Position numbers and translations under genes: made by a program. The notes under the pieces were generated by a model. It was not told the DNA's origin. It saw only the letters and a list, made by a program, of their open reading frames with translations, and made no database searches. A stretch of 64,000 bases of DNA, taken from Jiangella mangrovi. Lineage in GTDB: Bacteria > Actinomycetota > Actinomycetes > Jiangellales > Jiangellaceae. The stretch's first letter is position 1. Every line of letters starts with the position of its first letter. The stretch lies in assembly GCF_014204975.1 (NCBI RefSeq), contig NZ_JACHMM010000001.1:6262037-6326036 (forward strand), written 5' to 3'. Positions 1 through 64,000 of the stretch are shown here, piece after piece.

Positions 1-1074
1 GGCCCGGACGCCCGGGTCGACCCGGACGAGCTGGTCCGGGCGGCCATGCGCTGGCACTTCGGCCCCGAGACCGGTACGCCCTTCTGGCTGCGCCGGGCCG
101 CGACGCTCGGGTTCGACCCGGTCGCCGACGTGCGGACCTGGGCGGACCTGCGGCTGTTCCCGAACGTCACCGACGAGCTGCGCGACGTCGCGGTGGCGGA
201 CCTCATCCCCCTGGGCTTCGGCCCGCACCCCGACGTCGTCTCCGTCATCGAGAGCGGCGGCACCACGGGCGCGCCGAAGCGGATCCCGCTGCTGCGCCCG
301 TTCGCCGACCTGTTCTCGCACCGCGAGGCCGGCGTCCTGACCGCCGCGGGCCTGGGGCCCGGCACGCACTGGCTGGCCATGCTGCCGGCCGGCCCGCACG
401 GCGCGTTCGAGCAGGTCAAGCGCGCGGCGTCGGCGCACAGCCGGGGCAGCCTGGTGTTCGGCATCGACCTCGACCCGCGGTGGGTGAAGAAGCTGGCCGG
501 CGCCGGCCAGGGCGTCGACGCCTACGTCGACCACCTGCTCGACCAGGCGGCGTTCGTCCTGCTGCAGCAGCCGGTCTCGGCCATGCGGATCACGCCGCCG
601 GTGCTGGCCCGGCTGACCGAGCGCGACGACCTCCTCGAGGCGGTCCAGCAGAAGATCCGCTACCTGGTGTGGGGCGGCGCGTCCATGGACCCGGAGGCGC
701 GGCACTACTACCGCACAGAGCTGCTGCCGGACGCCGTCCTGTCCTGCCGCTACGGCACGACGATGGCTCTGGGCGCCGGCGGCGCCGAGCGGCCCGGGCT
801 CGACGACGACGCGCCCTGCGCCCTCGACCCGTCGGTGTCGCCGTACGTGACGCTGAGCGTCGTCGACGCCCAGACGGGCGAGCCGGTGCCCTACGGCGAG
901 CGTGGCCGGCTCGTCGTCCACCACGTGAGCAAGTCGTTCCTGCTGCCGAACAACGCCGAGCGCGACACCGCGACCCGGCTCGAGCCGCTGCCCGGCCACG
1001 TCGGCGACGCGATCGCCGACGTCGCGCCGCTGGCGGAGTTCGGCGGCGTGGCCGTCGTCGAAGGGGTGTACTGA
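1..1074 (+). CDS. EhpF-like acyl-adenylating enzyme, 5' end cut by window edge
   Basis: The frame is open from base 1, so the ATG at 46 is probably internal and the true start lies outside the window. The sequence SGGTTGAPKR (about nt 253-282) is the phosphate-binding core motif of adenylate-forming (ANL) enzymes. YLVWGGASM and CRYGTTMALG follow in the expected order. The large C-terminal ANL lid is not evident; the frame ends soon after GERGRLVVHH, as in EhpF-type proteins of phenazine (griseoluteate) biosynthesis, which are proposed to activate a carboxylate before reduction. The stop overlaps the next start (TGATG, 1072-1076), so the pair is co-translated. Family is inferred from motifs and partner; the substrate is unknown. 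Confidence 0.7.
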   Translation, partial: GPDARVDPDELVRAAMRWHFGPETGTPFWLRRAATLGFDPVADVRTWADLRLFPNVTDELRDVAVADLIPLGFGPHPDVVSVIESGGTTGAPKRIPLLRPFADLFSHREAGVLTAAGLGPGTHWLAMLPAGPHGAFEQVKRAASAHSRGSLVFGIDLDPRWVKKLAGAGQGVDAYVDHLLDQAAFVLLQQPVSAMRITPPVLARLTERDDLLEAVQQKIRYLVWGGASMDPEARHYYRTELLPDAVLSCRYGTTMALGAGGAERPGLDDDAPCALDPSVSPYVTLSVVDAQTGEPVPYGERGRLVVHHVSKSFLLPNNAERDTATRLEPLPGHVGDAIADVAPLAEFGGVAVVEGVY

Positions 1075-2480
1075 TGACGACCGACGCCCTCGTGCAGGTC
1101 GACGCGCTCGGCCCGGCCGGCGCCTACCGGGCCCGGTACCGCGAGCCGGTCACCGACGTCACCGGCCGCACCGTCGCCGAGGTCGGCCTGGTTCCGGACC
1201 CGTACGTCGCCCGCGCCATGGCCGCGCTGCGCAAGGGCACGACCGCCCCGCTCGAGCAGCGCCGGGCCATGCTGCGGACGGCGGCCGGGCTGTTCGGGTC
1301 CGCGACCCTGCTGGGCCTCGGCCCGGACGACTACCAGCACCTGGTCAGCCGGGTCGCCGGACTGGGCATCACCGCGGTCCGCGCGTCGACGGAGAAGATC
1401 GTCGCCCGCTGCGCGTCGGCGTGGGAGGACGCCCAGGCGGCGCGCCCGGCCGGCGCCGTCACCGGCTGGCGCGACCCCGAGGCCCGCGACGGCGCCGCGC
1501 TCTGGTCCCGCCGCGGCGACGTGTTCGGGGTGCACGCCGCGGGCAACCATCCGTCCGTGCACGCCGCCTGGATCCAGGCGCTCGCCCTGGGCTACCGGGT
1601 CGCCGTCCGGCCGTCGCGCAAGGAGCCGTTCACCCCGGCCCGGCTGGTCGCGGCGCTGCGCGAGGCCGGCTTCGGCGCCGACGCCGTCGTTCTGCTGCCC
1701 ACCGACCACGCTGTGTCCGCCACGATGCTGCGACTGGCCGACCTCTCGATGGTCTACGGCGGCGACGCGGTGATCCAGCGCTACGGCGCCGACCCCACGG
1801 TGCTCCCCCAAGGCCCGGGCCGGACGAAGATCCTGCTCGCCGCCGACGCCGACTGGCGCGACCACGCGGACCTCGTCGACCTGGTCGCCGACTCCGCCGC
1901 CCGCAGTGGCGGCGCGGGCTGCACCAACGTCACCGGCGTGCTGGTCGAGGGCGGCGCGGACGAGGCCCGGGCCTTCGCGACGGCGCTCGCGGACCGGCTC
2001 GCGACGCTGCCGGTGACCCACCCCGAGGACGACGACGCCGTGCTGCCGGTCCACCCCGTCGCCGCGGCACGCGCGCTGGAGACGCAGCTCCGGTCGGTCG
2101 CGGCGGACGCGGAGCCGGTCGGCGCGACGGCGGACTCGATCGTCGCCGAGCTCGGCGACGGCAGTGCCGCCCTCCGGCCCGCCGTGCACCTGCTGGCGTC
2201 GGCCGCGGCGCCGCAACTGGGCGCCGAGCTGCCGTTCCCGTGCGTGTGGGTCGCGCCCTGGAGCCGCGCCGGCGACGGGGTCGCACCGCTGCGCGGGACG
2301 CTCGTCCTCACCGCGCTGACCAACGACGACGCGCTCATCGACGCGCTCGCCGAGGAGCGCACCATCCGCAACGTCTACGTGGGCGCCCGGCCGACCTGGT
2401 GGGCCGACCCGCGGGTCCCGCACGACGACTACCTCGCCGGCTTCCTCATGGAGTCGCGGGGCATCGTGAGCACCGCATGA
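1074..2480 (+). CDS. EhpG/LuxC-like acyl reductase (aldehyde dehydrogenase fold)
   Basis: A 468-residue aldehyde-dehydrogenase-superfamily protein of the acyl-reductase type. GVHAAGNHPSVHAAW (about residues 151-165) and the nucleotide-site stretch RVAVRPSRKEP precede the putative nucleophile Cys283 in GGAGCTNVTG. The C-terminal FLMESRG resembles EhpG-like proteins. Its likely role is NAD(P)H-dependent reduction of the acyl adenylate or thioester made by the upstream partner, giving an aldehyde. The ATG at 1074 overlaps the upstream stop and the 3' end overlaps the IclR start (ATGA at 2477), so three genes form one coupled operon. Whether the product is phenazine-like cannot be told: no phz core genes are visible. 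Confidence 0.7.
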   Translation: MTTDALVQVDALGPAGAYRARYREPVTDVTGRTVAEVGLVPDPYVARAMAALRKGTTAPLEQRRAMLRTAAGLFGSATLLGLGPDDYQHLVSRVAGLGITAVRASTEKIVARCASAWEDAQAARPAGAVTGWRDPEARDGAALWSRRGDVFGVHAAGNHPSVHAAWIQALALGYRVAVRPSRKEPFTPARLVAALREAGFGADAVVLLPTDHAVSATMLRLADLSMVYGGDAVIQRYGADPTVLPQGPGRTKILLAADADWRDHADLVDLVADSAARSGGAGCTNVTGVLVEGGADEARAFATALADRLATLPVTHPEDDDAVLPVHPVAAARALETQLRSVAADAEPVGATADSIVAELGDGSAALRPAVHLLASAAAPQLGAELPFPCVWVAPWSRAGDGVAPLRGTLVLTALTNDDALIDALAEERTIRNVYVGARPTWWADPRVPHDDYLAGFLMESRGIVSTA

Positions 2481-3220
2481 TCCCCGACGCTCCTGCCGTG
2501 CCACGATGGGGTGTGCGCGACGACCCCGGCATGCAGAGCGTGCTGCGCAGCCTGCGCGCCTTCGAGCTCATCGCCGAGCGGCAGCCGGTCCGGCTGGCCG
2601 AGCTGGTCCCGCTGCTGGAGCTGTCGAAGTCGACGGTGCAACGCATCCTCCGCACGCTCGAGAGCGCCGGCTGGATCGAGATCGCCTCCGGCGACGTCAC
2701 CCGCTGGCAGGTCGCGCCGCGCCCGCGGGAGGCGCTGTCGGCCGGACGGGGTCCGCTGCGGCTGGGCGAGGCGGCGGCGCCGGTCATGGCCGCGCTGCGC
2801 GACGACACCGGCGAGACCGTCCACCTGTCCGTCCCCGGACCCGGCGGCCGCATGGTCGTCGTCGACCACGCCGAGAGCCGGCACGAGCTGCGCATCGTCG
2901 CGCCCATCGGCACCGTCTTCGACGGCACGACGACGGCCGGCGGGCTGGCCGTGCTGGCCGCCGCGGGCGAGACCACCGGCGACGCGGCGGCCGACGAGCT
3001 GGTGGCCGCCGCCCGCCGCGACGGCTACTGCGTGCGCCCCGCCGAGAGCGGGCACACCGTCGGCATCGGCGCCGCGATCACCGACGGGTCCGGCGCGCCG
3101 GTCGCGGCGATCGTCCTGGTGGTGCCGGTGCTGCGGTACCGCGTCGACGACCGGGCCCGGCTGGGCGCCCGGGTCGTCGACGCGGCGACGGCGATCACGG
3201 CCGTCCTCGCCTCGCGCTGA
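2477..3220 (+). CDS. IclR-family transcriptional regulator
   Basis: 247 residues. The N-terminal winged helix-turn-helix (about residues 19-80) has recognition helix SKSTVQRILRTLE. It is followed by the IclR effector domain (about 95-245) with HLSVPG, APIGTVFDGTTTAGGLAVLAA-like and IGAAITD segments. The ATG at 2477 overlaps the preceding stop; a later Met at codon 19, just before the helix-turn-helix, is an alternative start. Being last in the EhpF/EhpG operon, it probably senses a substrate or product of that pathway. It converges with the permease gene that ends 14 bases away. Confidence 0.85.
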   Translation: MIPDAPAVPRWGVRDDPGMQSVLRSLRAFELIAERQPVRLAELVPLLELSKSTVQRILRTLESAGWIEIASGDVTRWQVAPRPREALSAGRGPLRLGEAAAPVMAALRDDTGETVHLSVPGPGGRMVVVDHAESRHELRIVAPIGTVFDGTTTAGGLAVLAAAGETTGDAAADELVAAARRDGYCVRPAESGHTVGIGAAITDGSGAPVAAIVLVVPVLRYRVDDRARLGARVVDAATAITAVLASR

Positions 3221-3234
3221 CCCGCGCCCGTCGC

Positions 3235-4062
3235 TCACCGCACCGCTCCCGCCGTCAGGCCGCTGACCAGGTTGCGCTGCAGGAACGCGCACAGGATCAC
3301 GATCGGGACGATCGCCATGAGCGCGGTCATCGCGATGGCGCCCCACTGCGGGCCGGAGTCGGTGACGAACGAGCTGATGAGGATCGGGTACGTCCGCGCG
3401 TTCTGGTTGGTGAAGATCAGCGCGAAGAAGAACTCGTTCCACGACAGGATCGAGCAGAACGCCGCAGCCGTCGCCGTCGCCGGCCGGATCAAGGGCACGA
3501 CCACGAACCAGAGCGCGCGCACCGGCCCGGCGCCGTCGACCGACGCCGCCTCGCGCACCTCGACCGGGAGCTGCGCGATGGCCGGGCTGATCATCCAGAT
3601 CGCGATCGGCAGGTGGAACGCCGTGTACACGAGGATCAGCGCGCCCACGCTGTCGATCAGGCCGGCCTGTCGCAGCAGGACGAAGATCGGCACCACGACG
3701 GCGAACGCGGGCAGGAACCGCAGCAGCAGGAACCCCACCCGCACGTGCCGCCCGACGTCGCGCGGGAAGCGGTGCACCGTCAGCGCGTAGGCCGCCGGCA
3801 CCGCCAGCGCGATGGTCAGCACCGTCGACACCGTCGTCGCCACCAGGCTGTTGCCGAAGAACTTCAGCCGGGCGGGGTCGGAGAAGAAGTCGACCACGTT
3901 GTCCAGCGTCGGGTTCAGCGGGATGACCTGCGGCGGGAACACCAGGATGTCGCTGTTGGACTTGAACGTCGTGCTCACGACCCACACCAGCGGCAGCAGG
4001 GTGGCCACGAGCAGCACGAGCACGGCGACCGTGCGCAGCGCCGTCAGCAGGATGCGAGTCAC
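3235..4062 (-). CDS. carbohydrate ABC transporter permease, MalG/UgpE type
   Basis: 275 residues with about six transmembrane helices, the first at residues 8-28. The EAA loop that contacts the ATPase is visible as EAASVDGAGPVRALWFVVVP, roughly residue 190. The start is GTG at 4062, overlapping the TGA of the upstream permease by three bases. It is the last gene of the minus-strand sugar-transport operon. No ATPase gene is present in the operon, which is common in actinomycetes where a shared MsiK-type ATPase serves many such importers. Confidence 0.9.
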   Translation of the reverse strand: MTRILLTALRTVAVLVLLVATLLPLVWVVSTTFKSNSDILVFPPQVIPLNPTLDNVVDFFSDPARLKFFGNSLVATTVSTVLTIALAVPAAYALTVHRFPRDVGRHVRVGFLLLRFLPAFAVVVPIFVLLRQAGLIDSVGALILVYTAFHLPIAIWMISPAIAQLPVEVREAASVDGAGPVRALWFVVVPLIRPATATAAAFCSILSWNEFFFALIFTNQNARTYPILISSFVTDSGPQWGAIAMTALMAIVPIVILCAFLQRNLVSGLTAGAVR

Positions 4063-4991
4063 AGCCCGGCCCTCCTGTCCGCGCGCCGCATGACGCCGAG
4101 GTACACCACGGCGAACACCACGAGCGCGAGCGTGAACACCACGGCCAGCGCCGACGCGTACCCCTGCTGGAACTCCGCGAAGCCGCGTTTGTACAGGAAG
4201 ATGCCGACGGTCGTGGTCGCGTTGCCCGGCCCGCCCGACGTGAGCGCGTACGGCAGGTCGAACGCCTTGGCGGCGTCGATGATCCGCAGGAGCATCGCCA
4301 CCAGCGTCACCGGCATCATCAGCGGCAGCGTGATGCTCCAGAAGCTGCGCACGGCATTGGCCCCGTCGAGGCGGGCGGCCTCCTTGATGTCGTCCGGGAT
4401 CGCCAGCAGCCCGGCCGAGAGCATCATGAACACGAACGGCGTCCACGCCCACACATCGACGAAGATCATGACGCCGAGCGCCCGCTCGGGATCGCCGGTC
4501 CAGTCGCGGTCCGGCGTCCCGAGCAGCGCGTTGATCCACCCGTACTGGGGGTTGAACAGGAACCGCCAGACGATGCCGACGACCACCGGGCACAGCGCCA
4601 TGGGGATCGCGATGATCACCCGCAGCAGGTGCCCCAGCCGCGAGATCGGGCCCTGCAGGAGCAGCGCCAGTCCCCACGCGAGCACGACCTCGATCGCCAC
4701 CGACACGACGGTGTAGACGACGGTGACGCGCACCGCCTCGCGGAACAGGTCGTCCTCGAACAGCCGCACGTAGTTGTCGAGGCCGACGATGTCGCCGACA
4801 CCGGCCGCGTTCAGGTCGGTGAAGCTGTACATCACGGTGCGGACCAGCGGATACCCGGCGAACGCGAGCAGCAGCGCCACGCTGGGCACCAGCATCCAGA
4901 AGTACGCCGTCGGCGTCCGCCGGCGGGACCGGCCGGGAGCCGGCCCGCCGACGTCGGTCCGCCGCGTGCGCGGACTCAGGGTGGTCGTCAT
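4059..4991 (-). CDS. carbohydrate ABC transporter permease, MalF/UgpA type
   Basis: 310 residues. A basic cytoplasmic N-terminus (RTRRTD, RSRRR) is followed by six predicted helices, the first around YFWMLVPSVALLLAFAGYP. The EAA motif EAARLDGANAVRSFWSITLP marks the coupling loop. It heterodimerises with the product of the next gene downstream. It lies 11 bases after the binding-lipoprotein gene, so lipoprotein and permeases form a standard CUT1-type import unit. Confidence 0.92.
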   Translation of the reverse strand: MTTTLSPRTRRTDVGGPAPGRSRRRTPTAYFWMLVPSVALLLAFAGYPLVRTVMYSFTDLNAAGVGDIVGLDNYVRLFEDDLFREAVRVTVVYTVVSVAIEVVLAWGLALLLQGPISRLGHLLRVIIAIPMALCPVVVGIVWRFLFNPQYGWINALLGTPDRDWTGDPERALGVMIFVDVWAWTPFVFMMLSAGLLAIPDDIKEAARLDGANAVRSFWSITLPLMMPVTLVAMLLRIIDAAKAFDLPYALTSGGPGNATTTVGIFLYKRGFAEFQQGYASALAVVFTLALVVFAVVYLGVMRRADRRAGL

Positions 4992-5002
4992 GAGGTGCGG
5001 TC

Positions 5003-6286
5003 CTAGTCGCCGACGAGGTCGCGGTACTGGTCGGCCAGCTCCTGGGCGGCCTCCTCGGCACTGCCGGCCTGGCCGGCGAGGAACCGCGACACGGTGTCGT
5101 CCATCATGCCGTTGATCTGCGCGGCGGTCGCACCCCGGGCCTTGCCCAGCGAGCTGGACAGCGCGTCGAGGATGCCCTGGGTCTGCCAGGCCGCCTGCAC
5201 GTCGGGGTCGTCGTAGGTCGCCTGCTGCACGGCCGGCTTGCCGTAGTCGTTGTAGCAGGCGAGGTCCGCCTCCTCCGAGGTCATGAACCGGGCCAGCTCG
5301 TAGGCGGCGTCCTGCTGCTTCGACGTCTGGGTGACGCTCAGGCCCCAGCCGCCGGCCTCACCGTGCCCGCCGGGGATCACCGTCGCGCCGACGTTGCCCA
5401 GCACCTTGTTGCTGTCGCCCTCGTCGTTCACCAGGCCGAGCACCGTCGTCGGCATCAGCTCGGCCATCGCGACCGTGCCGCCGGCGAACTGCGCGGCCAC
5501 CTCGGCGAACGTCGCGGCCAGCGCGCCGGGCGGCGAGTACACCGTCGCGTCGTCCTTCAGCTGCTGCAGCGCCTGCGCGGCCGCGTCGACGTCCATCTCG
5601 CTGCCGGGCTCGCCGAGCGCCTCGCCGCCGAAGCCGTAGTAGCGGTTGTCGAACATCGTCTGCGCGTGCGACGGCGCCGCCTTGACGGAGGTCCCGTACA
5701 CCCCTGGGAAGTCCGGGTTGTCGGAGAAGAACTCCGCCGTGTCGGTGAACTCCTGCCAGGTCGTCGGCGGCTCCAGCCCGGCCTGCTCGAACAGATCGGT
5801 GCGGTAGAACAGCGTCTCGGCCTGAGCCGTGAACGGGATGGCGTACTGCTGGTCCTCGAACACGTAGGTGTCCGTCGACGCCGGCAGGATGCCGCCCAGG
5901 ACGTCCTCGTCCTCCTCGACCTTGTCGGTGATCGGCACCATGAACGGCGAGAACTCCCCCGTCCACTGGTAGGCGATCATCGTGAGGTCGTAGGTGTCCG
6001 AGCCGCTGGACAGCGTGGTCAGCAGCTTGTCGTGGTAGCCCTGGAAGCCCTCCGACTGGACGTTGACCTCGATGCCCGTCTCGTCGGTGAAGCGCTGGAC
6101 GTAGTCGGTGACACACGGCGTGTACACGTCGGTGTCCAGGAACAGGGCGTTGAGCGTGACGTCGCCGTCGCCGGACGAACCGGCGTTGTCACCGCCGCCG
6201 CAGGCGGACAGCGCGACCGCGGCGGTGGTGAGGGTGAGGGCCGCGAGCGCGCGGCGCACCCGGCGGGTGGGTGTTCCGATGATCAT
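5003..6286 (-). CDS. extracellular sugar-binding lipoprotein (ABC transporter)
   Basis: 427 residues. A basic N-region (RRVRR) and hydrophobic stretch lead to the lipobox LSAC with Cys29, then a Gly/Ser/Asp-rich linker, so the mature protein is lipid-anchored outside the membrane. The body resembles family-1 extracellular solute-binding proteins (segments such as YDLTMIAYQW, AIPFTAQAETLFYRTDLFEQAGL and a C-terminal helical region). It captures a carbohydrate for the two downstream permeases. The gene is the third in an operon headed by an enolase-superfamily enzyme, and the LacI-type operators lie in front of that first gene. Confidence 0.92.
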   Translation of the reverse strand: MIIGTPTRRVRRALAALTLTTAAVALSACGGGDNAGSSGDGDVTLNALFLDTDVYTPCVTDYVQRFTDETGIEVNVQSEGFQGYHDKLLTTLSSGSDTYDLTMIAYQWTGEFSPFMVPITDKVEEDEDVLGGILPASTDTYVFEDQQYAIPFTAQAETLFYRTDLFEQAGLEPPTTWQEFTDTAEFFSDNPDFPGVYGTSVKAAPSHAQTMFDNRYYGFGGEALGEPGSEMDVDAAAQALQQLKDDATVYSPPGALAATFAEVAAQFAGGTVAMAELMPTTVLGLVNDEGDSNKVLGNVGATVIPGGHGEAGGWGLSVTQTSKQQDAAYELARFMTSEEADLACYNDYGKPAVQQATYDDPDVQAAWQTQGILDALSSSLGKARGATAAQINGMMDDTVSRFLAGQAGSAEEAAQELADQYRDLVGD

Positions 6287-6330
6287 GGTGCCTCCTGTCG
6301 ACGTTGAGGAGAGCGGCGGCGGTCGTAGGC

Positions 6331-7281
6331 CTAGAGCACGGTCGTGGCCGTGCGGGCCTGCAGCGACTTGGCCGCCGCGAAGCTGCGGAAGCCGGCGATG
6401 GTGTCCTTCGTGTGGAAGGCGACGGGCGGGTAGACGGCGTTGCCGGCGAGGTCGTCGGGGTCCATCCGGAACGCTCGCAGCGCCTCGCGCGACCCGGTGC
6501 GCGCGAGCGCGTTGACCAGCACGGCCGTGTGGTAGCCGAAGTAGTACTCCTGGATCCAGACCGAGCAGGCGACGGCGCCGCTCTCGACCAGGTCCACGGT
6601 CTCGGGCAGCAGGTCGTAGCCGACGATCGTGAGGTCGGGGCGGCCGGCCAGCTCGGCGGCCCTGGCCTGCACGATCGGGTGGTAGCCGTAGACGCCGTAC
6701 ATGCCGGCTGCCTCGGGGTTCTCCTCGAGCAGCCGCCGCGCGACCTGCAGCGAGCGGGCGACGTCCTCGCCGTCGCTCTCGCCGACCACCACGCGGTGGC
6801 CGTGGCGCTGCATGGACTCGAGGAACCCGGCGAGCTTGGCGGCCGCGCCGGGCGCGTGGTCGGAGCCGGTCTGGGCGATCACCGTCGACCCCGCCGGCAA
6901 CCGCTCGGCGAGCACGTCGCCGAGCCGGTTCGCGACGTCCCTGATCGCCGGCATGCCGACGAACGTCAGCCGCCCGCTCGTCGGCGCGTCCAGGTCGAAC
7001 GCGACGACGGGGACGCCGCGGCGGTCCGCCTCGGCGACGATCTCGTCGAACGCGTCGGCCCGCGTGGCCACGAACGCGAGCGCGTCGACGCCGTCGTCGA
7101 GCTGGCGGCGCATGAGCTCCACCTGCGCCGCGACGTCCTCGCTCGGCGGGGCCTCGATGCGCAGGTCCAGCCCGAGCGCCCCGGCCGCGTCGTGCCAGCC
7201 GGCGTTCACCATGTCCCAGTACGCGTGCTGGTTCTTCTCGGTGACGCCGACGCGGACCTTCCGGTCGAACGGGACGCTCAT
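6331..7281 (-). CDS. sugar-binding protein (periplasmic-binding fold) with no signal peptide
   Basis: 316 residues matching the type I periplasmic sugar-binding fold: KVRVGVTEKNQHAYWDMVNAG near the N-terminus, DALAFVATRADAFDEIV, VIAQTGSDHAPGAAAKLAGF and LTIVGYDLLPETVDLV. It starts MSVPFDRKVRVG, with no hydrophobic signal, lipobox or helix-turn-helix, so it should be cytoplasmic. The start is 1 base past the stop of the preceding enzyme and the lipoprotein gene follows. It may act as a cytosolic sugar sensor or as a partner of an unseen regulator. An upstream start supplying a signal peptide is excluded because the preceding gene occupies that sequence. Confidence 0.75.
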   Translation of the reverse strand: MSVPFDRKVRVGVTEKNQHAYWDMVNAGWHDAAGALGLDLRIEAPPSEDVAAQVELMRRQLDDGVDALAFVATRADAFDEIVAEADRRGVPVVAFDLDAPTSGRLTFVGMPAIRDVANRLGDVLAERLPAGSTVIAQTGSDHAPGAAAKLAGFLESMQRHGHRVVVGESDGEDVARSLQVARRLLEENPEAAGMYGVYGYHPIVQARAAELAGRPDLTIVGYDLLPETVDLVESGAVACSVWIQEYYFGYHTAVLVNALARTGSREALRAFRMDPDDLAGNAVYPPVAFHTKDTIAGFRSFAAAKSLQARTATTVL

Positions 7282-7282
7282 G

Positions 7283-8404
7283 TCAGGCCGCCTTGCGGCT
7301 GGCGCGGACCTTGGACAGGTCCAGGCCCTCGATGCCCAGGCCCGGCGCGTCGTCGACGACCGCGGCGCCGTTCTCGACCCGGACGCCGCCGCCGGTGACG
7401 ATGTCCTCCTCGAGCAGCAGGTGGCAGCAGACGCCGGTGTAGATCGGCCGCTTCGACGCCAGCGCCAGGTGCGCGACGGCGGTGTTGGCCACGCGCATCT
7501 CGTTGATCTCGTCGACGATGTAGGCGATGTTGGCCGCCTCGGCCATCTTGATCATCTGCAGGCACGGCTGGATGCCGCCGACCCGGCTGATCTTCAGGCT
7601 CACGATGTCGGCAGCCCGGGCGTCGATGACGTTGCGCAGGTCGGCGACCGAGCGGATGCCGTCGTCGAGCATCAGAGGGATCCTGGTGGCGCGCCGGATC
7701 TCGGCGGCGCCCTTCAGGTCGTACCCGTCGATGGGCTGCTCGAGGATGAGGTTGCGCGGGAAGCGGGCCCGGCGCTCCAGTACCCCGACGATGTCGAGGG
7801 TCTGGTTGACGCTCCACCCCTGGTTGACGTCGATGCTGAGCACGACGTCCTCGGGAATGGCGTCGAGGATCTGGTTGACCAGGGCGATGTCGTAGTCGGT
7901 GTCGCCGCTCATCTTCTGCTTGAACGCCCGGTACCCCTGGTCGATCAGCGCCAGCAGGTCCGACGTGGTGTCGTCGTACGTGGCCGGCGTGATGTGCGTC
8001 CGCAGCGAGTCGTGCACCCGGCCGCCGAGCAGCTGGTACACGGGGACGCCGAGGGCCTTGCCCACGGTGTCGTACAACGCCATGTCGATGCCGGCCTTCG
8101 CCGCGACGTTGCTGATCGGCGAGTGCCGGTCGACCTCCATGAGGATCCGCGTGATCTGCCGCGGGTCCTTGCCGACGATGTGCGGCTTCAGGTACTCGAT
8201 GCCCTCGATGGTCTGCCAGGCCGTCTCGCCGTAGACCCCGGGCGAGTGCGCCGCCTCCCCGATGCCGACGACGCCGGTGTCGGTGTGGATCTCGACGATG
8301 ACGTTGGTCTGCTCCGGAGCCTTCGGATAGAACCGCTTGTCGGCCTGGTACTCGGACCGGTAGTTGATCTCGACCGGCGTGGTGACGATCTCAGTGATCT
8401 TCAA
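7283..8404 (-). CDS. mandelate racemase/muconate lactonizing family enzyme (MLE subgroup)
   Basis: About 373 residues from the TTG at 8404, chosen because GGAGG (8410-8414) lies five bases before it. The same frame extends to another TTG at 8464, but that would translate through the promoter and operator. Active-site pattern from this start: Lys162-x-Lys164 on the second barrel strand, metal ligands Asp192, Glu222 and Asp247, and Lys271 (SLKISRVGG). This is the two-lysine arrangement of muconate-lactonizing and dipeptide-epimerase relatives rather than sugar-acid dehydratases. It heads the sugar ABC operon, so it probably processes the imported compound or a lactone of it. Confidence 0.85.
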   Translation of the reverse strand: MKITEIVTTPVEINYRSEYQADKRFYPKAPEQTNVIVEIHTDTGVVGIGEAAHSPGVYGETAWQTIEGIEYLKPHIVGKDPRQITRILMEVDRHSPISNVAAKAGIDMALYDTVGKALGVPVYQLLGGRVHDSLRTHITPATYDDTTSDLLALIDQGYRAFKQKMSGDTDYDIALVNQILDAIPEDVVLSIDVNQGWSVNQTLDIVGVLERRARFPRNLILEQPIDGYDLKGAAEIRRATRIPLMLDDGIRSVADLRNVIDARAADIVSLKISRVGGIQPCLQMIKMAEAANIAYIVDEINEMRVANTAVAHLALASKRPIYTGVCCHLLLEEDIVTGGGVRVENGAAVVDDAPGLGIEGLDLSKVRASRKAA

Positions 8405-8435
8405 AATGACCTCCGCAGCACGAACGTCCGGGTAG

Positions 8436-8447
8436 GTTAACGTTAAC
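8436..8447. promoter_or_regulatory. LacI-type operator O1 (perfect 12-bp palindrome)
   Basis: GTTAACGTTAAC is a perfect palindrome 32 bases upstream of the proposed TTG start (8404) of the enolase-superfamily gene. It overlaps the expected -10 region of the promoter whose -35 is at 8459-8464. Palindromes centred on CG are typical of LacI-family operators. The LacI gene at 8881-9912 has a matching site in front of it. Confidence 0.8.
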
Positions 8448-8458
8448 TCTGCGGGGAT

Positions 8459-8464
8459 TGTCAA
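8459..8464 (-). promoter_or_regulatory. -35 element of the sugar ABC operon promoter
   Basis: TTGACA reads on the minus strand, 17-18 bases ahead of the operator-embedded -10 region (8436-8441). Sites at 8436-8447 and 8481-8492 bracket it, which fits repression by blocking polymerase. Confidence 0.55.
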
Positions 8465-8480
8465 CTACCTCGCGGGCACG

Positions 8481-8492
8481 AACGTTAACGTT
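8481..8492. promoter_or_regulatory. LacI-type operator O2
   Basis: AACGTTAACGTT is a perfect 12-bp palindrome sharing the AACGTTAACG core with O1. It lies 45 bases further upstream, about four helical turns from O1, so one repressor tetramer or two dimers on the same DNA face could hold both. Confidence 0.75.
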
Positions 8493-8531
8493 ACCTCTCC
8501 GTGACCGCGGACAGGCTCACGCCCGCCGGTT

Positions 8532-8590
8532 TCCATGATCATCAACCTTTCGCGTCGCCAGGGCAGCACAAAAGGGTTGTTGATCATGGA
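8532..8590. repeat. inverted repeat, 19/20-base arms
   Basis: The left arm TCCATGATCATCAACCTTT (8532-8550) pairs with 8571-8590, whose reverse complement differs by one substitution and one inserted C. The loop is 20 bases. It is AT-richer than its surroundings and lies between the operators and the LacI 3' region, with no gene over it. It could be a terminator for leftward transcription or a binding site. Confidence 0.7.
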
Positions 8591-8730
8591 GAGCGGCCGG
8601 CGAGACCCAACCCCGGCGGAACCGCCTGCCGAACACCACACGAGAACCGTCAGCGGCCAGCGGGACAGGAGTACGGCGGGTCTGAGGGCCGGGTCCATTC
8701 CGGGGAGGGGGCCCTGGTGCTGTTGAAGGC

Positions 8731-8825
8731 GAGGGCGCGGCGGCGCGGGTCAAGTCCAAGCCCCCGACCACAGCGCCCAACGCAACCACAGAGGGCGCGG
8801 ACTTGAGGCGTGCCGCCGCGCCCTC
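8731..8825 (-). repeat. nested palindrome family, copy C (3' of the LacI gene)
   Basis: The arms 8731-8757 and 8799-8825 are 27 bases each and pair at 24 positions. One of the three mismatches would be a G-U pair on one strand; the other two form a CC/CC mismatch (read on the minus strand) inside GCCTCAAG...CTTGACCCGC. The same core and mismatch occur in copies A (16468-16600) and B (50585-50722). The loop holds GTGGTTGCGTTGGG (8776-8789, minus strand), also found beside copy A. The rest of 8465-8880 holds no convincing gene. Confidence 0.75.
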
Positions 8826-8880
8826 GACAATCGAGACAGCAGTGGGCCCGACCCACGCCAAGACCCCACCGCCGAACGCG

Positions 8881-9912
8881 TCACCCCGCGTAGGGACCCG
8901 TGCTGGCGCGAACCACGAGCTCGGGCGGCAACGCCGTCACCATGGTGGAGTCGCGGTCGCCGGAGTCGAGCAGCCGTTCGGTCAGCTCGAACGCCCGCCG
9001 CCCGATCAGCTCGAAGTCCTGGTGCACCGTCGTCAGCGGCGGGCTGAAGAACGCCGACCCGGGCTCGTCGTCGTAGCCGACCACGCTGAGATCATCAGGG
9101 ATCGTCCGCCCCAGCTCCCGGGCCGCGGCCATGAAGCCCAGCGCCATCTGGTCGTTCGACAGGAACACCGCACTGACGTCGCCACGCCCCAGGATCTGCC
9201 GCCCCGCCTCGTAGCCACTGGTGGCCAGCCAGTCGCCCTCGTAGACGGGCGGGATCTCGCGGCCGGCGTCGGCCAGGGTGGAGCGCCAGCCCTTGACGCG
9301 CAGGTCGCTGCCGGTCCAGCCGGCCGGGCCGGACACGTGCCAGACGGTGGGGTGCCCGAGGTCGAGCAGGTGGGTGGTCGCCTTGGCGGCGGCCTCGACG
9401 TGGTCCATGCCCATGACGTGCATGCCGACCTCTTCGGGGCCCCAGATGGCCACGACCGGGATGTCGGAGTGCATGGAGCGCAGCGCGTCGCCGGAGGAGC
9501 GGTGTGGCGAGATGACGATGATCGCCTCGATGGCCTGCTCGCGCAGCTCGGCCAGCGCCTGGTCGATGCTCATGTCGTCGAGCACGTTGAGGGTGACGAC
9601 GCTGACGGAGAAGCCGGCCGACCGGGCCGCCTGCTCGACGGAGAACAGCAGGCTGGCCGGGCCGTGGAAGGTCGAGGCGAAGCAGACCACGCCGATGGAG
9701 TGGGTGCGCCCGGTGCGCAGTGCCCGCGCGACGACGTTGGGCCGGTAGCCCATCTCGTCGATGATCTTGCGGACCCGCTCGCGGGTGGCCTGGCCGACGC
9801 CGCCGCGGCCGTTGATGACGCGCGACACCGTCATGTACGAGACGCCGGCGGCCTCGGCGACCGCGGCGATGCCGGGTTCGCGGCGCGCGGGGCGCCCTGC
9901 TCCCTCGTCCAT
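8881..9912 (-). CDS. LacI-family transcriptional repressor of the sugar ABC operon
   Basis: 343 residues from the ATG at 9912, preferred over a GTG at 9921 because AGGGTGG is correctly spaced from the ATG. The N-terminal helix-turn-helix AGVSYMTVSRVING (about residues 22-35) and hinge RPNVVARALRTGRTHSIGV are followed by the sugar-binding core (about 60-335) with SNDQMALGFMAAARELG and DDLSVVGYDDEP. An operator with the same AACGTTAAC core as O1/O2 lies 44 bases upstream, so autoregulation plus control of the neighbouring operon is likely. The effector is presumably the imported sugar or sugar acid. Confidence 0.93.
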   Translation of the reverse strand: MDEGAGRPARREPGIAAVAEAAGVSYMTVSRVINGRGGVGQATRERVRKIIDEMGYRPNVVARALRTGRTHSIGVVCFASTFHGPASLLFSVEQAARSAGFSVSVVTLNVLDDMSIDQALAELREQAIEAIIVISPHRSSGDALRSMHSDIPVVAIWGPEEVGMHVMGMDHVEAAAKATTHLLDLGHPTVWHVSGPAGWTGSDLRVKGWRSTLADAGREIPPVYEGDWLATSGYEAGRQILGRGDVSAVFLSNDQMALGFMAAARELGRTIPDDLSVVGYDDEPGSAFFSPPLTTVHQDFELIGRRAFELTERLLDSGDRDSTMVTALPPELVVRASTGPYAG

Positions 9913-9955
9913 GATCGCCACCCTATCGACGTCGCTCGTCGGTCGTTCGGCTGAG

Positions 9956-9967
9956 GATAACGTTAAC
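9956..9967. promoter_or_regulatory. LacI-type operator O3 (autoregulatory)
   Basis: GATAACGTTAAC differs from O1 by one base. It sits between the LacI gene start and the upstream IclR gene and overlaps the IclR stop codon (9963-9965). It is placed to control LacI transcription. Confidence 0.75.
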
Positions 9968-10742
9968 GCGACGCCCGCGGCGGGAGCGCCCGCGGCGGGA
10001 GCGCCCGCGCGATCGCCAGCGCCGCGCCGTGCACCGCGGCGGCGAACAGCCGGGCCTGCGACCGGGCCGTCGCCCCCGTCACCGAGACCGCGGCGACGGC
10101 GTCCTTCCGGGGCGACAGGATCGGCGCCGCGACGCAGAACAGCCCGGGCTGGGACTCCTCGAGGTCGTAGGCGACCCGCTGCCGGCGGACGGCGGCCAGC
10201 TCACGCCGTAGCGCCGCGGGGTCGGTGAGCGTGCCGTCGGTCAGCCGCGTCAGCCCGGCGGCCACGACGGCGTCGACGGTCGCATCGTCGCTGAACGCGA
10301 GGATCGCCTTGCCCAGCGCCGTGGCGTGCAGGCTCAGCCGCCCGCCCAGCCGCGAGTGCGGCACCCGCAGCGACCGCCGCGACACCTTCTCGACGTAGAC
10401 GATGTCGGTGCCGTCGCGCACGGCGAGGTTGGCGGTGAGCCCGGTGACCTCGCTGAGGTCGTGGATGTAGGGCAGCGCGGCCTCGCGCAGGCCGGCCGGG
10501 CTGGGGACCAGCGCACCGAGCTCGAAGAGCTTCACCCCGAGCCGCACGCCGGACTCCCCCGCCTCCAGCGCGCCCCAGTCGAGCAGCTCGCGGACCAGCC
10601 GGTGCGTCGTCGACCGCGGCACGCCGCTGGCCTGGGCGAGCGCGCGGATGCTCAGCTCGCCGGTGTCGGAGCCGAACACGTCGAGGAGGGCGAACGCGCG
10701 CTGGAGCGACGAGTAGGTGTCCTGCTGCACGGGACGGGGCAT
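9963..10742 (-). CDS. IclR-family transcriptional regulator
   Basis: 259 residues. The helix-turn-helix ASGVPRSTTHRLVRELL (about residues 38-54) is followed by the effector domain (VGLTANLAVRDGTDIVYVEKV, LHATALGKAILAF, CVAAPIL). The C-terminus carries a short tandem duplication, ALPPRALPPR, from a repeated 15-base unit at about 9974-10003. It is divergent from the dehydrogenase operon starting at 10794, with 51 bases between starts, so it is the likely regulator of that operon. Confidence 0.9.
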   Translation of the reverse strand: MPRPVQQDTYSSLQRAFALLDVFGSDTGELSIRALAQASGVPRSTTHRLVRELLDWGALEAGESGVRLGVKLFELGALVPSPAGLREAALPYIHDLSEVTGLTANLAVRDGTDIVYVEKVSRRSLRVPHSRLGGRLSLHATALGKAILAFSDDATVDAVVAAGLTRLTDGTLTDPAALRRELAAVRRQRVAYDLEESQPGLFCVAAPILSPRKDAVAAVSVTGATARSQARLFAAAVHGAALAIARALPPRALPPRASR

Positions 10743-10793
10743 GGCGGGAGACTAGCCCGGCCGCGACGCTGGCCGCATGAACGAGGACGCACG

Positions 10794-11825
10794 ATGAGCG
10801 CCGTCGAGGCGACGGTGACGCGGGTCGGCGCGGCCGAGCTGCGCGCCGCGGTGCACGCGGCGCTGACCGCCGCCGGCGCGGTGCCGGACGAGGCGGCCGT
10901 GCAGGCGGAGCAGCTGGTCGAGGGCGACCTGCGCGGGCATCCGTCGCACGGGGTGCGCCGTCTTCCGGTGCTGGTCACACGGCTGCGCGCCGGCCTGATC
11001 GTCAGTGGCGCCGGAGTCGGCTGCGAGTGGCGGACGCCGGGGCTGGCGGTGGTCGACGGGCGGCGCGGCTTCGGCCCCGTGGTGGCGCGGCACGCGGCCG
11101 GTCTCGCGGTCGAGCGGGCTGCCACGCAAGGCGTCGCCGTCGCGGCGGTCCGCGGCTCCGGGCACGTCGGCATGCTGGCGCCGTACCTCGAGACCATGGT
11201 CGACGGCGACTGCGTGGCGCTGGTGCTGACGATCAGCGAGGCGCTGGTCCACCCGTGGGGCGGGGCGCGCGCGATGGTCGGGACCAACCCCGTCGGCATC
11301 GGCGTACCGACCGGCGGCGACCCGCTGATCCTCGACATGTCGACGGGCGCGGTGTCGATGGGCCGGATCCTCGACCACGCGGCGCGCGAGGAGGCGATCC
11401 CGCTCGGCTGGGCGATCGACGCCGCCGGGGCGCCGACGACGGACGCGACCGCCGCGGCCGGCGGCGCCATCTCGCCGTTCGGCGGGCCGAAGGGGTACGC
11501 GCTCGGCGTGGCGCTGGAGACGCTGGTCGCCGCGCTCACCGGCAGCGCCCTCGGCGCCGCCGTCACCGGCACCCTCGACACCGAGCACCCCTCGACGAAG
11601 GGCGACGTCTTCGTCGCGTTCTCGGTCGACGCGATGGGCCTCGCGCCGCGGCTGGCCGGGATCGCCGGCTACCTCGACGACGTGCGGGCCAGCGGCGACG
11701 GTGCTCCCGTGACGGTGCCCGGCGACCGCGCCCGGGCGACCCGGGAGCGGCACCTACGCGACGGTGTCCCCGTGGACGCGGCGGTGTGGCGGCAGGTTCG
11801 TGAGCTGGCGGAGGAGACGGAATGA
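10794..11825 (+). CDS. malate/L-lactate dehydrogenase-like (Ldh2/YlbC family) oxidoreductase
   Basis: 343 residues, the usual size for the family. Diagnostic segments are GHPSHGVRRLPVL (His52), VRGSGHVGMLAPYLE (His124), GGARAMVGTNPVGIGVPT and SPFGGPKGYALGV. The family oxidises or reduces 2-hydroxy acids such as malate, sulfolactate, ureidoglycolate or 2,3-diketogulonate with NAD(P). It is first in an operon with an Fe-dependent alcohol dehydrogenase (4-base overlap) and an aldehyde dehydrogenase. The ATG at 10794 overlaps the stop of a six-codon frame starting at 10777, whose relevance is doubtful. Confidence 0.88.
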   Translation: MSAVEATVTRVGAAELRAAVHAALTAAGAVPDEAAVQAEQLVEGDLRGHPSHGVRRLPVLVTRLRAGLIVSGAGVGCEWRTPGLAVVDGRRGFGPVVARHAAGLAVERAATQGVAVAAVRGSGHVGMLAPYLETMVDGDCVALVLTISEALVHPWGGARAMVGTNPVGIGVPTGGDPLILDMSTGAVSMGRILDHAAREEAIPLGWAIDAAGAPTTDATAAAGGAISPFGGPKGYALGVALETLVAALTGSALGAAVTGTLDTEHPSTKGDVFVAFSVDAMGLAPRLAGIAGYLDDVRASGDGAPVTVPGDRARATRERHLRDGVPVDAAVWRQVRELAEETE

Positions 11826-13012
11826 GCGTGCTGAGACTGCCGGACGCGGTGCAGTTCGGCCGCGGCGCGCGGGCCGGGATCCCGGTCGCGGTGGCGCGGC
11901 TCGGGCGGCGCGCGTTCGTGGTCGCCGACCCGGTGGTGGCCGGCATGACGGAGTTCGCGGCGGCCCTCGACGGGCTGAAGGCGGCCGGCGTCGAGGCGCA
12001 CGTCTTCACCGGCGTGGTGCCGGAGCTGCCGCTGGACGGTATCGACGCCGCGGTGTCGGCGGCGCGCGACGTGCGGCCCGACGTCGTCGTCGGGTTCGGC
12101 GGCGGCAGCGCGCTGGACCTGGCCAAGCTGGTGGCGCTGCTGCTGGTGCACCCGGGCCCGCTGTCGGCGTACTACGGCGAGAACGCGGTGCCCGGCCCGG
12201 TGCTGCCGGTCGTGGCGGTGCCGACGACGGCCGGCACCGGTTCGGAGGTCACGCCGGTCGCCGTCGTGTCCGACCCCGACCGCGAGCTGAAGGTCGGCGT
12301 CTCCGACGCGGCGCTGGTCCCGCGGGTGGCCATCGTCGACCCGGAGCTGACGGTGGGCGTGCCGCCGTCGGTGACCGCGGCGTCGGGCATCGACGCGCTG
12401 GCGCACGCCGTCGAGTCGTACACCGCGATCGAGCGGCCGCCGTCGTGGGACGCGCAGCTGCCGATCTTCGTCGGGCACAACCGGCTCAGCTCGGTGCTGG
12501 CGCTGGAGGCGGCACACGCATTGGGCGACGCGCTGCCGCGGGCCGTGGCCGACGGCGCCGACCTCGCCGCCCGCGAGCAGTGCGCCTACGGCAGCCTGCT
12601 GGCCGGCATGGCGTTCGGCAGCGGCGGGACACACCTGGCGCACGCGCTGCAGTACCCGATCGGCGCGCTGACGCACACGCCGCACGGCGTCGGCACCGGG
12701 ATGATGCTGCCCTACGTCATGGCGGCGATCCGGCCGGCCTGCGCACCGCGGCTGAGCGCCCTGGGCGCGGCGCTGGGAGCGCCGGCCACCCCGGACGCCG
12801 CCATCGACCGGGTCGCGGAGATCCGGGCGGCCGTCGGGATCCCGGCGACGCTCGCCGAGATCGGCATCACCCGCGACCAGCTTCCCCGCATCGCCGAGCT
12901 GGCCCTCGGCGTCACCCGCCTGGCTGGCAACTCGCCGCGCCCGGCCACCCGCGAGCTGCTGCTCGCGATCCTCGAGGCCGCCCTGACCGGCGACGTCTCG
13001 GCACTCACCTGA
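11822..13012 (+). CDS. iron-dependent alcohol dehydrogenase
   Basis: 396 residues of the group III (Fe-ADH) family. The nucleotide motif GGGSALDLAK is at 93-102 and VAVPTTAGTGSEVTP at 131-145. The predicted metal ligands Asp191, His195, His274 and His288 sit in IDALAHAVESY and THLAHALQYPIG...TPHG. It is related to maleylacetate reductase and lactaldehyde reductase-type enzymes. The start overlaps the preceding stop (ATGA), so it is co-translated. Together with the next gene it suggests alcohol to aldehyde to acid oxidation. Confidence 0.92.
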   Translation: MSVLRLPDAVQFGRGARAGIPVAVARLGRRAFVVADPVVAGMTEFAAALDGLKAAGVEAHVFTGVVPELPLDGIDAAVSAARDVRPDVVVGFGGGSALDLAKLVALLLVHPGPLSAYYGENAVPGPVLPVVAVPTTAGTGSEVTPVAVVSDPDRELKVGVSDAALVPRVAIVDPELTVGVPPSVTAASGIDALAHAVESYTAIERPPSWDAQLPIFVGHNRLSSVLALEAAHALGDALPRAVADGADLAAREQCAYGSLLAGMAFGSGGTHLAHALQYPIGALTHTPHGVGTGMMLPYVMAAIRPACAPRLSALGAALGAPATPDAAIDRVAEIRAAVGIPATLAEIGITRDQLPRIAELALGVTRLAGNSPRPATRELLLAILEAALTGDVSALT

Positions 13013-13038
13013 CTCTCTTCGGCGCCCAGGGGGCACAC

Positions 13039-14472
13039 ATGGACTACCGCAGCGACCTCTACATCGACGGCGCCTGGCGCGCGGGCGGCGAGGGCCGCAC
13101 GTTCCCCGTGCTCGACCCCGCGGAGGGGACGGAGCTGGCGGCGTTCGCCGCGGCCACCGAGGCGGACTGCCTGGCCGCGGTCGAGGCGGCCGCGGCCGCG
13201 TTCGAGGGCTGGGCGGCAACCCCGCCGCGCGAGCGCGGCGAGCTGCTGCGGCGCGCGTTCGACCTCCTGACCGCCGAGCGCGAGGTCCTCGCCGAGATCA
13301 TCGTGCGCGAGAACGGCAAGGCGTTCCCCGACGCGCTGGCCGAGGCGGTCTACGCGACGGAGTTCTTCCGCTGGTTCTCCGAGGAGTCGGTGCGGGTCGG
13401 CGGCGACTTCCGCCTCTCCCCCAGCGGCGACAAGCGCATTGTCGTCACCCACCAGCCGATCGGCGTGTCGCTGCTGGTCACGCCGTGGAACTTCCCGGCC
13501 GCCATGGCGACGCGCAAGCTCGCTCCGGCGCTGGCCGCAGGCTGCACGACGGTGCTCAAGCCGGCCCGTGAGACGCCGCTGACCGCCGCCTACGTCGTCG
13601 ACGTACTGGAGCGGGCCGGCGCGCCGCGCGGTGTGGTCAACCTGGTCACGCCGGTGCCGACCGGCCCGGCCGTCGCCGCGATGGTCGCCCACCCCGCCGT
13701 CCGCAAGCTCTCCTTCACCGGGTCGACGGAGGTCGGCCGCGTCCTGTTGCACGCCGCAGCGGACACCGTCGTCAGCACGTCCATGGAGCTGGGCGGCAAC
13801 GCCCCGTTCGTCGTCCTCGAGGGTGCCGACGTCGACGCCGCGGTCGACGGCGCGATCGTCGCGAAGATGCGCAACGGCGGCGCCGCCTGCACCGCGGCGA
13901 ACCGGTTCTACGTGCACGCGTCGCTGTACGAGGAGTTCGCCGCCAAGCTCACCGCCGCGATGGACGCCTTCGTCCTCGGTCCCGGCACCGACCGCGCCAG
14001 CACCCTCGGCGCGCTGGTCTCGCCCGAGGAGCGCGACAAGGTCGCCTCCCTGGTCGACACCGCGGTCACCGAGGGGGCGAAGGTGCGGCTCGGCGGCGAC
14101 ACCGCCCCGTCCGGCGCCGGCGCCTTCTACCCCGCCACCGTCCTCGTCGACGTCGCCCACGGCTCGACGATCAACCGGACGGAGATCTTCGGCCCGGTCG
14201 CCGCGCTGGTCCCCTTCGACACCGTCGACGACGCGGTCCGGATGGCCAACGACACCATCTACGGCCTCATCGGCTACGTGTTCGGCCGCGAGGACGAGGC
14301 GCTGCGGGTGGCGCTGCGCCTCGACGCCGGCATGGTCGCCGTCAACCGGGGCGTCGCCAGCGACCCGGCCGCTCCCTTCGGTGGCACGAAGCAGAGCGGC
14401 CTGGGCCGCGAGGGCAGCTCGGAGGGGATCCTCGAGTTCCTCGAGGAGAAGTACGTCGCGGTGGCGCCGTAG
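13039..14472 (+). CDS. NAD(P)-dependent aldehyde dehydrogenase (succinate-semialdehyde type)
   Basis: 477 residues with the complete superfamily pattern: TPWNFPAAM (148-156), nucleotide-binding [10 protein letters not shown] and FTGSTEVG (226-233), catalytic Glu250 in MELGGNAP and Cys284 in [10 protein letters not shown], and the C-terminal [13 protein letters not shown]. It most resembles succinate-semialdehyde or glutarate-semialdehyde dehydrogenases. The substrate is probably the aldehyde from the adjacent Fe-ADH or another semialdehyde of the same route. It lies 26 bases after the Fe-ADH stop. Confidence 0.93.
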
Positions 14473-14476
14473 GCGA

Positions 14477-15349
14477 CTACGCGGCGGCGACGGCGTCAGC
14501 GACCAGGTCGCGCAGCGTCGTCTCCAACGGAGTGGTGCAGGGGTGGGTCCGGTCGCCGCGCGGGACCAGGAGGCCGCGGTCGGTGGCCTCGTAGAGCGCG
14601 ACGAGCTCCGCCGCCAGCTCGGGCGGCAGGCCGGCGCCGAGGAAGGCGTCGGTCCAGGCCGGCCGCGGCAGGACGACCACCTCGACGTGCCGGTCCAGCA
14701 GCCCGGCCAGAGTCTCGGCCACCTGCCGCTCGGTGTACTGGGGCGTGTCGAGGTCGACGACCTCCGAGGTGAGCGGCGGGTCCGTCAGTGCCGCCGCGAC
14801 CGCCGCACCGATGTCGCGGGTGGCGGCCATCGGGACCTCGACGTCGGCGGAGCTCGCGAAGACCGGGTAGACGCCGTCGGCCAGGACGGCCGGGAGCACG
14901 TCGCCGGCCTTCTCCTGGAAGTGCGGCGAGCGGATCGCCGTCACCACCGCACCGGTGCCGCGCAGCGCGTTCTCCAGGTGGTGCAGCCAGCGGACCGGCC
15001 CGGTGCCGTCGGGCAGGTCGGCGCCGTATGAGGACAGCGCGACCACGTGCAGGACGCCGCTGCCGGCGACGCCCGCCGCGATCGCGTCCGCCAGCCCCCG
15101 GTGCTCGGCGTCGCCGCCGGTGGCGACGGTGGGCAGCAGGACGAACGCGCCGCGGCAGCCGTCCAGCGCCGCGGCCAGGGCGGCGGGGTCGGTGAAGTCG
15201 GCGACGGCGACCTCGGCGGCGCCCGCGCGCCGCCACGCCTCGCCCTGGGCCGGGTCGCGGACGACGGCCCGGACCTGCTCTCCGGCGGCCAGCAGCGTCC
15301 GCGCCGCCGCCCCGCCCACGTGACCAGTGATGCCGGTGATCGCGTACAT
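14477..15349 (-). CDS. NmrA-like NAD(P)-binding protein
   Basis: 290 residues of the atypical SDR/NmrA group. The Rossmann motif GITGHVGGAAA is at residues 5-15, VRDPAQ follows the second strand, and VVALSSYGAD and IRSPHFQEKAGDVL lie in the middle. Relatives are NAD(P)H-sensing or quinone-reducing proteins. Its start lies 104 bases from that of a divergent AraC regulator, the usual arrangement for a regulator and its target. Confidence 0.88.
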   Translation of the reverse strand: MYAITGITGHVGGAAARTLLAAGEQVRAVVRDPAQGEAWRRAGAAEVAVADFTDPAALAAALDGCRGAFVLLPTVATGGDAEHRGLADAIAAGVAGSGVLHVVALSSYGADLPDGTGPVRWLHHLENALRGTGAVVTAIRSPHFQEKAGDVLPAVLADGVYPVFASSADVEVPMAATRDIGAAVAAALTDPPLTSEVVDLDTPQYTERQVAETLAGLLDRHVEVVVLPRPAWTDAFLGAGLPPELAAELVALYEATDRGLLVPRGDRTHPCTTPLETTLRDLVADAVAAA

Positions 15350-15453
15350 CGGTCTCTCCTTCCGTTCGGGTGAGTCCAGTACAGCGGCGGTGGGCGAGAC
15401 GATCCATATCTGCTCTGGTCGATTGCATGTCTGATCGTCTAGGCTTCGCGGGT

Positions 15454-16431
15454 ATGGACGCTCTCGCTGACGTGCTCGACGGCGTCCGGGCGCGCTCGGC
15501 CGACTTCTGCCGGACGGTGCTCGAGCCGCCGTGGGCGCTCCGGATCACCGACGGCGCCGCCCTCGCCCTGGCGACGGTGCTGCGCGGGCACGCCTGGGTG
15601 GTGCCCGACGACGCCGAGCCCGTGCTCGTCCGCGCCGGCGAGGTCGCCATCGTCCGCGGTCCGCACCCGTACACCGTCGGCGACGACCCTTCGACCGCGC
15701 CGATGCTGCAGGTGCTGGCCGGCAACGCGCTGCGCACCATGGACGGCGCCGACGTCTCCATGGCCGAGGCCCTCGCCCTGATCGGCCAGGCCGGCCCGGG
15801 CGACGCCGAACGCGAGGGCGCCGCCGTCGTCGTCAGCGGCACCTACCAGGTCGGCGGCGACATCGGGGCGCGGCTGCTCAGCGCGCTGCCCACCATCGTG
15901 CACGTCCCCCGCGACGCCGACGTCGCCCCCGTCCTCGCCCTGCTCGCCGCCGAGCTCGAGCGCGACGACCCCGGCCAGTCCGTGGTCCTCGACCGGCTGC
16001 TCGACCTCGCGCTCATCGCGAGCCTGCGGGCCTGGTTCGCCCGCCCCGAGGCGCAGGCGCCCGGCTGGTACCGCGCCCTCAGCGACCCCGTCGTCGGCCC
16101 GGCGCTGCGCCTGATCCACGACGACCCCGCGTTCCCGTGGACCCTCGCCGAGCTGGCCGCCCGCGCCGGCGCCTCCCGGGCCGCGTTCGCCCGCCGCTTC
16201 GCCGCGCTCGTCGGCGTGCCGCCCATGACCTACGTGACGGGCTGGCGGCTCACCCTGGCGGCCGACCTGCTGCGCCAGACCGACTCGACAGTCGAGACCA
16301 TCGCCCGCCGGGTCGGGTACGCCAACGCCTTCGCCCTGAGCGTCGCGTTCAAGCGGGTGCGCGGCACCACCCCGCGCCACCACCGCCTCGGCCCCGACGC
16401 CCCCGGCCGGCTGAGCCTTACCGGCGGGTGA
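15454..16431 (+). CDS. AraC-family regulator with N-terminal cupin
   Basis: 325 residues. Start at 15454 gives MDALADVLDGVRA, the usual beginning of cupin-AraC regulators; in-frame starts at 15370 and 15427 would add residues absent from the family. An N-terminal sensor (residues 1-190; VLVRAGEVAIVRGPHPYTVGDD) precedes the double helix-turn-helix (about 205-310) with SRAAFARRFAALVG and ARRVGYANAFALSVAFKR. It probably controls the divergent NmrA-like gene. Copy A of the 3' palindrome begins 37 bases after its stop. Confidence 0.9.
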   Translation: MDALADVLDGVRARSADFCRTVLEPPWALRITDGAALALATVLRGHAWVVPDDAEPVLVRAGEVAIVRGPHPYTVGDDPSTAPMLQVLAGNALRTMDGADVSMAEALALIGQAGPGDAEREGAAVVVSGTYQVGGDIGARLLSALPTIVHVPRDADVAPVLALLAAELERDDPGQSVVLDRLLDLALIASLRAWFARPEAQAPGWYRALSDPVVGPALRLIHDDPAFPWTLAELAARAGASRAAFARRFAALVGVPPMTYVTGWRLTLAADLLRQTDSTVETIARRVGYANAFALSVAFKRVRGTTPRHHRLGPDAPGRLSLTGG

Positions 16432-16467
16432 ACCAATCGGGTGGGTGCGCGTGGTTGCGTTGGGTGG

Positions 16468-16600
16468 CCCCGTCCCCCTGCTGCCCATTCTCTTGGCCGC
16501 GCACCTGCGCCTCAAGCGGACTGATGGCGCTTCGCGCGGAGAAGACCGCTTGACCCGCAGGCGCGCGGCCTAAGAACGGGCAGCTATCAGGGGACGGGGG
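16468..16600 (+). repeat. nested palindrome family, copy A (3' of the AraC gene)
   Basis: A 133-base structure. Outer arms CCCCGTCCCC and GGGGACGGGG enclose CTGCCC/GGGCAG, then CTTGGCCGCG/CGCGGCCTAAG, then GCGCCTCAAGCGG/CCGCTTGACCCGC around a short inner GGCGCTTCGCGC. The last stem has a two-base CC/CC mismatch. Copy B at 50585-50722 has the same plan with paired base changes. Flanking sequences GTGGTTGCGTTGGG (16451-16464) and 16597-16623 recur at 50882-50924 without the palindrome. Confidence 0.85.
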
Positions 16601-16635
16601 GAGTCTGGCGACGGGTGCGGGGTTACTGCGTCGTC

Positions 16636-16677
16636 GGGAGGGACTTTTCCTCGCTATAGCGGGGAGAACTCCCTCCC
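16636..16677. repeat. long hairpin H1, apex CCTCGCTATAGCGGGG
   Basis: The arms GGGAGGGACTTTT and AGAACTCCCTCCC pair with one or two mismatches and carry an inner self-complementary CGCTATAGCG. It lies in the intergenic space between the convergent AraC and siderophore-interacting genes, with a sister hairpin 10 bases away. Confidence 0.7.
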
Positions 16678-16687
16678 GGCGAGCGCC

Positions 16688-16729
16688 GTGGGCGCGTTAC
16701 TCCTGCTATGGCGGTAGTAACTCGCCCAC
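16688..16729. repeat. long hairpin H2, apex CCTGCTATGGCGG
   Basis: The arms GTGGGCGCGTTACT and AGTAACTCGCCCAC pair at 13 of 14 positions around CCTGCTATGGCGGT. The apex nearly repeats that of H1 (CCT-GCTAT-GCGG shared) although the arms differ, so the two look like members of one hairpin family. It lies 25 bases past the 3' end of the siderophore-interacting gene. Confidence 0.7.
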
Positions 16730-16754
16730 GACGGACGGGGAGCCCACCACCCAT

Positions 16755-17669
16755 CTAGAGGCCGAGCTTCTCCAGGCGGGCGATGTACTCGTCCTCCTGG
16801 TCCTCCTCGTCGGCGTCGGAGTCCCAGGGCTCGAGCAGCCACTCCTGCGTCTTCTCGTCCAGCTCGGCGAGGCGGCGGTTGTACTCCTCGCCGTTGTCGG
16901 TCCAGTAGCCGACCACCTTGTAGGCCGACGGCGGCAGCTTCAGCTCGTGCCGGAGGTAGCGGCGGGCGTCGCGCAGGACGGCGGTCTCGCCGGCGACCCA
17001 GACGTAGCCGGCGCCGGACGCGAGACCCTCAGGCAGGTCGCACGCGCGCAGCACGTCCGCGAGCCGGCTCGGCCCGTGGCCGTTACCGCCGTGCAGCCAG
17101 ACGACCTCGACGCCGTCGCGCGCGGGCAGGTCCACCTCGTGCGCGGGCGACGCCACCTCGAAGACCGCGCGGGTCCGCACGCCGGGCGGGCAGCTCTCGA
17201 GGATGCGCGTCGCCGCAGGCAGGGCGGCGGAGTCGGCGAGCAGCAGCTGCCAGGTGAAGTCCGCGGGCGCGTCGTACATGCCGGTCGGCGTGTTGAGGGT
17301 GACGACGTCACCCGGCCCGGCCGTGCGCGCCCACTCCGCCGCCACCCCACCGTCGTGGACCACGAAGTCGATGACGACCTCGCCGCGCTCGGGGCGGTGG
17401 TCGCGGACGGTGTAGGTGCGCATCGGCGACGGCTCGGCGCCGTCGGGATAGGTCCAGCGGCCGTTGTCGTGGATGACCGGCAGGACCGGCTCGGCACCGT
17501 CGCCCGTGGGGAAGAAGACCCGCAGGTACTCGTCGCCCACGCCGGTCGAGGCGAAGTCGGCGAGGCCGGGACCGCCGAAGACCACACGCATCATGTCGGC
17601 GCACACGGGCCGCGCATCGAGGACCTCGGCACGGAAGAACCGCATGGGCAGATCGGCACCGACGGACAT
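16755..17669 (-). CDS. siderophore-interacting protein (FAD-binding ferric reductase)
   Basis: 304 residues of the ViuB/SIP flavoprotein family. The FAD-binding motif MRTYTVRDHRPERGEVVIDF is near residues 83-102, GPGDVVTLNTPTGMY follows, and the NAD(P)H domain has LADSAALPAATRIL and YVWVAGETAVLRDARRYL. It is cytoplasmic and releases iron from ferric siderophores by reduction. The C-terminus has an unusual acidic tail (DSDADEEDQEDEY). A strong iron-box-like sequence lies just upstream. No siderophore biosynthesis or uptake genes are nearby. Confidence 0.93.
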   Translation of the reverse strand: MSVGADLPMRFFRAEVLDARPVCADMMRVVFGGPGLADFASTGVGDEYLRVFFPTGDGAEPVLPVIHDNGRWTYPDGAEPSPMRTYTVRDHRPERGEVVIDFVVHDGGVAAEWARTAGPGDVVTLNTPTGMYDAPADFTWQLLLADSAALPAATRILESCPPGVRTRAVFEVASPAHEVDLPARDGVEVVWLHGGNGHGPSRLADVLRACDLPEGLASGAGYVWVAGETAVLRDARRYLRHELKLPPSAYKVVGYWTDNGEEYNRRLAELDEKTQEWLLEPWDSDADEEDQEDEYIARLEKLGL

Positions 17670-17692
17670 CCGCGCTCCTCGAAGCGACGACA

Positions 17693-17712
17693 GGGTAAGG
17701 AGAGCCTAACCT
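17693..17712 (-). promoter_or_regulatory. DtxR/IdeR-type iron box
   Basis: On the minus strand the sequence reads AGGTTAGGCTCTCCTTACCC, close to the DtxR-family consensus TWAGGTTAGSCTAACCTWA: the first half is nearly perfect and the second has two changes. It lies 24-43 bases upstream of the siderophore-interacting gene start, consistent with iron-dependent repression. Confidence 0.7.
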
Positions 17713-17740
17713 GTTCGCTGCCCCATTCCGAAGCCCCCGC

Positions 17741-18601
17741 TCACGGGACGTACTTGCGCTGCAGCTCGAGCCTGAACCGCTGCGGCGAGCTGCCGTACAG
17801 GCGGCCGAAGCAGCGGATGAAGTAGGACTGGCTGAGGAAGCCGCAGCGGAACGCGATCCCGGTGACGGTGCCGGTGGTGGTCGCGAGCAGGCCGGCCGCG
17901 TGCTGCAGCCGCAGCGCCGTCACGTACTCGGTGGGGGTGACGCCGTAGTGCCGGCGCATGCTGCGCGACAGGTGCGCCGGGCTCACGCAGGCCAGCTCGA
18001 GCAGGCGCGGCACGCCGTCGCGCAGGTTCTCCTCGCGGCGCATGGCGGCGCAGGCGGCCGACAGCCACGACGGCGTCGACGGCGACGGGCCGGCCGGGAC
18101 GGCGGGCGCCTCCGGGCAGACGACCTCCGTCAGCGCCGTCCAGAACCGGACGAGGTCGAGCATGGTCGTGCCGGTGGGGAACCGCCGGGCCAGCGTCTCG
18201 CAGGCACGCAGGACGGCCTCGTGGCCGGCCGGCTCGGGGCGCACCAGTGGCGGGCGGGGCGCGTCATCCCAGCGGCGCGGCTCGGCGAGCTGGGCGAGGT
18301 CGGCGAACGTGCGCCAGGACTGCGCCGAGAACGCGACGTTGAAGAACTCGACGCCGGTCAGCGGGTCGCCGACGACGGCGTGCTGGTCGCCCGGGCGGAC
18401 CAGCACGACGTCGCCCGGGGCCAGCGCCTGCCGCTCGGAGCGCAGCCGCTGCTCGCCGGCGCCGCCGAAGACCGCCATGACCTCGTAATAGTCCAGATGC
18501 AGGTGCGACTCGGAGACGCCGCGGATGGTCACCCGGGCCACGTGGCAGGGCTGGCCGAGCGCGTGCTCCTGGAACCGGAACCGGGTCACCCCGTCGGGCA
18601 T
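17741..18601 (-). CDS. AraC-family regulator with N-terminal cupin
   Basis: 286 residues. The arabinose-binding-like cupin (ESHLHLDYYEVMAVFGGAGEQ and LAPGDVVLVRPGDQHAV, about residues 30-85) precedes the AraC helix-turn-helix pair (about 180-280; LLELACVSPAHLSRSMRRHYG and TGIAFRCGFLSQSYFIRCFGR). The cupin resembles those of sugar-responsive activators. It is divergent from the dioxygenase-like gene at 18726, 124 bases away, and is its likely regulator. Confidence 0.92.
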   Translation of the reverse strand: MPDGVTRFRFQEHALGQPCHVARVTIRGVSESHLHLDYYEVMAVFGGAGEQRLRSERQALAPGDVVLVRPGDQHAVVGDPLTGVEFFNVAFSAQSWRTFADLAQLAEPRRWDDAPRPPLVRPEPAGHEAVLRACETLARRFPTGTTMLDLVRFWTALTEVVCPEAPAVPAGPSPSTPSWLSAACAAMRREENLRDGVPRLLELACVSPAHLSRSMRRHYGVTPTEYVTALRLQHAAGLLATTTGTVTGIAFRCGFLSQSYFIRCFGRLYGSSPQRFRLELQRKYVP

Positions 18602-18725
18602 GTCACGAGCGTACAGAGCCGCACTCCCCTGCGCTGCGGCGCGAACCGAGGCAGGTCACCACAGTGCAATCGCCTGCGATCAGCGTGGTATCCGCCGGCC
18701 GGGATGCGCGCCCACAGTGAGGTGC

Positions 18726-19508
18726 ATGACCCACACCCAGGAACGGCTCACCCCGCGTGAGCACTACGACCGCAACGGCTACGCGATCTTCCGCGACGTC
18801 CTCGACCCGGACCTGATGGCCGAGGTCGACGAGCACGTCGCATGGCTGCAGCGCCGCCATCCCGACGTCCGGCCCGAGCAGCTCGGGCACAAGTACGTCA
18901 AGGACGACCCGTTCTGGATCCGGCTCGTGAGCGACGACCGCCTGCTCGACATCGCCGAGCAGTTCGTCGGCCCGGACATCGCGCTGTTCGCGTCGCACTA
19001 CATCAGCAAGCCGCCGTATTCCGGCCAGCCGGTGCTCTGGCACCAGGACGGCTCGCTGTGGCCGCTGGACCCGGTGGAGGTGACGACGCTCTGGCTCTCG
19101 GTGGACCACTCGACGACGGAGAACGGGTGCCTGCGTGTGGTTCCGGGCAGCCACCTGCGCAGCTTCGAGCCGGTGCGGGTCAGCGACGAGGTCGAGAACG
19201 TCCTCGGCGTGGACATCGAGGTCGACGTCGACGAGTCCGAGGTCCTGGACGTCGTACTGGCCCCCGGCGACGTCGAGGTGCACCACCCGAACATCGTGCA
19301 CGGCAGCAACGCCAACACCTCGCCGCGACGACGGTGCGGGCTGACCATCCGCTACATCCCGACGTCGACCCGGATCACCCACCCGGAGCAGCCGTTCCCG
19401 AGCGCGTTCCTGCTGCGCGGCGAACCGGGCGTGAACGTCTACCAGCCGCGGCCGCGCTACGTCGAGGGCACGCATCTGGCCTTCCGCGGCTGCGAGGACT
19501 GGGGCTAG
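18726..19508 (+). CDS. phytanoyl-CoA dioxygenase-family (Fe(II)/2-oxoglutarate) enzyme
   Basis: 260 residues. The metal triad is visible as WHQDGSLW (His-x-Asp) and, later, VHGSNANTSPRRRCGLTIRY, which carries the distal His and the 2-oxoglutarate-binding Arg. DHSTTENGCLRVVPGSH is the typical PhyH signature. Bacterial members hydroxylate small molecules; the substrate here is unknown. The ATG at 18726 is chosen because upstream codons have no family-like sequence. Confidence 0.9.
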   Translation: MTHTQERLTPREHYDRNGYAIFRDVLDPDLMAEVDEHVAWLQRRHPDVRPEQLGHKYVKDDPFWIRLVSDDRLLDIAEQFVGPDIALFASHYISKPPYSGQPVLWHQDGSLWPLDPVEVTTLWLSVDHSTTENGCLRVVPGSHLRSFEPVRVSDEVENVLGVDIEVDVDESEVLDVVLAPGDVEVHHPNIVHGSNANTSPRRRCGLTIRYIPTSTRITHPEQPFPSAFLLRGEPGVNVYQPRPRYVEGTHLAFRGCEDWG

Positions 19509-19552
19509 AACTCTGGGCCCAGGCGCCCGGACCCAGCACCCCGGCGGACCCA

Positions 19553-19586
19553 GGCGTCGCGGGCGGCCACCGCCCCCCGCGACACC
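19553..19586. terminator. hairpin between convergent genes
   Basis: GGCGTCGCGGGCGG pairs with CGCCCCCCGCGACACC across a short CCAC loop. It lies in the 87-base gap between the convergent dioxygenase-like and binding-lipoprotein genes. There is no T-tract, as is common for actinomycete terminators. It probably acts in both directions. Confidence 0.6.
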
Positions 19587-19595
19587 GGCGCCGTC

Positions 19596-21191
19596 CTAGG
19601 CCTTGATCTTCCAGTCGCCCTGCCCCCAGAAGGCGCCGTCCTTGGCCTTGAAGTCCTCGACCCGGGTGTTGTGCGCCCAGAGCGAGTACGCGTTGTAGAG
19701 CAGCGGGTAGGAGATGGTCTGGTTGTCCTGCCGCGCGGCCTGCTCGTACAGCTCGCGGCGCTGCGCCTCGTCGGCGGTGGCGTTGGCCTCCTTCATGAGC
19801 GCGTCGAACTCCGGGTCGCAGCCGTAGCCGATGTTGCCGCCGGCCGGGAACTGCTGGTCGCAGCCCGTGATGCCGTAGTTGAGCCACGGGTCGGCCGCGC
19901 CCGCGCCGCCGATGAGCATGTCGTAGGTCTTGTTCGTGTACCCGTCGGCCATCTCAGCACCCTGGACGTTGCTGATGGTGACCTTGACGCCGATCTGGCC
20001 CAGCTGGTCCTGCAGGATGGTGGCCGCCTGGTCCTTGTCGCGCGCGCCCGGGATCATCATGAGGTCGATGGTCCGGTCGAAGTCCCAGCCGGCCTCGGTG
20101 AGCAGCTGGGTGGCGCGGTCGGGGTCGTACGCGTACGGGTCGACGTCGTCGGGCGTCCAGGCCGGGCCCAGGATCGAGTTCGGGACCTTGCCCTGCCCGC
20201 CCAGGACGGTGTCGACGATGCCCTGCCGGTCGATGCCGCACAGGATCGCCTGCCGCACCCGCACGTCGGCGAAGTAGGGCTTGGCCTGGTTGACCACCAG
20301 GCGCTGCAGGACGATGCCCTCGATGGTGGTGACCTCGACGCCGTCCTGGCCCTCGACCGTCGGGAGGTCCGTGGCCGAGATCGAGGCGATGTCGACCTCG
20401 CCGGTGCCGAGCTGCGCGACGGCGACGTCGGACGTGAGCGGCTTGAGGAAGACCTTGTCGATCTGGACCTCGTTCTTGAAGTACGACGGGTTCTTCTTCA
20501 GCTCGACGTACTGGTCGGTCTTGTACTGCACGAAGACGTACGGGCCGAGGCTGACGTTCGGGTTCATGAAGAACGGGTTCTGCGCCACCGACTCGATCGG
20601 GTCCGCGCCGAGGATGTGCTCGGGCAGGATCCAGTGCGAGCTGATCTGCATGAGGAAGCCGTAGTTCGGGTCGACCGTCGTGACGACGAAGGTGTGCTCG
20701 TCGGGCGCCTCGAAGCCGGAGATGCTCGTGGCCGTGCCGGCGGTGAACTCCGCGACACCCTGCACCACCTTGTAGACGCCGGCGGCGGCGTTGGTGCTCT
20801 TCGGGTCCGCGTAGGTGTTGAACGTGAACAGGACGTCCTTGGAGGTGAACGGGGTGCCGTCGCTCCACTCGAGCCCCTGGCGCAGGTGGAAGGTGAACGT
20901 CCGGGCGTCCTCGGACACGTCGAAGCTCTCGCAGAGCATCGGCTGCAGGACCTCCTTGTCGTCCGCCTGGACCAGTGCGTGCCAGATGAACGACATCACC
21001 TGCTGGTCCGGCGCCGAACCCGGTGCCAGCGGGCTCCAGATCTTCGGCTTGCCACCCAGGTAGACGTTGACGACGCGCTCGGCCGCCCGGGCCGGCGTGT
21101 TGTTCGTGGGGTCGGAGCAGCCGACCAGACTCGCCGCCGACAGTAGTGCCGCGGCGCCCAGCAGCTCCCGACGCGAGATGTGTGTGGCCAT
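19596..21191 (-). CDS. Dpp/Opp-type substrate-binding lipoprotein (family 5), Tat-like signal
   Basis: 531 residues. The N-terminus SRRELLGAAALLSAASLVGC combines a twin-arginine-like SRR-x-LL motif with a lipobox (Cys25), so export by Tat and lipid anchoring are likely. The family-5 solute-binding fold shows in FTFHLRQGLEWSDGTPFTSKDV, VRQAILCGIDRQGIVDTVLGG and the C-terminal ELYEQAARQDNQTISYPLLY. No permease or ATPase genes adjoin it. The permease/ATPase cluster at 43518-47360 lacks a binding protein and has a related promoter dyad, so the two are probable partners. Confidence 0.93.
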   Translation of the reverse strand: MATHISRRELLGAAALLSAASLVGCSDPTNNTPARAAERVVNVYLGGKPKIWSPLAPGSAPDQQVMSFIWHALVQADDKEVLQPMLCESFDVSEDARTFTFHLRQGLEWSDGTPFTSKDVLFTFNTYADPKSTNAAAGVYKVVQGVAEFTAGTATSISGFEAPDEHTFVVTTVDPNYGFLMQISSHWILPEHILGADPIESVAQNPFFMNPNVSLGPYVFVQYKTDQYVELKKNPSYFKNEVQIDKVFLKPLTSDVAVAQLGTGEVDIASISATDLPTVEGQDGVEVTTIEGIVLQRLVVNQAKPYFADVRVRQAILCGIDRQGIVDTVLGGQGKVPNSILGPAWTPDDVDPYAYDPDRATQLLTEAGWDFDRTIDLMMIPGARDKDQAATILQDQLGQIGVKVTISNVQGAEMADGYTNKTYDMLIGGAGAADPWLNYGITGCDQQFPAGGNIGYGCDPEFDALMKEANATADEAQRRELYEQAARQDNQTISYPLLYNAYSLWAHNTRVEDFKAKDGAFWGQGDWKIKA

Positions 21192-21226
21192 GAGGACCTC
21201 TCAGTGTGGTGAACAATCGCCGGATT

Positions 21227-21279
21227 CAAAACGGTCTTTCACATTGGGGAGTGTCCTGGCGACAGGCTCTCACTGTCAA
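21227..21279 (-). promoter_or_regulatory. promoter plus dyad operator of the binding-lipoprotein gene
   Basis: On the minus strand, TTGACA (21274-21279) is followed 38 bases downstream by TGAAA-GACCG-TTTTG (21227-21241), a member of the TGRAA-N5-TTYYR dyad set. The dyad falls where transcription should begin. The -10 (about 21250-21255) is weak. Confidence 0.6.
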
Positions 21280-21323
21280 GACCATCGCTGATCAGGCAGG
21301 ATCTGAAGGCGAAGGGCTTGACT

Positions 21324-21338
21324 TGGAACATCGTGTCA
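21324..21338. promoter_or_regulatory. possible second dyad site, TGGAA-CATCG-TGTCA
   Basis: A half-perfect member of the same dyad set, immediately after a TTGACT (21318-21323) and just upstream of the enolase-superfamily gene at 21354. The right half matches TTTCA at four of five positions. It is weaker than the others. Confidence 0.4.
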
Positions 21339-21353
21339 AAAACGATGGCTCAC

Positions 21354-22574
21354 ATGCGTATCACCGACGTCACGGCCGTGCTGCTCACCGGCCCGTCCAG
21401 CAACGACCCCTACATCACGTTCGCGAAGAAGCTGCGGACGGCCGCGTTCATCGAGGTCCGCACCGACGCCGGCCTCGTCGGGATCGGCGAGACCTACATC
21501 GGCTACTTCTTCCCCGAGGTGGTGCCGCACGTCGTCGACTACGTCCGGCCCATCCTCGTCGACGGCGACACCACCGACCCCGCCGTGCTCAGCACCCGGA
21601 TGCGCCGCTGCCTGGGGTTCTGGGCCCGGGTCGGCGCCGGCGCGGGCGTGCTGTCCGGGGTCGAGGCCGCCCTCTGGGACCTCGCCGGCAAGGCGGCCGG
21701 CGTCCCCGTGCACGAGCTGCTCGGCGGCCGCAAGCACGACCGGCTGCGGGCGTACGCCACCGGCGGGCCGTCGCCGTGGCCGCCGGACGAGCTGAAGCGC
21801 AAGCTGGACCGGTACACCGAGCTCGGCTTCACCGCGCTCAAGGTCGCCACCGGCTACCTCGAGATGTCCGGGCGCGAGGAGATCCTGCCCGCCCCCGGCC
21901 CGCAGGCCGCGGCCGAGTTCGAGGCCGAGAAGCTGGCGCTCATGCGCGGGCACCTGGGCCCGGACGCCGAGATCATGCTCGACGGCCACATGGGCCACCG
22001 CAACGGCGTGCACCGCTGGGACCTCGCCACCGCCCAGGCCGTCATGGAGGCCGCGGCGCCGTACCGGCCGGCGTTCTTCGAGGAGCCGCTGGCCTACGAG
22101 GACCCTGACGAGTACGCGGCCCTGACCAGCACGTCCCCGGTCCCCATCGCCGGCGGCGAGCAGCTGTTCTCCTACGAGGAGTTCCGGCTCTGGATGAGCC
22201 GCGGCGCGTTCGCGATCGCCCAGCCCGACGCCGCGCTGCTGAGCATGCCCGAGTTCGTGCGGGTCGGCGAGCTGGCCGCAACGCAGGGCCGGCACGTCGT
22301 CTCGCACGCGTGGAGCGCCGGCGGCGGGTTCATGCAGAACGTCCACGCCGCGTTCGCGTCGCCGTCGACGCTGATGGTCGAGATGGCCCCGGACCCGGGC
22401 GAGCTGCACACCGCCCTGTGGGGCGACAACCTCGTCATCGAGGACGGCCACGTCCTTCCGCCGACCGCGCCGGGCCTCGGCGTCGAGCTGACCGACGAGG
22501 TCAAGCGGCGGTTCCCCTTCCAGCCCGGCATGGAGGAGTTCTCCAGTGTGCCCGGCAAGACCCTGCGGAGCTGA
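21354..22574 (+). CDS. enolase-superfamily sugar-acid dehydratase (mandelate racemase/MLE family)
   Basis: 406 residues from the ATG at 21354, matching the start of the paralogue at 40024 (ITDVT-VLL). An ATG nine bases earlier is possible. Predicted metal ligands are Asp210 (LDGHMGH), Glu243 (FEEPL) and Glu269 (IAGGEQ); the general acid/base is His318 (SHAWSAGG), with Lys163 on the second strand. The D/E/E and His set fits acid-sugar dehydratases such as galactonate or mannonate dehydratase relatives. The D-2-hydroxyacid dehydrogenase gene follows after two bases. Confidence 0.88.
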   Translation: MRITDVTAVLLTGPSSNDPYITFAKKLRTAAFIEVRTDAGLVGIGETYIGYFFPEVVPHVVDYVRPILVDGDTTDPAVLSTRMRRCLGFWARVGAGAGVLSGVEAALWDLAGKAAGVPVHELLGGRKHDRLRAYATGGPSPWPPDELKRKLDRYTELGFTALKVATGYLEMSGREEILPAPGPQAAAEFEAEKLALMRGHLGPDAEIMLDGHMGHRNGVHRWDLATAQAVMEAAAPYRPAFFEEPLAYEDPDEYAALTSTSPVPIAGGEQLFSYEEFRLWMSRGAFAIAQPDAALLSMPEFVRVGELAATQGRHVVSHAWSAGGGFMQNVHAAFASPSTLMVEMAPDPGELHTALWGDNLVIEDGHVLPPTAPGLGVELTDEVKRRFPFQPGMEEFSSVPGKTLRS

Positions 22575-22576
22575 CG

Positions 22577-23611
22577 ATGACCCAAGTGACCCCTACCGAG
22601 CGCATTCTCGTCGCCCAACCCGTGCTCGAGGCCGGCCTGGAGCGGGTCCGGCGACTCGCGCCGGACGCCGTCGTCGACGTCGTCGAGCCGTTCGGCCCCG
22701 ATGCCGTCCTGCCGGACGAGCTGGTCCGCGACACGACCGTGCTGTTCTCCGACTGGTGCCCGGCCAACGTGACCGCGATGACCCGGCTGCGCTGGATGCA
22801 GCTCGGCTCGCACGGCTACTCGCACCTCAACGGCGTGCCGCTGCCCCGGGACGCGGTGGTGGCGAACGCCAGCGGCGTCAACGACATCCCCATCGCGGAG
22901 TGGTGCGTGCTGATGATGCTCGCGCTGGCCCGCGACGTCCCCGGCATGCTCGAGGCGCAGCGCGAGCACCGGTGGGACCGCGACGCGCGGTTCCAGGCGG
23001 AGCTGCGGGGGCGGCGGGTGGGCATCCTCGGCTACGGCAACATCGGCCAGGAGCTGGCCCGGCTCTGCCGCGCCCACGGCCTGGAGGTGTGGGCGCTGTC
23101 GCGGTTCCGCCCCGGCGGGCGCGAGCTGCGCTACGACCCGCTGGACCGGCCCGCCGGCAGTGTCCCCGTCCCCGACCGCTCGTTCACCCGGGACCAGCGC
23201 GACGAGTTCTTCGCCGGACTGGACGTCCTCGTCGTCACCACGCCGGTGACCAGCACGACGCGCGGCCTGGTCGACGAGGCGGCACTGAAGCTGCTGCCGT
23301 CGCACGCGGTGCTGCTCAACCCCGCGCGGGCGGGCGTGGTCGACGAGGCGGCACTGCTGGCGGCGCTGCGCGAGGGGACCATCGCCGGGGCTGCCCTGGA
23401 CGACCACTACCGGCAGCCGATGCCGCCGGACGACCCGTTCTTCGACCTGCCGAACGTGATCGTCACCGCGCACGTCTCCGGGTCCAACTCGAGCACCTGG
23501 TTCGTCGAGCGGATCTGGGACCTGTTCGCCCGCAACCTCGAGCGGCACCTCGGCGGCGACCGCATGCTGAACGTGATCGCGCGGGACGATCTGGAGCTTG
23601 CGGACTCTTGA
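22577..23611 (+). CDS. D-isomer 2-hydroxyacid dehydrogenase family, catalytic Glu replaced
   Basis: 344 residues. NAD-binding motif GILGYGNIGQELA is near residue 153; catalytic Arg251 (NPARAG) and His299 (TAHVSG) are present. The position normally occupied by Glu in the EP motif holds Gln280 (HYRQPMP), so the Glu/His relay is altered. Family members reduce 2-keto acids or oxidise 2-hydroxy acids. Two bases separate it from the dehydratase gene upstream, so they should act on the same acid. A TTGACA overlaps its stop codon and may serve the next operon. Confidence 0.88.
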   Translation: MTQVTPTERILVAQPVLEAGLERVRRLAPDAVVDVVEPFGPDAVLPDELVRDTTVLFSDWCPANVTAMTRLRWMQLGSHGYSHLNGVPLPRDAVVANASGVNDIPIAEWCVLMMLALARDVPGMLEAQREHRWDRDARFQAELRGRRVGILGYGNIGQELARLCRAHGLEVWALSRFRPGGRELRYDPLDRPAGSVPVPDRSFTRDQRDEFFAGLDVLVVTTPVTSTTRGLVDEAALKLLPSHAVLLNPARAGVVDEAALLAALREGTIAGAALDDHYRQPMPPDDPFFDLPNVIVTAHVSGSNSSTWFVERIWDLFARNLERHLGGDRMLNVIARDDLELADS

Positions 23612-23628
23612 CATGAAACTCTCTTTTG
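23608..23628 (+). promoter_or_regulatory. TTGACA with adjacent dyad, upstream of the Tat/beta-helix genes
   Basis: TTGACA (23608-23613) directly adjoins TGAAA-CTCTC-TTTTG (23614-23628). The dyad plus the following GATC aligns with the inverted site at 21227-21241 (shared TGAAA-N5-TTTTG-R-ATC). Here the dyad lies in the -35/-10 spacer, unlike the other members. Confidence 0.5.
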
Positions 23629-23747
23629 GATCAGGATTACGCCATCTTCCCTGCTGACGTCGGCTCATGAGCGCGTTTCTGACAGGTCATTCCACGATCG
23701 ACTGCATGAATTCGGCCATTCCCTCTCCCTCTCCCCTGGAGGTCAGC

Positions 23748-23933
23748 ATGGTCAATCTCAGCCGACGATCCGCCCTGGTGGGCGTGCTCGCGACCGCGGG
23801 AGGCGCGGCGGCCGTGGCTGCCGCCGTCACCCGCCTGGACGTTCTCCCGCCCGCCGACGAAGGACCCGACGAGGCCACCCGCGCCCACGAGGCGCGGCTG
23901 CTCGACCACCTCCACGTCCCGGCGCTGGGCTGA
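23748..23933 (+). CDS. 61-residue twin-arginine mini-protein
   Basis: Start chosen at 23748 because GGAGG (23739-23743) is well spaced. NLSRRSALVGVLATAGGAAA is a clear twin-arginine signal (SRR then a hydrophobic stretch), followed by only about 35 charged residues (LPPADEGPDEATRAHEARLL). No known domain is visible. The next gene, a beta-helix protein with no signal peptide, starts five bases after the stop. It could be a secreted peptide, a Tat-anchored partner or a carrier for that protein. Confidence 0.6.
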   Translation: MVNLSRRSALVGVLATAGGAAAVAAAVTRLDVLPPADEGPDEATRAHEARLLDHLHVPALG

Positions 23934-23937
23934 CGTC

Positions 23938-26592
23938 ATGGCGACTTACGACACGATCGCCGACCTCAAGGCCGCGTCCGTCCCCGCCGACGGCACCCTC
24001 GCCGACGTCCTGGGCTACTGGGAGGCCGGCGACGGCGGCGACGGCCGGTTCGTCTTCGACTCGGGCTCCACCAAGGACGACAACGCCGGCACCTACATCG
24101 CGCCCACCAGCGGCAGCGGCCGCTGGCACCGCATCATCGAGAACGGCACCATGTCGGCCAAGGCGTGGGGCGCGCACATCGACAACCTCACCGACGACGC
24201 ACCGGCGCTGCAGAACGCGCTGGACTTCATGGCGCACGACACGCCGTACGAGCTGTACCTGCCGGCCGGCGACTACGACATCCGCTCGCCGCTGAGCTAC
24301 GTCACGTCCGGCCACTCCGTCGGGCCGCAGATCCGCGGCGCCGGGCACCGTCAGGACGCGGAGGTCATGGGCCCGGTCGGCACCGCGCTGCACTGGCGGT
24401 TCACCGGCCACTCACTGCTGCGGATCAGCAACGACGAGCCGCAGCGCTTCAACGAGGGCGGCTATCTGCGCGACTTCGGCATCGACGCCGAGCCCCGGCC
24501 CGGTGATCCGGACCTACCGCCGAACTCGCAGGCGGCCGGCATCGAGCTGTCGAACTGGTGGCTGTTCAGCATCGAGAGCGTCTCGATCATCAAGACCCAC
24601 GGGCACGGCATCTGGGCGCCCACCCGGTTCACCGCGATCGACATCAGCGTGAGCGACGGGGGCAACCCGCTGTCCGGCGCGGACCAGCGCCGGCCCAACG
24701 ACAAGCCGTACGCGTGGGTCGACAACACCGGCAACCGGCACGGCAGCATGGCCGAGATCCTGGCGCACGTCGACATCGACGGCGGCGCGATCCAGGGCTT
24801 CCTCATCCGCCGGGCCGGCTTCGGCTACCAGGTGAACGACCCGGTCCGTGTCACCGGTACGGGGTCGGGCTTCGAGGGGCACGTCTCGGCGGTCGACGCG
24901 AACGGCGGCATCACCGCGATCGTCGTCGACGAGAACGGCAGCGGCTACGACACCGACACGCTCTACAACAACGAGGACGCCTTCAACGTCGCCGGCTTCA
25001 CGTTCCGTGAGGTCATCATCGTCGGCAACGACGGGTGGGGCGTCTCGATGCCACACTTCGCCTCGGGCGGGCACCTCTACAGCTGCTACATCGTCGACAA
25101 CAAGATGCACGGCGTCATCGTGGGCGGCAACTCCACCCACATCATCGGTGGCGCGGTCGCGTCCAACGGCGTGCACCCCACGGCCGGCTTCTTCCCCGGT
25201 ATCTGGGTGCGCCGCGGCTACTCCAGCGTCAACGGGTTCCGGACCCAGGGCTGCGAGCTGGACGGCAACGGCTACGCGCACATCTGCTTCGACGGCGCGT
25301 CCGGCGCCCTGGTCGAGGACACCCGGATGAACTCCTGGGTGACGATCAGGCCGGACATCGTGCCCCGGATCGGCCAGCTGCCGCCGTCGCAGGTGAAGTT
25401 CGACATCGGCAACTACCGGGTCGCGAACAACGGCATCAAGCTGAGCCGGTGCATCCACCGGGCGCAGCCGAACGACGGCTTCGTCGCCACCAGCCCCGTC
25501 GCCACCAGCAGCGGGAACGACACGGTCACGTTCACCGAGGACCACGCGGCGAACCCGATCCTGGACTTCTACCCCGGCGTCACCGTCAAGATCGTCAAGT
25601 CCGGCGGCACCCTGGTCACGTTCGCCGGCGGCGGCACCACCACCACGGTCGAGTCGGTCGACTACGACAACGACGAGATGGTGCTGGAGAACGCGCCCAC
25701 CGAGACCCTCGCCATCGGGGCCGGCGCGGTCATCAAGGAGGCGATCGGCGACAACAACGTGAACTGGTACGACTTCGGCCGCACCATCGCCAACGCCGCC
25801 ATCAAGGTCGAGATGCCGGTGCCCAGCCAGCTGCCGGCCACCTACACCAAGTTCGCCAACCTCGACGACACCCAGCCCTTCGCGCTGATCGACGTGCAGG
25901 ACTGGACACTGGACCGCCCGCACATGGTCGGCGGCAACAACACGACGCTCGCGCGCGTCCCCGGCGCCGCCGAGCCAGCATTGGGGTTCGTCGTGCCGAC
26001 GACGGCGGTCGACGTACCGTTCACCCAGGTCATCTTCGACCCGTACAAGCGGATGCAGGTCGTCAGCGACGCGCCGACCGGGCGGTACTTCGTCAAGGGC
26101 TCCGGCGTCTACCAGGTCAACGGCACGCTGGCCTTGTCCGACTCCATCGCCGGGGACGTCATCCAGGTCTCGGTCATCCAGCGCACCATCACGCTCGACG
26201 AGAACGGCGTCCCGCTGGACCCGGCCGCCGTCCCCAATCCGACCGACGTGGTTCTGTCGGACTTCCGCCGGGTCTGCACCGGCGCGCTCAGCACCAACTA
26301 CCCCGAGTCGTTCACCTTCGAGGCCAGTGTGGCGGCCATCCAGCGTGACACCTATCTGGGGGCCACACCCCCGCCTGGCGTCAACAGCGGCGACGCCGGA
26401 CTGCTCTGGTTCAACCAGCAGACGAAGGTGCTGAAGCGATGGAGCGGCACGGCGTGGGCGGTCATGCCGGGCTGGACCACCGCCTACAACCCGACGGTGA
26501 CCCTGTCGGTGCGGGTGCGCAGCTTCACGTCGGCTCGCAAGCTCACCCACCTGTCCGGCCGCAATACCGTGTGCTTCAACCAGATCCACTGA
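23938..26592 (+). CDS. right-handed beta-helix (pectate-lyase-superfamily) protein
   Basis: 884 residues. The N-terminus (residues 1-60) resembles tail-spike or hyaluronidase-like heads (DGRFVFDSGS, SGRWHRI). NGTMSAKAWGAHIDNLTDDA then AL-NALDF is the entry to a beta-helix, and repeated short Gly/Asn/Ile strands continue to about residue 480. The tail (about 490-884) is rich in beta strands and ends with a Trp-rich segment (RWSGTAWAVMPGW). No signal peptide is present. It may cleave or bind a pectin-like or uronic-acid polysaccharide. The Gfo/Idh and GH36 genes downstream support a glycan role. Confidence 0.75.
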   Translation: MATYDTIADLKAASVPADGTLADVLGYWEAGDGGDGRFVFDSGSTKDDNAGTYIAPTSGSGRWHRIIENGTMSAKAWGAHIDNLTDDAPALQNALDFMAHDTPYELYLPAGDYDIRSPLSYVTSGHSVGPQIRGAGHRQDAEVMGPVGTALHWRFTGHSLLRISNDEPQRFNEGGYLRDFGIDAEPRPGDPDLPPNSQAAGIELSNWWLFSIESVSIIKTHGHGIWAPTRFTAIDISVSDGGNPLSGADQRRPNDKPYAWVDNTGNRHGSMAEILAHVDIDGGAIQGFLIRRAGFGYQVNDPVRVTGTGSGFEGHVSAVDANGGITAIVVDENGSGYDTDTLYNNEDAFNVAGFTFREVIIVGNDGWGVSMPHFASGGHLYSCYIVDNKMHGVIVGGNSTHIIGGAVASNGVHPTAGFFPGIWVRRGYSSVNGFRTQGCELDGNGYAHICFDGASGALVEDTRMNSWVTIRPDIVPRIGQLPPSQVKFDIGNYRVANNGIKLSRCIHRAQPNDGFVATSPVATSSGNDTVTFTEDHAANPILDFYPGVTVKIVKSGGTLVTFAGGGTTTTVESVDYDNDEMVLENAPTETLAIGAGAVIKEAIGDNNVNWYDFGRTIANAAIKVEMPVPSQLPATYTKFANLDDTQPFALIDVQDWTLDRPHMVGGNNTTLARVPGAAEPALGFVVPTTAVDVPFTQVIFDPYKRMQVVSDAPTGRYFVKGSGVYQVNGTLALSDSIAGDVIQVSVIQRTITLDENGVPLDPAAVPNPTDVVLSDFRRVCTGALSTNYPESFTFEASVAAIQRDTYLGATPPPGVNSGDAGLLWFNQQTKVLKRWSGTAWAVMPGWTTAYNPTVTLSVRVRSFTSARKLTHLSGRNTVCFNQIH

Positions 26593-26620
26593 CGAACCGA
26601 TGAACCGAGAGGACCCGTCC

Positions 26621-27676
26621 ATGCAGGAGAGTTCCCCACTGACCGCGGCCGTGGTCGGTGCCGGCCTGGGCGGGTCCTTGTCGATCCGCGCGCTGCGCGA
26701 GTCGCCGCGGTTCCGGCTGGTGGGGGTGGCCGACGTCCGGGCGGAAGCGCTCGAGCAGTACGCCGCCGACGTCGCCACCTTCACCGGCCACGAGGAGATG
26801 CTGAAGACGTGCACGCCCGACGTCGTGTGCGTCTCCACCTACGCCCCCAGCCACCTCGAGCTGACCCGCGCCGCCCTGGACGCCGGGGCGCGCGGGCTGC
26901 TGGTCGAGAAGCCCTTGTCGGACACGACGGCCGACGGCCGGGCCGTGCTCGACCTCGCCCTCGAGCGCGGCGTGCCGGTCGTCGTCCCGCACGGGCTCAT
27001 GACCATGAGCGGGCCGGCGGAGGTGCTGTCGCGGGTGCGCGACGGCGCCGTCGGCGAGCTGCGGCTGGTCGAGATCGAGTGCGCCCAGTGGGATGTCATC
27101 AACGCCGGGATCCACTGGCTGCAGTTCTTCCTCGCCCTGGTCCACCCCGACCCGGTCGAGACCGTCCTCACCGCCGCCGACACGTCCAGCCGCACCTACC
27201 GCGACGGGATGCAGGTCGAGACCGAGGCGGTCGTGCTCGCCCGCACCCGCGGCGGCGTGCGTGTGGTGCTCAACACCGGCGACTACCTGCCGATCGCCCG
27301 CGAGCGCACCGGCGCGCTGTTCCGGATCGTCGGGACCACGGGCTTCATCGAGTACGCCCCGTGGGAGAACGGCTACACGATCGTCGCCGACGGGCAGCCC
27401 CGGCTCGACGTGCAGGTCGAGCAGTACGAGGTCGCGCTGCACCGCCGGCACCTGGAGCACTTGGCCGACCTCGTCGTCGCGGGTACCACCGACGACTACG
27501 TGCCCGAGACGTCGCTGGCCGCGCTGGAGCTGGTCGAGGCCGCCTACCTGTCGCACCGGGTGCGCGCGGCGGTGACGCTGCCGCTGTCGTCGTACACCCC
27601 GCCGGACCCCGCGCCGTGGGACCCGGGCATGCCGTACTCCGGGACCGGCGGCGGTCGCAACGGGCGGGAGCTGTAG
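26621..27676 (+). CDS. Gfo/Idh/MocA-family oxidoreductase
   Basis: 351 residues from the ATG at 26621, preferred over 26600 because GAGAGGA lies seven bases before it. The Rossmann motif AVVGAGLGGSLSIRAL is near the N-terminus, CVSTYAPSHLELTRAALDAG and VEKPLSDT (the conserved EKP Lys) follow, and a C-terminal substrate domain has TTGFIEYAPWENG. The family oxidises sugars or cyclitols with NAD(P). It directly adjoins a second family member and a GH36 gene. Confidence 0.88.
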   Translation: MQESSPLTAAVVGAGLGGSLSIRALRESPRFRLVGVADVRAEALEQYAADVATFTGHEEMLKTCTPDVVCVSTYAPSHLELTRAALDAGARGLLVEKPLSDTTADGRAVLDLALERGVPVVVPHGLMTMSGPAEVLSRVRDGAVGELRLVEIECAQWDVINAGIHWLQFFLALVHPDPVETVLTAADTSSRTYRDGMQVETEAVVLARTRGGVRVVLNTGDYLPIARERTGALFRIVGTTGFIEYAPWENGYTIVADGQPRLDVQVEQYEVALHRRHLEHLADLVVAGTTDDYVPETSLAALELVEAAYLSHRVRAAVTLPLSSYTPPDPAPWDPGMPYSGTGGGRNGREL

Positions 27677-28759
27677 ATGATCGAGCTGTCCGTGGTCGGC
27701 GCGGGCTGGCGCGCCGAGTTCTTCCTGCGCATCGCCCAGGCGCTGCCCTCGCTGTTCGCCGTGCGTTCCGTGGTCGCCCGTTCGGAGGCGCGTGCGGAGC
27801 GATTGCGTGCGGTCTACGGCGTGCGGGTCGTCGACGGCGTCGACGCCCTGTTCCGCGACGGGGCCGGCGACGCCGCCGTCGTCGTGCTGCCCGCCGCCGC
27901 GGCCCCCGAGGTCACGACGGCGCTGGTGAAGGCCGGGACGCCGGTGCTGACGGAGACGCCGCCGGCGCCGGACGTCGCGGCCATGCACGAGCTGTGGGCG
28001 GTCCTCGGCGGCGACGCCCCGGTGCGCGTGGCCGAGCAGTACCGGCTGCAGCCGCACCACGCAGCGCGGCTCGCGCTCGCCGGTTCCGGCGTCATCGGCC
28101 CGGTCGGCTACGCCCGGGTCTCCGTCGCGCACGGCTACCACGCGACCAGCCTGCTGCGGCTGGCGCTCGACGCCGGCATGGAGTCGCCGCTGGTCCGCGC
28201 GGTCACCCACCTGGACCCGGCGGCACGCGTGCATGGCCGCGACGACTGGCATGCCGAGGTGGTCGTGCGGCCGGGGGTGAACACGATCGCGACGCTGGAC
28301 TTCGGCGACCGCATGGGCGTCTACGAGTTCACCGGCGAGCAGTACCTCTCCCCCATCCGCGGCCGGCACCTCACGATCCGCGGCGAACGCGGCGAGATCG
28401 CCGACGACGCCGTCGCGTACGTGCGCGGCCCCCGCGACGTCGTCCGCACCCGCATCGTGCGCGACGACACCGGGCTCGACGGCGACCTCGCCGGCCACCA
28501 CCTGCGCGGGCTGGACTGCGACGGGCGGCGGGCGTGGACCAACCCGTTCGGCACGGCCCGGCTGTCCGACGACGAGCTCGCCGGGGCCGGCGTGCTGGCC
28601 GAGCTGGCGGAGTTCGTGCGCACGGGCGGCGACGGGGGTGGCTGCGGCTACGGCCTGGCCGAGGCCGCCCAGGACCAGTACCTGGCCGCGCTGATCGACG
28701 AGGCGGCGGCGTCGGGCGAAGCGGTCCGGGCCGAGCCGCAGCCGTGGGCGAAGCGGTGA
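27677..28759 (+). CDS. Gfo/Idh/MocA-like oxidoreductase, divergent
   Basis: 360 residues beginning IELSVVGAGWRAEFFLRIAQ. The usual EKP is replaced by TETPPAP, so the conserved active-site Lys appears to be missing. VAEQYRLQPHHAARLALAG and GEIADDAVAYVRG remain recognisable. It abuts the upstream stop and overlaps the GH36 start (GTGA, 28756-28759). It may be a non-catalytic or altered partner of the previous oxidoreductase, or may act on a bulky glycoside. Confidence 0.78.
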   Translation: MIELSVVGAGWRAEFFLRIAQALPSLFAVRSVVARSEARAERLRAVYGVRVVDGVDALFRDGAGDAAVVVLPAAAAPEVTTALVKAGTPVLTETPPAPDVAAMHELWAVLGGDAPVRVAEQYRLQPHHAARLALAGSGVIGPVGYARVSVAHGYHATSLLRLALDAGMESPLVRAVTHLDPAARVHGRDDWHAEVVVRPGVNTIATLDFGDRMGVYEFTGEQYLSPIRGRHLTIRGERGEIADDAVAYVRGPRDVVRTRIVRDDTGLDGDLAGHHLRGLDCDGRRAWTNPFGTARLSDDELAGAGVLAELAEFVRTGGDGGGCGYGLAEAAQDQYLAALIDEAAASGEAVRAEPQPWAKR

Positions 28760-30846
28760 CCGACACCGTCGTCGAATGGGGCGAGGCGCCGCTGACCGTG
28801 GCGATCGCGCTCGACGACGACCGGCCGCGGCTGGTCCGGTTCGGCCCGCCCGGTTCGGCGGTGCCGCTCGAGGTCGCGCTGCCACCGGTCGAGCTGGAGT
28901 TCCACGGCGCCGCGAAGGGCCGCGGGTCGCGCCACGTCGAGCAGGCTGCGTCGGCCCGGCTGCGCTACGCCGGCCACGACGCGTCCGAGGAGCGGCTGGA
29001 ACTGCGGCTGACCGACCCCGAGACCGGCCTGCTGGTCGTGCAGACCTGGCGCCGACGGGCAGCGGTCCCCGTCCTGCAGTGTCACGCCGAGGTGCGCAAC
29101 CATGGCACGGCGCCCGTGACGCTCCGGTATGTGTCGTCGCTGGTCGTGGCCGGGCTCGGCGGTTCTGCGCCGGGGCCGCACTGGACGGAGCGGCTGCGGC
29201 TCTCGTACGCGTCGATGGACACGTGCGCGGAGTTCCAGTGGCGCACGCAGACGCCGGCCGAGCTGGGCATCGTCGACGTCGGCATCGCCGGGTCGACCCG
29301 CCGGCGCATCGCGCTGACCAGCCTGGGCTCGACGCCGTCGGGCGAGTACCTGCCGGCCGGCGCCGTCACCGACACCGTCGGCGGGACCACGTGGGCGTGG
29401 CAGATCGAGCACAACGGCGCCTGGCACTGGGAGGTCGGCGACCACCGCGACCACGGGTACCTCGCGGTGAGCGGCCCAGCCGACCAGGAGCACCAGTGGC
29501 GGCAGGTGCTGCGGCCCGGCGAGGTGTTCCGGACGGTGCCGGTCGCGGTCGCCGTCGGGGATGACCTGACTGGAGCGATTTCTTCGCTCACGGAGCACCG
29601 CCGGGCGATCCGCCGGCCGCACCCGGACACCGTCGAGCTGCCCGTGGTCTTCAACGACTACCTCAACTGCCTGTGGGCCGACCCCACCGAGGAGAAGCTG
29701 CTGCCGATCGTCGATGCCGCCGCCAAGGCCGGCTGCGAGGTGTTCTGCGTCGACGCCGGCTGGTACAGCGACGAGCCGTCGTGGTGGTCCAGCGTCGGCG
29801 AGTGGGAGCCGTCGGCCCGCCGGTTCCCGAACGGGCTGTCGTCCGTCCTGGGCCGGATCGCCGCGCTGGGAATGACGCCCGGGCTCTGGCTCGAGCCCGA
29901 GGTCGTCGGCGTCGACAGCCCGGTCGCCGCGTCGCTGCCGCACGAGGCGTTCTTCCAGCGCGACGGCCACCGCGTCGACGAGCGCGGTCGGTACCAGCTC
30001 GACCTGCGCCACCCCGCCGCCCGCGCGCACCTCGACGCCGTCGTCGACCGCCTGGTGTCGGAGTACGGAGTCGGCTTCCTGAAGTTCGACTACAACATCA
30101 ACATCGGGACCGGCACCGACGTCGACGCCGACGGACCCGGAGCGGGGCTGCTCGGCCACAACCGGGCCTGGCTGCGCTGGGTCGAGGACCTGCTGGACCG
30201 CCACCCCGGGCTGGTCATCGAGTCCTGCGCCGGCGGCGGCGCCCGCCTCGACTACGCGACGCTGGCCGTGCACACCCTCCAGTCCACCAGCGACCAGGCC
30301 GACCACCTGAGGACCGTGCCCATCGCCGCGGCCGCCGCCAGCGCCGTCGCGCCCGAGCAAGCGGGCGTGTGGGTCAGCCCGCGGCCCGAGCTGACGCTCG
30401 ACGAGACACACCTCTGCGTGGTCAACGGCCTGCTCGGGCGCATGCACGTCAGCGGCCGGCCGGACCTGCTGTCCGACGAGCAGTTCGAGGCGGTCGCGGC
30501 CGGGATCGCCGTCTACAGGTCGCTGCGCGGGCTGATCCGCTCGGGGCGGCCGCTGTGGCCGCTCGGGCTGCCCGGCTGGACCGACGACCTGGTGAGTTAC
30601 GGCCTGGTGGCCGGCGCCGAGACGCTGCTCGCCGTGTGGCGGCGGGGCGCCGTGGGGCCTGCGTCCGTGGAGCTGCCGCTCCCGCACCTGCGCGGCCGCC
30701 CGGTCACCGTGGAGTGTGCGTACCCCGCCGGCGCCGACGTCGGTCTGCGGTGGGACGGCGACGGCGGCGTGCTGACGGTGACGCTGCCGGCCGCGCCGGT
30801 CGCCCGGTTACTCAGGCTGAGCGACCTTGTCGGTGGGTCCGGGTAA
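28756..30846 (+). CDS. GH36-family glycosidase (alpha-galactosidase type)
   Basis: 696 residues from a GTG that overlaps the preceding stop. An N-terminal beta-sandwich is followed by the (beta/alpha)8 barrel beginning VVFNDYLNC. The predicted nucleophile is Asp445 in LKFDYN and the acid/base Asp513 in STSDQADH. CVDAGWY and GLWLEPEVV line the active site. A C-terminal beta domain ends the protein. No signal peptide is present, so it acts on imported oligosaccharides. A paralogue lies at 48483-50576. Confidence 0.92.
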   Translation: MTDTVVEWGEAPLTVAIALDDDRPRLVRFGPPGSAVPLEVALPPVELEFHGAAKGRGSRHVEQAASARLRYAGHDASEERLELRLTDPETGLLVVQTWRRRAAVPVLQCHAEVRNHGTAPVTLRYVSSLVVAGLGGSAPGPHWTERLRLSYASMDTCAEFQWRTQTPAELGIVDVGIAGSTRRRIALTSLGSTPSGEYLPAGAVTDTVGGTTWAWQIEHNGAWHWEVGDHRDHGYLAVSGPADQEHQWRQVLRPGEVFRTVPVAVAVGDDLTGAISSLTEHRRAIRRPHPDTVELPVVFNDYLNCLWADPTEEKLLPIVDAAAKAGCEVFCVDAGWYSDEPSWWSSVGEWEPSARRFPNGLSSVLGRIAALGMTPGLWLEPEVVGVDSPVAASLPHEAFFQRDGHRVDERGRYQLDLRHPAARAHLDAVVDRLVSEYGVGFLKFDYNINIGTGTDVDADGPGAGLLGHNRAWLRWVEDLLDRHPGLVIESCAGGGARLDYATLAVHTLQSTSDQADHLRTVPIAAAAASAVAPEQAGVWVSPRPELTLDETHLCVVNGLLGRMHVSGRPDLLSDEQFEAVAAGIAVYRSLRGLIRSGRPLWPLGLPGWTDDLVSYGLVAGAETLLAVWRRGAVGPASVELPLPHLRGRPVTVECAYPAGADVGLRWDGDGGVLTVTLPAAPVARLLRLSDLVGGSG

Positions 30847-30856
30847 GATCATTTGC

Positions 30857-32386
30857 ATGTTCGAAGAAGCCGAGCTGTCTGCTCCGTCGCCGGGTGATGC
30901 CCCGGCGATGGATGCCGAGCTGCGTGCCTTGTTGAATGGGGTGGCGGCGTCGTATGCGGATGGTTCGGCGGCGGTGCTGGACATTGATGCGGTGGCGGTG
31001 GGGCCGGAGTTGGCGGCGTTGCTGGCGCGGCGCGATCCTGCTGCGGCGGGTGATGTGTTCGACGTGGTCGAACAGGTCGCCGGGTGGGTGCGGCAGGTCG
31101 CCTGGGCCGAGGCCGGGCGGGCTCGGGCGCTCGCGGCGTTGGCGGCGCGGGCGGAGCTGCGGCCGGCCGAGACGGGCTATCGCTCGGTGAACCCGGTGAC
31201 GAACGCGGCGGTGGTGGTGGCGGGGCGGTGTCAGCTGACGGCCAAGCAGGCCGAGGGCCTGGTCGGACCCGCGGTCCAACTCCTGCGTGACTTCCCCGAC
31301 ACGTGGGCGGCGTGGTGGGCCGGGTTGATCGACTGGCGGCGAGTCCGCGCCATCCTCGACGAGCTCGGCGGGCAGGACCCGGACGTGCGGCGGCGGGTCG
31401 AGGCGGCCGTACTGCCGCGGGCGCCGCAGCTGGACTCCGTCGCGCTGCGGAAGCTGATCCGGCAGTTGCTGCACGAGCTCGCGCCGGTGTCGGCGGCGCA
31501 GCGCCATCAGGTCGCCCGCGACTCCCGCTATGTCATGGTGACCCCGGCGTCGGATGGGATGGCTCACCTGGAGGCGCGGTTGCCAGCCGAGGACGCCGCC
31601 GCCCTGAACACCGCGCTGAACGCCGCCGCCGCGGACTTGAAGCGCGCCGACGCGGCCGCGGGTGGGCCGGTCAGGTCGAAGGACCAGCGCCGCGCCGACG
31701 CGCTCGCCGAGCTCGGCTGGGCCGCCCTGACGGCGTGCGCCGACGGCGCCACCGGCACCACGGCGTTCGGCCATCCCGCCGCGACCACGCCCGACCACAC
31801 CGGCCTCGCCGACCCGACCGGTCATGCCGCGGCTGCCGACTCGACCACCGGCTCGGCCGCTCCCGGAACCAGGGCGTCGAAGCGGCGGGCGCGGCCGGTG
31901 AGCGTGCACGTCACCATCCCGTTCGGGTCGCTGGTCGGGCTGACCGATGAGCCGGGTGAGCTCGACGGCTACGGGCCCATCACCGCCCAGGTCGCCCGCA
32001 CCCTGGCCGAAGAAGGTGTCTGGACCTGGTTGAAGACCGATCCCGGGACCGGGCACCTGCTCGACATGGGCCGCACCCGGTACCGGCCGTCCAAGGCGCT
32101 GGCCGACTTCATCACCGCCCGGGACCGGACCTGCCGGATGCCCGGCTGCCACCGGGCCGCCCGCGGTGGTCACATCGACCACGTCAAGCCCTTCCACCAG
32201 GGCGGGACCACCTGCGCGGCGAACTGCCACACCCTCTGCGAGACCCACCACCTGCTCAAACACCACGGACGCTGGCGAGTGACCCGGCTACCCGACGGAA
32301 CCACCCGATGGATCAGCCCCACCGGCCACACCTTCACCCGACCACTCGAGCGGATCGGCCCCGTCAGCGGAGCCGACCCGCCATGA
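30857..32386 (+). CDS. DUF222 protein with C-terminal HNH endonuclease (13E12-like)
   Basis: 509 residues. The long N-terminal DUF222 helical region (about 1-300; WVRQVAWAEAGRARALAALA, LEARLPAEDAAALNTALNAAAADLKRADA) is followed by a low-complexity linker and an HNH domain (about 430-490) with CRMPGCHRAA, HIDHVKPFHQGGTT, and N-x2-TLCETHHLLKHH. This family occurs in many copies in actinomycete genomes and its function is unknown; a mobile origin has been suggested. It begins ten bases after the GH36 stop, inside an otherwise metabolic block. Confidence 0.9.
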   Translation: MFEEAELSAPSPGDAPAMDAELRALLNGVAASYADGSAAVLDIDAVAVGPELAALLARRDPAAAGDVFDVVEQVAGWVRQVAWAEAGRARALAALAARAELRPAETGYRSVNPVTNAAVVVAGRCQLTAKQAEGLVGPAVQLLRDFPDTWAAWWAGLIDWRRVRAILDELGGQDPDVRRRVEAAVLPRAPQLDSVALRKLIRQLLHELAPVSAAQRHQVARDSRYVMVTPASDGMAHLEARLPAEDAAALNTALNAAAADLKRADAAAGGPVRSKDQRRADALAELGWAALTACADGATGTTAFGHPAATTPDHTGLADPTGHAAAADSTTGSAAPGTRASKRRARPVSVHVTIPFGSLVGLTDEPGELDGYGPITAQVARTLAEEGVWTWLKTDPGTGHLLDMGRTRYRPSKALADFITARDRTCRMPGCHRAARGGHIDHVKPFHQGGTTCAANCHTLCETHHLLKHHGRWRVTRLPDGTTRWISPTGHTFTRPLERIGPVSGADPP

Positions 32387-32400
32387 CCACCAGTGGCCGG

Positions 32401-33771
32401 TCAGACCCGGGGGGCGAGGCCCTCGGCGGCCATCTCCTTCAGCACGGCGCCGGCGGCGTCGAGCGTGCGCTCGATGTCCTCGTCGGTGTGCGAGCCGGAC
32501 ACGTGGTTGCGCTTGAGGGCGATCGGCAGCATGAGGAAGCCCTTGTCGGTCATCCGCCGGTGGAAGGTGACGTAGGCGCGGGCGTCGTTGCGCAGCAGGT
32601 CGCGGTAGCCGCGGACCGGCGGCGCGACGAAGTAGACGTTGAACGTGCCGCCGAAACCGCTGACCGAGGCCGAGATGCCGTTCTCCGCGAGCAGCGCCGC
32701 CAGCCCGTCGCGCATCCGCTGGCCCAGCCGGTGCGTCCGCTCGTAGAAGTCGGGGTGGTCGCGCAGGTAGCTCACCGTCGCGATCGTCGCAGCGGCCGAG
32801 ACGCGGTTGCCGTTGAAGGTGCCGGCCATCAGGACGTCGCCGCCGGCGGTGTCGAAGCGCTCCATGAGCTCGCGCCGCCCGGCCAGCCCCGACACCGGGA
32901 AGCCGTTGCCCATCGCCTTGCCGTACGTCGTGAGGTCCGGCAGCACGCCGCAGACCTGCTGGTAGCCGCCCAGGCTGTGCCGGAAGCCGGTGATGACCTC
33001 GTCGAAGATCAGCAGCGAGCCCTGCTCGCGCGTCAGCGTGCGCAGACCCTCGACGAACTCCTGGGTGGGCAGCAGCGCGCCGACGTTGTGCGGGATCGGC
33101 TCGAGGATCACGGCCGCGATCTGCTCCGGGTGCGCCTCGTAGAGGGCGCGGACGGAGTCGAGGTCGTTGAACTCCGCGATCACCGTGGCGTCGAGGACGG
33201 CGTCGAGGATGCCGGCCGACAACGGGTCGCGGCCGTACGCACGCTCCGGCGGCGAGATCATGTTGCGGGCGACGGAGTCCGACCACCCGTGGTAGGTGCC
33301 CTGGAACTTCACCAGCAGCGGCCGCCCGGTGACGGCGCGGGCCATGCGGATCGAGTGCGCCACCGCCTCGCTGCCGCTCATGACCGTCACAGCCTGCTCC
33401 GCCGACGGGATCACGCTGGTCAGCAGCTCGGCCATCTCGATCTCGAGCTCGGTGATGCCCAGGCCGATGAGGTCGGGCCGGTCCGTGATCGCGCTGATCA
33501 CGGCCTGGTTGACCACCGGGTGGTTGTGCCCGAGCAGCACCGCGCCGAACGCCGCGTGGTAGTCGAGGTAGCGCCGCCCGTCCGCGTCGGTGACGTAGGC
33601 GCCGTCGGCCCCGGTGAACGCGTACGGCGAGCCGATCCACCGCGTCACGGTGTTCGCGCCGCCCGGGATGACCCGGCGGGCCGCCTCGTCGAGCGCCGCG
33701 CCGCGAGGAGACGCGACGGAGCCCACGGACAGGGTGCCCACCGTGCGCGGCTGCAGGTCTGGGATGGCCAT
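32401..33771 (-). CDS. class III aminotransferase, glutamate-1-semialdehyde aminomutase-like
   Basis: 456 residues from the ATG at 33771, preceded by AGGGGA at good spacing; the frame extends further upstream but across the promoter. GGANTVTRWIG, YLDYHAAFGAVLLGHNHP, MSGSEAVAHSIRMAR, IFDEVITGFRHSLGGYQ and the PLP-Lys segment YGKAMGNGFP are all present. In this catabolic setting it is more likely a sugar-amine, beta-amino-acid or amino-acid aminotransferase than the heme-pathway enzyme. It is divergent from the Gfo/Idh gene at 33926. Confidence 0.9.
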   Translation of the reverse strand: MAIPDLQPRTVGTLSVGSVASPRGAALDEAARRVIPGGANTVTRWIGSPYAFTGADGAYVTDADGRRYLDYHAAFGAVLLGHNHPVVNQAVISAITDRPDLIGLGITELEIEMAELLTSVIPSAEQAVTVMSGSEAVAHSIRMARAVTGRPLLVKFQGTYHGWSDSVARNMISPPERAYGRDPLSAGILDAVLDATVIAEFNDLDSVRALYEAHPEQIAAVILEPIPHNVGALLPTQEFVEGLRTLTREQGSLLIFDEVITGFRHSLGGYQQVCGVLPDLTTYGKAMGNGFPVSGLAGRRELMERFDTAGGDVLMAGTFNGNRVSAAATIATVSYLRDHPDFYERTHRLGQRMRDGLAALLAENGISASVSGFGGTFNVYFVAPPVRGYRDLLRNDARAYVTFHRRMTDKGFLMLPIALKRNHVSGSHTDEDIERTLDAAGAVLKEMAAEGLAPRV

Positions 33772-33798
33772 GTCGTCCCCTTGATCTGAACCTTGATC

Positions 33799-33850
33799 TG
33801 GAATTGTGTTTTGTATTTGGAGGCTAAGGACCGCCACAGTTCCATGTCAA
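33799..33850 (-). promoter_or_regulatory. promoter plus dyad operator of the aminotransferase gene
   Basis: Minus strand: TTGACA (33845-33850), 18-base spacer, TAGCCT (33821-33826), then the dyad whose plus-strand form is TGGAA-TTGTG-TTTTG (33799-33813). The dyad begins 37 bases after the -35 start, at the expected transcription start. Confidence 0.65.
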
Positions 33851-33860
33851 CCACCAGGCA

Positions 33861-33911
33861 CTTGACAGTGGACTACCGAGACCTAGTCTTGAGTTGTGGA
33901 ATCGAGTTCCG
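33861..33911 (+). promoter_or_regulatory. promoter plus dyad operator of the Gfo/Idh operon
   Basis: TTGACA (33861-33866), 16-base spacer, TAGTCT (33883-33888), then TGGAA-TCGAG-TTCCG (33897-33911). Transcription would start near 33895, at or one base before the GTG at 33896, so either the operator lies in the 5' leader or a leaderless message begins there. Confidence 0.7.
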
Positions 33912-33925
33912 GATATAACCCGCGG

Positions 33926-34909
33926 GTGGGCGTCCTCGTCGTCGGCACCGGCGCCATCGCCGAGCTGCACCTCGCCGCCGTCCACCGTCACCCCGATGCC
34001 GAACTGGCCGGCGTCGTCGACCTCGTCCCCGCGCGCGCCGCCGCGGCCGCCCGCGCCAACGGCGGCGCCCCGTGGAGCGCGGACCTCGCCGAGGCACTGG
34101 CCTGGCCCGGCGTCGACGCCGTCATCGCCTGCGCGCCCAACGACGCCCACGCCGAGATCGGCGTCGCGGTCGCGGCCGCGGGCAAGCACCTGCTCATCGA
34201 GAAGCCGCTGGCCACGACCGTCGACGACGCGCACCGGCTGGTCGCGGCGTTCGCCGAGCGCGGCCTGATCCTCACCGCCGCGCACACGCACCGGCACTAC
34301 GAGTACGCGCGCTCCGTGCACGCCGCCATCGCGGCCGGCGCGGTCGGGCTGCCGCGGCTGATCCGCCTCAGCGTCCTCGGCGGCTGGATCTGGCCGGACT
34401 GGCGCGCCTGGGTGCTCGACCCGGCGAAGTCCGGCGGCCACGAGCTGCACAACGGCGTGCACCTGCTCGACCTCGTGACCTGGTGGATGGGCGACCGGCC
34501 CACGCGGGTCTTCGCGCGCGGCCGCAAGCAGACCGCGGCCGAGCTCGAGATCCACGACTACCTCGAGCTCGTCGTCGAGTTCGAGGGCGGCGGCGTCGCC
34601 GTCTGCGAGATGAGCCGCGGCCACCGCCCGGCGACGCTCGGCTACCGCGACGTGCTAGCGGTCGGCGACGGCGGCAGCCTGGCGGTCCCGTGGGACGCGG
34701 CCGCGTCGGTGCTGTTCGGCGAGTCCGGCACGGCGCTGCTCCCGGTCGCCGAGTCCGACGGCTTCGCCACCCAGTTGGACGCCTGGCTGACGGCGGTGCG
34801 CGGCGGCCCCGACCCGATGCCCGCCGCCGAGGCCGCGCTGGCCGTCACGCTCGCGGTCGCCGCGCGGCGGTCCATCGCCGACGGCGTCCCGGTGGAGGTT
34901 GCGGCATGA
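33926..34909 (+). CDS. Gfo/Idh/MocA-family oxidoreductase
   Basis: 327 residues from the GTG at 33926 (VGVLVVGTGAIAELHLAAV). An in-frame GTG at 33896 would add ten residues encoded by the operator itself. The Rossmann GTGAIAE, ACAPNDAHAEIGVAVAAAGKH and IEKPLATT (EKP Lys) are standard, and GGHELHNGVHLLDLVTWWMG supplies the catalytic-region Asp/His. It is followed with a 4-base overlap by a shortened relative. Likely NAD(P)-dependent oxidation of a sugar derivative. Confidence 0.88.
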   Translation: MGVLVVGTGAIAELHLAAVHRHPDAELAGVVDLVPARAAAAARANGGAPWSADLAEALAWPGVDAVIACAPNDAHAEIGVAVAAAGKHLLIEKPLATTVDDAHRLVAAFAERGLILTAAHTHRHYEYARSVHAAIAAGAVGLPRLIRLSVLGGWIWPDWRAWVLDPAKSGGHELHNGVHLLDLVTWWMGDRPTRVFARGRKQTAAELEIHDYLELVVEFEGGGVAVCEMSRGHRPATLGYRDVLAVGDGGSLAVPWDAAASVLFGESGTALLPVAESDGFATQLDAWLTAVRGGPDPMPAAEAALAVTLAVAARRSIADGVPVEVAA

Positions 34910-35667
34910 CCGGCCCCACGCTCCGCGCCCGGCTCCTCGGGCTGACCGAGCAGCACCCGTACGTGACGGCGTTCCGGTCGCACCCCGGCTTCCGGGTCGT
35001 CACCGGCGACGACGAGGCCGAGGTCGTCTTCGTCGCCGCGCCGCTCGCCGACCGGCCGCGCACCGTCGAGGCCGCGATCAAGGCCGGCAAGCACGTCGTC
35101 GTGCACGGCGTGCTGGCCGAGGACCCGGACGACGCCGCGGCCATCGCCGCGCTCGCACGCGACCAGGGCACCGTCTGCCTGCCGGACTACCACGTACGGT
35201 TCCAGCCGGCCGTGCGCGCGGCCCGGGCCGCGGTGGCGGCCGGCCGCATCGGGCTGCCGTGGAACCTGCAGGGCGACCTCGTCAGCGCCGACACCGACGC
35301 CCGCCCGCAGTCGCTGGCCGTCCACGCCGTCGACACCGCGCGGGCGCTCGTCGGGCTGCCGGTCCGCGCGGTGCGCACGCACGACGCCGGCAGCGTGCTG
35401 CTGCTCCTGCTGACCCACGACCACGGCGTCACCAGCACGCTCGCCGTCGGGCACGCACCCGGCGCGGATACTCACCGCTACCGGATCAGCGGCTCGCACG
35501 GCATGCTCGACGTCGACGCGAGCAAGCCCGCCTGGGCCGGCGGCGCGTCGATGGCCGGGCTGCTCACCGAACTGCACACCGCCGTCGTCACCGGACGGCC
35601 GGCTGAGCTGAGCCTCGACGACGCGGTCGAGGCGCAGCGGGTCATCACCGAGGGGAGCACGGCATGA
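34906..35667 (+). CDS. shortened Gfo/Idh/MocA-like protein
   Basis: 253 residues. It aligns in plan with Gfo/Idh proteins but the glycine-rich Rossmann strand at the N-terminus is absent: it starts TGPTLRARLLGLTEQHPYV and reaches EVVFVAAPLADRPRTVEAAIKAGKHVVV directly. The EKP motif is replaced by HGVLAED. YHVRFQPAVRAARAAVAAG and ISGSHGMLDVD remain. It may be a structural or regulatory partner of the full-length gene upstream rather than an independent dehydrogenase. Overlaps on both sides indicate tight co-translation. Confidence 0.72.
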   Translation: MTGPTLRARLLGLTEQHPYVTAFRSHPGFRVVTGDDEAEVVFVAAPLADRPRTVEAAIKAGKHVVVHGVLAEDPDDAAAIAALARDQGTVCLPDYHVRFQPAVRAARAAVAAGRIGLPWNLQGDLVSADTDARPQSLAVHAVDTARALVGLPVRAVRTHDAGSVLLLLLTHDHGVTSTLAVGHAPGADTHRYRISGSHGMLDVDASKPAWAGGASMAGLLTELHTAVVTGRPAELSLDDAVEAQRVITEGSTA

Positions 35668-36524
35668 GGCTGGTCAGCTACCTGCGCGACGGCGCACTGC
35701 GCCACGGCGTGGTCGCGGACGCCGAGCACGTGGTCGAGCTCGGCGACGGCGACCTCGCTGTCCTGCTCGAGGCGCATGGCACGCTGCGCGACTGGACCCC
35801 GCCCGGCGGGCCGCGGCACCGGCTCGACGGCGTCCGGCTCCGGGCGCCGCTCACCCGGCCCGGCAAGCTGCTCGCCACCGCCGCGAACTACCAGGCGCAC
35901 GTCGTCGAGGGCGGCGCGGCGCCGCTGGACAAGTCGGCCCTGGCGCCGCGGCTGTTCCTCATGCCGCCGACCGCCGTCGCCGGCCCCGGCGACCCGATCA
36001 CGCTCCCCTCGGTCAGCAGCCAGATCGACTGGGAGGCCGAGCTGGTGGTCGTCGTCGGCGCCCGGGCCCGCGACCTCACGCCGGACGAGGCGCTCGGCGT
36101 CGTCGCCGGGTACGCCACCGGCAACGACGTCTCGGCCCGCTCGATGGACTACGGCTACCCGCGTGACACCGACGCCGCCGTCGGGTTCTTCGACTGGCTG
36201 GCGGGCAAGTGGCCCGACGGCTTCTGCCCCTTCGGCCCGTACCTGATGACGGCCGACGAGGTGCCCGACCCGCAAGACCTGCCGATCACGCTGACGGTCA
36301 ACGGGAACCTCAAGCAGGCGGGCTCGACCAAGGACATGATCTTCACCGTGGCCGAGCTGCTCGCCTTCGCCTCGCGGCTGATGACCCTCGAGCCCGGCGA
36401 CGTGCTGCTGACCGGCACCCCCGCCGGCGTCGGCATGGCCAGCGGCGAGTTCCTGGCCGACGGCGACGAGGTCACCGTGAGCATCGGGGCGCTCGGCGAG
36501 CTGACCAACCGGATGGTGAAGTGA
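35664..36524 (+). CDS. fumarylacetoacetate hydrolase (FAH) family protein
   Basis: 286 residues. The metal-binding glutamates and aspartate lie in the expected pattern: IDWEAELVVVVG, then GNDVSARSMDY; TLEPGDVLLTGTPAGVG is the family C-terminal signature. Members hydrolyse C-C bonds of acylpyruvates or decarboxylate or dehydrate 2-keto acids, including 2,4-diketo-3-deoxy sugar acids. In this operon it is a good candidate for the C-C-cleaving step after sugar-acid dehydration. Overlaps with both neighbours. Confidence 0.9.
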   Translation: MRLVSYLRDGALRHGVVADAEHVVELGDGDLAVLLEAHGTLRDWTPPGGPRHRLDGVRLRAPLTRPGKLLATAANYQAHVVEGGAAPLDKSALAPRLFLMPPTAVAGPGDPITLPSVSSQIDWEAELVVVVGARARDLTPDEALGVVAGYATGNDVSARSMDYGYPRDTDAAVGFFDWLAGKWPDGFCPFGPYLMTADEVPDPQDLPITLTVNGNLKQAGSTKDMIFTVAELLAFASRLMTLEPGDVLLTGTPAGVGMASGEFLADGDEVTVSIGALGELTNRMVK

Positions 36525-38098
36525 CCGGGGGCCTGACCATCCTCCTGAGCGGCGGCGACGTCCTCGACGGGCTCGGCGGGCCGGCGGTCCGCGCCGACGT
36601 GCTGGTCCGCGACGGGAGGGTAGTCGCGGACGGGCGCCCCGACACCGCCGTCGATGTCACCGGCCTCACCGTCTGCCCCGGCTTCGTCGACCTGCACTCG
36701 CACTCCGACCTCACGCTGCTGTCCGCGCCGGAGGCGCCGAGCAAGGTCCGCCAGGGTGTCACCACCGAGGTCGTCGGCAACTGCGGCCTGGGTGTCGCAC
36801 CCATCGCGGACGAGGCCGACGTACCTGAGCTTCGCGCCGCCGCCGGATACCTCGACCTCGACCCGGACGTGGCGTTCGGCTGGCGCGGCTTCGGCGAGTA
36901 CCTCGACGCGCTGACGGCGGCCCGGACCAGCGTCAACGTCGCCGCGCTCGTCCCGCACCTGCCGCTGCACGTCGCCGCCGCCGGCTGGGACGATGGCCAG
37001 GCCGACCTCGACCGGCTGCGCGGCCTGCTCACAGAGTCGTTCGAGGCGGGCGCGGCGGGGGTCTCGACGGGGCTCTGCTACGGCCCGCTGGCGCACGCGG
37101 ACGAGGCGGAGCTGACGGCGATCGGCGAGGTCGCCGCGCGCCACGGCCGGCTGTTCGCATGGCACCTGCGCGACTACGGCGCCGGCCTGATGGACGCCGT
37201 CGACGAGGCGCTGCGGGTGGCCGAGCGCACCGGCTGCCGGACGCAGCTCTCGCACCTCGTCTCCGTCGGCAGGAAGAACTGGGGCGGGGTCGCGGCCGCC
37301 CTCGAGCGCATCGACGCCGCCCGCGAGCGCGGCGTGGACGTCGCCGTCGACGTCTACCCGTACCTCGCCGGCAACGCCCCGCTCTCGCAGCTGCTGCCGG
37401 CGTGGGCGCAGAACGGCGGCGCCGACGCGATGCGCGCGCGGCTGGCCGACCCGGACGTGCGCGAGCGGGTCGCCGTCGCCTGGCGGGACCTGCCGTGGAC
37501 CTGGGACGAGATCACCGTCAGCCGGGTGCCGCCCGGCTCCCCCGGGTCCCCCGACGACGCCACCACCGGCCGTACGCTGGCCGAGCACGCGGACCCGGCG
37601 GAGGCCGCGATGGACCTCATCCAGCGCCACGGCAACGCCGTCCTCGCCGTCGGGACCGGCCGCAGCGAGGACGACCTGCTCGCGGCGCTGCGCCACCCGG
37701 TGTCGGTCATCGGCTCCGACGGCTTGGCCACGGACCCCGACGGCCCCACCGGCGCCGGCCTGCCGCACCCGCGCTCCTACGGCACCTACGCCCGGCTGCT
37801 CAGCGACTACACCGGGCCGGGCCGCCTGAGCCTGCCCGAGGCCGTCGCCAAGTGCACGTCCGCGCCGGCGGCGCGGGCCGGGCTGCGCGACCGGGGCGTG
37901 TTGACGGCAGGCCGCCCCGCCGACATCGTCGTCCTCGACCCGGACACCGTCACCGACCACGCCACGTACGCCGACCCGCAGCGCTTCCCCGGCGGCATCG
38001 CGCTGGTCATGGTCAACGGGATGATCGTGGTGGACGGCCGCGGCCACACCGGCACGCGGCCCGGGAGCGTCCTTCGAACCCGAGGAGAAGCCCTGTGA
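36521..38098 (+). CDS. N-acyl-D-amino-acid deacylase (D-aminoacylase) family amidohydrolase
   Basis: 525 residues from a GTG overlapping the FAH stop. The metal site HSHSD (His59, His61) and the conserved Cys88 in GNCG are diagnostic for D-aminoacylases; RTQLSHLVSVG supplies a later His and IGSDGLATD the Asp. The small beta domain is split between the N- and C-termini (VRDGRVVADG; GRPADIVVLDPDTV). It should remove an N-acyl group from a D-amino acid or similar amide. Its downstream neighbours handle D-amino acids and amidohydrolysis. Confidence 0.9.
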   Translation: MTGGLTILLSGGDVLDGLGGPAVRADVLVRDGRVVADGRPDTAVDVTGLTVCPGFVDLHSHSDLTLLSAPEAPSKVRQGVTTEVVGNCGLGVAPIADEADVPELRAAAGYLDLDPDVAFGWRGFGEYLDALTAARTSVNVAALVPHLPLHVAAAGWDDGQADLDRLRGLLTESFEAGAAGVSTGLCYGPLAHADEAELTAIGEVAARHGRLFAWHLRDYGAGLMDAVDEALRVAERTGCRTQLSHLVSVGRKNWGGVAAALERIDAARERGVDVAVDVYPYLAGNAPLSQLLPAWAQNGGADAMRARLADPDVRERVAVAWRDLPWTWDEITVSRVPPGSPGSPDDATTGRTLAEHADPAEAAMDLIQRHGNAVLAVGTGRSEDDLLAALRHPVSVIGSDGLATDPDGPTGAGLPHPRSYGTYARLLSDYTGPGRLSLPEAVAKCTSAPAARAGLRDRGVLTAGRPADIVVLDPDTVTDHATYADPQRFPGGIALVMVNGMIVVDGRGHTGTRPGSVLRTRGEAL

Positions 38099-38922
38099 TC
38101 GACGTACACACCCACTGCCTGCTGCGTGAGCACTGGGGCCACGAGTGGGAGCGGCACTGGCAGCCGGTGTACGGCCGCGAGTGGACCGACGTCAGCACCG
38201 AGCACTTCGACGAGGCGATGCAGGGGGTCACGACGGCGTTCGTGTTCGGCCTGCGCGCCACGGCCGTGGGGGTGGCGACGCCGAACGACTTCGTGGCCTG
38301 GTTCTGCGCGAACACCGCCACCGACACCGTCGGCTTCATGGCGCTGGACCCGTCGGACCCGGACGCGCTGGACCAGCTGGCCGACGGCGTCGCGAAGGGG
38401 CTGCGCGGCATCAAGCTGTACCCGGTGCTCGCCCGGTTCGACCCGCGCGACACCGCGTACGACCCGTTCTACCGCGCGGCGACGGAGCACGGGCTGGTCG
38501 TCCTGTGGCACATGGGCGCCACGCCGAGCCCGGCCGGCGACCTGTCGCTGAGCGAGCCGCTGCTGGTCGACGACGTCGCGCGGCGGCACCCCGACCTCGT
38601 GCAGATCATCGCGCACCTGGGTCACCCGTGGCAGCGCGAGACGATCGTCGTGCTGCGCAAGAACCGCCGCGTCTTCGCCGATGTGTCCGCCGCCTGGGCG
38701 CTGCCGTTCGACGGCTACCACGCGCTCGTGCGCGCCCAGGAGTGGAACGTGGTGCCGAAGCTGCTGTTCGGCTCGGACTACCCGCTGTGGACGCCGGCGC
38801 AGGCCGCCGACGGGCTGCGGATGCTGGCCGGCATGCGCCCGGACGGGTTGCCGCGGATCGAGGCGTCGACCCTCGAGTGGCTGATCGACGGCGACCCGCG
38901 GCCGGCGCTGGGGCTCGCGTGA
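38095..38922 (+). CDS. amidohydrolase-2 (ACMSD-like) family hydrolase
   Basis: 275 residues beginning with the metal-site motif VIDVHTH at the very N-terminus (GTG start overlapping the upstream stop). IKLYPVLARFDP, LWHMGATPSP, IAHLGHPWQRE and LLFGSDYPLW supply the remaining His and Asp ligands in amidohydrolase-2 order. Members decarboxylate or hydrolyse small carboxylates and lactones. The role here, perhaps lactone opening or decarboxylation, is inferred only from the operon. Confidence 0.88.
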   Translation: MIDVHTHCLLREHWGHEWERHWQPVYGREWTDVSTEHFDEAMQGVTTAFVFGLRATAVGVATPNDFVAWFCANTATDTVGFMALDPSDPDALDQLADGVAKGLRGIKLYPVLARFDPRDTAYDPFYRAATEHGLVVLWHMGATPSPAGDLSLSEPLLVDDVARRHPDLVQIIAHLGHPWQRETIVVLRKNRRVFADVSAAWALPFDGYHALVRAQEWNVVPKLLFGSDYPLWTPAQAADGLRMLAGMRPDGLPRIEASTLEWLIDGDPRPALGLA

Positions 38923-40022
38923 CGAGCGGTCTCGACGACGTCGCCACCCCGGCGCTGCTGGTCGACCAGCAGCGGCTGGACGCCAACCTGGCCGGCATGG
39001 CGGCGCTGCTGGCGTCGGCGGGCGTGGCGCACCGGCCGCACTTCAAGACCTCGAAGTGCCTGGAGGTGGCCCGGCGGCAGCTCGCGCACGGTGCCGTTGG
39101 GTTCACGTGCGCGACCCCGGCCGAGGTCCGACTGCTGCTGGACGCCGGCGTCGAGGACGTCCTGTGGGCGCACGCGCCGGTCGGCCCGACCAAGGTCGCG
39201 TTCGCCGTGGCGGCCGCCGCGGACGGCCGGCTGACCGTCGCGCTCGACTCCGCCGAGGTGGCCGAGCCGCTCGCTGCGGCGGCGTCGGCCGCCGGGGTCA
39301 CCGTGCCGTACCTGCTCGAGGTCGACACCGGGCTGGGCCGCATGGGCGTCGCCCCGGAGGACGCCGTCGCCGCGGTCGAGAAGCTGGCGCCGTACCGCTC
39401 GCTGGTCCTGCGCGGCGTGATGACGCAGGAAGGGCACGTCGGCGCCGCGCTGGGCGACCGCGAGGCGCAGGCCGAGGCCGGACGAGCTGCCGGCACGGCG
39501 ATGGTCGAGGCGGCCGAGGCGCTGCGGGCGGCCGGGCACGACTGCCCGGTCGTGTCGGTCGGGTCGACCCCGGGCGCGGCCAGCACGCCGTGCGTCCCCG
39601 GCGTCACCGAGGCCCGGCCCGGTACGTACGTCTACTACGACAGCAACCAGGTCGCCGTCGGCGCCGCGGCCCTCGCCGACTGCGCGCTGACGGTGCTCAC
39701 GCGCGTCGTCAGCACCCAGCGCGGCGACCGCGTGATCGTCGACGCCGGGTTGAAGGCGATGAGCAACGACCCGGCCGCGGCCGGCGGCGGGCTGGGGACG
39801 GTCTGCAACGCCGTTCTCGCTCCCCTGCCAGGTGTCGTGTTCGCCTACGCACACGAGGAGCACGGGTTCCTCACCGGGCCCGGGACGGCGGGGCTCGCCG
39901 TCGGCGACCTGCTGCGGATCGTGCCCAACCACGCCTGCGGCACGACGAACATGTTCAGCGCCGTGCACGTGGTCGACGACGGCGCCGTCGTCGACCAGTG
40001 GCCGATCGAGGCGAGGCACTGA
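38919..40022 (+). CDS. D-threonine aldolase / D-serine dehydratase-like PLP enzyme
   Basis: 367 residues. The alanine-racemase-type N-domain has PLP Lys43 in RPHFKTSK, TCATPAEVRLLLDAG and EVDTGLGRMG. The C-domain carries the zinc-binding pair His338-x-Cys340 (NHACGTTN) typical of DSD1-type enzymes. It should cleave or dehydrate a beta-hydroxy-D-amino acid. Following the D-aminoacylase, it suggests breakdown of an N-acylated D-hydroxyamino acid. GTG start overlaps the preceding stop. Confidence 0.9.
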   Translation: MTSGLDDVATPALLVDQQRLDANLAGMAALLASAGVAHRPHFKTSKCLEVARRQLAHGAVGFTCATPAEVRLLLDAGVEDVLWAHAPVGPTKVAFAVAAAADGRLTVALDSAEVAEPLAAAASAAGVTVPYLLEVDTGLGRMGVAPEDAVAAVEKLAPYRSLVLRGVMTQEGHVGAALGDREAQAEAGRAAGTAMVEAAEALRAAGHDCPVVSVGSTPGAASTPCVPGVTEARPGTYVYYDSNQVAVGAAALADCALTVLTRVVSTQRGDRVIVDAGLKAMSNDPAAAGGGLGTVCNAVLAPLPGVVFAYAHEEHGFLTGPGTAGLAVGDLLRIVPNHACGTTNMFSAVHVVDDGAVVDQWPIEARH

Positions 40023-40023
40023 C

Positions 40024-41097
40024 GTGATCATCACCGACGTGACCACCGTCCTGCTGCGCGCGGAGCACACCGCCGCGATCGTCGAGGTGCGCACCGACGC
40101 CGGGCTCGTGGGGATCGGCGAGACCTACGCCGGCGCGTTCGTCCCGCACACCGTGCCACCGCTCGTCGACCGGTTCGCGGCGCTGCTGACCGGCCGCAGC
40201 ATCGACGCCGACGACCCGGCCGCCGAACTGCGGCGGCTGCGCCGCGAGACGGCGTTCTGGGCGTCGGCGGGGCTCGGCGCGGGTGTGCTCGCGGGCGTCG
40301 AGGCGGCGCTGTGGGACCTGTGCGGGAAGGCGCTCCAGCTGCCGGTGTACCGGCTGCTCGGCGGGCCTCAGCACGACCGGCTGCCGGTCCTGGTCACCGG
40401 CGGGGTCGCGCGGCAGCCGGCCGGCGAGCTGCTGCGGGCGATCGAACGACACCTGGACCGCGGCTTCGCCGGCGTGCGGCTCGGCGTCGACGAGGACGAC
40501 GACCTCGCCGCCCTGCTCGCGCAGCTGCGCGACCGGCTCGGTCCCGGCCCGGAGCTGGCGTTCGACTGCCACATGGAGCTGCGTCCGCCGGACCGGCGCT
40601 GGGACGTCGCGGCCGCGGCGGACGTGCTGGCCGCCGCGGCGCCGTACCGGCCGCTGTACGTCGAGGAGCCGCTGGTCTACGACGACCCGGCCGCCTACGC
40701 GGCGTTGCGTAACGCGTCGGACGTCCTCGTCGCCGGCGGCGAGCGGCTGGCCAGCCACGCCGAGTTCGCACCCTGGCTGCGGGCCGGCGCCTTCGGCGTG
40801 GCCCAGCCGGACGCCTCGTGGGCCGGGCTCACCGACCTGCTCGCCGTCGCCGCCGGTGGGGTGCCGATCGCGCCGCACAGCTGGAGCGCCGGCGTCGGCA
40901 CGCTGCAGAACATCCACGCGGGGTTCGCCTGCGCGAGCACGCTGGCGCTGGAGCTGCCGCCGTCGCCCGGCCCGCTGCACACCGAGCTGTGGGGCGACGC
41001 CGTCACCGTCCGCGACGGCCGCCTGCTGCCGCCGGAGGCGCCGGGCTGGGGCGCCCGGCTGACCGACGACGTCAAGGACTGGTTCGCGCTGCGCTGA
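40024..41097 (+). CDS. enolase-superfamily (mandelate racemase/MLE) enzyme lacking the second-strand lysine
   Basis: 357 residues from a GTG at 40024. Metal ligands Asp181 (FDCHME), Glu214 (VEEPL) and Glu240 (AGGERL) and the base His285 (APHSWSAG) parallel those of the paralogue at 21354. Where that protein has Lys163 this one has Arg152 (GVRLGVDE), and no KxK motif is present. It may be a dehydratase relying on His285 alone. One base separates it from the PLP gene. Its last 26 bases overlap the convergent hotdog gene. Confidence 0.85.
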   Translation: MIITDVTTVLLRAEHTAAIVEVRTDAGLVGIGETYAGAFVPHTVPPLVDRFAALLTGRSIDADDPAAELRRLRRETAFWASAGLGAGVLAGVEAALWDLCGKALQLPVYRLLGGPQHDRLPVLVTGGVARQPAGELLRAIERHLDRGFAGVRLGVDEDDDLAALLAQLRDRLGPGPELAFDCHMELRPPDRRWDVAAAADVLAAAAPYRPLYVEEPLVYDDPAAYAALRNASDVLVAGGERLASHAEFAPWLRAGAFGVAQPDASWAGLTDLLAVAAGGVPIAPHSWSAGVGTLQNIHAGFACASTLALELPPSPGPLHTELWGDAVTVRDGRLLPPEAPGWGARLTDDVKDWFALR

Positions 41098-41917
41098 CCC
41101 CGAGCGTCCCGACGGTGGTGAGGCGGCCGGCGCCGTCGCGGACCCAGCAGTCGTCGCCGTCGGCCTCCGCCCACACCGGCTCGCCCACCGCCAGCGGCGC
41201 CACGAACCGGACGTCGAGCCGGCCGGCCGTGAACCAGGCGGCGCCGAACCGCTCGACGCCGAGCTCGAGCAGGTAGCAGGCCTGCTGCAGGCCCTGGACC
41301 AGCGGCGCGTCCAGGCCGGCGTCGCGGACCTTGTCGAGGTCGGTGTGGATGTTGCGCTGGAACTTGCCCGCGTTGGAGAACAGCACGACCTGGTCGGCGT
41401 GCGGCACCTTGCGCCGCGAGAGCGTCGCCGTCGCCGGGGCGGCCGGGCCTTCGCCGGGGCGGACGAACTCCCCCGGCCGGGCGCTGAGGATCTCGACGCC
41501 ACGGTGGCTCACCAGCAGCGTCCCGTCGGCGCCGCGGGCCTCGGCCTCGATGACGACGTAGCCCTTGCCGCGCCGCTCGTACTTGTCGACGTAGCGGCCG
41601 CGGATCGTGACCGTGTCGCCCGGCCGCACGGGGTGGTGGAAGTCGAGCCGCTCGTGGGTGTGGATCTGCCGGCACTCCTCCTGGCGGTACTGGTGGTAGT
41701 AGACCAGCAGCAGCTCGTTGGCCAGCAGGCCCGGCGGCGCGACCGGCCCGCCGAACGGCGAGTCGTCGAGGTACCACGGGTGGTGGTCGTCCTGGGTGAA
41801 CGCGAACGCCCTGATCGCGTGCTCGTCGACCGCGACGACGGCCGGGCCCAGCTCCTCGCCGACCTCGACCGCCTCCCAACTGGGCGACTTCAGCGGCGAC
41901 TTGAGGTGCGACGTCAC
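41072..41917 (-). CDS. double-hotdog MaoC/FAS1-type acyl-CoA hydratase-dehydratase
   Basis: 281 residues from a GTG that overlaps the CoA-ligase stop. The first hotdog (about 20-130) has FTQDDHHPWYLDD and GLLANELLLVYYHQ; the second (about 155-275) has LVQGLQQACYLLELGVERFG and RLDVRFVAPLAVGEPV. The layout resembles N-terminal-MaoC dehydratase and mesaconyl/3-hydroxyacyl-CoA hydratase proteins. With the adjacent CoA ligase it forms a short acyl-CoA module. Its 3' end overlaps the convergent gene by 26 bases. Confidence 0.82.
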   Translation of the reverse strand: MTSHLKSPLKSPSWEAVEVGEELGPAVVAVDEHAIRAFAFTQDDHHPWYLDDSPFGGPVAPPGLLANELLLVYYHQYRQEECRQIHTHERLDFHHPVRPGDTVTIRGRYVDKYERRGKGYVVIEAEARGADGTLLVSHRGVEILSARPGEFVRPGEGPAAPATATLSRRKVPHADQVVLFSNAGKFQRNIHTDLDKVRDAGLDAPLVQGLQQACYLLELGVERFGAAWFTAGRLDVRFVAPLAVGEPVWAEADGDDCWVRDGAGRLTTVGTLGVSAARTSP

Positions 41918-43500
41918 GCGCGCAGCTCTCGTCGCAGCACCTTGCCGGTGGCGGTCTTGGGGATCTCGGGCAGGATCTCGATGGTCCGGGGGCACTTGTA
42001 GGCGGCCAGCCGCTCGCGGCAGAACTCCACCAGCTCGGCCGGCTCGGCGGACGCGCCGGCGCGCAGCGACACGAACGCCTTCACCGTCTCGCCCCGGTAC
42101 TCGTCCGGCAGCCCGACGACGGCGGCCTCGTGCACGGCCGGATGCTGGTAGAGCACGTCCTCGACCTCGCGCGGCCACACCTTGAAGCCGGACGCGATGA
42201 TCATGTCCTTCGAGCGGTCCAGCAGGTAGAACCAGCCGTCGGCGTCGCGCTTGCCGACGTCGCCGGTGCGCAGGTAGCCGCCGTCGACGATCGCCTCCGC
42301 CGTCGCCTCCGGCCGCTGCCAGTAGCCGGGCACGACGCCCTCGCCGCGGATCCAGAACTCGCCCACCTCGCCCACCGGCACGTCCTGCCGGGTGTCCGGG
42401 TCGACCACGCGCACGTCGGTGTCCGGCACCGGGACGCCGATGGACAGCGCGCCGGTGCCCTCGTCGACCGGCGCACGGCCGCCGAACGGGACCATGTGCG
42501 TGGGCGACGTCGTCTCCGTCAGGCCGTAGCAATTGTGGATGTAGCCGCCGGCGAGCTCCTGCCACTGCTCGACGGTCGCCGGAGGGACGGGCGCGCCGCC
42601 GCTGAACACCTTGGTGAACGCCGTCAGGTCGCGGGTGCCGATGTCGGGGCAGGCCATGAGCGCGCGGAACGCGGTGATGCTCGCCAGCGTGAAGGTGCCG
42701 CGGTGGCGTTCCAGCGCTCCCAGGATGGTGGCCGGGTCGAACCGGTAGGTCAGCACGATCGGCGCGCCCGCGGCGAACGCGACCCCCGTGATCGCCGTCG
42801 GGCCGATGATGTGGAACAACGGCGCCAGCGCCGCCACCACGTCGCGGTCGTCGACGCGCGCCCACGAGCGCCACAGCTCGGCGATGAAGGCGAGGTTGCG
42901 GTGCGTGTTCATCGCACCCTTGGGCCGGCCCGTGGTGCCGGACGTGTAACTGAGCACGGCGACGTCGCCCGGCGCCGGGTGGTGCGGCGGCGGCGTGCGG
43001 CCCGCGTAGCGCCGGGTGAGCGCCAGCAGGTCCTCCGTCCCCTCCGGCGGGTCGCGGCGCACCCCGGCGAGCAGCGGCGGCAGCGGCTCGGCGAGGAAGT
43101 CGAGCTCCGACGTCGTGATGACGGCCTTCACGTCGGTGCCGGCGACGACGTCGGACACCACGTCGCGGTACAGCGACTCGAGCACCACCATGGCCGTCGC
43201 GCCGGAGTCGGTGAGGTGGTACTCGACCTCGGCGGACTTGAACATCGGGTTCAGCGGCACCCAGATCGCGCCGAGCTTCCAGACCGCCAGCTCCGCGAGA
43301 ATGAACTGGGGCACGTTCTGCGTCATCAGCGCCACCCGCGACCCGGCGCCCACCCCGCGCTCGGACAGCGCGACGGCGAGCGCGCCGGACAGCTCGTCCA
43401 CCGTCGCATAGTCGAGGACGGTGTCGAAGTAGATCAGGCACGGGGCCGACGGCGACCGGCTCACCGACGCGGCGAAGTGCTCGAGGGAACTCGCGGACAC
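41914..43500 (-). CDS. acyl-CoA synthetase (AMP-binding, ANL family)
   Basis: 528 residues with all ANL cores: P-loop YTSGTTGRPKGAM (about 185-197), CYGLTETTSPTH, YLRTGDVGKRDADGWFYLLDRSKD and the terminal lysine motif PKTATGKVLRREL. It activates a carboxylic acid as its CoA thioester, probably the acyl group released by the deacylase or an intermediate of the same pathway. The 4-base overlap with the hydratase gene indicates coupling. Confidence 0.93.
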   Translation of the reverse strand: MSASSLEHFAASVSRSPSAPCLIYFDTVLDYATVDELSGALAVALSERGVGAGSRVALMTQNVPQFILAELAVWKLGAIWVPLNPMFKSAEVEYHLTDSGATAMVVLESLYRDVVSDVVAGTDVKAVITTSELDFLAEPLPPLLAGVRRDPPEGTEDLLALTRRYAGRTPPPHHPAPGDVAVLSYTSGTTGRPKGAMNTHRNLAFIAELWRSWARVDDRDVVAALAPLFHIIGPTAITGVAFAAGAPIVLTYRFDPATILGALERHRGTFTLASITAFRALMACPDIGTRDLTAFTKVFSGGAPVPPATVEQWQELAGGYIHNCYGLTETTSPTHMVPFGGRAPVDEGTGALSIGVPVPDTDVRVVDPDTRQDVPVGEVGEFWIRGEGVVPGYWQRPEATAEAIVDGGYLRTGDVGKRDADGWFYLLDRSKDMIIASGFKVWPREVEDVLYQHPAVHEAAVVGLPDEYRGETVKAFVSLRAGASAEPAELVEFCRERLAAYKCPRTIEILPEIPKTATGKVLRRELRA

Positions 43501-43517
43501 GGGTGACTCCTACTCGG

Positions 43518-44507
43518 CTAGGACTCGGGGAAGTGGCAGGCGACCGTCTGCGCGCCGGACCCCGTCGGCGTCAGCACCGGCTCCTCGCGGGCGCACACGT
43601 CCTGCGCCTTCCAGCAGCGGGTGCGGAACCGGCAGCCGCTCGGAGGGTTGCGCGGGCTGGGCACGTCGCCGGTCAGGACGATCCGGTCGGGGCGATCGCG
43701 CAGGGCGGGGTCGGGCAGCGGGATCGCCGACAGCAGCGCCCGGGTGTACGGGTGGGCCGGCCGCTCGAAGATGTCGCGCTTGTCGCCGGCCTCGACGATC
43801 TTCCCGAGGTACATGACGACGACGCGGTCGCAGACGTGCCGCACCACGGACAGGTCGTGCGAGATGAACAGGTACGCCAGGCCGAGGTCGCGCTGCAGCG
43901 CCGCGAGCTGGTTGACCACCTGCGCCCGGATCGACACGTCCAGCGCCGACACCGGCTCGTCGAGCACCAGCACGCTCGGCTCCAGCGCCAGCGCGCGGGC
44001 GATGCCGAGGCGCTGCCGTTGCCCGCCGGAGAACTCATGCGCGTACCGGTTCAGGTGCGCCGCAGACAGCCCGACCATCTCGAGCAGCTCGACGACCCGC
44101 TCGCGGCCGCCGGAGCGGTAGCCGCCCTGCACCCGCAGCGGCTCGGACACCAGTTCGCGCGCCGTCATGCGCGGGCTCAGCGACGAGTACGGGTCCTGGA
44201 AGACGACCTGGATGCGGCAGCGCAGCTCGCGCCGGTCGGCGGCGGACATCCGCTCGACGTCGACGCCGCGGAAGCGCACCGTGCCCGACGTCGGGCGGGT
44301 GAGGCCGACCAGGATCTGCCCGACGGTGGACTTCCCGCAGCCGGACTCCCCCACCAGGCCCAGCGTCTCGCCCGCGTGCAGCGCGAAGCTGACGCCGTCG
44401 ACCGCACGCACCGCCGCCACCTGCCGCCTCAGCACGCCGCCACGGACCGGGAACGCCTTGGTCAGGTCCTCGACGCCGACGACCTCCTCCACCGCCGTCG
44501 TCGTCAT
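43518..44507 (-). CDS. Opp/Dpp-type ABC transporter ATPase, OppF-like
   Basis: 329 residues. Walker [10 protein letters not shown], signature [22 protein letters not shown], Walker B LVLDEP and the His switch FISHDLSVV are intact. The C-terminal oligopeptide/dipeptide extension has a cysteine cluster ([14 protein letters not shown]). It pairs with the next ATPase gene, which it overlaps by four bases, to power the two Dpp-type permeases. Confidence 0.95.
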
Positions 44508-45496
44508 CGCGCCACCGCCAGCAGCTCGTCGTGGAAATGGCAGGCCGTCTCGTGGCCCGTCCCCAGCGGCACCAGCGCGGGCCGGTCGGTCAGGCAGCGC
44601 TCGCGGCCGGCCGACTGCGCGCAGCGCGGCGCGAACGTGCAGCCGCCCGGCGGCGCGGTGAGGTTGGGCGGGCTGCCCGCGATCGGGGTCAGCTCGCCGG
44701 TGTCGCGGTCGAGCCGGGGCAGGCTGTGCAGCAGGCCGAGCGTGTACGGGTGGCGGGGCGCGGCGAACACCGTCGCGACGTCGCCCTGCTCGACGATGGC
44801 GCCGCCGTACATGACGACGACCCGGTCGGCCATCTCGGCGACGACGCCGAGGTCGTGGGTGATGAGGATGGTGGCGGCGCCGGTCTCGCGCTGGGCCTTG
44901 CGCAGCAGCCCCAGGACCTGCGCCTGGATGGTCACGTCGAGCGCGGTGGTCGGCTCGTCGGCGATGAGCAGCGCGGGCTCGTTGGCGATGGCCATGGCGA
45001 TCATCACCCGCTGCCGCATGCCGCCGGAGAACTCGTGTGGGTACTGCCGCGCCCGCGCCGCCGGGTCGGGGACGCCGACGAGGGCGAGCAGGTCGACGGC
45101 ACGCTGCCAGGCCTGCTTGCGCGACACCGGCCGGTGCAGCCGGACGATCTCGGCGATCTGCTTGCCCACGCGGTGCACCGGGTTGAGCGCGGTCATGGGA
45201 TCCTGGAAGACGACGGAGATGTCGTCGCCGCGCAGCTCGCGCAGCCGCTCCGGCGTCGCCCCCAGCAGGTCCTCGCCACGGAAGCCGACGCGCGTCGCCG
45301 TCACAGTGGCCGGCGGGCGGCGCAGCAGGCCGAGCACGGCCATGGCGGTCACGCTCTTGCCGGAGCCGGACTCGCCGACCACGCAGAGCATCTCGCCCGG
45401 CTCGACGTCGAAGGAGACGCCGTTGACGGCGTGCACCGTGCCGCCCTCGGTGGCGAACTCGACCACGAGGTCGCGGACCTCCAGCAGCGGGCTCAT
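44504..45496 (-). CDS. Opp/Dpp-type ABC transporter ATPase, OppD-like
   Basis: 330 residues from the ATG at 45496, which overlaps the permease stop. Walker [29 protein letters not shown], Walker [13 protein letters not shown] and ITHDLGVV are intact. The C-terminal [16 protein letters not shown] is the cysteine motif of the peptide/nickel transporter ATPases. Partner of the OppF-like gene. Confidence 0.95.
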
Positions 45497-46404
45497 CGCA
45501 GCCTCCCCTGGGCCGTCTGCGGGTCGAGGGCGTCGCGCAGGCCGTCGCCGACGAAGTTGACCGCGAGCACCGTCAGCGCCACCGCGATGCCCGGTGGCAG
45601 CCACATCCACGGCATGCCGCTGATCAGCGTGAGGTTCTGCGCGTCGGTGAGCATGTTGCCCCAGCTCGCCGCGGGCGGGACCACGCCGAGGCCGAGGAAG
45701 GACAGCGTCGCCTCGGCCATGATCGCCTGCGCGACGCCCAGCGTGGCGACGACGGTGACCGGGCCCAGCGCGGCGGGCACGAGGTGCCGGGTGATCAGCC
45801 ACCAGCCGCCGGCGCCGAACGACCGCGCCGCCTTGACGAACTCGCGCTCGCGCACCGACAGGGTGACGCCGCGGACGACCCGGCCCGCGGCCGGCCAGCC
45901 GAACACACCCATGGCCAGCACCAGCGTGACGACGCTCGGCCCCAGCACGCCGGCCACCACGATGATGACCACCAGCGCCGGGAAGGACAGCATGATGTCC
46001 GCCGTCCGCATGATGACGGTGTCGGCCCAGCCGCGGAAGAGCCCGGCGACGGCGCCGAGCAGCGTCCCGATGGCCACCGAGATGAGCGACGCCGCGATGC
46101 CCACGCCCAGCGACACCCGGCCCGCGTGCAGCAGCCGGGCGAACACGTCGCGGCCGGCGGAGTCTGTGCCCAGCCAGTGCTCCGCCGACGGCGGCTGCCG
46201 GAACGCCGTCAGGTCGACGGCGTTCGGGTGGTGCGGCGTGATGACGTCGGCCAGCAGCGCGGCGAGGATGACGATGCTGAGCGTCACCAGCCCGGCCATG
46301 GCCATGCGGTGGCGCTTGAAGCGCCGCCAGGCCAGGCCGCGCGGTCCGCGTGTGGCCGGCACCGCCGTGGCGAGAGCCGGCGCCGGTTCGATGGCAGTCG
46401 TCAT
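45493..46404 (-). CDS. Dpp/Opp-type ABC permease, DppC-like
   Basis: 303 residues. An N-terminal cytoplasmic and first-helix region ([29 protein letters not shown]) and [22 protein letters not shown] are typical of the C subunit. The coupling loop lies around [21 protein letters not shown]. Five to six helices are expected. Overlaps the upstream B-subunit gene. Confidence 0.94.
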
Positions 46405-47360
46405 TGCAGGCTCACCCGTGGGTCGGCGACGGAGTACAGGACGTCCGCGAGCATGTTCGACAGCAGGACGAGGATCGCGACGAAGAACGCGAACCCGATG
46501 ATCACCGGGTAGTCCTGCTGGTTCACCGCGGAGATGACCAACTGGCCCATGCCGGGCCAGGCGAAGATCTGCTCGACCACGACGGCGCCGACCAGCAGCG
46601 CCGGAAGCGTGAGGCCGAGGACCGTGATGAGCGGGATCAGCGCGTTGCGCAGCACGTGCCCGAAGAGGATCCGCCTCGGCGTCGCGCCCTTGGACTCCGC
46701 CGTGCGCACGTACTCCGAGCCCAGCTCGGCGATGACGCCGCTGCGCACGTAGCGCGTGAACGGGCCGGCCACGCCGAAGGCCAGGATCGCCACCGGCATG
46801 ACCAGGTGGTGCAGCGAGTCGCCCAGGCTCGGCGCGCCCGGCGTCGACATGCCCGCCGACGGCACCCAGCCCAGCTGCAGCGCGAACACGTAGATGGCCA
46901 GGATGCAGAGGAAGAAGCCGGGGATCGACACCGCGCCGAGGCTCAGCGCCGCGGTCCAGTAATCGGCGGCGGTGTTGCGCCGCACCGCGGCCAGCATGCC
47001 CAGCGGGATCGCGATGGCGATGCCCAGACCCAGGCCGAGCCCCATCAGCTCGATGGTCGGCACCAGCCGCTCGGCCAGCAGCTCCGACACCGGCCGGTTG
47101 TTGGTGAGCGAGTAGCCGAGGTCACCCGTCGCCACGCCCTGCAACCAGGACCAGTACTGCACCGGCAGCGGCCGGTCCAGCCCCAGCTCCTGCCGCTTCT
47201 GCTCGATGAACGCGGCGCTGTCGGCGCCTAGCTGGTCGACCGGCACCATCATCGTCACCGGATCGCCCGGAGCGGCGTGGACGAGCCCGAAGAGCCCGAC
47301 AGTCACCAGGAACAGCACGAGGACGCTCACCGCGAAGCGCCGCACGAGGTACGCCGTCAC
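46401..47360 (-). CDS. Dpp/Opp-type ABC permease, DppB-like
   Basis: 319 residues from a GTG at 47360. YLVRRFAVSVLVLFLVTVGLFGLVHAAPGDP is the classic B-subunit N-terminus, and GSEYVRTAESKGATPRRILFGH is the coupling loop. It is first in the four-gene permease/ATPase operon, which contains no binding-protein gene. A promoter and operator dyad lie 50-90 bases upstream. Confidence 0.94.
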   Translation of the reverse strand: MTAYLVRRFAVSVLVLFLVTVGLFGLVHAAPGDPVTMMVPVDQLGADSAAFIEQKRQELGLDRPLPVQYWSWLQGVATGDLGYSLTNNRPVSELLAERLVPTIELMGLGLGLGIAIAIPLGMLAAVRRNTAADYWTAALSLGAVSIPGFFLCILAIYVFALQLGWVPSAGMSTPGAPSLGDSLHHLVMPVAILAFGVAGPFTRYVRSGVIAELGSEYVRTAESKGATPRRILFGHVLRNALIPLITVLGLTLPALLVGAVVVEQIFAWPGMGQLVISAVNQQDYPVIIGFAFFVAILVLLSNMLADVLYSVADPRVSLQ

Positions 47361-47408
47361 CGGCCGACCCCCCGACCCTTGAGCATGACATCACCAGCCC
47401 GCCGCAAT

Positions 47409-47452
47409 CTGAAACAGTGTTCCAAGGATTGCGGCGGTTCAGGTGACTGTCA
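47409..47452 (-). promoter_or_regulatory. promoter plus dyad operator of the Dpp transporter operon
   Basis: Minus strand: TTGACA (47447-47452), 17-base spacer, AATCCT (47424-47429), immediately followed by TGGAA-CACTG-TTTCA (47409-47423). It lies in the gap between the IclR stop and the permease start, so the transporter has its own promoter. Confidence 0.7.
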
Positions 47453-47456
47453 AGGT

Positions 47457-48326
47457 CTACCCCACGGGCTCGATGGTGGAACGCAGCAGCGACGAGCGCA
47501 GGTACTCGAGCACCGCGACCACGTCGGCGTCGCCGGCCAGGCCGGACGCGATGCGGCCCAGCACAGTGAGGTAGCGCTTCTGCTCCTCGAGCCCGAACTC
47601 GGCCGACGGCCCCGAGACGCTGATGGCCGCGAGCACCTCGCCGCGCACCGCGACCGGCACCGCGAGGCAGCGCAGGCCGGTGCTGGACTCGTTGTCGTCG
47701 AACCCGTAGCCGCGGCGCATGGTGGTGCGCAGCTCTCGCTGCAGCGCGGCCAGCGTGGTGATGGTGCGGTCGGTGTACGCGGGGAACGGCTCGGCCGGCG
47801 TGTGCGGCGCGACGTCGGCCGCGTCGAGCGTGGCCAGCAGCACCTTGCCCAGGCCGCTGACGTAGGCCGGCGCCCGGTGGCCGGCGGCGCTGGCGTAGCG
47901 CAGCGCGCGGTCGGGCTCGCGGACGCACACGTGCAGCACCTGGTCGCCGTCGAGCAGCCCGAGGTTGCCGGTCTGCCCGGTCTCGCCGGCCAGTTCCTCG
48001 AGGTAGCGGCCGGCCACCTGCGAGATGTCGAGCTGCGCGACGTAGGCGTCGGACAGGATCTGCACCTTGTGCCCCAGGCGGTAGGCCGGGCGCTCGTCGA
48101 CGCGGACCACGTACTCCTCGCGGTCCAGCACGCTGAGCAGCCTGACCAGCGTGCTCTTCGGCATGCCGGTGTGCTCGTGGAAGTCGGCGATGGTCTGCGG
48201 CGAGCGGCCGCGGGCCAGGATCTCGAGCAGGTTGAGGCCCCTGGAGAGGGCCTGTGCGTGGTAGTGGACGGCGTCGGTCTCGCTGTCGGACGAGCGACGC
48301 CAGCCGGGCGGCTGGGAGCGGGACAT
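47457..48326 (-). CDS. IclR-family regulator, candidate master of the TGRAA-N5-TTYYR regulon
   Basis: 289 residues from the ATG at 48326, with GGAGG correctly placed (CTGGAGGTCGTCCC). Helix-turn-helix about residues 30-90 (TGMPKSTLVRLLSVLDREEYV); effector domain with GLLDGDQVLHVCVREPDRALRYASAAGHRAP and CLAVPVAVRGEVLAAISVSG. It lies among three dyad sites (47409, 48353, 48447), including one in its own promoter, so it is the best candidate to bind the dyad. Direct evidence is lacking. Confidence 0.9.
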   Translation of the reverse strand: MSRSQPPGWRRSSDSETDAVHYHAQALSRGLNLLEILARGRSPQTIADFHEHTGMPKSTLVRLLSVLDREEYVVRVDERPAYRLGHKVQILSDAYVAQLDISQVAGRYLEELAGETGQTGNLGLLDGDQVLHVCVREPDRALRYASAAGHRAPAYVSGLGKVLLATLDAADVAPHTPAEPFPAYTDRTITTLAALQRELRTTMRRGYGFDDNESSTGLRCLAVPVAVRGEVLAAISVSGPSAEFGLEEQKRYLTVLGRIASGLAGDADVVAVLEYLRSSLLRSTIEPVG

Positions 48327-48352
48327 GGGACGACCTCCAGGTGTCGGAAGAA

Positions 48353-48396
48353 AGGAACTCAGTTTCAGATTGAGATGCTAGCAGCGGGAATGTCAC
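48353..48396 (-). promoter_or_regulatory. promoter plus dyad operator of the IclR gene
   Basis: Minus strand: GTGACA (48391-48396), 17 bases, TCAATC (48368-48373), then TGAAA-CTGAG-TTCCT (48353-48367). The -35 to dyad distance (29 bases) equals that in front of the Dpp operon, which fits autoregulation by the same factor. Confidence 0.55.
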
Positions 48397-48409
48397 GTCC
48401 CCCGCACTC

Positions 48410-48461
48410 TTGACTCCGGGCTCCGACCTCGCAGATCATCGATTGTTGGAATGGAGTTCCA
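48410..48461 (+). promoter_or_regulatory. promoter plus dyad operator of the second GH36 gene
   Basis: TTGACT (48410-48415), 18-base spacer, GATCAT (48434-48439), then the perfect dyad TGGAA-TGGAG-TTCCA (48447-48461). Ribosome site GGGAGG (48472-48477) and GTG start (48483) follow. Confidence 0.7.
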
Positions 48462-48482
48462 GATTTGCGACGGGAGGCCTCG

Positions 48483-50576
48483 GTGTCCGAGGAGCCGGAG
48501 ACGATCGAGTGGACCGGCGACGGCGTGCGGCTGGCGCTGTCCGTTCCCGTGGACGGGCCCGTGCGGGTGCTGGGCCTGCGCCCAGGCGTCGTCATGGGTG
48601 ACCGCGGGCATCCGCTCGTCGAGCTCGCGGTGGGCGGCGAGGGCCGGGTCGACCGCAGCGCGCACGCCCAGCACCGCTTCACCGCCGCCGGCAGCCGGTT
48701 GCGGTACCGCTCGCACAGCGCCGACGGCGACCACCTGCGGGTGGTCCAGGCGGACCCGGCGAGCGGGCTCGTGGTCACTTCGGTGGTCGAGCGGACCACG
48801 CCGGGGACGGTCCGATGCCACACGTCGACGCACAACGCGGGCTCCGACCCGGTGCTACTGGACTTCGTGTCGTCGCTGGTCCTGACCGGTTTCGGCGGCC
48901 TCGACGCGGACCTGCGGCTGCACCACGCCCGCAACGCCTGGTGTGCCGAGGCGCGCTGGCAGCAGGTCGACCTCGAGTCGGCCGGCATCGTCGACGTGGC
49001 CCGGCTCGGCGGTGTCGCCGACACCACGCTGGGCCAGTTCGCCGTCACCACGACCGGCAGCTGGTCCACCGGCGACCACCTGCCCATGGGCGCGATCGAG
49101 GACGGCGGCCGCGGGGCGACCTGGCTGTGGCAGATCGAGCACAACGGGCCGTCGCACTGGGCCGTCGGCGACCACGACGGCGACCTGTTCCTGCTCTGCT
49201 CCGGGCCGGCGTCGGCCGAGCACCAGTGGCGGCGGCGGCTCGCGCCCGGCGACACGTTCGAGTCGGTGCCGGTCACCGTCGTCGTTTCGGACCATGGGCT
49301 GGAGCACGCGTTCGGCCTGCTGACCGGGCACCGCCGCGTGGTGCGCCGGCCGCACGCCGACAACGAGTGGCTGCCGGTGGTCTTCAACGACTACATGAAC
49401 TGCCTCAAGGGCGACCCCACCGAGGCCGACCTCGTGCCGCTGATCGACGCGGCCGCCGCGGCGGGGGCGGAGTACTTCGTCATCGACGCCGGCTGGCACG
49501 CCGTCCCGAAGCCCTGGTGGGACGAGGTCGGCGCCTGGGAGGAGTCGCGCGAGCGGTTCCCGCACGGACTGGCCGCGACGATGGACCGCATCCGCGCCGC
49601 GGGCATGGTGCCCGGCCTCTGGGTCGAGCCCGAGGTCGTCGGCGTCCGCAGCCCGGCCGCGCGCACCCTGCCCGACGAAGCGTTCTTCCAGCGCGACGGG
49701 CGCCGCATCGTCGAAGTGAGCCGGTACCACCTCGACCTGCGCCACCCGGCCGCCCGCTCGCACCTCGACGCCGTCGTCGATCGCCTGGTGTCCGACTACG
49801 GCGTCGGCTACCTGAAGTTCGACTACAACATCGACATCGGCCCCGGGACCGACTTCGCGTCGGACAGCCTGGGCAACGGCCTGCTCGGGCACGACCGGGC
49901 CCTGCTCGCCTGGCTCGACGGTGTGCTGGACCGGCACCCCGGGCTGGTCATCGAGAACTGCGCCTCCGGCGGCATGCGGGCCGACGGCGCCATGCTGTCG
50001 CGGCTGAGCATCCACTCGACCAGCGACCAGACCGACCACCGCCGCTACCCGGCCATCGCGGCCGCCGCCCCCACCGTCGCACCGCCCGAGCAGGCCGCCG
50101 TGTGGGCCTACCCGCAGCCGCACTTCACCGCCGAGGAGAACGCGCTGACGATGGTCAACGCGCTACTGGGCCGGGTCCACCTGAGCGGGCGGATCGACCT
50201 GCTCGACGGTGTGCAGGCTGCGGCCGTGTCCGGCGCCGTCGACGTCTACAAGTCGATCCGGTCCCGGTTGGCGGAGATGCTGCCGCGCTGGCCGCTGGGT
50301 CTCCCCCGCTGGTCCGATCCGTGGGTCGCGCTCGCCCAGGTCGATGACGCCGGGACGCTGCTGTCGGTGTGGCGGCGCGACCTCGGCCGCGGTCCTGGGC
50401 CTGACCGGGTCGAGGTGCCGCTGCCGTGGCTGGCCGGCACCGGTGCCCGGGTGGAGGTGCTCTTCCCGGTCGACCTCCCGACGTCGCTGACCTGGGACGA
50501 TGCCGCGGGTGTCCTCAGTGTCGGTCTGCCGGGGCCGTGGGCGGGTCGGTTGTTGGAGGTTCGGCCGGGGATCTGA
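48483..50576 (+). CDS. GH36-family glycosidase (alpha-galactosidase type), paralogue
   Basis: 697 residues from the GTG at 48483 (GGGAGG five bases before it); an in-frame TTG at 48465 is less likely. Predicted nucleophile Asp447 in LKFDYN and acid/base Asp515 in STSDQTDH. VIDAGWH, GLWVEPEVVGV and the C-terminal beta domain match the gene at 28756, with which it shares long blocks such as VVFNDY and EHQWRR. No signal peptide, so intracellular. Copy B of the palindrome starts nine bases after the stop. Confidence 0.92.
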   Translation: MSEEPETIEWTGDGVRLALSVPVDGPVRVLGLRPGVVMGDRGHPLVELAVGGEGRVDRSAHAQHRFTAAGSRLRYRSHSADGDHLRVVQADPASGLVVTSVVERTTPGTVRCHTSTHNAGSDPVLLDFVSSLVLTGFGGLDADLRLHHARNAWCAEARWQQVDLESAGIVDVARLGGVADTTLGQFAVTTTGSWSTGDHLPMGAIEDGGRGATWLWQIEHNGPSHWAVGDHDGDLFLLCSGPASAEHQWRRRLAPGDTFESVPVTVVVSDHGLEHAFGLLTGHRRVVRRPHADNEWLPVVFNDYMNCLKGDPTEADLVPLIDAAAAAGAEYFVIDAGWHAVPKPWWDEVGAWEESRERFPHGLAATMDRIRAAGMVPGLWVEPEVVGVRSPAARTLPDEAFFQRDGRRIVEVSRYHLDLRHPAARSHLDAVVDRLVSDYGVGYLKFDYNIDIGPGTDFASDSLGNGLLGHDRALLAWLDGVLDRHPGLVIENCASGGMRADGAMLSRLSIHSTSDQTDHRRYPAIAAAAPTVAPPEQAAVWAYPQPHFTAEENALTMVNALLGRVHLSGRIDLLDGVQAAAVSGAVDVYKSIRSRLAEMLPRWPLGLPRWSDPWVALAQVDDAGTLLSVWRRDLGRGPGPDRVEVPLPWLAGTGARVEVLFPVDLPTSLTWDDAAGVLSVGLPGPWAGRLLEVRPGI

Positions 50577-50584
50577 GGTCGGCT

Positions 50585-50722
50585 CCCCGTCCCCCTGCTG
50601 CCCAGTGTCTTAGCCGCAGGCCCGCGCCTCAAGCGGACCAATAGGGGCGCTTCGCGCCAGGGAGGACCGCTTGACCCGCGGTCCCGCGGCCAAGAACTCT
50701 GGCAGCTATCAGGGGGACGGGG
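50585..50722 (+). repeat. nested palindrome family, copy B (3' of the GH36 gene)
   Basis: A 138-base relative of copy A with the same order of stems: CCCCGTCCCC/GGGGACGGGG, CTGCC/GGCAG, CTTAGCCGC/GCGGCCAAG, CGCGCCTCAAGCGG/CCGCTTGACCCGCG and the inner GGGGCGCTTCGCGCC. Bases differing from copy A often change on both sides of a stem (for example CTGCG/CGCAG against CCGCG/CGCGG). The CC/CC mismatch is kept. Confidence 0.85.
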
Positions 50723-50752
50723 AGACCCTGGGCACGCCTCGCCGGCGTCGAG

Positions 50753-50852
50753 ATCCTGGTCTCCCGTCACATCCTGGTCCCCCGTCACGCCCGCGAGCCG
50801 AAATCGGCCGTTTCGCGTGACGCCAGACCAGGACGTGACGGCAGACCACGAC
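50753..50852. repeat. 100-bp dyad of four 18-bp units around a central palindrome
   Basis: Units at 50753-50770 and 50771-50788 (ATCCTGGTCTCCCGTCAC and one-base variant) are in tandem. Units at 50817-50834 and 50835-50852 are the same motif inverted, also in tandem. Between them lies CGAAATCGGCCGTTTCG (50799-50815), itself a palindrome. The reverse complement of the right units matches the left at about 14 of 18 bases. No coding potential is evident. Confidence 0.8.
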
Positions 50853-50881
50853 GTCACACCCAGGACCAAGCAGGCCGCGCG

Positions 50882-50924
50882 ACCCCGCACCCGTCGCCAG
50901 ACTCCCCCAGCGCAACCACGCGCG
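50882..50924 (-). repeat. unfilled relative of the copy A flanks (3' of the Zn-dehydrogenase gene)
   Basis: On the minus strand GCGCGTGGTTGCG...TGGG runs directly into a 27-base stretch (50882-50908) identical to 16597-16623. In copy A the same left and right parts are separated by the 130-base palindrome. It begins one base after the stop codon of the dehydrogenase gene. Confidence 0.75.
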
Positions 50925-50925
50925 C

Positions 50926-51948
50926 TCAAGCCAACCGCGGGTCCACGTGCACCTTGGGCCCTGGCCCGACCTCGTACTCGCCGCTCAGCACCGCGCCGAC
51001 CTGGTCGAGGCCGACGGTGGCGCCCACCAGGGGCCGGGGGTCGACCGTCCCGCTCGCATAGGCGGAGATGGTGGCGGCCAGGCCGGGCGAGGCGGACAGG
51101 ATGCCGATCGCCGTCACGTCCTTGAAGACCAGGGTCCGGGTGTCGAACATGCTCGGCGTGACGGACAGGCCGATGTAGACGACCCGGCCGCCGGGCTCCA
51201 CCACATCGGCCGCATACGCCGGCAGGTGCGAGGCGGTGGCGGCGTCGACGACGGCGTCGAAGGGCAGGTCGGGGACGGCGCCCTCGGGCCAGACGTGGGT
51301 GAAGCCGAGGTCCGAGGCGAACCGCAGCGACGACTCGGTGCGGCCCATCAGGTGCACCTCGGCGCCGGCAGCACGGGCGAACATCGCCACGAGCAGGCCG
51401 ATGGTTCCCGGCCCGAACACCAGCAGCCGGTCCCCCTCGCCGACCCCGGCGGCCACGGCCGCGCGCAGGGCGTTCCCGCCGGGCTCGACCAGCGCGCCGA
51501 GCACGGCGTCGACGGAGTCGGGCAGCTCGTGCAGCGACGAGACCGGGACGGCGATCTGCTCGGCCAGCGCGCCGGGCCGGCCGTCGCGGATGCCCACCTC
51601 GCCGCGCCGCTCGCACAGGTGCTGGGTCCCGCGACGGCACCGCCGGCACACGCCGTCGCCGATCATCGTGTCGCCCATGACCCGCCGGCCCAGCCAGGCG
51701 GGGTCGACGCCGTCGCCGATCGCGGAGACGACGCCGGACCACTCGTGCCCGGGCCGCAGCGGGTAGGTGGTGTGGCCGGTGTGCAGGTAGGCCATGTGGC
51801 CGTGGAACAGCTCGGCGTCGGTGCCGCAGACGCCGGCCCGCTCGACGTCGACGACCGCCTCGCCCGGTGCGGCGACCGGGCGCGGGACCTCCTGGACGAC
51901 GCACTTCCCCGGGCCGGTGAGCACGACGGCCCGCATAGAGCCGCTCAT
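50926..51948 (-). CDS. zinc-dependent alcohol/polyol dehydrogenase (MDR family)
   Basis: 340 residues from the ATG at 51948, overlapping the IclR stop; an ATG at 51936 is possible. Catalytic-zinc residues Cys41 (GVCGTD) and His68-Glu69 (GHEW) are present. The structural-zinc loop has only three Cys (101, 104, 112) with Asp98 at the first position. The Rossmann motif FGPGTIGLLVA follows. It resembles threonine, sorbitol or galactitol dehydrogenases. It is coupled to the IclR gene and divergent from the sugar-acid dehydratase operon. Confidence 0.9.
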   Translation of the reverse strand: MSGSMRAVVLTGPGKCVVQEVPRPVAAPGEAVVDVERAGVCGTDAELFHGHMAYLHTGHTTYPLRPGHEWSGVVSAIGDGVDPAWLGRRVMGDTMIGDGVCRRCRRGTQHLCERRGEVGIRDGRPGALAEQIAVPVSSLHELPDSVDAVLGALVEPGGNALRAAVAAGVGEGDRLLVFGPGTIGLLVAMFARAAGAEVHLMGRTESSLRFASDLGFTHVWPEGAVPDLPFDAVVDAATASHLPAYAADVVEPGGRVVYIGLSVTPSMFDTRTLVFKDVTAIGILSASPGLAATISAYASGTVDPRPLVGATVGLDQVGAVLSGEYEVGPGPKVHVDPRLA

Positions 51949-52757
51949 GCGGCCGACCCGCCCGCCGAGCCCAGTGGTCCCAGCACCGCGCGGACCTCGT
52001 CGACGGCGTCGATCAGCGTGGGCAGCGGGGTGCGGTAGGTGAGGGCGCTGACGCTCAGCGCACCCGACGGCACCGACGGCGACAGCGCGTAGACCGGCAG
52101 CGCCAGACAGCCGACGCCGGCCTCGTTCTCCTCCTCGTCCAGCGCGTAGCCGCGCGCGCGGATCAACTCCAGCGCGGCGTGCAGCTCGGCCGCGGTGCCG
52201 ACGGTGTGCGCCGTCCGCCGTTCCAGCAAACCGTCGCCGACCCAGGCGTCGACGGCGTCGCGCGTGGTCAGCTGGTGGGCGAGCAGCAGCTTCCCCACCC
52301 CGGTCGCGTGCGCCGGGTTGCGCCCGCCGATGGTCGACGTGAGCCGGGCCGCGCCCGTGGGCGGGTCGACCTTCGCGCGGTACACGACCTCGCGGCCGTC
52401 CAGCACCGCGTAGTGCGTGGTCTCGCCGAACCGCTCGGCCAGCGCCTCGAGCACCGGCAGGATGCGCACGTGCTCGGGCCGGGCCTCGTGGTGGGCGAAG
52501 GCCATGCGCAGGAACTCGTCGCCCAGCAGGTAGTGGCCGCGGGCGTCCTGGCTCGCCAGGCCCGCCCGGCGCAGCGAGCGCAGCGCCCGGTGCACCGTCG
52601 GCTTGGGGCTGCCGATCGCGCGCGTCAGCTCGTCGAGCGTGACGCCGTCGGGGTGCCGGGCCAGTTCCTTGAGCACCGCCAGCACGCGGTCGGAGCCGAC
52701 CAGGCGGTCGCCGTCGTCCGCTTGACCCGGGGCCGCACTTCCGCCCACCATGTCCAT
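51945..52757 (-). CDS. IclR-family transcriptional regulator
   Basis: 270 residues; ATG at 52757 or 52751. A short leader precedes the helix-turn-helix (about 22-80; LTRAIGSPKPTVHRALRSLRRAG). The effector domain carries GRNPAHATGVGKLLLAH and CLALPVYAL. A -10-like TAATCT (minus strand, 52765-52770) lies eight bases before the ATG, so the message may have almost no leader. It is divergent from the IlvD/Edd gene by 45 bases and probably controls both directions. Confidence 0.9.
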   Translation of the reverse strand: MDMVGGSAAPGQADDGDRLVGSDRVLAVLKELARHPDGVTLDELTRAIGSPKPTVHRALRSLRRAGLASQDARGHYLLGDEFLRMAFAHHEARPEHVRILPVLEALAERFGETTHYAVLDGREVVYRAKVDPPTGAARLTSTIGGRNPAHATGVGKLLLAHQLTTRDAVDAWVGDGLLERRTAHTVGTAAELHAALELIRARGYALDEEENEAGVGCLALPVYALSPSVPSGALSVSALTYRTPLPTLIDAVDEVRAVLGPLGSAGGSAA

Positions 52758-52802
52758 GTTCCAAAGATTAGACCGCCGTGTCGATAATCGGAAGGACCAC
52801 TC

Positions 52803-54518
52803 GTGGGCGAGCTCCGCAGCAGTCAGTGGTACGGCGGCGGCGACCGCAACGCCTACATCCATCGCGCGTGGATGCGCCGCGGCGTGCCCGACGACGCGTT
52901 CGACGGCCGGCCGCAGGTCGCGATCGCCAACACCGCGTCGGACCTCACGCCCTGCAACTCGCACCTGACGGAGGTCGCACGGTCGGTGCGCGACGGGGTC
53001 TTCGAGGCCGGCGGGCTGCCGCTCGAACTGCCCGTCGTGTCGCTGGGCGAGACGCAGCTGCGCCCGACGGCGATGCTCTGGCGGAACATGGCCGCCATGG
53101 CGACGGAGGAAATGCTGCGCGCCAACCCGATCGACAGCGTGGTGCTGCTCGGCGGCTGCGACAAGACCATCCCGGCGCTGCTCATGGCCGCCGCGTCGGT
53201 CGACCTGCCCGCCGTCGTGGTGCCCGGCGGGCCCATGCTCACCGGCACGTTCCGCGGCGTCCCGCTGGGCTGCGGCACCGACGTGTGGCGGCTGTCCGAG
53301 GAGGTCCGGGCCGGGACCCTGTCGCGCGAGGAGTTCGTGCGCTCGGAGTCGGCCATGATCCGCAGTCGCGGCCACTGCAACACCATGGGCACGGCGTCGA
53401 CCATGGCGCTGGTCGCCGAGGCGCTCGGCATGGTCGTCCCGGGCCTGGCCGGCACGCCCGCGCCGGACAGCCGGCTGCTCACCGGCGCCCACGACACCGG
53501 GCGGCTCGCCGTCGAGCTGATCGGCGCCGGCCGCCGGCCCAGCACCGTTCTGACGAAGGCCTCGTTCCACAACGCGATCGTGGCGCTGGCGGCCATCGGC
53601 GGCTCCACGAACGCCGTCGTGCACCTGCTGGCCATCGCCGGGCGGCTGGGTGTCGACCTCACGCTCGACGACGTCGATCGCATCGGCTCGCGGGTGCCGG
53701 TGCTGGTCGACCTGCTGCCCGCCGGGCGGTTCCTCATGGACGACCTGCACCGCGCCGGCGGGCTGCGCGCGGTGCTCCGCGAGGTACGCGACCTGCTCGA
53801 CCCCACGGCGCTGACGGTCACCGGCAAGCCGCTGGTCGAGGGCCTGGACGACGCCGAGATCTGGGACCCCGAGGTCATCCGGCCGCGCTCGGCGCCGCTG
53901 GTCGCCGAGGGCGGCATCGCGGTGCTGCGCGGCAACCTGGCGCCCGGCGGCGCGCTGGTCAAGCCCGCCGCCGCCTCGCCGCACCTGCTGCGCCACCGCG
54001 GACCGGCGGTCGTGTTCGACAGCATCGAGGACTTCCACGCCCGCATCGACGATCCGGACCTCGACGTGACGGCCGACTCCGTCCTGGTGCTGCGCGGCTG
54101 CGGCCCGCGCGGCTACCCCGGCATGCCCGAGGTCTCGAACATGCCGCTGCCGAAGAAACTGCTGGCCCAGGGCGTGCGCGACATGGTGCGGGTGTGTGAC
54201 GGACGCATGAGCGGAACGGCGTACGGCACCGTCGTGCTGCACGTGGCGCCCGAGGCGGCGGCCGGCGGCCCGCTGGCGCTGGTGCGCACCGGCGACGTCG
54301 TCAGCCTCGACATCGAGGCGCGGCGCATCGACGTCGAGGTGCCGGACGACGAGCTGGCCCGGCGCGAACCGGCAGCTGCCGCCGTCGCCGCCTATGCGCG
54401 CCCCGCCCGCGGCTGGCAGCGGCTCTACGTCGACCACGTGCTGCAGGCCGACACCGGCGCCGACCTCGACTTCCTCCTCGGCTCCAGCGGCTCGGACGTG
54501 AGCCGTGAATCCCACTGA
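52803..54518 (+). CDS. IlvD/Edd-family sugar-acid dehydratase
   Basis: 571 residues from a GTG preceded by AAGGA. Iron-sulfur ligands Cys51 (TPCNSH), Cys119 (GGCDKT) and Cys192 (HCNTMGTAS) are conserved, as is the C-terminal CDGRMSGTAYGTVVLHV. The N-terminus RSSQWYGGGDRNAYIHRAW is that of aldonate (arabinonate, xylonate or galactonate) dehydratases rather than branched-chain DHAD. It makes a 2-keto-3-deoxy acid. The SDR gene follows after ten bases. Confidence 0.93.
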   Translation: MGELRSSQWYGGGDRNAYIHRAWMRRGVPDDAFDGRPQVAIANTASDLTPCNSHLTEVARSVRDGVFEAGGLPLELPVVSLGETQLRPTAMLWRNMAAMATEEMLRANPIDSVVLLGGCDKTIPALLMAAASVDLPAVVVPGGPMLTGTFRGVPLGCGTDVWRLSEEVRAGTLSREEFVRSESAMIRSRGHCNTMGTASTMALVAEALGMVVPGLAGTPAPDSRLLTGAHDTGRLAVELIGAGRRPSTVLTKASFHNAIVALAAIGGSTNAVVHLLAIAGRLGVDLTLDDVDRIGSRVPVLVDLLPAGRFLMDDLHRAGGLRAVLREVRDLLDPTALTVTGKPLVEGLDDAEIWDPEVIRPRSAPLVAEGGIAVLRGNLAPGGALVKPAAASPHLLRHRGPAVVFDSIEDFHARIDDPDLDVTADSVLVLRGCGPRGYPGMPEVSNMPLPKKLLAQGVRDMVRVCDGRMSGTAYGTVVLHVAPEAAAGGPLALVRTGDVVSLDIEARRIDVEVPDDELARREPAAAAVAAYARPARGWQRLYVDHVLQADTGADLDFLLGSSGSDVSRESH

Positions 54519-54528
54519 CAGGAGAACC

Positions 54529-55206
54529 ATGTCCCCCAGAACGGCACTGGTCACCGGCGGCGCCAGCGGTCTCGGCGCGGCGACGGCACAGCGGCTGCGC
54601 GCCGACGGCGTCACCGTCACGACGCTGGACCTGAAGGGCGCCGACGTCGACGCCGACGTCACCGACGAGGCATCGCTGGCGCGGGTCGCCGCCGACGTAG
54701 GCCCGGTCGACGTGCTGGTGAACTCCGCGGGCGTCGTCGGGCCGAACCGGCCGCTGGTCGAGACGACGGCCGACGACTGGCGCCGGGTGTTCGAGGTCAA
54801 CGTCATCGGCACCGTGAACACCATGCGGGCGTTCGTGCCGGGCATGCGCGAGCGCGGCTGGGGCCGGGTGGTGAACATCGCCAGCATGGCCGGCAAGGAC
54901 GGCAACCCGAACCTGTCGGTGTACTCGGCGTCGAAGGCCGCCGTCATCGGGCTGACGAAGTCCGCGGGCAAGGAGCTGGCCACCACCGGCGTCCTGGTCA
55001 ACGCCATCGCGCCGGCCGTCATCGCGACCCCGATGAACGACGACACCGCGCCCGAGGTGCTGGCGCACATCACGAGCCTCATCCCGATGAAGCGGGTCGG
55101 CCGGCCCGAGGAGGTCGCCGAGCTGGTGGCGTTCCTCTGCTCCGAGCGGGTCAGCTTCTCCACCGGCGCGGTGTACGACATCAGCGGCGGGCGGGCGACC
55201 TACTGA
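54529..55206 (+). CDS. short-chain dehydrogenase/reductase
   Basis: 225 residues from the ATG at 54529 (AGGAGA three bases before); an in-frame GTG at 54505 is less likely. TGGASGLGAATA (cofactor), NSAGVVG, the catalytic Ser in NIASMAGKDG and YSASK (Tyr-x3-Lys) are intact. Likely oxidises or reduces a sugar, aldonate or 2-keto-3-deoxy acid in series with the dehydratase. Its last 26 bases overlap the convergent enolase-like gene. Confidence 0.93.
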   Translation: MSPRTALVTGGASGLGAATAQRLRADGVTVTTLDLKGADVDADVTDEASLARVAADVGPVDVLVNSAGVVGPNRPLVETTADDWRRVFEVNVIGTVNTMRAFVPGMRERGWGRVVNIASMAGKDGNPNLSVYSASKAAVIGLTKSAGKELATTGVLVNAIAPAVIATPMNDDTAPEVLAHITSLIPMKRVGRPEEVAELVAFLCSERVSFSTGAVYDISGGRATY

Positions 55207-56491
55207 GCGCCGCCGCGCCGGCGAAGGCGGCACCGCCGTCGCCGGCCGTCGCCTCGATCTCGAGCAGCCGGTTCCACTTGGCGGTGCGCTCCGAGCGCAT
55301 GGTCGAGCCGACCTTGATCTGCCCGGTCCGCCAGCCCACGGCGAGGTCGGCCAGCCAGTCGTCCTCGGTGTCGCCGGAGCGCGCGGAGATGACGGTCGCG
55401 TAGCCGGCGGCTCGAGCCAGCTCGGTGACGTGACGGGCACGGCTGACGGTGCCGGCCTGGTTCGCCTTGACCAGCACGGCGTTGGCGACACCGTCGTCGA
55501 TGCCGCGCCGCAGCCGCCCGGCGTTCGTCGCGAACAGGTCGTCGCCGAGCAGCTGCCGCGTCGCCCCGAGCGCCCCGGTCGCCGTCGCCCAGCCCGCCCA
55601 GTCGTCCTCGACCAGCACGTCCTCGAGCGACACCACCGGGTAGTCGCGGCACCACGCCTCCAGCCGGCGCAGCCAGGCCGCGGTGTCCAGCGTGACGCCG
55701 TCGCGCTCGAGCCGGTAGCCGGTGCCGTCGTGGAGCTGGTTGGCGGCGAGGTCGACGGCGATGCCCACGTCGGCGCCCGGGGTGAGGCCCGCGTGCTGGA
55801 CGGCGTCGGTGACCAGCGCGAGCGCGGCCTCGTTGCCGTCGAGCCCACCGGCCAGCCCGCCCTCGTCGGCGACCAGCGCCGTCGGCACGCCACGCTGGTC
55901 CAGCAGGTCCGCGGCGGCCGCGCGGACCCGCGCGGCCCACTCGATGGCCTGGGCGAAGCTCGTTGCGCCGACCGGGACGGCCAGCACGTCCTGCAGGTCC
56001 AGCGCCCGGCCGGCGTGCGCGCCGCCGGAGACGATGTTGACCATCGGCAGCGGCAGCAGGGGCGCTCCCCCGCCGTCGTCCGCCGCGTGCCGCCACAGCG
56101 GCCGGCCGGTGCTCGCGGCCGCCGCCCGCAGCGTCGCCAGCGACACGGCGAGGACCGCGTTCGCGCCGACGGTGCCGAGCAGCGGGTCGTCGTCGGCGCT
56201 CTCGAGGGCGGCGTCGACTGCGGTCTGGTCGACGGCGTCCAGGCCGGTGACCAGCGGCGCGAGCGTCGCGCCCACCGACGCGACCGCCCGGAGCACGCCG
56301 TAGCCTCCGTACCGGGCGGGGTCGCCGTCGCGCAGCTCGCGCGCCTCGTGGCCGCCGGTCGACGCGCCCGACGGCGCCACCGCGCGGCCCGTCGCCCCGC
56401 CGGCCAGCTCCACCCGGCAGGCCACCGTCGGGCGGCCGCGGGAGTCCAGCGCCTCCCAGGCCAGCACCTCGGTGATGGTCGTCGCCGTCAT
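55181..56491 (-). CDS. enolase paralogue with altered active site
   Basis: 436 residues, full enolase length. Conserved: DSRGRPTV, SGASTG, His159 (GGAHAG), Glu210 (ADEGG), metal ligands Asp247, Glu290 (SLEDV) and Asp317 (GDDLFATN), Lys342 (VKANQAG) and Lys393 (QIKVGS with SERTAKWNRLLEIE). Changed: the usual SHRSG is SARSG (Ala370) and QEF is QDV (Asp168). It sits in a three-gene operon after an APH-fold kinase, so it may dehydrate a phosphorylated hydroxy acid other than 2-phosphoglycerate. Glycolytic duplication cannot be excluded. Confidence 0.85.
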   Translation of the reverse strand: MTATTITEVLAWEALDSRGRPTVACRVELAGGATGRAVAPSGASTGGHEARELRDGDPARYGGYGVLRAVASVGATLAPLVTGLDAVDQTAVDAALESADDDPLLGTVGANAVLAVSLATLRAAAASTGRPLWRHAADDGGGAPLLPLPMVNIVSGGAHAGRALDLQDVLAVPVGATSFAQAIEWAARVRAAAADLLDQRGVPTALVADEGGLAGGLDGNEAALALVTDAVQHAGLTPGADVGIAVDLAANQLHDGTGYRLERDGVTLDTAAWLRRLEAWCRDYPVVSLEDVLVEDDWAGWATATGALGATRQLLGDDLFATNAGRLRRGIDDGVANAVLVKANQAGTVSRARHVTELARAAGYATVISARSGDTEDDWLADLAVGWRTGQIKVGSTMRSERTAKWNRLLEIEATAGDGGAAFAGAAALSRSPARR

Positions 56492-57492
56492 CGGGTCACC
56501 TCCGCGAACAGGTCGTCGAGACCGGCGACGGCGCCGGTCAGCAGGTCCACGCCGAGCCGCCAGGCGGTCTCGCGCTCGGCCGCCATGAGGTACTCGGCCG
56601 GCGACGCGCCGCGCACGCGGGCCAGGATCAGGCAGCCGGCGTGGCGCAGGACGTACGGCCAGTCCGGCGCCGGGCCGCCGCCCTCGTAGGCCGCGGCAAA
56701 TGCCGCCGCGCACCGCGCGTAGGCCGCCGCTGACGCCGGCCGGTGCACCGCCTTCAGCGACAAGTGGCAGAGCAGGAAGGCCGGATCGAAGGCCGGATCG
56801 CCGAGGTGGGCCACCTCGAAGTCGATCGCCCACAGCCCCGGTCCCGGCCCCTGCCCGTCCGGCGCCACCAGCACGTTCTTCGGCGAGAAGTCGCCGTGCA
56901 CGAAGCAGGTCCGGCGCGCCGTCATGGCGTCCGCCGTCGCGAGGATCCGCTCGCCCAGCTCGCCCGGCGTCTGGGCGGCGACCCGGCGGTAGAACGGCTC
57001 GACCCGCAGCCGCTCGAACGCGTCGCCGCCCGCGCGCACCCGCGGCGGCAGTGCGTCCGGCTCCGTCGTCCCGGCGTGCCAGCGGGCCAGCACCTCGCCC
57101 AGCCGCGCCGCGACCGCCGGGTCGGCCGTCCCGCCCAGCAGGTCGGCCTTCCAGTCCCGCCAGCCGGGCGGCGCGTGCTCGAGCACGAGGACGTGCCGGT
57201 CGTCATCGCGGTCGACGACGGCGGGGACGGCGCCCGGCGTCAGCCCGGCGGCCAGCACCAGCGCGTCGGCCTCGGTGAGCGTGCGGTCGGTCGGCGCGGT
57301 CCACTCGGCGGCCACGCGCAGCCGCGGCAGCGCCTGCTTGACCACCAGCCGGCGCCGACCGTCGCCGACCGCCAGCACGACGTTGCTCACCCCGCCGCCG
57401 AGCGCGGCCGCGGTCGCCGGGCCGGCGCCGACGACGCCCCGGTCGCGCAGGTACGCGACGACGGAAGTCTCGTCCAGCAGCGCCGCGCTCAC
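56488..57492 (-). CDS. APH-fold small-molecule kinase
   Basis: 334 residues from a GTG overlapping the GntR stop. The nucleotide loop GGGVSNVVLAVGDGRRRLVVKQ (Lys of strand 3), the catalytic loop CFVHGDFSPKNVLV (HGDFSPKN) and the metal motif WAIDFEVAHLGDPAFD define the aminoglycoside-phosphotransferase/methylthioribose-kinase fold. ATGA overlap with the enolase paralogue. Antibiotic resistance is unlikely given the metabolic context; phosphorylation of a sugar or hydroxy acid is more probable. Confidence 0.88.
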   Translation of the reverse strand: MSAALLDETSVVAYLRDRGVVGAGPATAAALGGGVSNVVLAVGDGRRRLVVKQALPRLRVAAEWTAPTDRTLTEADALVLAAGLTPGAVPAVVDRDDDRHVLVLEHAPPGWRDWKADLLGGTADPAVAARLGEVLARWHAGTTEPDALPPRVRAGGDAFERLRVEPFYRRVAAQTPGELGERILATADAMTARRTCFVHGDFSPKNVLVAPDGQGPGPGLWAIDFEVAHLGDPAFDPAFLLCHLSLKAVHRPASAAAYARCAAAFAAAYEGGGPAPDWPYVLRHAGCLILARVRGASPAEYLMAAERETAWRLGVDLLTGAVAGLDDLFAEVTR

Positions 57493-58199
57493 GCCGCCGC
57501 CTCGATCGCCGCGCGCAGGTCCTTCTCGACCTGCCGCAGGTGTGCCCGCATGGCCTGCTCGGCCGCCGGCACGTCGTGTGCCCGGACGGCCTCGACGACG
57601 GCCCGGTGCGCGCCCAGGACCTCGGCGAAGTCGCCGCCGCGGGCGAAGTGGCCGCGGTAGCTGGCGGCGAAGCTGCGCTTCAGGGAGTCCTCGAACCCCT
57701 CGAGGACGAACGCCAGCATGCGGCTGCCGGCGGCCAGCGCCAGCGCCTCGTGGAAGGCGGCGTCGGCCTCGTGGAACCGCCGCTCGCGCTCGGGCTCGCC
57801 GAGGTCGACGGCGCCGGCCATGCGCTCCAGCGCGGTCTCGAGCACCGCCGCGGTCGCCCGGCCGGAGCGGCGCGCGGCCTTGCCCGCGGCCAGTACCTCG
57901 AGCGACTCGCGGATCTCGACCAGCTCGAGCAACGCGTGCGGGTCGCGCCGCATGGCGACGGCGAAATAGCCCGACAGCACCGAGCCGTCCGGCTCGCGCA
58001 CCACCGGGCGGCGGCCCCGGCCGAGCTCGACCAGACCCCGCCCGGCGAGCACCTTGAGCGCCTCGCGCAGCGTCAGCCGGCTCACCCCGAACCGCTGGGC
58101 CAGCTCGGCCTCGCCGGGCAGCCGCGCCCCCGGCTCGTACTCGTCGACGACGAGGCCCTCGGCGGCGGCGACCGCCCGGGCCAGTGCGGTGTCGGACAT
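57489..58199 (-). CDS. GntR-family (FadR-type) transcriptional regulator
   Basis: 236 residues from the ATG at 58199; a GTG at 58220 would begin within a putative operator. The winged helix (about 5-65; RLPGEAELAQRFGVSRLTLREALKVLAGRG) is followed by the FCD effector domain with the metal-site helices ERRFHEADAAFHEAL, HFARGG and LGAHRAVVEAVRAHD. FCD regulators sense carboxylates such as sugar acids or lactate. It heads the kinase/enolase operon and probably regulates it. Confidence 0.92.
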   Translation of the reverse strand: MSDTALARAVAAAEGLVVDEYEPGARLPGEAELAQRFGVSRLTLREALKVLAGRGLVELGRGRRPVVREPDGSVLSGYFAVAMRRDPHALLELVEIRESLEVLAAGKAARRSGRATAAVLETALERMAGAVDLGEPERERRFHEADAAFHEALALAAGSRMLAFVLEGFEDSLKRSFAASYRGHFARGGDFAEVLGAHRAVVEAVRAHDVPAAEQAMRAHLRQVEKDLRAAIEAAA

Positions 58200-58210
58200 G
58201 GGCCGCAACG

Positions 58211-58219
58211 TATCAGACA
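58211..58219. promoter_or_regulatory. GntR-type operator half-repeat, TATCAGACA
   Basis: TATCAGACA is one base from the symmetrical TGTC-A-GACA. It lies 12-20 bases upstream of the GntR start. With the copy at 58278-58286 it forms a spaced pair. Confidence 0.5.
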
Positions 58220-58277
58220 CCTTTGCCGCGTCGACACCCCTTCATGGGCAGGGACGGCGCGTGGCAACGGGCCGAAG

Positions 58278-58286
58278 TGTCAGACA
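58278..58286. promoter_or_regulatory. GntR-type operator, TGTCAGACA
   Basis: TGTC-A-GACA is a perfect short palindrome of the FadR/FCD operator type. It lies about 80 bases upstream of the GntR start, directly beside a terminator hairpin. Confidence 0.5.
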
Positions 58287-58324
58287 GGGGACGACGGCGA
58301 CCGCAGCCGGTCGCCGTCGTCCCC
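58287..58324. terminator. perfect 17-bp hairpin terminator of the sugar dehydrogenase gene
   Basis: GGGGACGACGGCGACCG and CGGTCGCCGTCGTCCCC pair perfectly around a CAGC loop, 20 bases beyond the stop of the minus-strand gene at 58344. There is no T-tract, but the stem is very stable and well placed. Confidence 0.8.
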
Positions 58325-58343
58325 CGGCCCTGCAGAGAGCCCG

Positions 58344-59666
58344 TTACGGTGCCGTCGCCTCGGCGAAGGTCAGCTTGTAGATCTCCCCGAGGCCGCCCGC
58401 GACGTTGTCGGTCACGAACCAGGTCTCGCCCTCGGCGTCGAGGCCGAAGGACGTGACCCGCGGCGGCAGCGAGCCGACCGCGTCGCTCACCTGGTGCCGG
58501 CCGCGGCGCTCCTGGACCGCGAACGCCTGGCCGGTGCAGTAGTCGGCCGCCACGTAGGTGCCGTCGGCGATGTCCTCGTACTCCTCGCCGCGGTAGACGA
58601 CGCCGCCCATGATCGCGCAGCGGTCGTTGTCGGCCAGCCCGTACGCGTAGACCGGGTCCTCGAAGTCCGCACGCGAGTTGCAGCGGATGTCGATGAACGG
58701 GTCGGGCGCCTCGCCGGCCGACGCGGGCACACGGTGGATGTCGTTGCCCTCGCGGCAGGACCAGCCGAAGTTCCAGCCGTCGCGCGGCTGGTCATCGTCG
58801 TCGACGGAGACGTGGTTGATCTCCTCCCAGCGGTTCTGGCCGACGTCGCCGATCCAGATCGACTCGCTCTTCTCGTCGATCGAGAACCGCCACGGGTTGC
58901 GCAGGCCGTACGCCCAGATCTCCGGCCGGCCGATGGCGCTGCGCGCGAACGGATTGTCCTTCGGGATGCAGTAGAGCCGGCCGTCGCACTCGCGCATGGC
59001 GTCGATGCGCACGATCTTGCCCAGCAGGGTGCTGAGGTTCTGCGCGCCGAACAGCGGGTCGTCCGCGCTGCCGCCGTCGCCGGTGGACCAGTAGAGGTAG
59101 CCGTCGGGACCGAACATCAGGTCGCCGCCGTTGTGGTTGCCGTTGAGGTTGTGCTGCTGTCGCAGCACGCGCTGCTCCGTCGCCGGGTCGATGGTCGCTT
59201 GACCGGCGCTGTCCAGCATGAACCGCGAGACGGTGAGCGCGCCGTTCTCGACGCCCGTGCCGAGCGCGGTGTAGCTGACGAAGAGCGTCTTCGTCTTCGC
59301 GAAGTTCGGCGACGGCGCCACGCCGAGCAGGCCGCGCTCGTTGCCGGCGGTGCTCACGCGGCTGGTGAGGTCCAGCAGCGGCTGCGGATCGAGCGTCCCG
59401 GTGTGGGGGTGGAAGACCAGGACGCGCCCGCCCTTGTCGACGACGAACATGCGCCCGCTGCGGTCGTCAGGGGTGGCGATCGCGGTGAGGCGGAGCCCCG
59501 TCGTCGCGACCAGCTCGCTGCCGACGGTCAGGCGGTCGACGGGGAGCGTGCGGTCGCGGTCGGACATCGACGCCGCCCCCGTCGTCGCCACCGAGGCGAT
59601 CAGGACGAGGGGCAGCACCAGGGCGAGCCGGATCCGGCGGGTGAGGGGGATGGATGGAGCGGACAT
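58344..59666 (-). CDS. PQQ-dependent (glucose/sorbosone-type) sugar dehydrogenase, exported
   Basis: 440 residues from the ATG at 59666 (GAGGAG upstream). An N-terminal signal peptide is visible (basic RRIR, then LALVLPLVLIASVATTGAASM). The six-bladed beta-propeller contains NERGLLGVAPSPNF, the PQQ-site region HNLNGNHNGGDLMFGPDGYLYWSTGD, YGLRNPWRFSID and WIGDVGQNRWEEIN, as in the soluble aldose dehydrogenase/Yliq family. It oxidises sugars at the cell surface, or is a lectin-like relative. Divergent from the sigma-factor gene. Confidence 0.9.
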   Translation of the reverse strand: MSAPSIPLTRRIRLALVLPLVLIASVATTGAASMSDRDRTLPVDRLTVGSELVATTGLRLTAIATPDDRSGRMFVVDKGGRVLVFHPHTGTLDPQPLLDLTSRVSTAGNERGLLGVAPSPNFAKTKTLFVSYTALGTGVENGALTVSRFMLDSAGQATIDPATEQRVLRQQHNLNGNHNGGDLMFGPDGYLYWSTGDGGSADDPLFGAQNLSTLLGKIVRIDAMRECDGRLYCIPKDNPFARSAIGRPEIWAYGLRNPWRFSIDEKSESIWIGDVGQNRWEEINHVSVDDDDQPRDGWNFGWSCREGNDIHRVPASAGEAPDPFIDIRCNSRADFEDPVYAYGLADNDRCAIMGGVVYRGEEYEDIADGTYVAADYCTGQAFAVQERRGRHQVSDAVGSLPPRVTSFGLDAEGETWFVTDNVAGGLGEIYKLTFAEATAP

Positions 59667-59691
59667 GACACTCCTCACTGACGATGAGTTG

Positions 59692-59719
59692 TTGCCAGGC
59701 CAATACCGGGCCGTAATAC
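59692..59719 (+). promoter_or_regulatory. candidate promoter of the ECF sigma gene
   Basis: TTGCCA (59692-59697) and TAATAC (59714-59719) are separated by 16 bases, about 87 bases upstream of the sigma-factor ATG. It resembles a housekeeping-type promoter. Confidence 0.45.
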
Positions 59720-59805
59720 GGCGGCAGAGATCGAATGGATTGCGCCGGACGGCATGCGACTCCGCGGCCACGGCTCGCGTCTTCAGAGAAACCCAAGGGG
59801 GTGGG

Positions 59806-60342
59806 ATGGACATCGAAGCAGACGCGACACTGGTCGCGATGGATCGTGACAGCGCATTCGAGCAGTACGTCGAGGTACGGCAGTCGGCACTCCTGCGCCT
59901 CGCCTACCTGCTGACGGGCGAGCAGCACGCGGCCGAGGACCTCGTGCAGACCGCCCTGGCCAAGCTGTACCTGGCCTGGAACCGCGTGGAGCGCGCCGAC
60001 TCCGTCGACGCCTACGCCAAACGCATCATGATCAACGAGCACTCCAGCTGGTGGCGGCGTGCCTGGCGGCGGGTCGAGACGACCACGGACGCCGTCCCGG
60101 AACGGGCCGCCACCACGGACTTCGGCCACACGCTCGTCGAACGCGACGCGCTGTGGTCCGTGGTCCAGTCGCTGCCGCCACGGCAGCGCGCCGCCGTCGT
60201 CCTCCGGTTCTACGAGGACATGAGCGAACAGGACGTCGCAATCACGCTCGGCTGCTCGGTGGGCACCGTGAAGTCGCAGACCAGCAGGGCGCTCGCGACC
60301 CTGCGGACCCGGCTCCAGGAGCGAAAGGGGAACGACCGGTGA
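59806..60342 (+). CDS. SigE-family (SigE-like) ECF RNA polymerase sigma factor
   Basis: 178 residues. Region 2 (LLRLAYLLTGEQHAAEDLVQTALAKLYLAW) and region 4 (LPPRQRAAVVLRFYEDMSEQDVAITLGCSVGTVKSQTSRAL) are complete, and INEHSSWWRR between them marks the actinobacterial SigE-family group. AAGGGGGTGGG precedes the ATG at 59806; a Met 11 codons later is an alternative. The GTGA overlap with the next gene, a membrane-anchored propeller-like protein, suggests a sigma/anti-sigma pair. Confidence 0.92.
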   Translation: MDIEADATLVAMDRDSAFEQYVEVRQSALLRLAYLLTGEQHAAEDLVQTALAKLYLAWNRVERADSVDAYAKRIMINEHSSWWRRAWRRVETTTDAVPERAATTDFGHTLVERDALWSVVQSLPPRQRAAVVLRFYEDMSEQDVAITLGCSVGTVKSQTSRALATLRTRLQERKGNDR

Positions 60343-61532
60343 ACGAGTTCGACGATCTCGAGAACACGCTGGCAGCGGAGCTGCGTCACCGTTCCGGCGA
60401 CGTGTTCCCCACCTCGGGCATGGCCGACCGGGCGCGGCGTCGCGCTCGCGTGGTGCGACGGCGGCGTGCCGTCGCGGTGGGTGCGGTGACGGCGGTCGCG
60501 CTGGCCATCGCCGTCCCGACGGCGCTGTCGCTGCGATCCGTGCCGCAGACGGCGGGCGAGCCGGCCGGCCCGCCGACACTCGGCGGGACGACCGAGCTGC
60601 AGCTCGACGGCCTGCCCGAAGGCCCGCCCCCGGCGATCGGCTGGTCCGCGGGGCGGACGTTCCACCGCGCGGACGGCTCGACGGTGGAGCTGCCGGAGAA
60701 CGTGTACGACGTGCTGGAGCTGGCGGACGGCTTCACGGCCGCCCGCGTCGGCGACGACGGGGCCGAGGTGGTGTCGCTCGACGACGACGGCCGGGTCACC
60801 GACAGCCGGGCCGGCGCCGGGCCGGTGGTCTCCCCCGACGGCTCCCTGCAGGCCTACTACGACCAGGACGCGGGCCAGCTCTGGGCCGAGCCGGCCGACG
60901 GGAGCGGCACCGAGCCCCGCGCACACGAGGTGCCACCCGGCCGGCGGATCGAACCGGTCGGCTTCCTCGACGGCGGGGTCCTGGTGTCGAGCGTCCTCAC
61001 CCCGGACGGGGCGCTGGAGATGAACCTGCTCAACGACCTCGCCGGTGGGATGGACGTGGATCCGACCGACCTGCTCTGGGACCTCGAGCGGGTCTCGGCC
61101 GTCTCCGCGCCGGCGGGACTCGTCGCCGGATACACGGAGCTGCGCGACGACGGCAGCTGCTCGGCCGTGTACGAGGCCGACGCGGGTGAGCCACTGTGGG
61201 AGACGTGTGACTACTCGTTCGACCACTTCAGCCCGGACGGGCGGTATCTCGTGGGGTCGGTGGCCTATCGCGACGGCGAGGGCAACCCGTACGCCGTCGT
61301 GGTGGACGCCCGCACCGGCGAGGTCGTCCACACCTACGAGGGCCGGTTCATCAACGAGGCGACGTTCGAGGACGACGACCACCTGCTGATCAGCGTGCGG
61401 CTCGTCGACGGCGACGACCGGCTGGCGGCGATTCTCCGGTGCGACCTCGCCGGCTCCTGCGAGGTTGCCGCGCCCGTGGAGCGTCTCGGCCAGGAGGAAT
61501 ACCGGTACGGGTTCGGCGTGGCGTACTGGTGA
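60339..61532 (+). CDS. membrane-anchored beta-propeller-like protein, probable anti-sigma partner
   Basis: 397 residues from a GTG overlapping the sigma stop. The cytoplasmic N-terminus (about 1-45, NEFDDLENTLAAELRHRSG and a very basic RRRARVVRRRR) is followed by one transmembrane helix (AVAVGAVTAVALAIAVPTAL, about 46-65), then an extracytoplasmic domain with repeated short beta strands and Asp/Gly turns (DGRVTDSRAG, FSPDGRYLVGS). This matches proteins found beside SigE-family sigma factors. No zinc-binding HxxxCxxC motif is present. Confidence 0.75.
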   Translation: MNEFDDLENTLAAELRHRSGDVFPTSGMADRARRRARVVRRRRAVAVGAVTAVALAIAVPTALSLRSVPQTAGEPAGPPTLGGTTELQLDGLPEGPPPAIGWSAGRTFHRADGSTVELPENVYDVLELADGFTAARVGDDGAEVVSLDDDGRVTDSRAGAGPVVSPDGSLQAYYDQDAGQLWAEPADGSGTEPRAHEVPPGRRIEPVGFLDGGVLVSSVLTPDGALEMNLLNDLAGGMDVDPTDLLWDLERVSAVSAPAGLVAGYTELRDDGSCSAVYEADAGEPLWETCDYSFDHFSPDGRYLVGSVAYRDGEGNPYAVVVDARTGEVVHTYEGRFINEATFEDDDHLLISVRLVDGDDRLAAILRCDLAGSCEVAAPVERLGQEEYRYGFGVAYW

Positions 61533-62551
61533 GCGATAATGCGGCAGTGACCGATCCCGCGAGCCCGCAGGCCGTCCTGGGGTCGTTGACGGAGGCGGCG
61601 ATCTTCCTCGTCGCCACCGTCGACGGCGGCGGCGAGGACACCGCCCGCGACCTGCTGGCCGATCTCGCCGGTCTCACGCGGGCGGTCGGCTTCCGCGCGG
61701 CCGACGGCGACCTCACCTGCGTGGCGGGCATCGGCGCCGAGGCGTGGCCGCGGCTGGTGGGCGGCGAGCCGCCGTCGGGGCTGCACCCGTTCCGCGAGAT
61801 CAGCGGCCCCACGCACACCGCCATCGCCACCCCGGGTGACCTGCTGTTCCACATCCGTGCGCGGCGCATGGACCTCTGCTTCGAGCTGGCGTCGCTGGTG
61901 ACCACCCGCCTGGCCGGAGCTGCCACCGTCGTCGACGAGGTGCACGGGTTCCGCTACTTCGAGCAGCGCGACCTGCTGGGGTTCGTCGACGGGACCGAGA
62001 ACCCGACCGGCGCGGCCGCGGCTGCCGCCGTCCTCACCGACGAGCCCGGGTTCGAGGGCGGCAGCTACGTCATCGTGCAGAAGTACCTGCACGACATGGA
62101 CGCCTGGAACGCGCTGCCGACCGAGGAGCAGGAGCGGGTCATCGGCCGGCGCAAGCTCTCCGACGTCGAGCTGTCCGAGGCCGAGCAGCCGGCGAACTCG
62201 CACGTCGCGCTCACGTCGATCACCGACGACGACGGCGAGGAGCTCGAGATCCTGCGCGACAACATGCCGTTCGGTCGGCCGGGCTCCGGCGAGTTCGGCA
62301 CCTACTTCATCGGCTACGCCGCCGACCCCGCCGTCACCGAGCTCATGCTCGAGCACATGTTCGTCGGCGACCCGCCCGGCAACCACGACCGGATCCTCGA
62401 CTTCTCGCTCGCGGTGACCGGCGGGCTGTTCTTCGCTCCGTCGGGCGACTTCCTGGAGTCGCTCGCGGATCCGCCGTCGTCCTCCGGTGCGGGCGGGCCG
62501 GGTACTGGCAGTCTGAACATCGGCAGTCTCAAGAGGGGTAGCGCCTCATGA
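61529..62551 (+). CDS. DyP-type heme peroxidase, encapsulin cargo
   Basis: 340 residues from a GTG overlapping the previous stop. The GFVDGTENP motif (catalytic Asp) and the proximal heme His in ANSHVAL are present, with FGTYFIGYAADPAV and a distal Arg region. The C-terminal tail after a Ser/Gly/Pro linker ends with SLNIGSLKRG, the known encapsulin-targeting peptide form. The enzyme should be packaged inside the shell made by the next gene, which overlaps by four bases. Peroxide-dependent oxidation, dye or lignin-like. Confidence 0.96.
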   Translation: MSDNAAVTDPASPQAVLGSLTEAAIFLVATVDGGGEDTARDLLADLAGLTRAVGFRAADGDLTCVAGIGAEAWPRLVGGEPPSGLHPFREISGPTHTAIATPGDLLFHIRARRMDLCFELASLVTTRLAGAATVVDEVHGFRYFEQRDLLGFVDGTENPTGAAAAAAVLTDEPGFEGGSYVIVQKYLHDMDAWNALPTEEQERVIGRRKLSDVELSEAEQPANSHVALTSITDDDGEELEILRDNMPFGRPGSGEFGTYFIGYAADPAVTELMLEHMFVGDPPGNHDRILDFSLAVTGGLFFAPSGDFLESLADPPSSSGAGGPGTGSLNIGSLKRGSAS

Positions 62552-63381
62552 ACAACCTGCACCGCGAACTCGCACCCATCTCGGCGGCCGCCTGGGCCGA
62601 CATCGAGGCCGAGGCGCGCCGCACCTTCGTCCAGTACGTGGCGTGCCGCCGCGTCGTCGACGTCATCGGCCCCGGCGACGACGTCGTGCACGGCGTGGGC
62701 ACCGGTCACCTCCGCCGGCTCGACGGTCCCGGCGACGGCGTCCTGGCGCGCGCACGCGAGGTGCAGCCGATCGTCGAGTTCCGGGTCCCCTTCACGGTCG
62801 ACCGCCAGGCCGTCGACGACGTCGAGCGCGGCGCCAAGGACGCCGACTGGCAACCGGTCAAGGACGCCGCGCAGCAGATCGCGTTCGTCGAGGACCGCGC
62901 CATCGTGAACGGGTTCACGGCGGCCGGCATGGGCGGGCTCCTGGCGGGCACGACGAACGCCCCGATCACCGTGCCGGCCGACATCCGCGAGCTCGACAAC
63001 GCCGTCGCCCAGGCCGTCACCACCCTGCGGCTCGCCGGCGTCGGCGGCCCGTACAGCCTGCTGCTGTCGGCCGACCTCTACACGGCTCTCGAGGAGACCA
63101 CCGACCACGGCTACCCCATCCGCGAGCACGTCGCCCGCGTCCTGCACGACGGCGAGATCATCTGGGCGCCGGCCATCTCGGGGGCGCTCCTGCTGTCGTC
63201 ACGGGGCGGCGACTACGAGCTGCACCTCGCGCAGGACCTCTCGATCGGGTACCTCTCGCACGACGCCGACACCGTGCAGCTCTACTTCGAGGAGTCCTTC
63301 ACCTTCCTCCTCCAGACCGGCGAAGCCGGCGTCTCCCTTCGCGCGACTGGGCAGGCGCCGCCTGTCGTCGGTCCCGCCTAA
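62548..63381 (+). CDS. encapsulin nanocompartment shell protein
   Basis: 277 residues of the classical (linocin-M18-like, HK97-fold) encapsulin family: NNLHRELAPISAAAWADIEAEARRTF at the N-terminus, VEFRVPFTVDRQAVDDVERGAKDADWQPVKDAAQQIAFVEDRAI, and C-terminal YFEESFTFLL. Self-assembles into an icosahedral shell that binds the DyP targeting tail. Start overlaps the DyP stop, the standard two-gene arrangement. Confidence 0.97.
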   Translation: MNNLHRELAPISAAAWADIEAEARRTFVQYVACRRVVDVIGPGDDVVHGVGTGHLRRLDGPGDGVLARAREVQPIVEFRVPFTVDRQAVDDVERGAKDADWQPVKDAAQQIAFVEDRAIVNGFTAAGMGGLLAGTTNAPITVPADIRELDNAVAQAVTTLRLAGVGGPYSLLLSADLYTALEETTDHGYPIREHVARVLHDGEIIWAPAISGALLLSSRGGDYELHLAQDLSIGYLSHDADTVQLYFEESFTFLLQTGEAGVSLRATGQAPPVVGPA

Positions 63382-63390
63382 CTGTTCTTC

Positions 63391-63531
63391 ATGACGGGCC
63401 AGGGAGAGGAACTACTGCGCGCTGCGCTCGCACTGCCGCGCGGCGATCGCGCCGATGTCGCCGCTCAGCTGCTGGCCAGCCGTCTGGCTCGGGCCCTGAC
63501 CGAAGATCGTCCAGGATTGGTGGCGCTATGA
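63391..63531 (+). CDS. small protein, weakly like putative addiction-module component
   Basis: 46 residues: EELLRAALALPRGDRADVAAQLLASRLARAL has the Leu-x2-Ala-x-x-LP-x2-(D/E)R-x2-(L/V)A-x2-L pattern of the short addiction-module component family. It begins nine bases after the encapsulin stop. No toxin partner follows. It could be a real small antitoxin-like protein, a remnant, or a chance frame; its stop lies inside the hairpin at 63511. Confidence 0.45.
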   Translation: MTGQGEELLRAALALPRGDRADVAAQLLASRLARALTEDRPGLVAL

Positions 63532-63546
63532 CACCACCAATCCTGG
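63511..63546. terminator. perfect 13-bp hairpin after the encapsulin operon
   Basis: CCAGGATTGGTGG and CCACCAATCCTGG pair perfectly around a ten-base loop that contains the stop codon of the small frame at 63391. No T-tract follows. Position between the encapsulin operon and the multicopper oxidase gene fits a terminator. Confidence 0.7.
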
Positions 63547-63648
63547 ATGATCATCAGCCGGCCCAGGAACCGGCCGAGAATCCCTGGATTTCGGACAGTA
63601 CGGTGGTGGGTACTCGGCATCAGAAGCGGCTTGGGTCAAGGTCGGAGC

Positions 63649-64000
63649 ATGGATCACTCTCACCACCACACGCACGGCTCTGCGCACCCGCCCGCGACGC
63701 CGTTCCCCACCGATCCGGCCGGGCTGCCCGAGGCGGCCCCGCCTGCGATCATCGAGCCCGGCGACGGCGACACCGTCGCGCTCGCGGTGGGGCCGGTGGC
63801 GAAGCGGATCGGCGACACGACGGTGCGGATGCTCGCGTACAACGGCTCGGTTCCCGGCCCGACGCTGGTGGTGCGGCAGGGCACGGAGCTGAGCGTCGAC
63901 GTCAGCAACCACGGCGACCTCGAGACCACCGTGCACTGGCACGGCCTGCGGCTGGACAACAGCAGCGACGGCGTCCCGCACGACACGCAGGCGCCCATCG
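63649..64000 (+). CDS. multicopper oxidase, 3' part outside the window
   Basis: The first 117 codons are present. It starts MDHSHHHTHGSAHPP, a His-rich metal-binding-like N-terminus. YNGSVPGPTLVVRQGTELSV and TVHWHGLRLDN are the N-terminal cupredoxin copper motif (HWHG) of multicopper oxidases. There is no signal peptide in the visible part. The Cys-His of the C-terminal copper site lies outside. Its proximity to a DyP/encapsulin operon puts two oxidative enzymes side by side. Confidence 0.85.
   Translation, partial: MDHSHHHTHGSAHPPATPFPTDPAGLPEAAPPAIIEPGDGDTVALAVGPVAKRIGDTTVRMLAYNGSVPGPTLVVRQGTELSVDVSNHGDLETTVHWHGLRLDNSSDGVPHDTQAPI

Follow-up and report, generated by a model that had tools for sequence, protein, structure and literature searches.

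Paired hairpins after Jiangella genes as candidate ends of a composite non-coding unit with polarity relative to replication

The stretch of DNA analyzed here (the window, 64,000 nucleotides of the Jiangella mangrovi genome) contains three strong palindromes just downstream of genes, and the question they raise is whether they act as signals in RNA or spread as DNA. A preliminary description had located them at 8731–8825, 16468–16600 and 50585–50722 and had argued from their orientation relative to genes that they function at the RNA level, as terminators, stabilizers or sources of small RNA. The three palindromes are indeed found at these places and fold strongly, with z-scores of –6.2, –9.0 and –7.4 for the sense strands against dinucleotide shuffles. 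As described, all three contain the same mismatch, a CC/CC internal loop between GCCTCAAG and CTTGACCCGC, and all lie 3' of genes, at spacings of 8, 36 and 55 bases between stop codon and hairpin in our own gene calls. The gene before the copy at 8731–8825 (copy C) belongs to the LacI family, as proposed. The three loci form one family, but not one kind of hairpin, as copy C has outer arms unlike those of the other two and belongs to a separate subtype. The 3' placement holds for all three, but their common sense orientation is uninformative for two of them, since these lie in convergent gaps, where a hairpin is in sense orientation to one neighboring gene whichever way it points.

The J. mangrovi genome is a single contig of 7,162,500 bp. 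The core GCCTCAAG..CTTGACCCGC, with 25–55 nt between its two parts, has 51 exact copies in it (23 forward and 28 reverse), and a reversed-pattern control has no match in the same genome. The CC/CC mismatch is present in 120 of 122 copies from J. mangrovi and related species, collected with a pattern that did not demand it. As suggested in the preliminary description, 38 copies were used to build a covariance model (R1), which enlarged the family. R1 finds at least 70 places in the genome at 91 bits or more on the better strand, counted among the best 150 of 10,792 candidates; an earlier first look scored 40 of 104 candidates, and all copy numbers are therefore lower bounds; the density of strong copies is at least about one per 100 kb. 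In the 38-copy alignment 96.5% of the cells pair. The check for covariation was positive: 85 cells are double-changed compared to a mean of 27 after shuffling, with 0 of 500 shuffles as high, and to at most 23 when the partners are slid out of register.

The family appears to be bound to one genus. R1 matches 11 of 60 genomes, all of them Jiangella, which corresponds to 11 of the 12 Jiangella genomes (J. mangrovi included, and one with a single weak match); it matches none of 10 genomes from other genera of the family and none of 38 from the class. An outer-arm pattern with 23 specified bases is found in 75 stretches of GTDB contigs, all titled Jiangella, and in no viral contig, and viral carriage was rejected on this basis. 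Rfam has no match in the window. Such repeats are undescribed in the literature naming Jiangella, within a limited coverage of subscription journals, and the word part “palindrom” occurs in the available portion of the J. gansuensis genome paper solely inside the name CRISPR (PMC5292007). The broader literature, with subscription journals mostly outside its scope, likewise contains no paper recognizable as describing the family. In the draft genome of J. ureilytica (stretches L145–L164), several contigs end at or within a hairpin copy, as is expected of repeats that break assembly.

The hairpins are 95–149 nt long and the copies are mosaics, with outer arms of either type I (CCCCGTCCCCCTGCTGCCC..GGGCAGCTATCAGGGGGACGGGG) or type II. 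Both types keep the CC/CC loop beside a TCAAG/CTTGA stem and a one-sided bulge (CTAT in type I, CACC.. in type II), and the arms and loops between these elements are exchanged among copies. According to their flanks, type I hairpins fall into classes A and B and type II hairpins into IIa and IIb. Two non-identical hairpins, A/B or IIa/IIb, face inward around other palindromes and form the ends of a composite non-coding unit of about 0.3–1 kb. A and B signatures occur together in 27 gaps, all inward-facing, and in 19 of these a hairpin or outer arms are present at both ends; IIa is paired with IIb in 7 gaps. The flank-signature search gave no AA or BB gaps. These signatures tolerate errors and also match genes (67 times for A and 36 times for B), so some of the signatures that lack a hairpin are due to chance. 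The terminal sequence AGGTTC is present in part of the units, and the centre palindromes are also found in some gaps without any hairpin. Centre deletions with variable ends occur as well, and 6 of 69 outer-arm pairs span less than 90 nt. Model matches of 48–54 nt were considered as empty sites and rejected, as their endpoints vary like those of the centre deletions. A candidate 3-kb autonomous copy (3124803 on the plus strand and 3127858 on the minus strand) was also discarded, as its two hairpins lie in separate gaps.

In the window, copy C (8731–8825, minus strand) was assigned by inverted-repeat search, folding and end typing as a type II hairpin of the IIb end, with the CC/CC loop in a core at 8746–8809. 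A tail at 8826–8880 on the same strand connects the LacI stop codon to the hairpin, as seen from the sequence and the gene calls, and an inverted-repeat search identifies a centre module in the same gap, the palindrome CCATGATCATCAAC / GTTGATCATGG at 8514–8608. The hairpin at 16468–16599 (plus strand) is a type I B end according to folding, typing and a covariance model score of 136.3 bits. It is followed by the B inner-flank signature GGAGTCTGGCGACGGGTG at 16600–16617 (plus strand, from sequence and flank-signature search) and by two centre palindromes: module F3, GGGAGGGACTTTTCC, at 16631–16682 (inverted-repeat and module searches) and module F4, GTTACTCC..GGTAGTAAC, at 16688–16729 (read from the sequence). 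The third hairpin (50585–50722, plus strand) is a type I A end by the same three methods, with a score of 148.8 bits. Its inner-flank signature GAGACCCTGGGCACGCCTCG at 50722–50741 (plus strand, from sequence and flank-signature search) is followed by a palindromic centre module resembling F6, CCTGGTC..GTCACG, read from the sequence at 50751–50857. The unit, 50585–50925, is closed by a B end without hairpin at 50880–50925 on the minus strand, in which GCGTGGTTGCGCTGGG is joined to GGAGTCTGGCGACGGGTG; it was found by the flank-signature search, whose hairpin flag is wrong at this end. The longest inverted repeat of the window is located at 63481–63576, with 43-nt arms that are 72% complementary and 10 nt apart, and lies outside the hairpin family as far as its sequence tells.

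Placement relative to genes was analyzed in 60 stretches of the genome (1.264 Mb, 17.6% of the total) with genes called by a custom script. The stretches were picked for holding copies, so gap fractions in them differ from genome-wide rates, and copies near 7.04, 7.12 and 7.14 Mb lie outside them. From 89 pattern matches, 5 in genes were dropped (three of them being one site in three transposase copies); the outer-arm filter leaves 84 hairpins, all intergenic, of which 82 could be typed and 2 could not. Convergent gaps hold 46 of the 84 (in 36 gaps out of 174), tandem gaps hold 37 (in 30 out of 712) and divergent gaps a single one (in 1 out of 179), which supports the earlier claim of a non-random placement relative to genes; a stricter filter gives 36 convergent, 31 tandem and 1 divergent gaps. 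In convergent gaps, the 5' side of the hairpin faces the nearer stop codon in 46 of 46 cases. Within the copy-bearing stretches, 14-mers repeated in at least five gaps cover 41% of the bases in convergent gaps, 16% in tandem gaps and 2.3% in divergent gaps, and 0.07% of the coding bases.

The borders of the repeated sequence are close to stop codons. Sequence homology between unrelated loci breaks off at most 20 bp from the stop codon on 72 of 102 stop sides; for start codons, this is so on 1 of 32 sides. In tandem gaps the stop side is the closer one in 27 of 30 cases, or 24 of 27 when three flank-limited start values are left out. The sequence GGTTC directly follows the stop codon of 23 of the 102 hairpin-side genes compared to 1 of 974 other genes. 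Among 37 occurrences of AGGTTC near the 102 stops, 19 overlap the stop (TGA) by its last base and 3 overlap TAG by its last two bases. Contact between repeat ends and stop codons is already known with another sequence, as the available excerpts of a study on REPs report that the ends of GTAG REPs frequently provide neighboring genes with a TAG stop (PMC3733652).

The units also have a polarity relative to replication. The dnaA gene is located at 1,924,199, and with a second switch set at 3.95 Mb, a point chosen after the polarity flip was seen, the B or IIb end is origin-proximal in 63 of 68 units, or 76 of 82 when typed hairpins are counted. A fit of gene-strand bias that leaves the repeats out places the switch at 3.90–3.95 Mb. 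Without any assumption about the terminus, and with a circular chromosome assumed, agreement is 30 of 31 for units up to 2 Mb from dnaA and 4 of 5 for those up to 1 Mb away; no copy is present among the matches listed in the 1.2 Mb around dnaA (1.24–2.44 Mb). The window copy at 16468 belongs to a unit of opposite polarity. Agreement is found in 32 of 36 convergent gaps, where it is informative because the genes impose no polarity, in 26 of 27 leading-strand tandem gaps, in 4 of 4 lagging-strand tandem gaps and in the sole divergent gap. The lagging-strand cases imply that the polarity of the unit follows the fork and not the gene. A second genome (G008, dnaA at 1.127 Mb) has the same polarity with weaker agreement: within 2 Mb there are 17 agreeing, 3 opposing and 2 mixed units, and up to the midpoint 24 agreeing, 6 opposing and 3 mixed ones, with end types set by eye for 47 listed copies, one of which was untypable and dropped. 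Another genome (G010, 14 copies listed) was left out of the count, as its flanks look A-like throughout and its ends could not be typed. Palindrome instability acting through the hairpin alone was rejected as a cause of the polarity, because the two hairpins of a unit point in opposite ways.

We consider an RNA-level 3' element, i.e. a terminator, 3' stabilizer or source of small RNA spread by recombination and kept by selection, to be unlikely. It would agree with the 3' placement and the near absence from divergent gaps, with the 5' sides turned toward the nearer stop in convergent gaps, with the strong folds and covariation, and with the fact that most sites are common to the closest species, J. 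ureilytica. Tests that distinguish the strands point mostly the other way. In 58 flanks no U-tract follows the hairpin, as T makes up a fraction of 0.13 and no T run is longer than 1; the antisense side gave a single match in the same test, which carries no information. In the type I middle arms, counting distinct arm pairs once, the sense strand has 518 Watson-Crick pairs, 73 A·C, 52 other mispairs and 3 G·U. An A·C on the sense strand is a G·U on the antisense strand, so these mispairs would be wobble pairs on the antisense strand; base preference may contribute to the A·C excess, as G is scarce among the mispairs as a whole. Of the 92 type I copies, 76 have the better fold as antisense RNA, with a mean difference of 5.35 kcal/mol. 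The type II hairpins favor the sense strand (18 vs 11, 18 of 29), and the short inner arm has 11 G·U and 1 A·C on that strand. An RNA element also fits poorly with two ends per unit, with the centre-deleted forms, with the turnover of sites between species described below and with a polarity that persists in convergent gaps. The orientation to genes, from which an RNA role had originally been argued, follows from the geometry of the unit, as the hairpins are its outward-facing ends. The U-tract, mispair and polarity tests thus led us to reject an RNA signal as the main explanation, and the polarity suggests spreading DNA instead. Some copies may nevertheless have an effect on RNA.

Comparison between loci and species reveals both dispersal and stability. 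Unrelated loci have near-whole units in common (968 nt at 92%, 982 nt at 89% and 404 nt at 89% identity), and the match spans nearly the whole gap in 5 of 6 gaps. In 159 gaps syntenic with J. ureilytica (G011), 7 hairpin gaps are shared, 1 is found in J. mangrovi only and 1 in J. ureilytica only, where J. mangrovi carries the hairpin of the other end. With 7 of 9 hairpin gaps shared, no insertion is demonstrably recent in this species pair, and the species comparisons gave no empty site of a whole unit that is exact to the base. Hairpin loci map into the hairpin stretches of J. mangrovi in 20 of 25 cases for J. ureilytica and in 9 of 50 for five other species, the latter being close to the share of the genome in these stretches; the mapping needs more than 2 kb at more than 78% identity, and rearrangement also lowers the count in distant species. 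J. muralis has about 0.6 kb after a gene whose J. mangrovi orthologue lacks it, and a related unit at another place (468 nt at 88% identity) differs in one arm pair, on both sides. Thus, there is gain or loss of sites, and both arms of a pair can change at once. Template switching could bring about such paired changes, and covariation alone is therefore no proof of selection on RNA.

Our preferred explanation, which we hold to be somewhat better than an even guess, is that a composite non-coding unit, with the hairpins at its two ends, would spread in Jiangella as a non-autonomous mobile element. Such a unit would insert at or just after stop codons, the replication fork would determine its orientation, and the intermediate or the target may be single-stranded. 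Insertion of this kind would explain why the units favor 3' positions, why their hairpins face inward, why they are scarce in divergent gaps and genes, and why they have a polarity. The 3' placement would result from target choice together with purging from operons and promoters, and any effects on RNA would be secondary. The CC/CC loop, the TCAAG/CTTGA stem and the one-sided CTAT bulge would be recognition marks for a putative enzyme. At sites shared with J. ureilytica the inner modules differ, which counts against a mobile unit, because gene conversion or template switching would also produce such differences. Gene conversion or recombination between old copies, overwriting ancestral gaps module by module without transposition, would explain these exchanges of arms and loops between otherwise similar copies. 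It seems quite unlikely to us given the presence and absence after the same gene in J. muralis and J. mangrovi and the low overlap of sites with the five other species. Very unlikely, in our judgment, are polar chromosome marks, kept in one orientation and read by the replication, repair or segregation machinery in the way of oriented motifs such as KOPS and Chi. The polarity of the units, seen also in G008, and the invariant CC/CC loop and bulge would fit such marks; their sparseness, their absence around dnaA among the copies listed, and one Jiangella genome without a match and another nearly so would not. Moreover, it is the unlike A and B flanks that give a unit its polarity, since its two hairpins point in opposite ways.

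The search for a mobilizer in the 12 Jiangella genomes covered the Y1_Tnp and RVT_1 profiles. Y1_Tnp (PF01797, RAYT) has no match in any of them and matched 5 of 14 control genomes, so RAYT was rejected as the mobilizer. RVT_1 (PF00078) matches one of the 12 (G005), which itself lacks the hairpin, and a retroelement origin was rejected on these grounds. By analogy with IS200/IS605, the polarity would point to a fork-coupled single-strand step. We propose, tentatively and with considerable doubt, that a two-ended unit inserts at stop codons in fork orientation by a single-strand mechanism that involves neither Y1/RAYT nor reverse transcriptase, with a putative replication-coupled mobilizer that would read the CC/CC-bubble hairpin.

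IS200/IS605-type elements have subterminal hairpins and a Y1 transposase, and their targeting of the lagging-strand template would give a polarity to replication. The Jiangella units resemble them in the subterminal hairpins and the polarity, and differ in the lack of a Y1 transposase. MITE-type palindromes include ERIC, NEMIS, Correia and BOX. Like these, the Jiangella repeats are at least 100 nt long, intergenic, foldable and non-coding; unlike these, each unit has two different hairpin ends, and no matching transposase was found in the search for Y1. Intrinsic terminators differ from the Jiangella hairpins in having a U-tract. In the available parts of three papers, REP, BIME and REPIN sequences are extragenic palindromes in inverted pairs and mosaic composites, located mostly in convergent or same-direction gaps, bound to species or genus, and composed of hairpins of 20–40 bp with an unpaired GTAG or CGTC tag (PMC2817692, PMC3116915, PMC3733652). 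As far as these excerpts allow the comparison, the Jiangella palindromes are similar in their inverted pairs and composite units (27 A/B and 7 IIa/IIb gaps), extragenic location, preference for convergent and same-direction gaps and restriction to a genus, but differ in the greater hairpin length. They also differ in the size of the units with two distinct ends, the absence of RAYT and the fixed polarity to replication. Inspection of the Jiangella alignment by eye gave no unpaired GTAG or CGTC tag. CGTC-tagged REPs, as presented in the available part of one of these papers, have stems of 8–9 bp, an unpaired tag and no dedicated transposase (PMC3733652). On this partial view the Jiangella units are alike in that no dedicated transposase was found (Y1 searched), and differ in that CGTC lies in the type I outer arm, mostly within the pairing. 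Because RAYT is absent and size and tag differ, we do not file the unit as a REP; it is best read as working like a BIME or MITE.

REP- and BIME-like repeats are tied to RAYT, and a family with similar habits that has fork polarity and a stop-codon register but no RAYT would suggest a different way for extragenic palindromes to spread. Selected regulators and selfish DNA that chooses its targets become testable alternatives, as any complete Jiangella genome can be scored for its end types, polarity and register with stop codons. The family also calls for caution, since strong folds, covariation and 3' placement, the usual evidence for function in RNA, occur here in apparent mobile DNA.

Other repeats were also observed. 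A Mutator-family transposase gene is present in three near-identical copies (genome positions 495602–496850, 3205845–3207093 and 6378217–6379465; stretches L076, L089 and L120), which sit in gaps between hairpins as if these were safe landing sites. It was considered as the unit's own transposase and rejected, as its repeated block stops short of the hairpins, and we read it as a guest. A block of about 700–726 nt, 99.9–100% identical, is common to the gaps at 529362, 3126422, 3204394 and 5605698 and enters the neighboring gene; it probably represents a further insertion element of recent date. Next to the orthologue of the gene at 50926–51936 of the window in a further genome (G004, stretch L138), a convergent gap of about 60 bp has as its sole content the palindrome CATGATCATCAACCTT..AAGGTTGATGATCATG. 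Finally, a tandem repeat of about 60 bp with a TGA in each unit lies at a gene end and has more copies in J. ureilytica (G011, stretch L161, 4083–4499) than at the corresponding J. mangrovi position (1245346).
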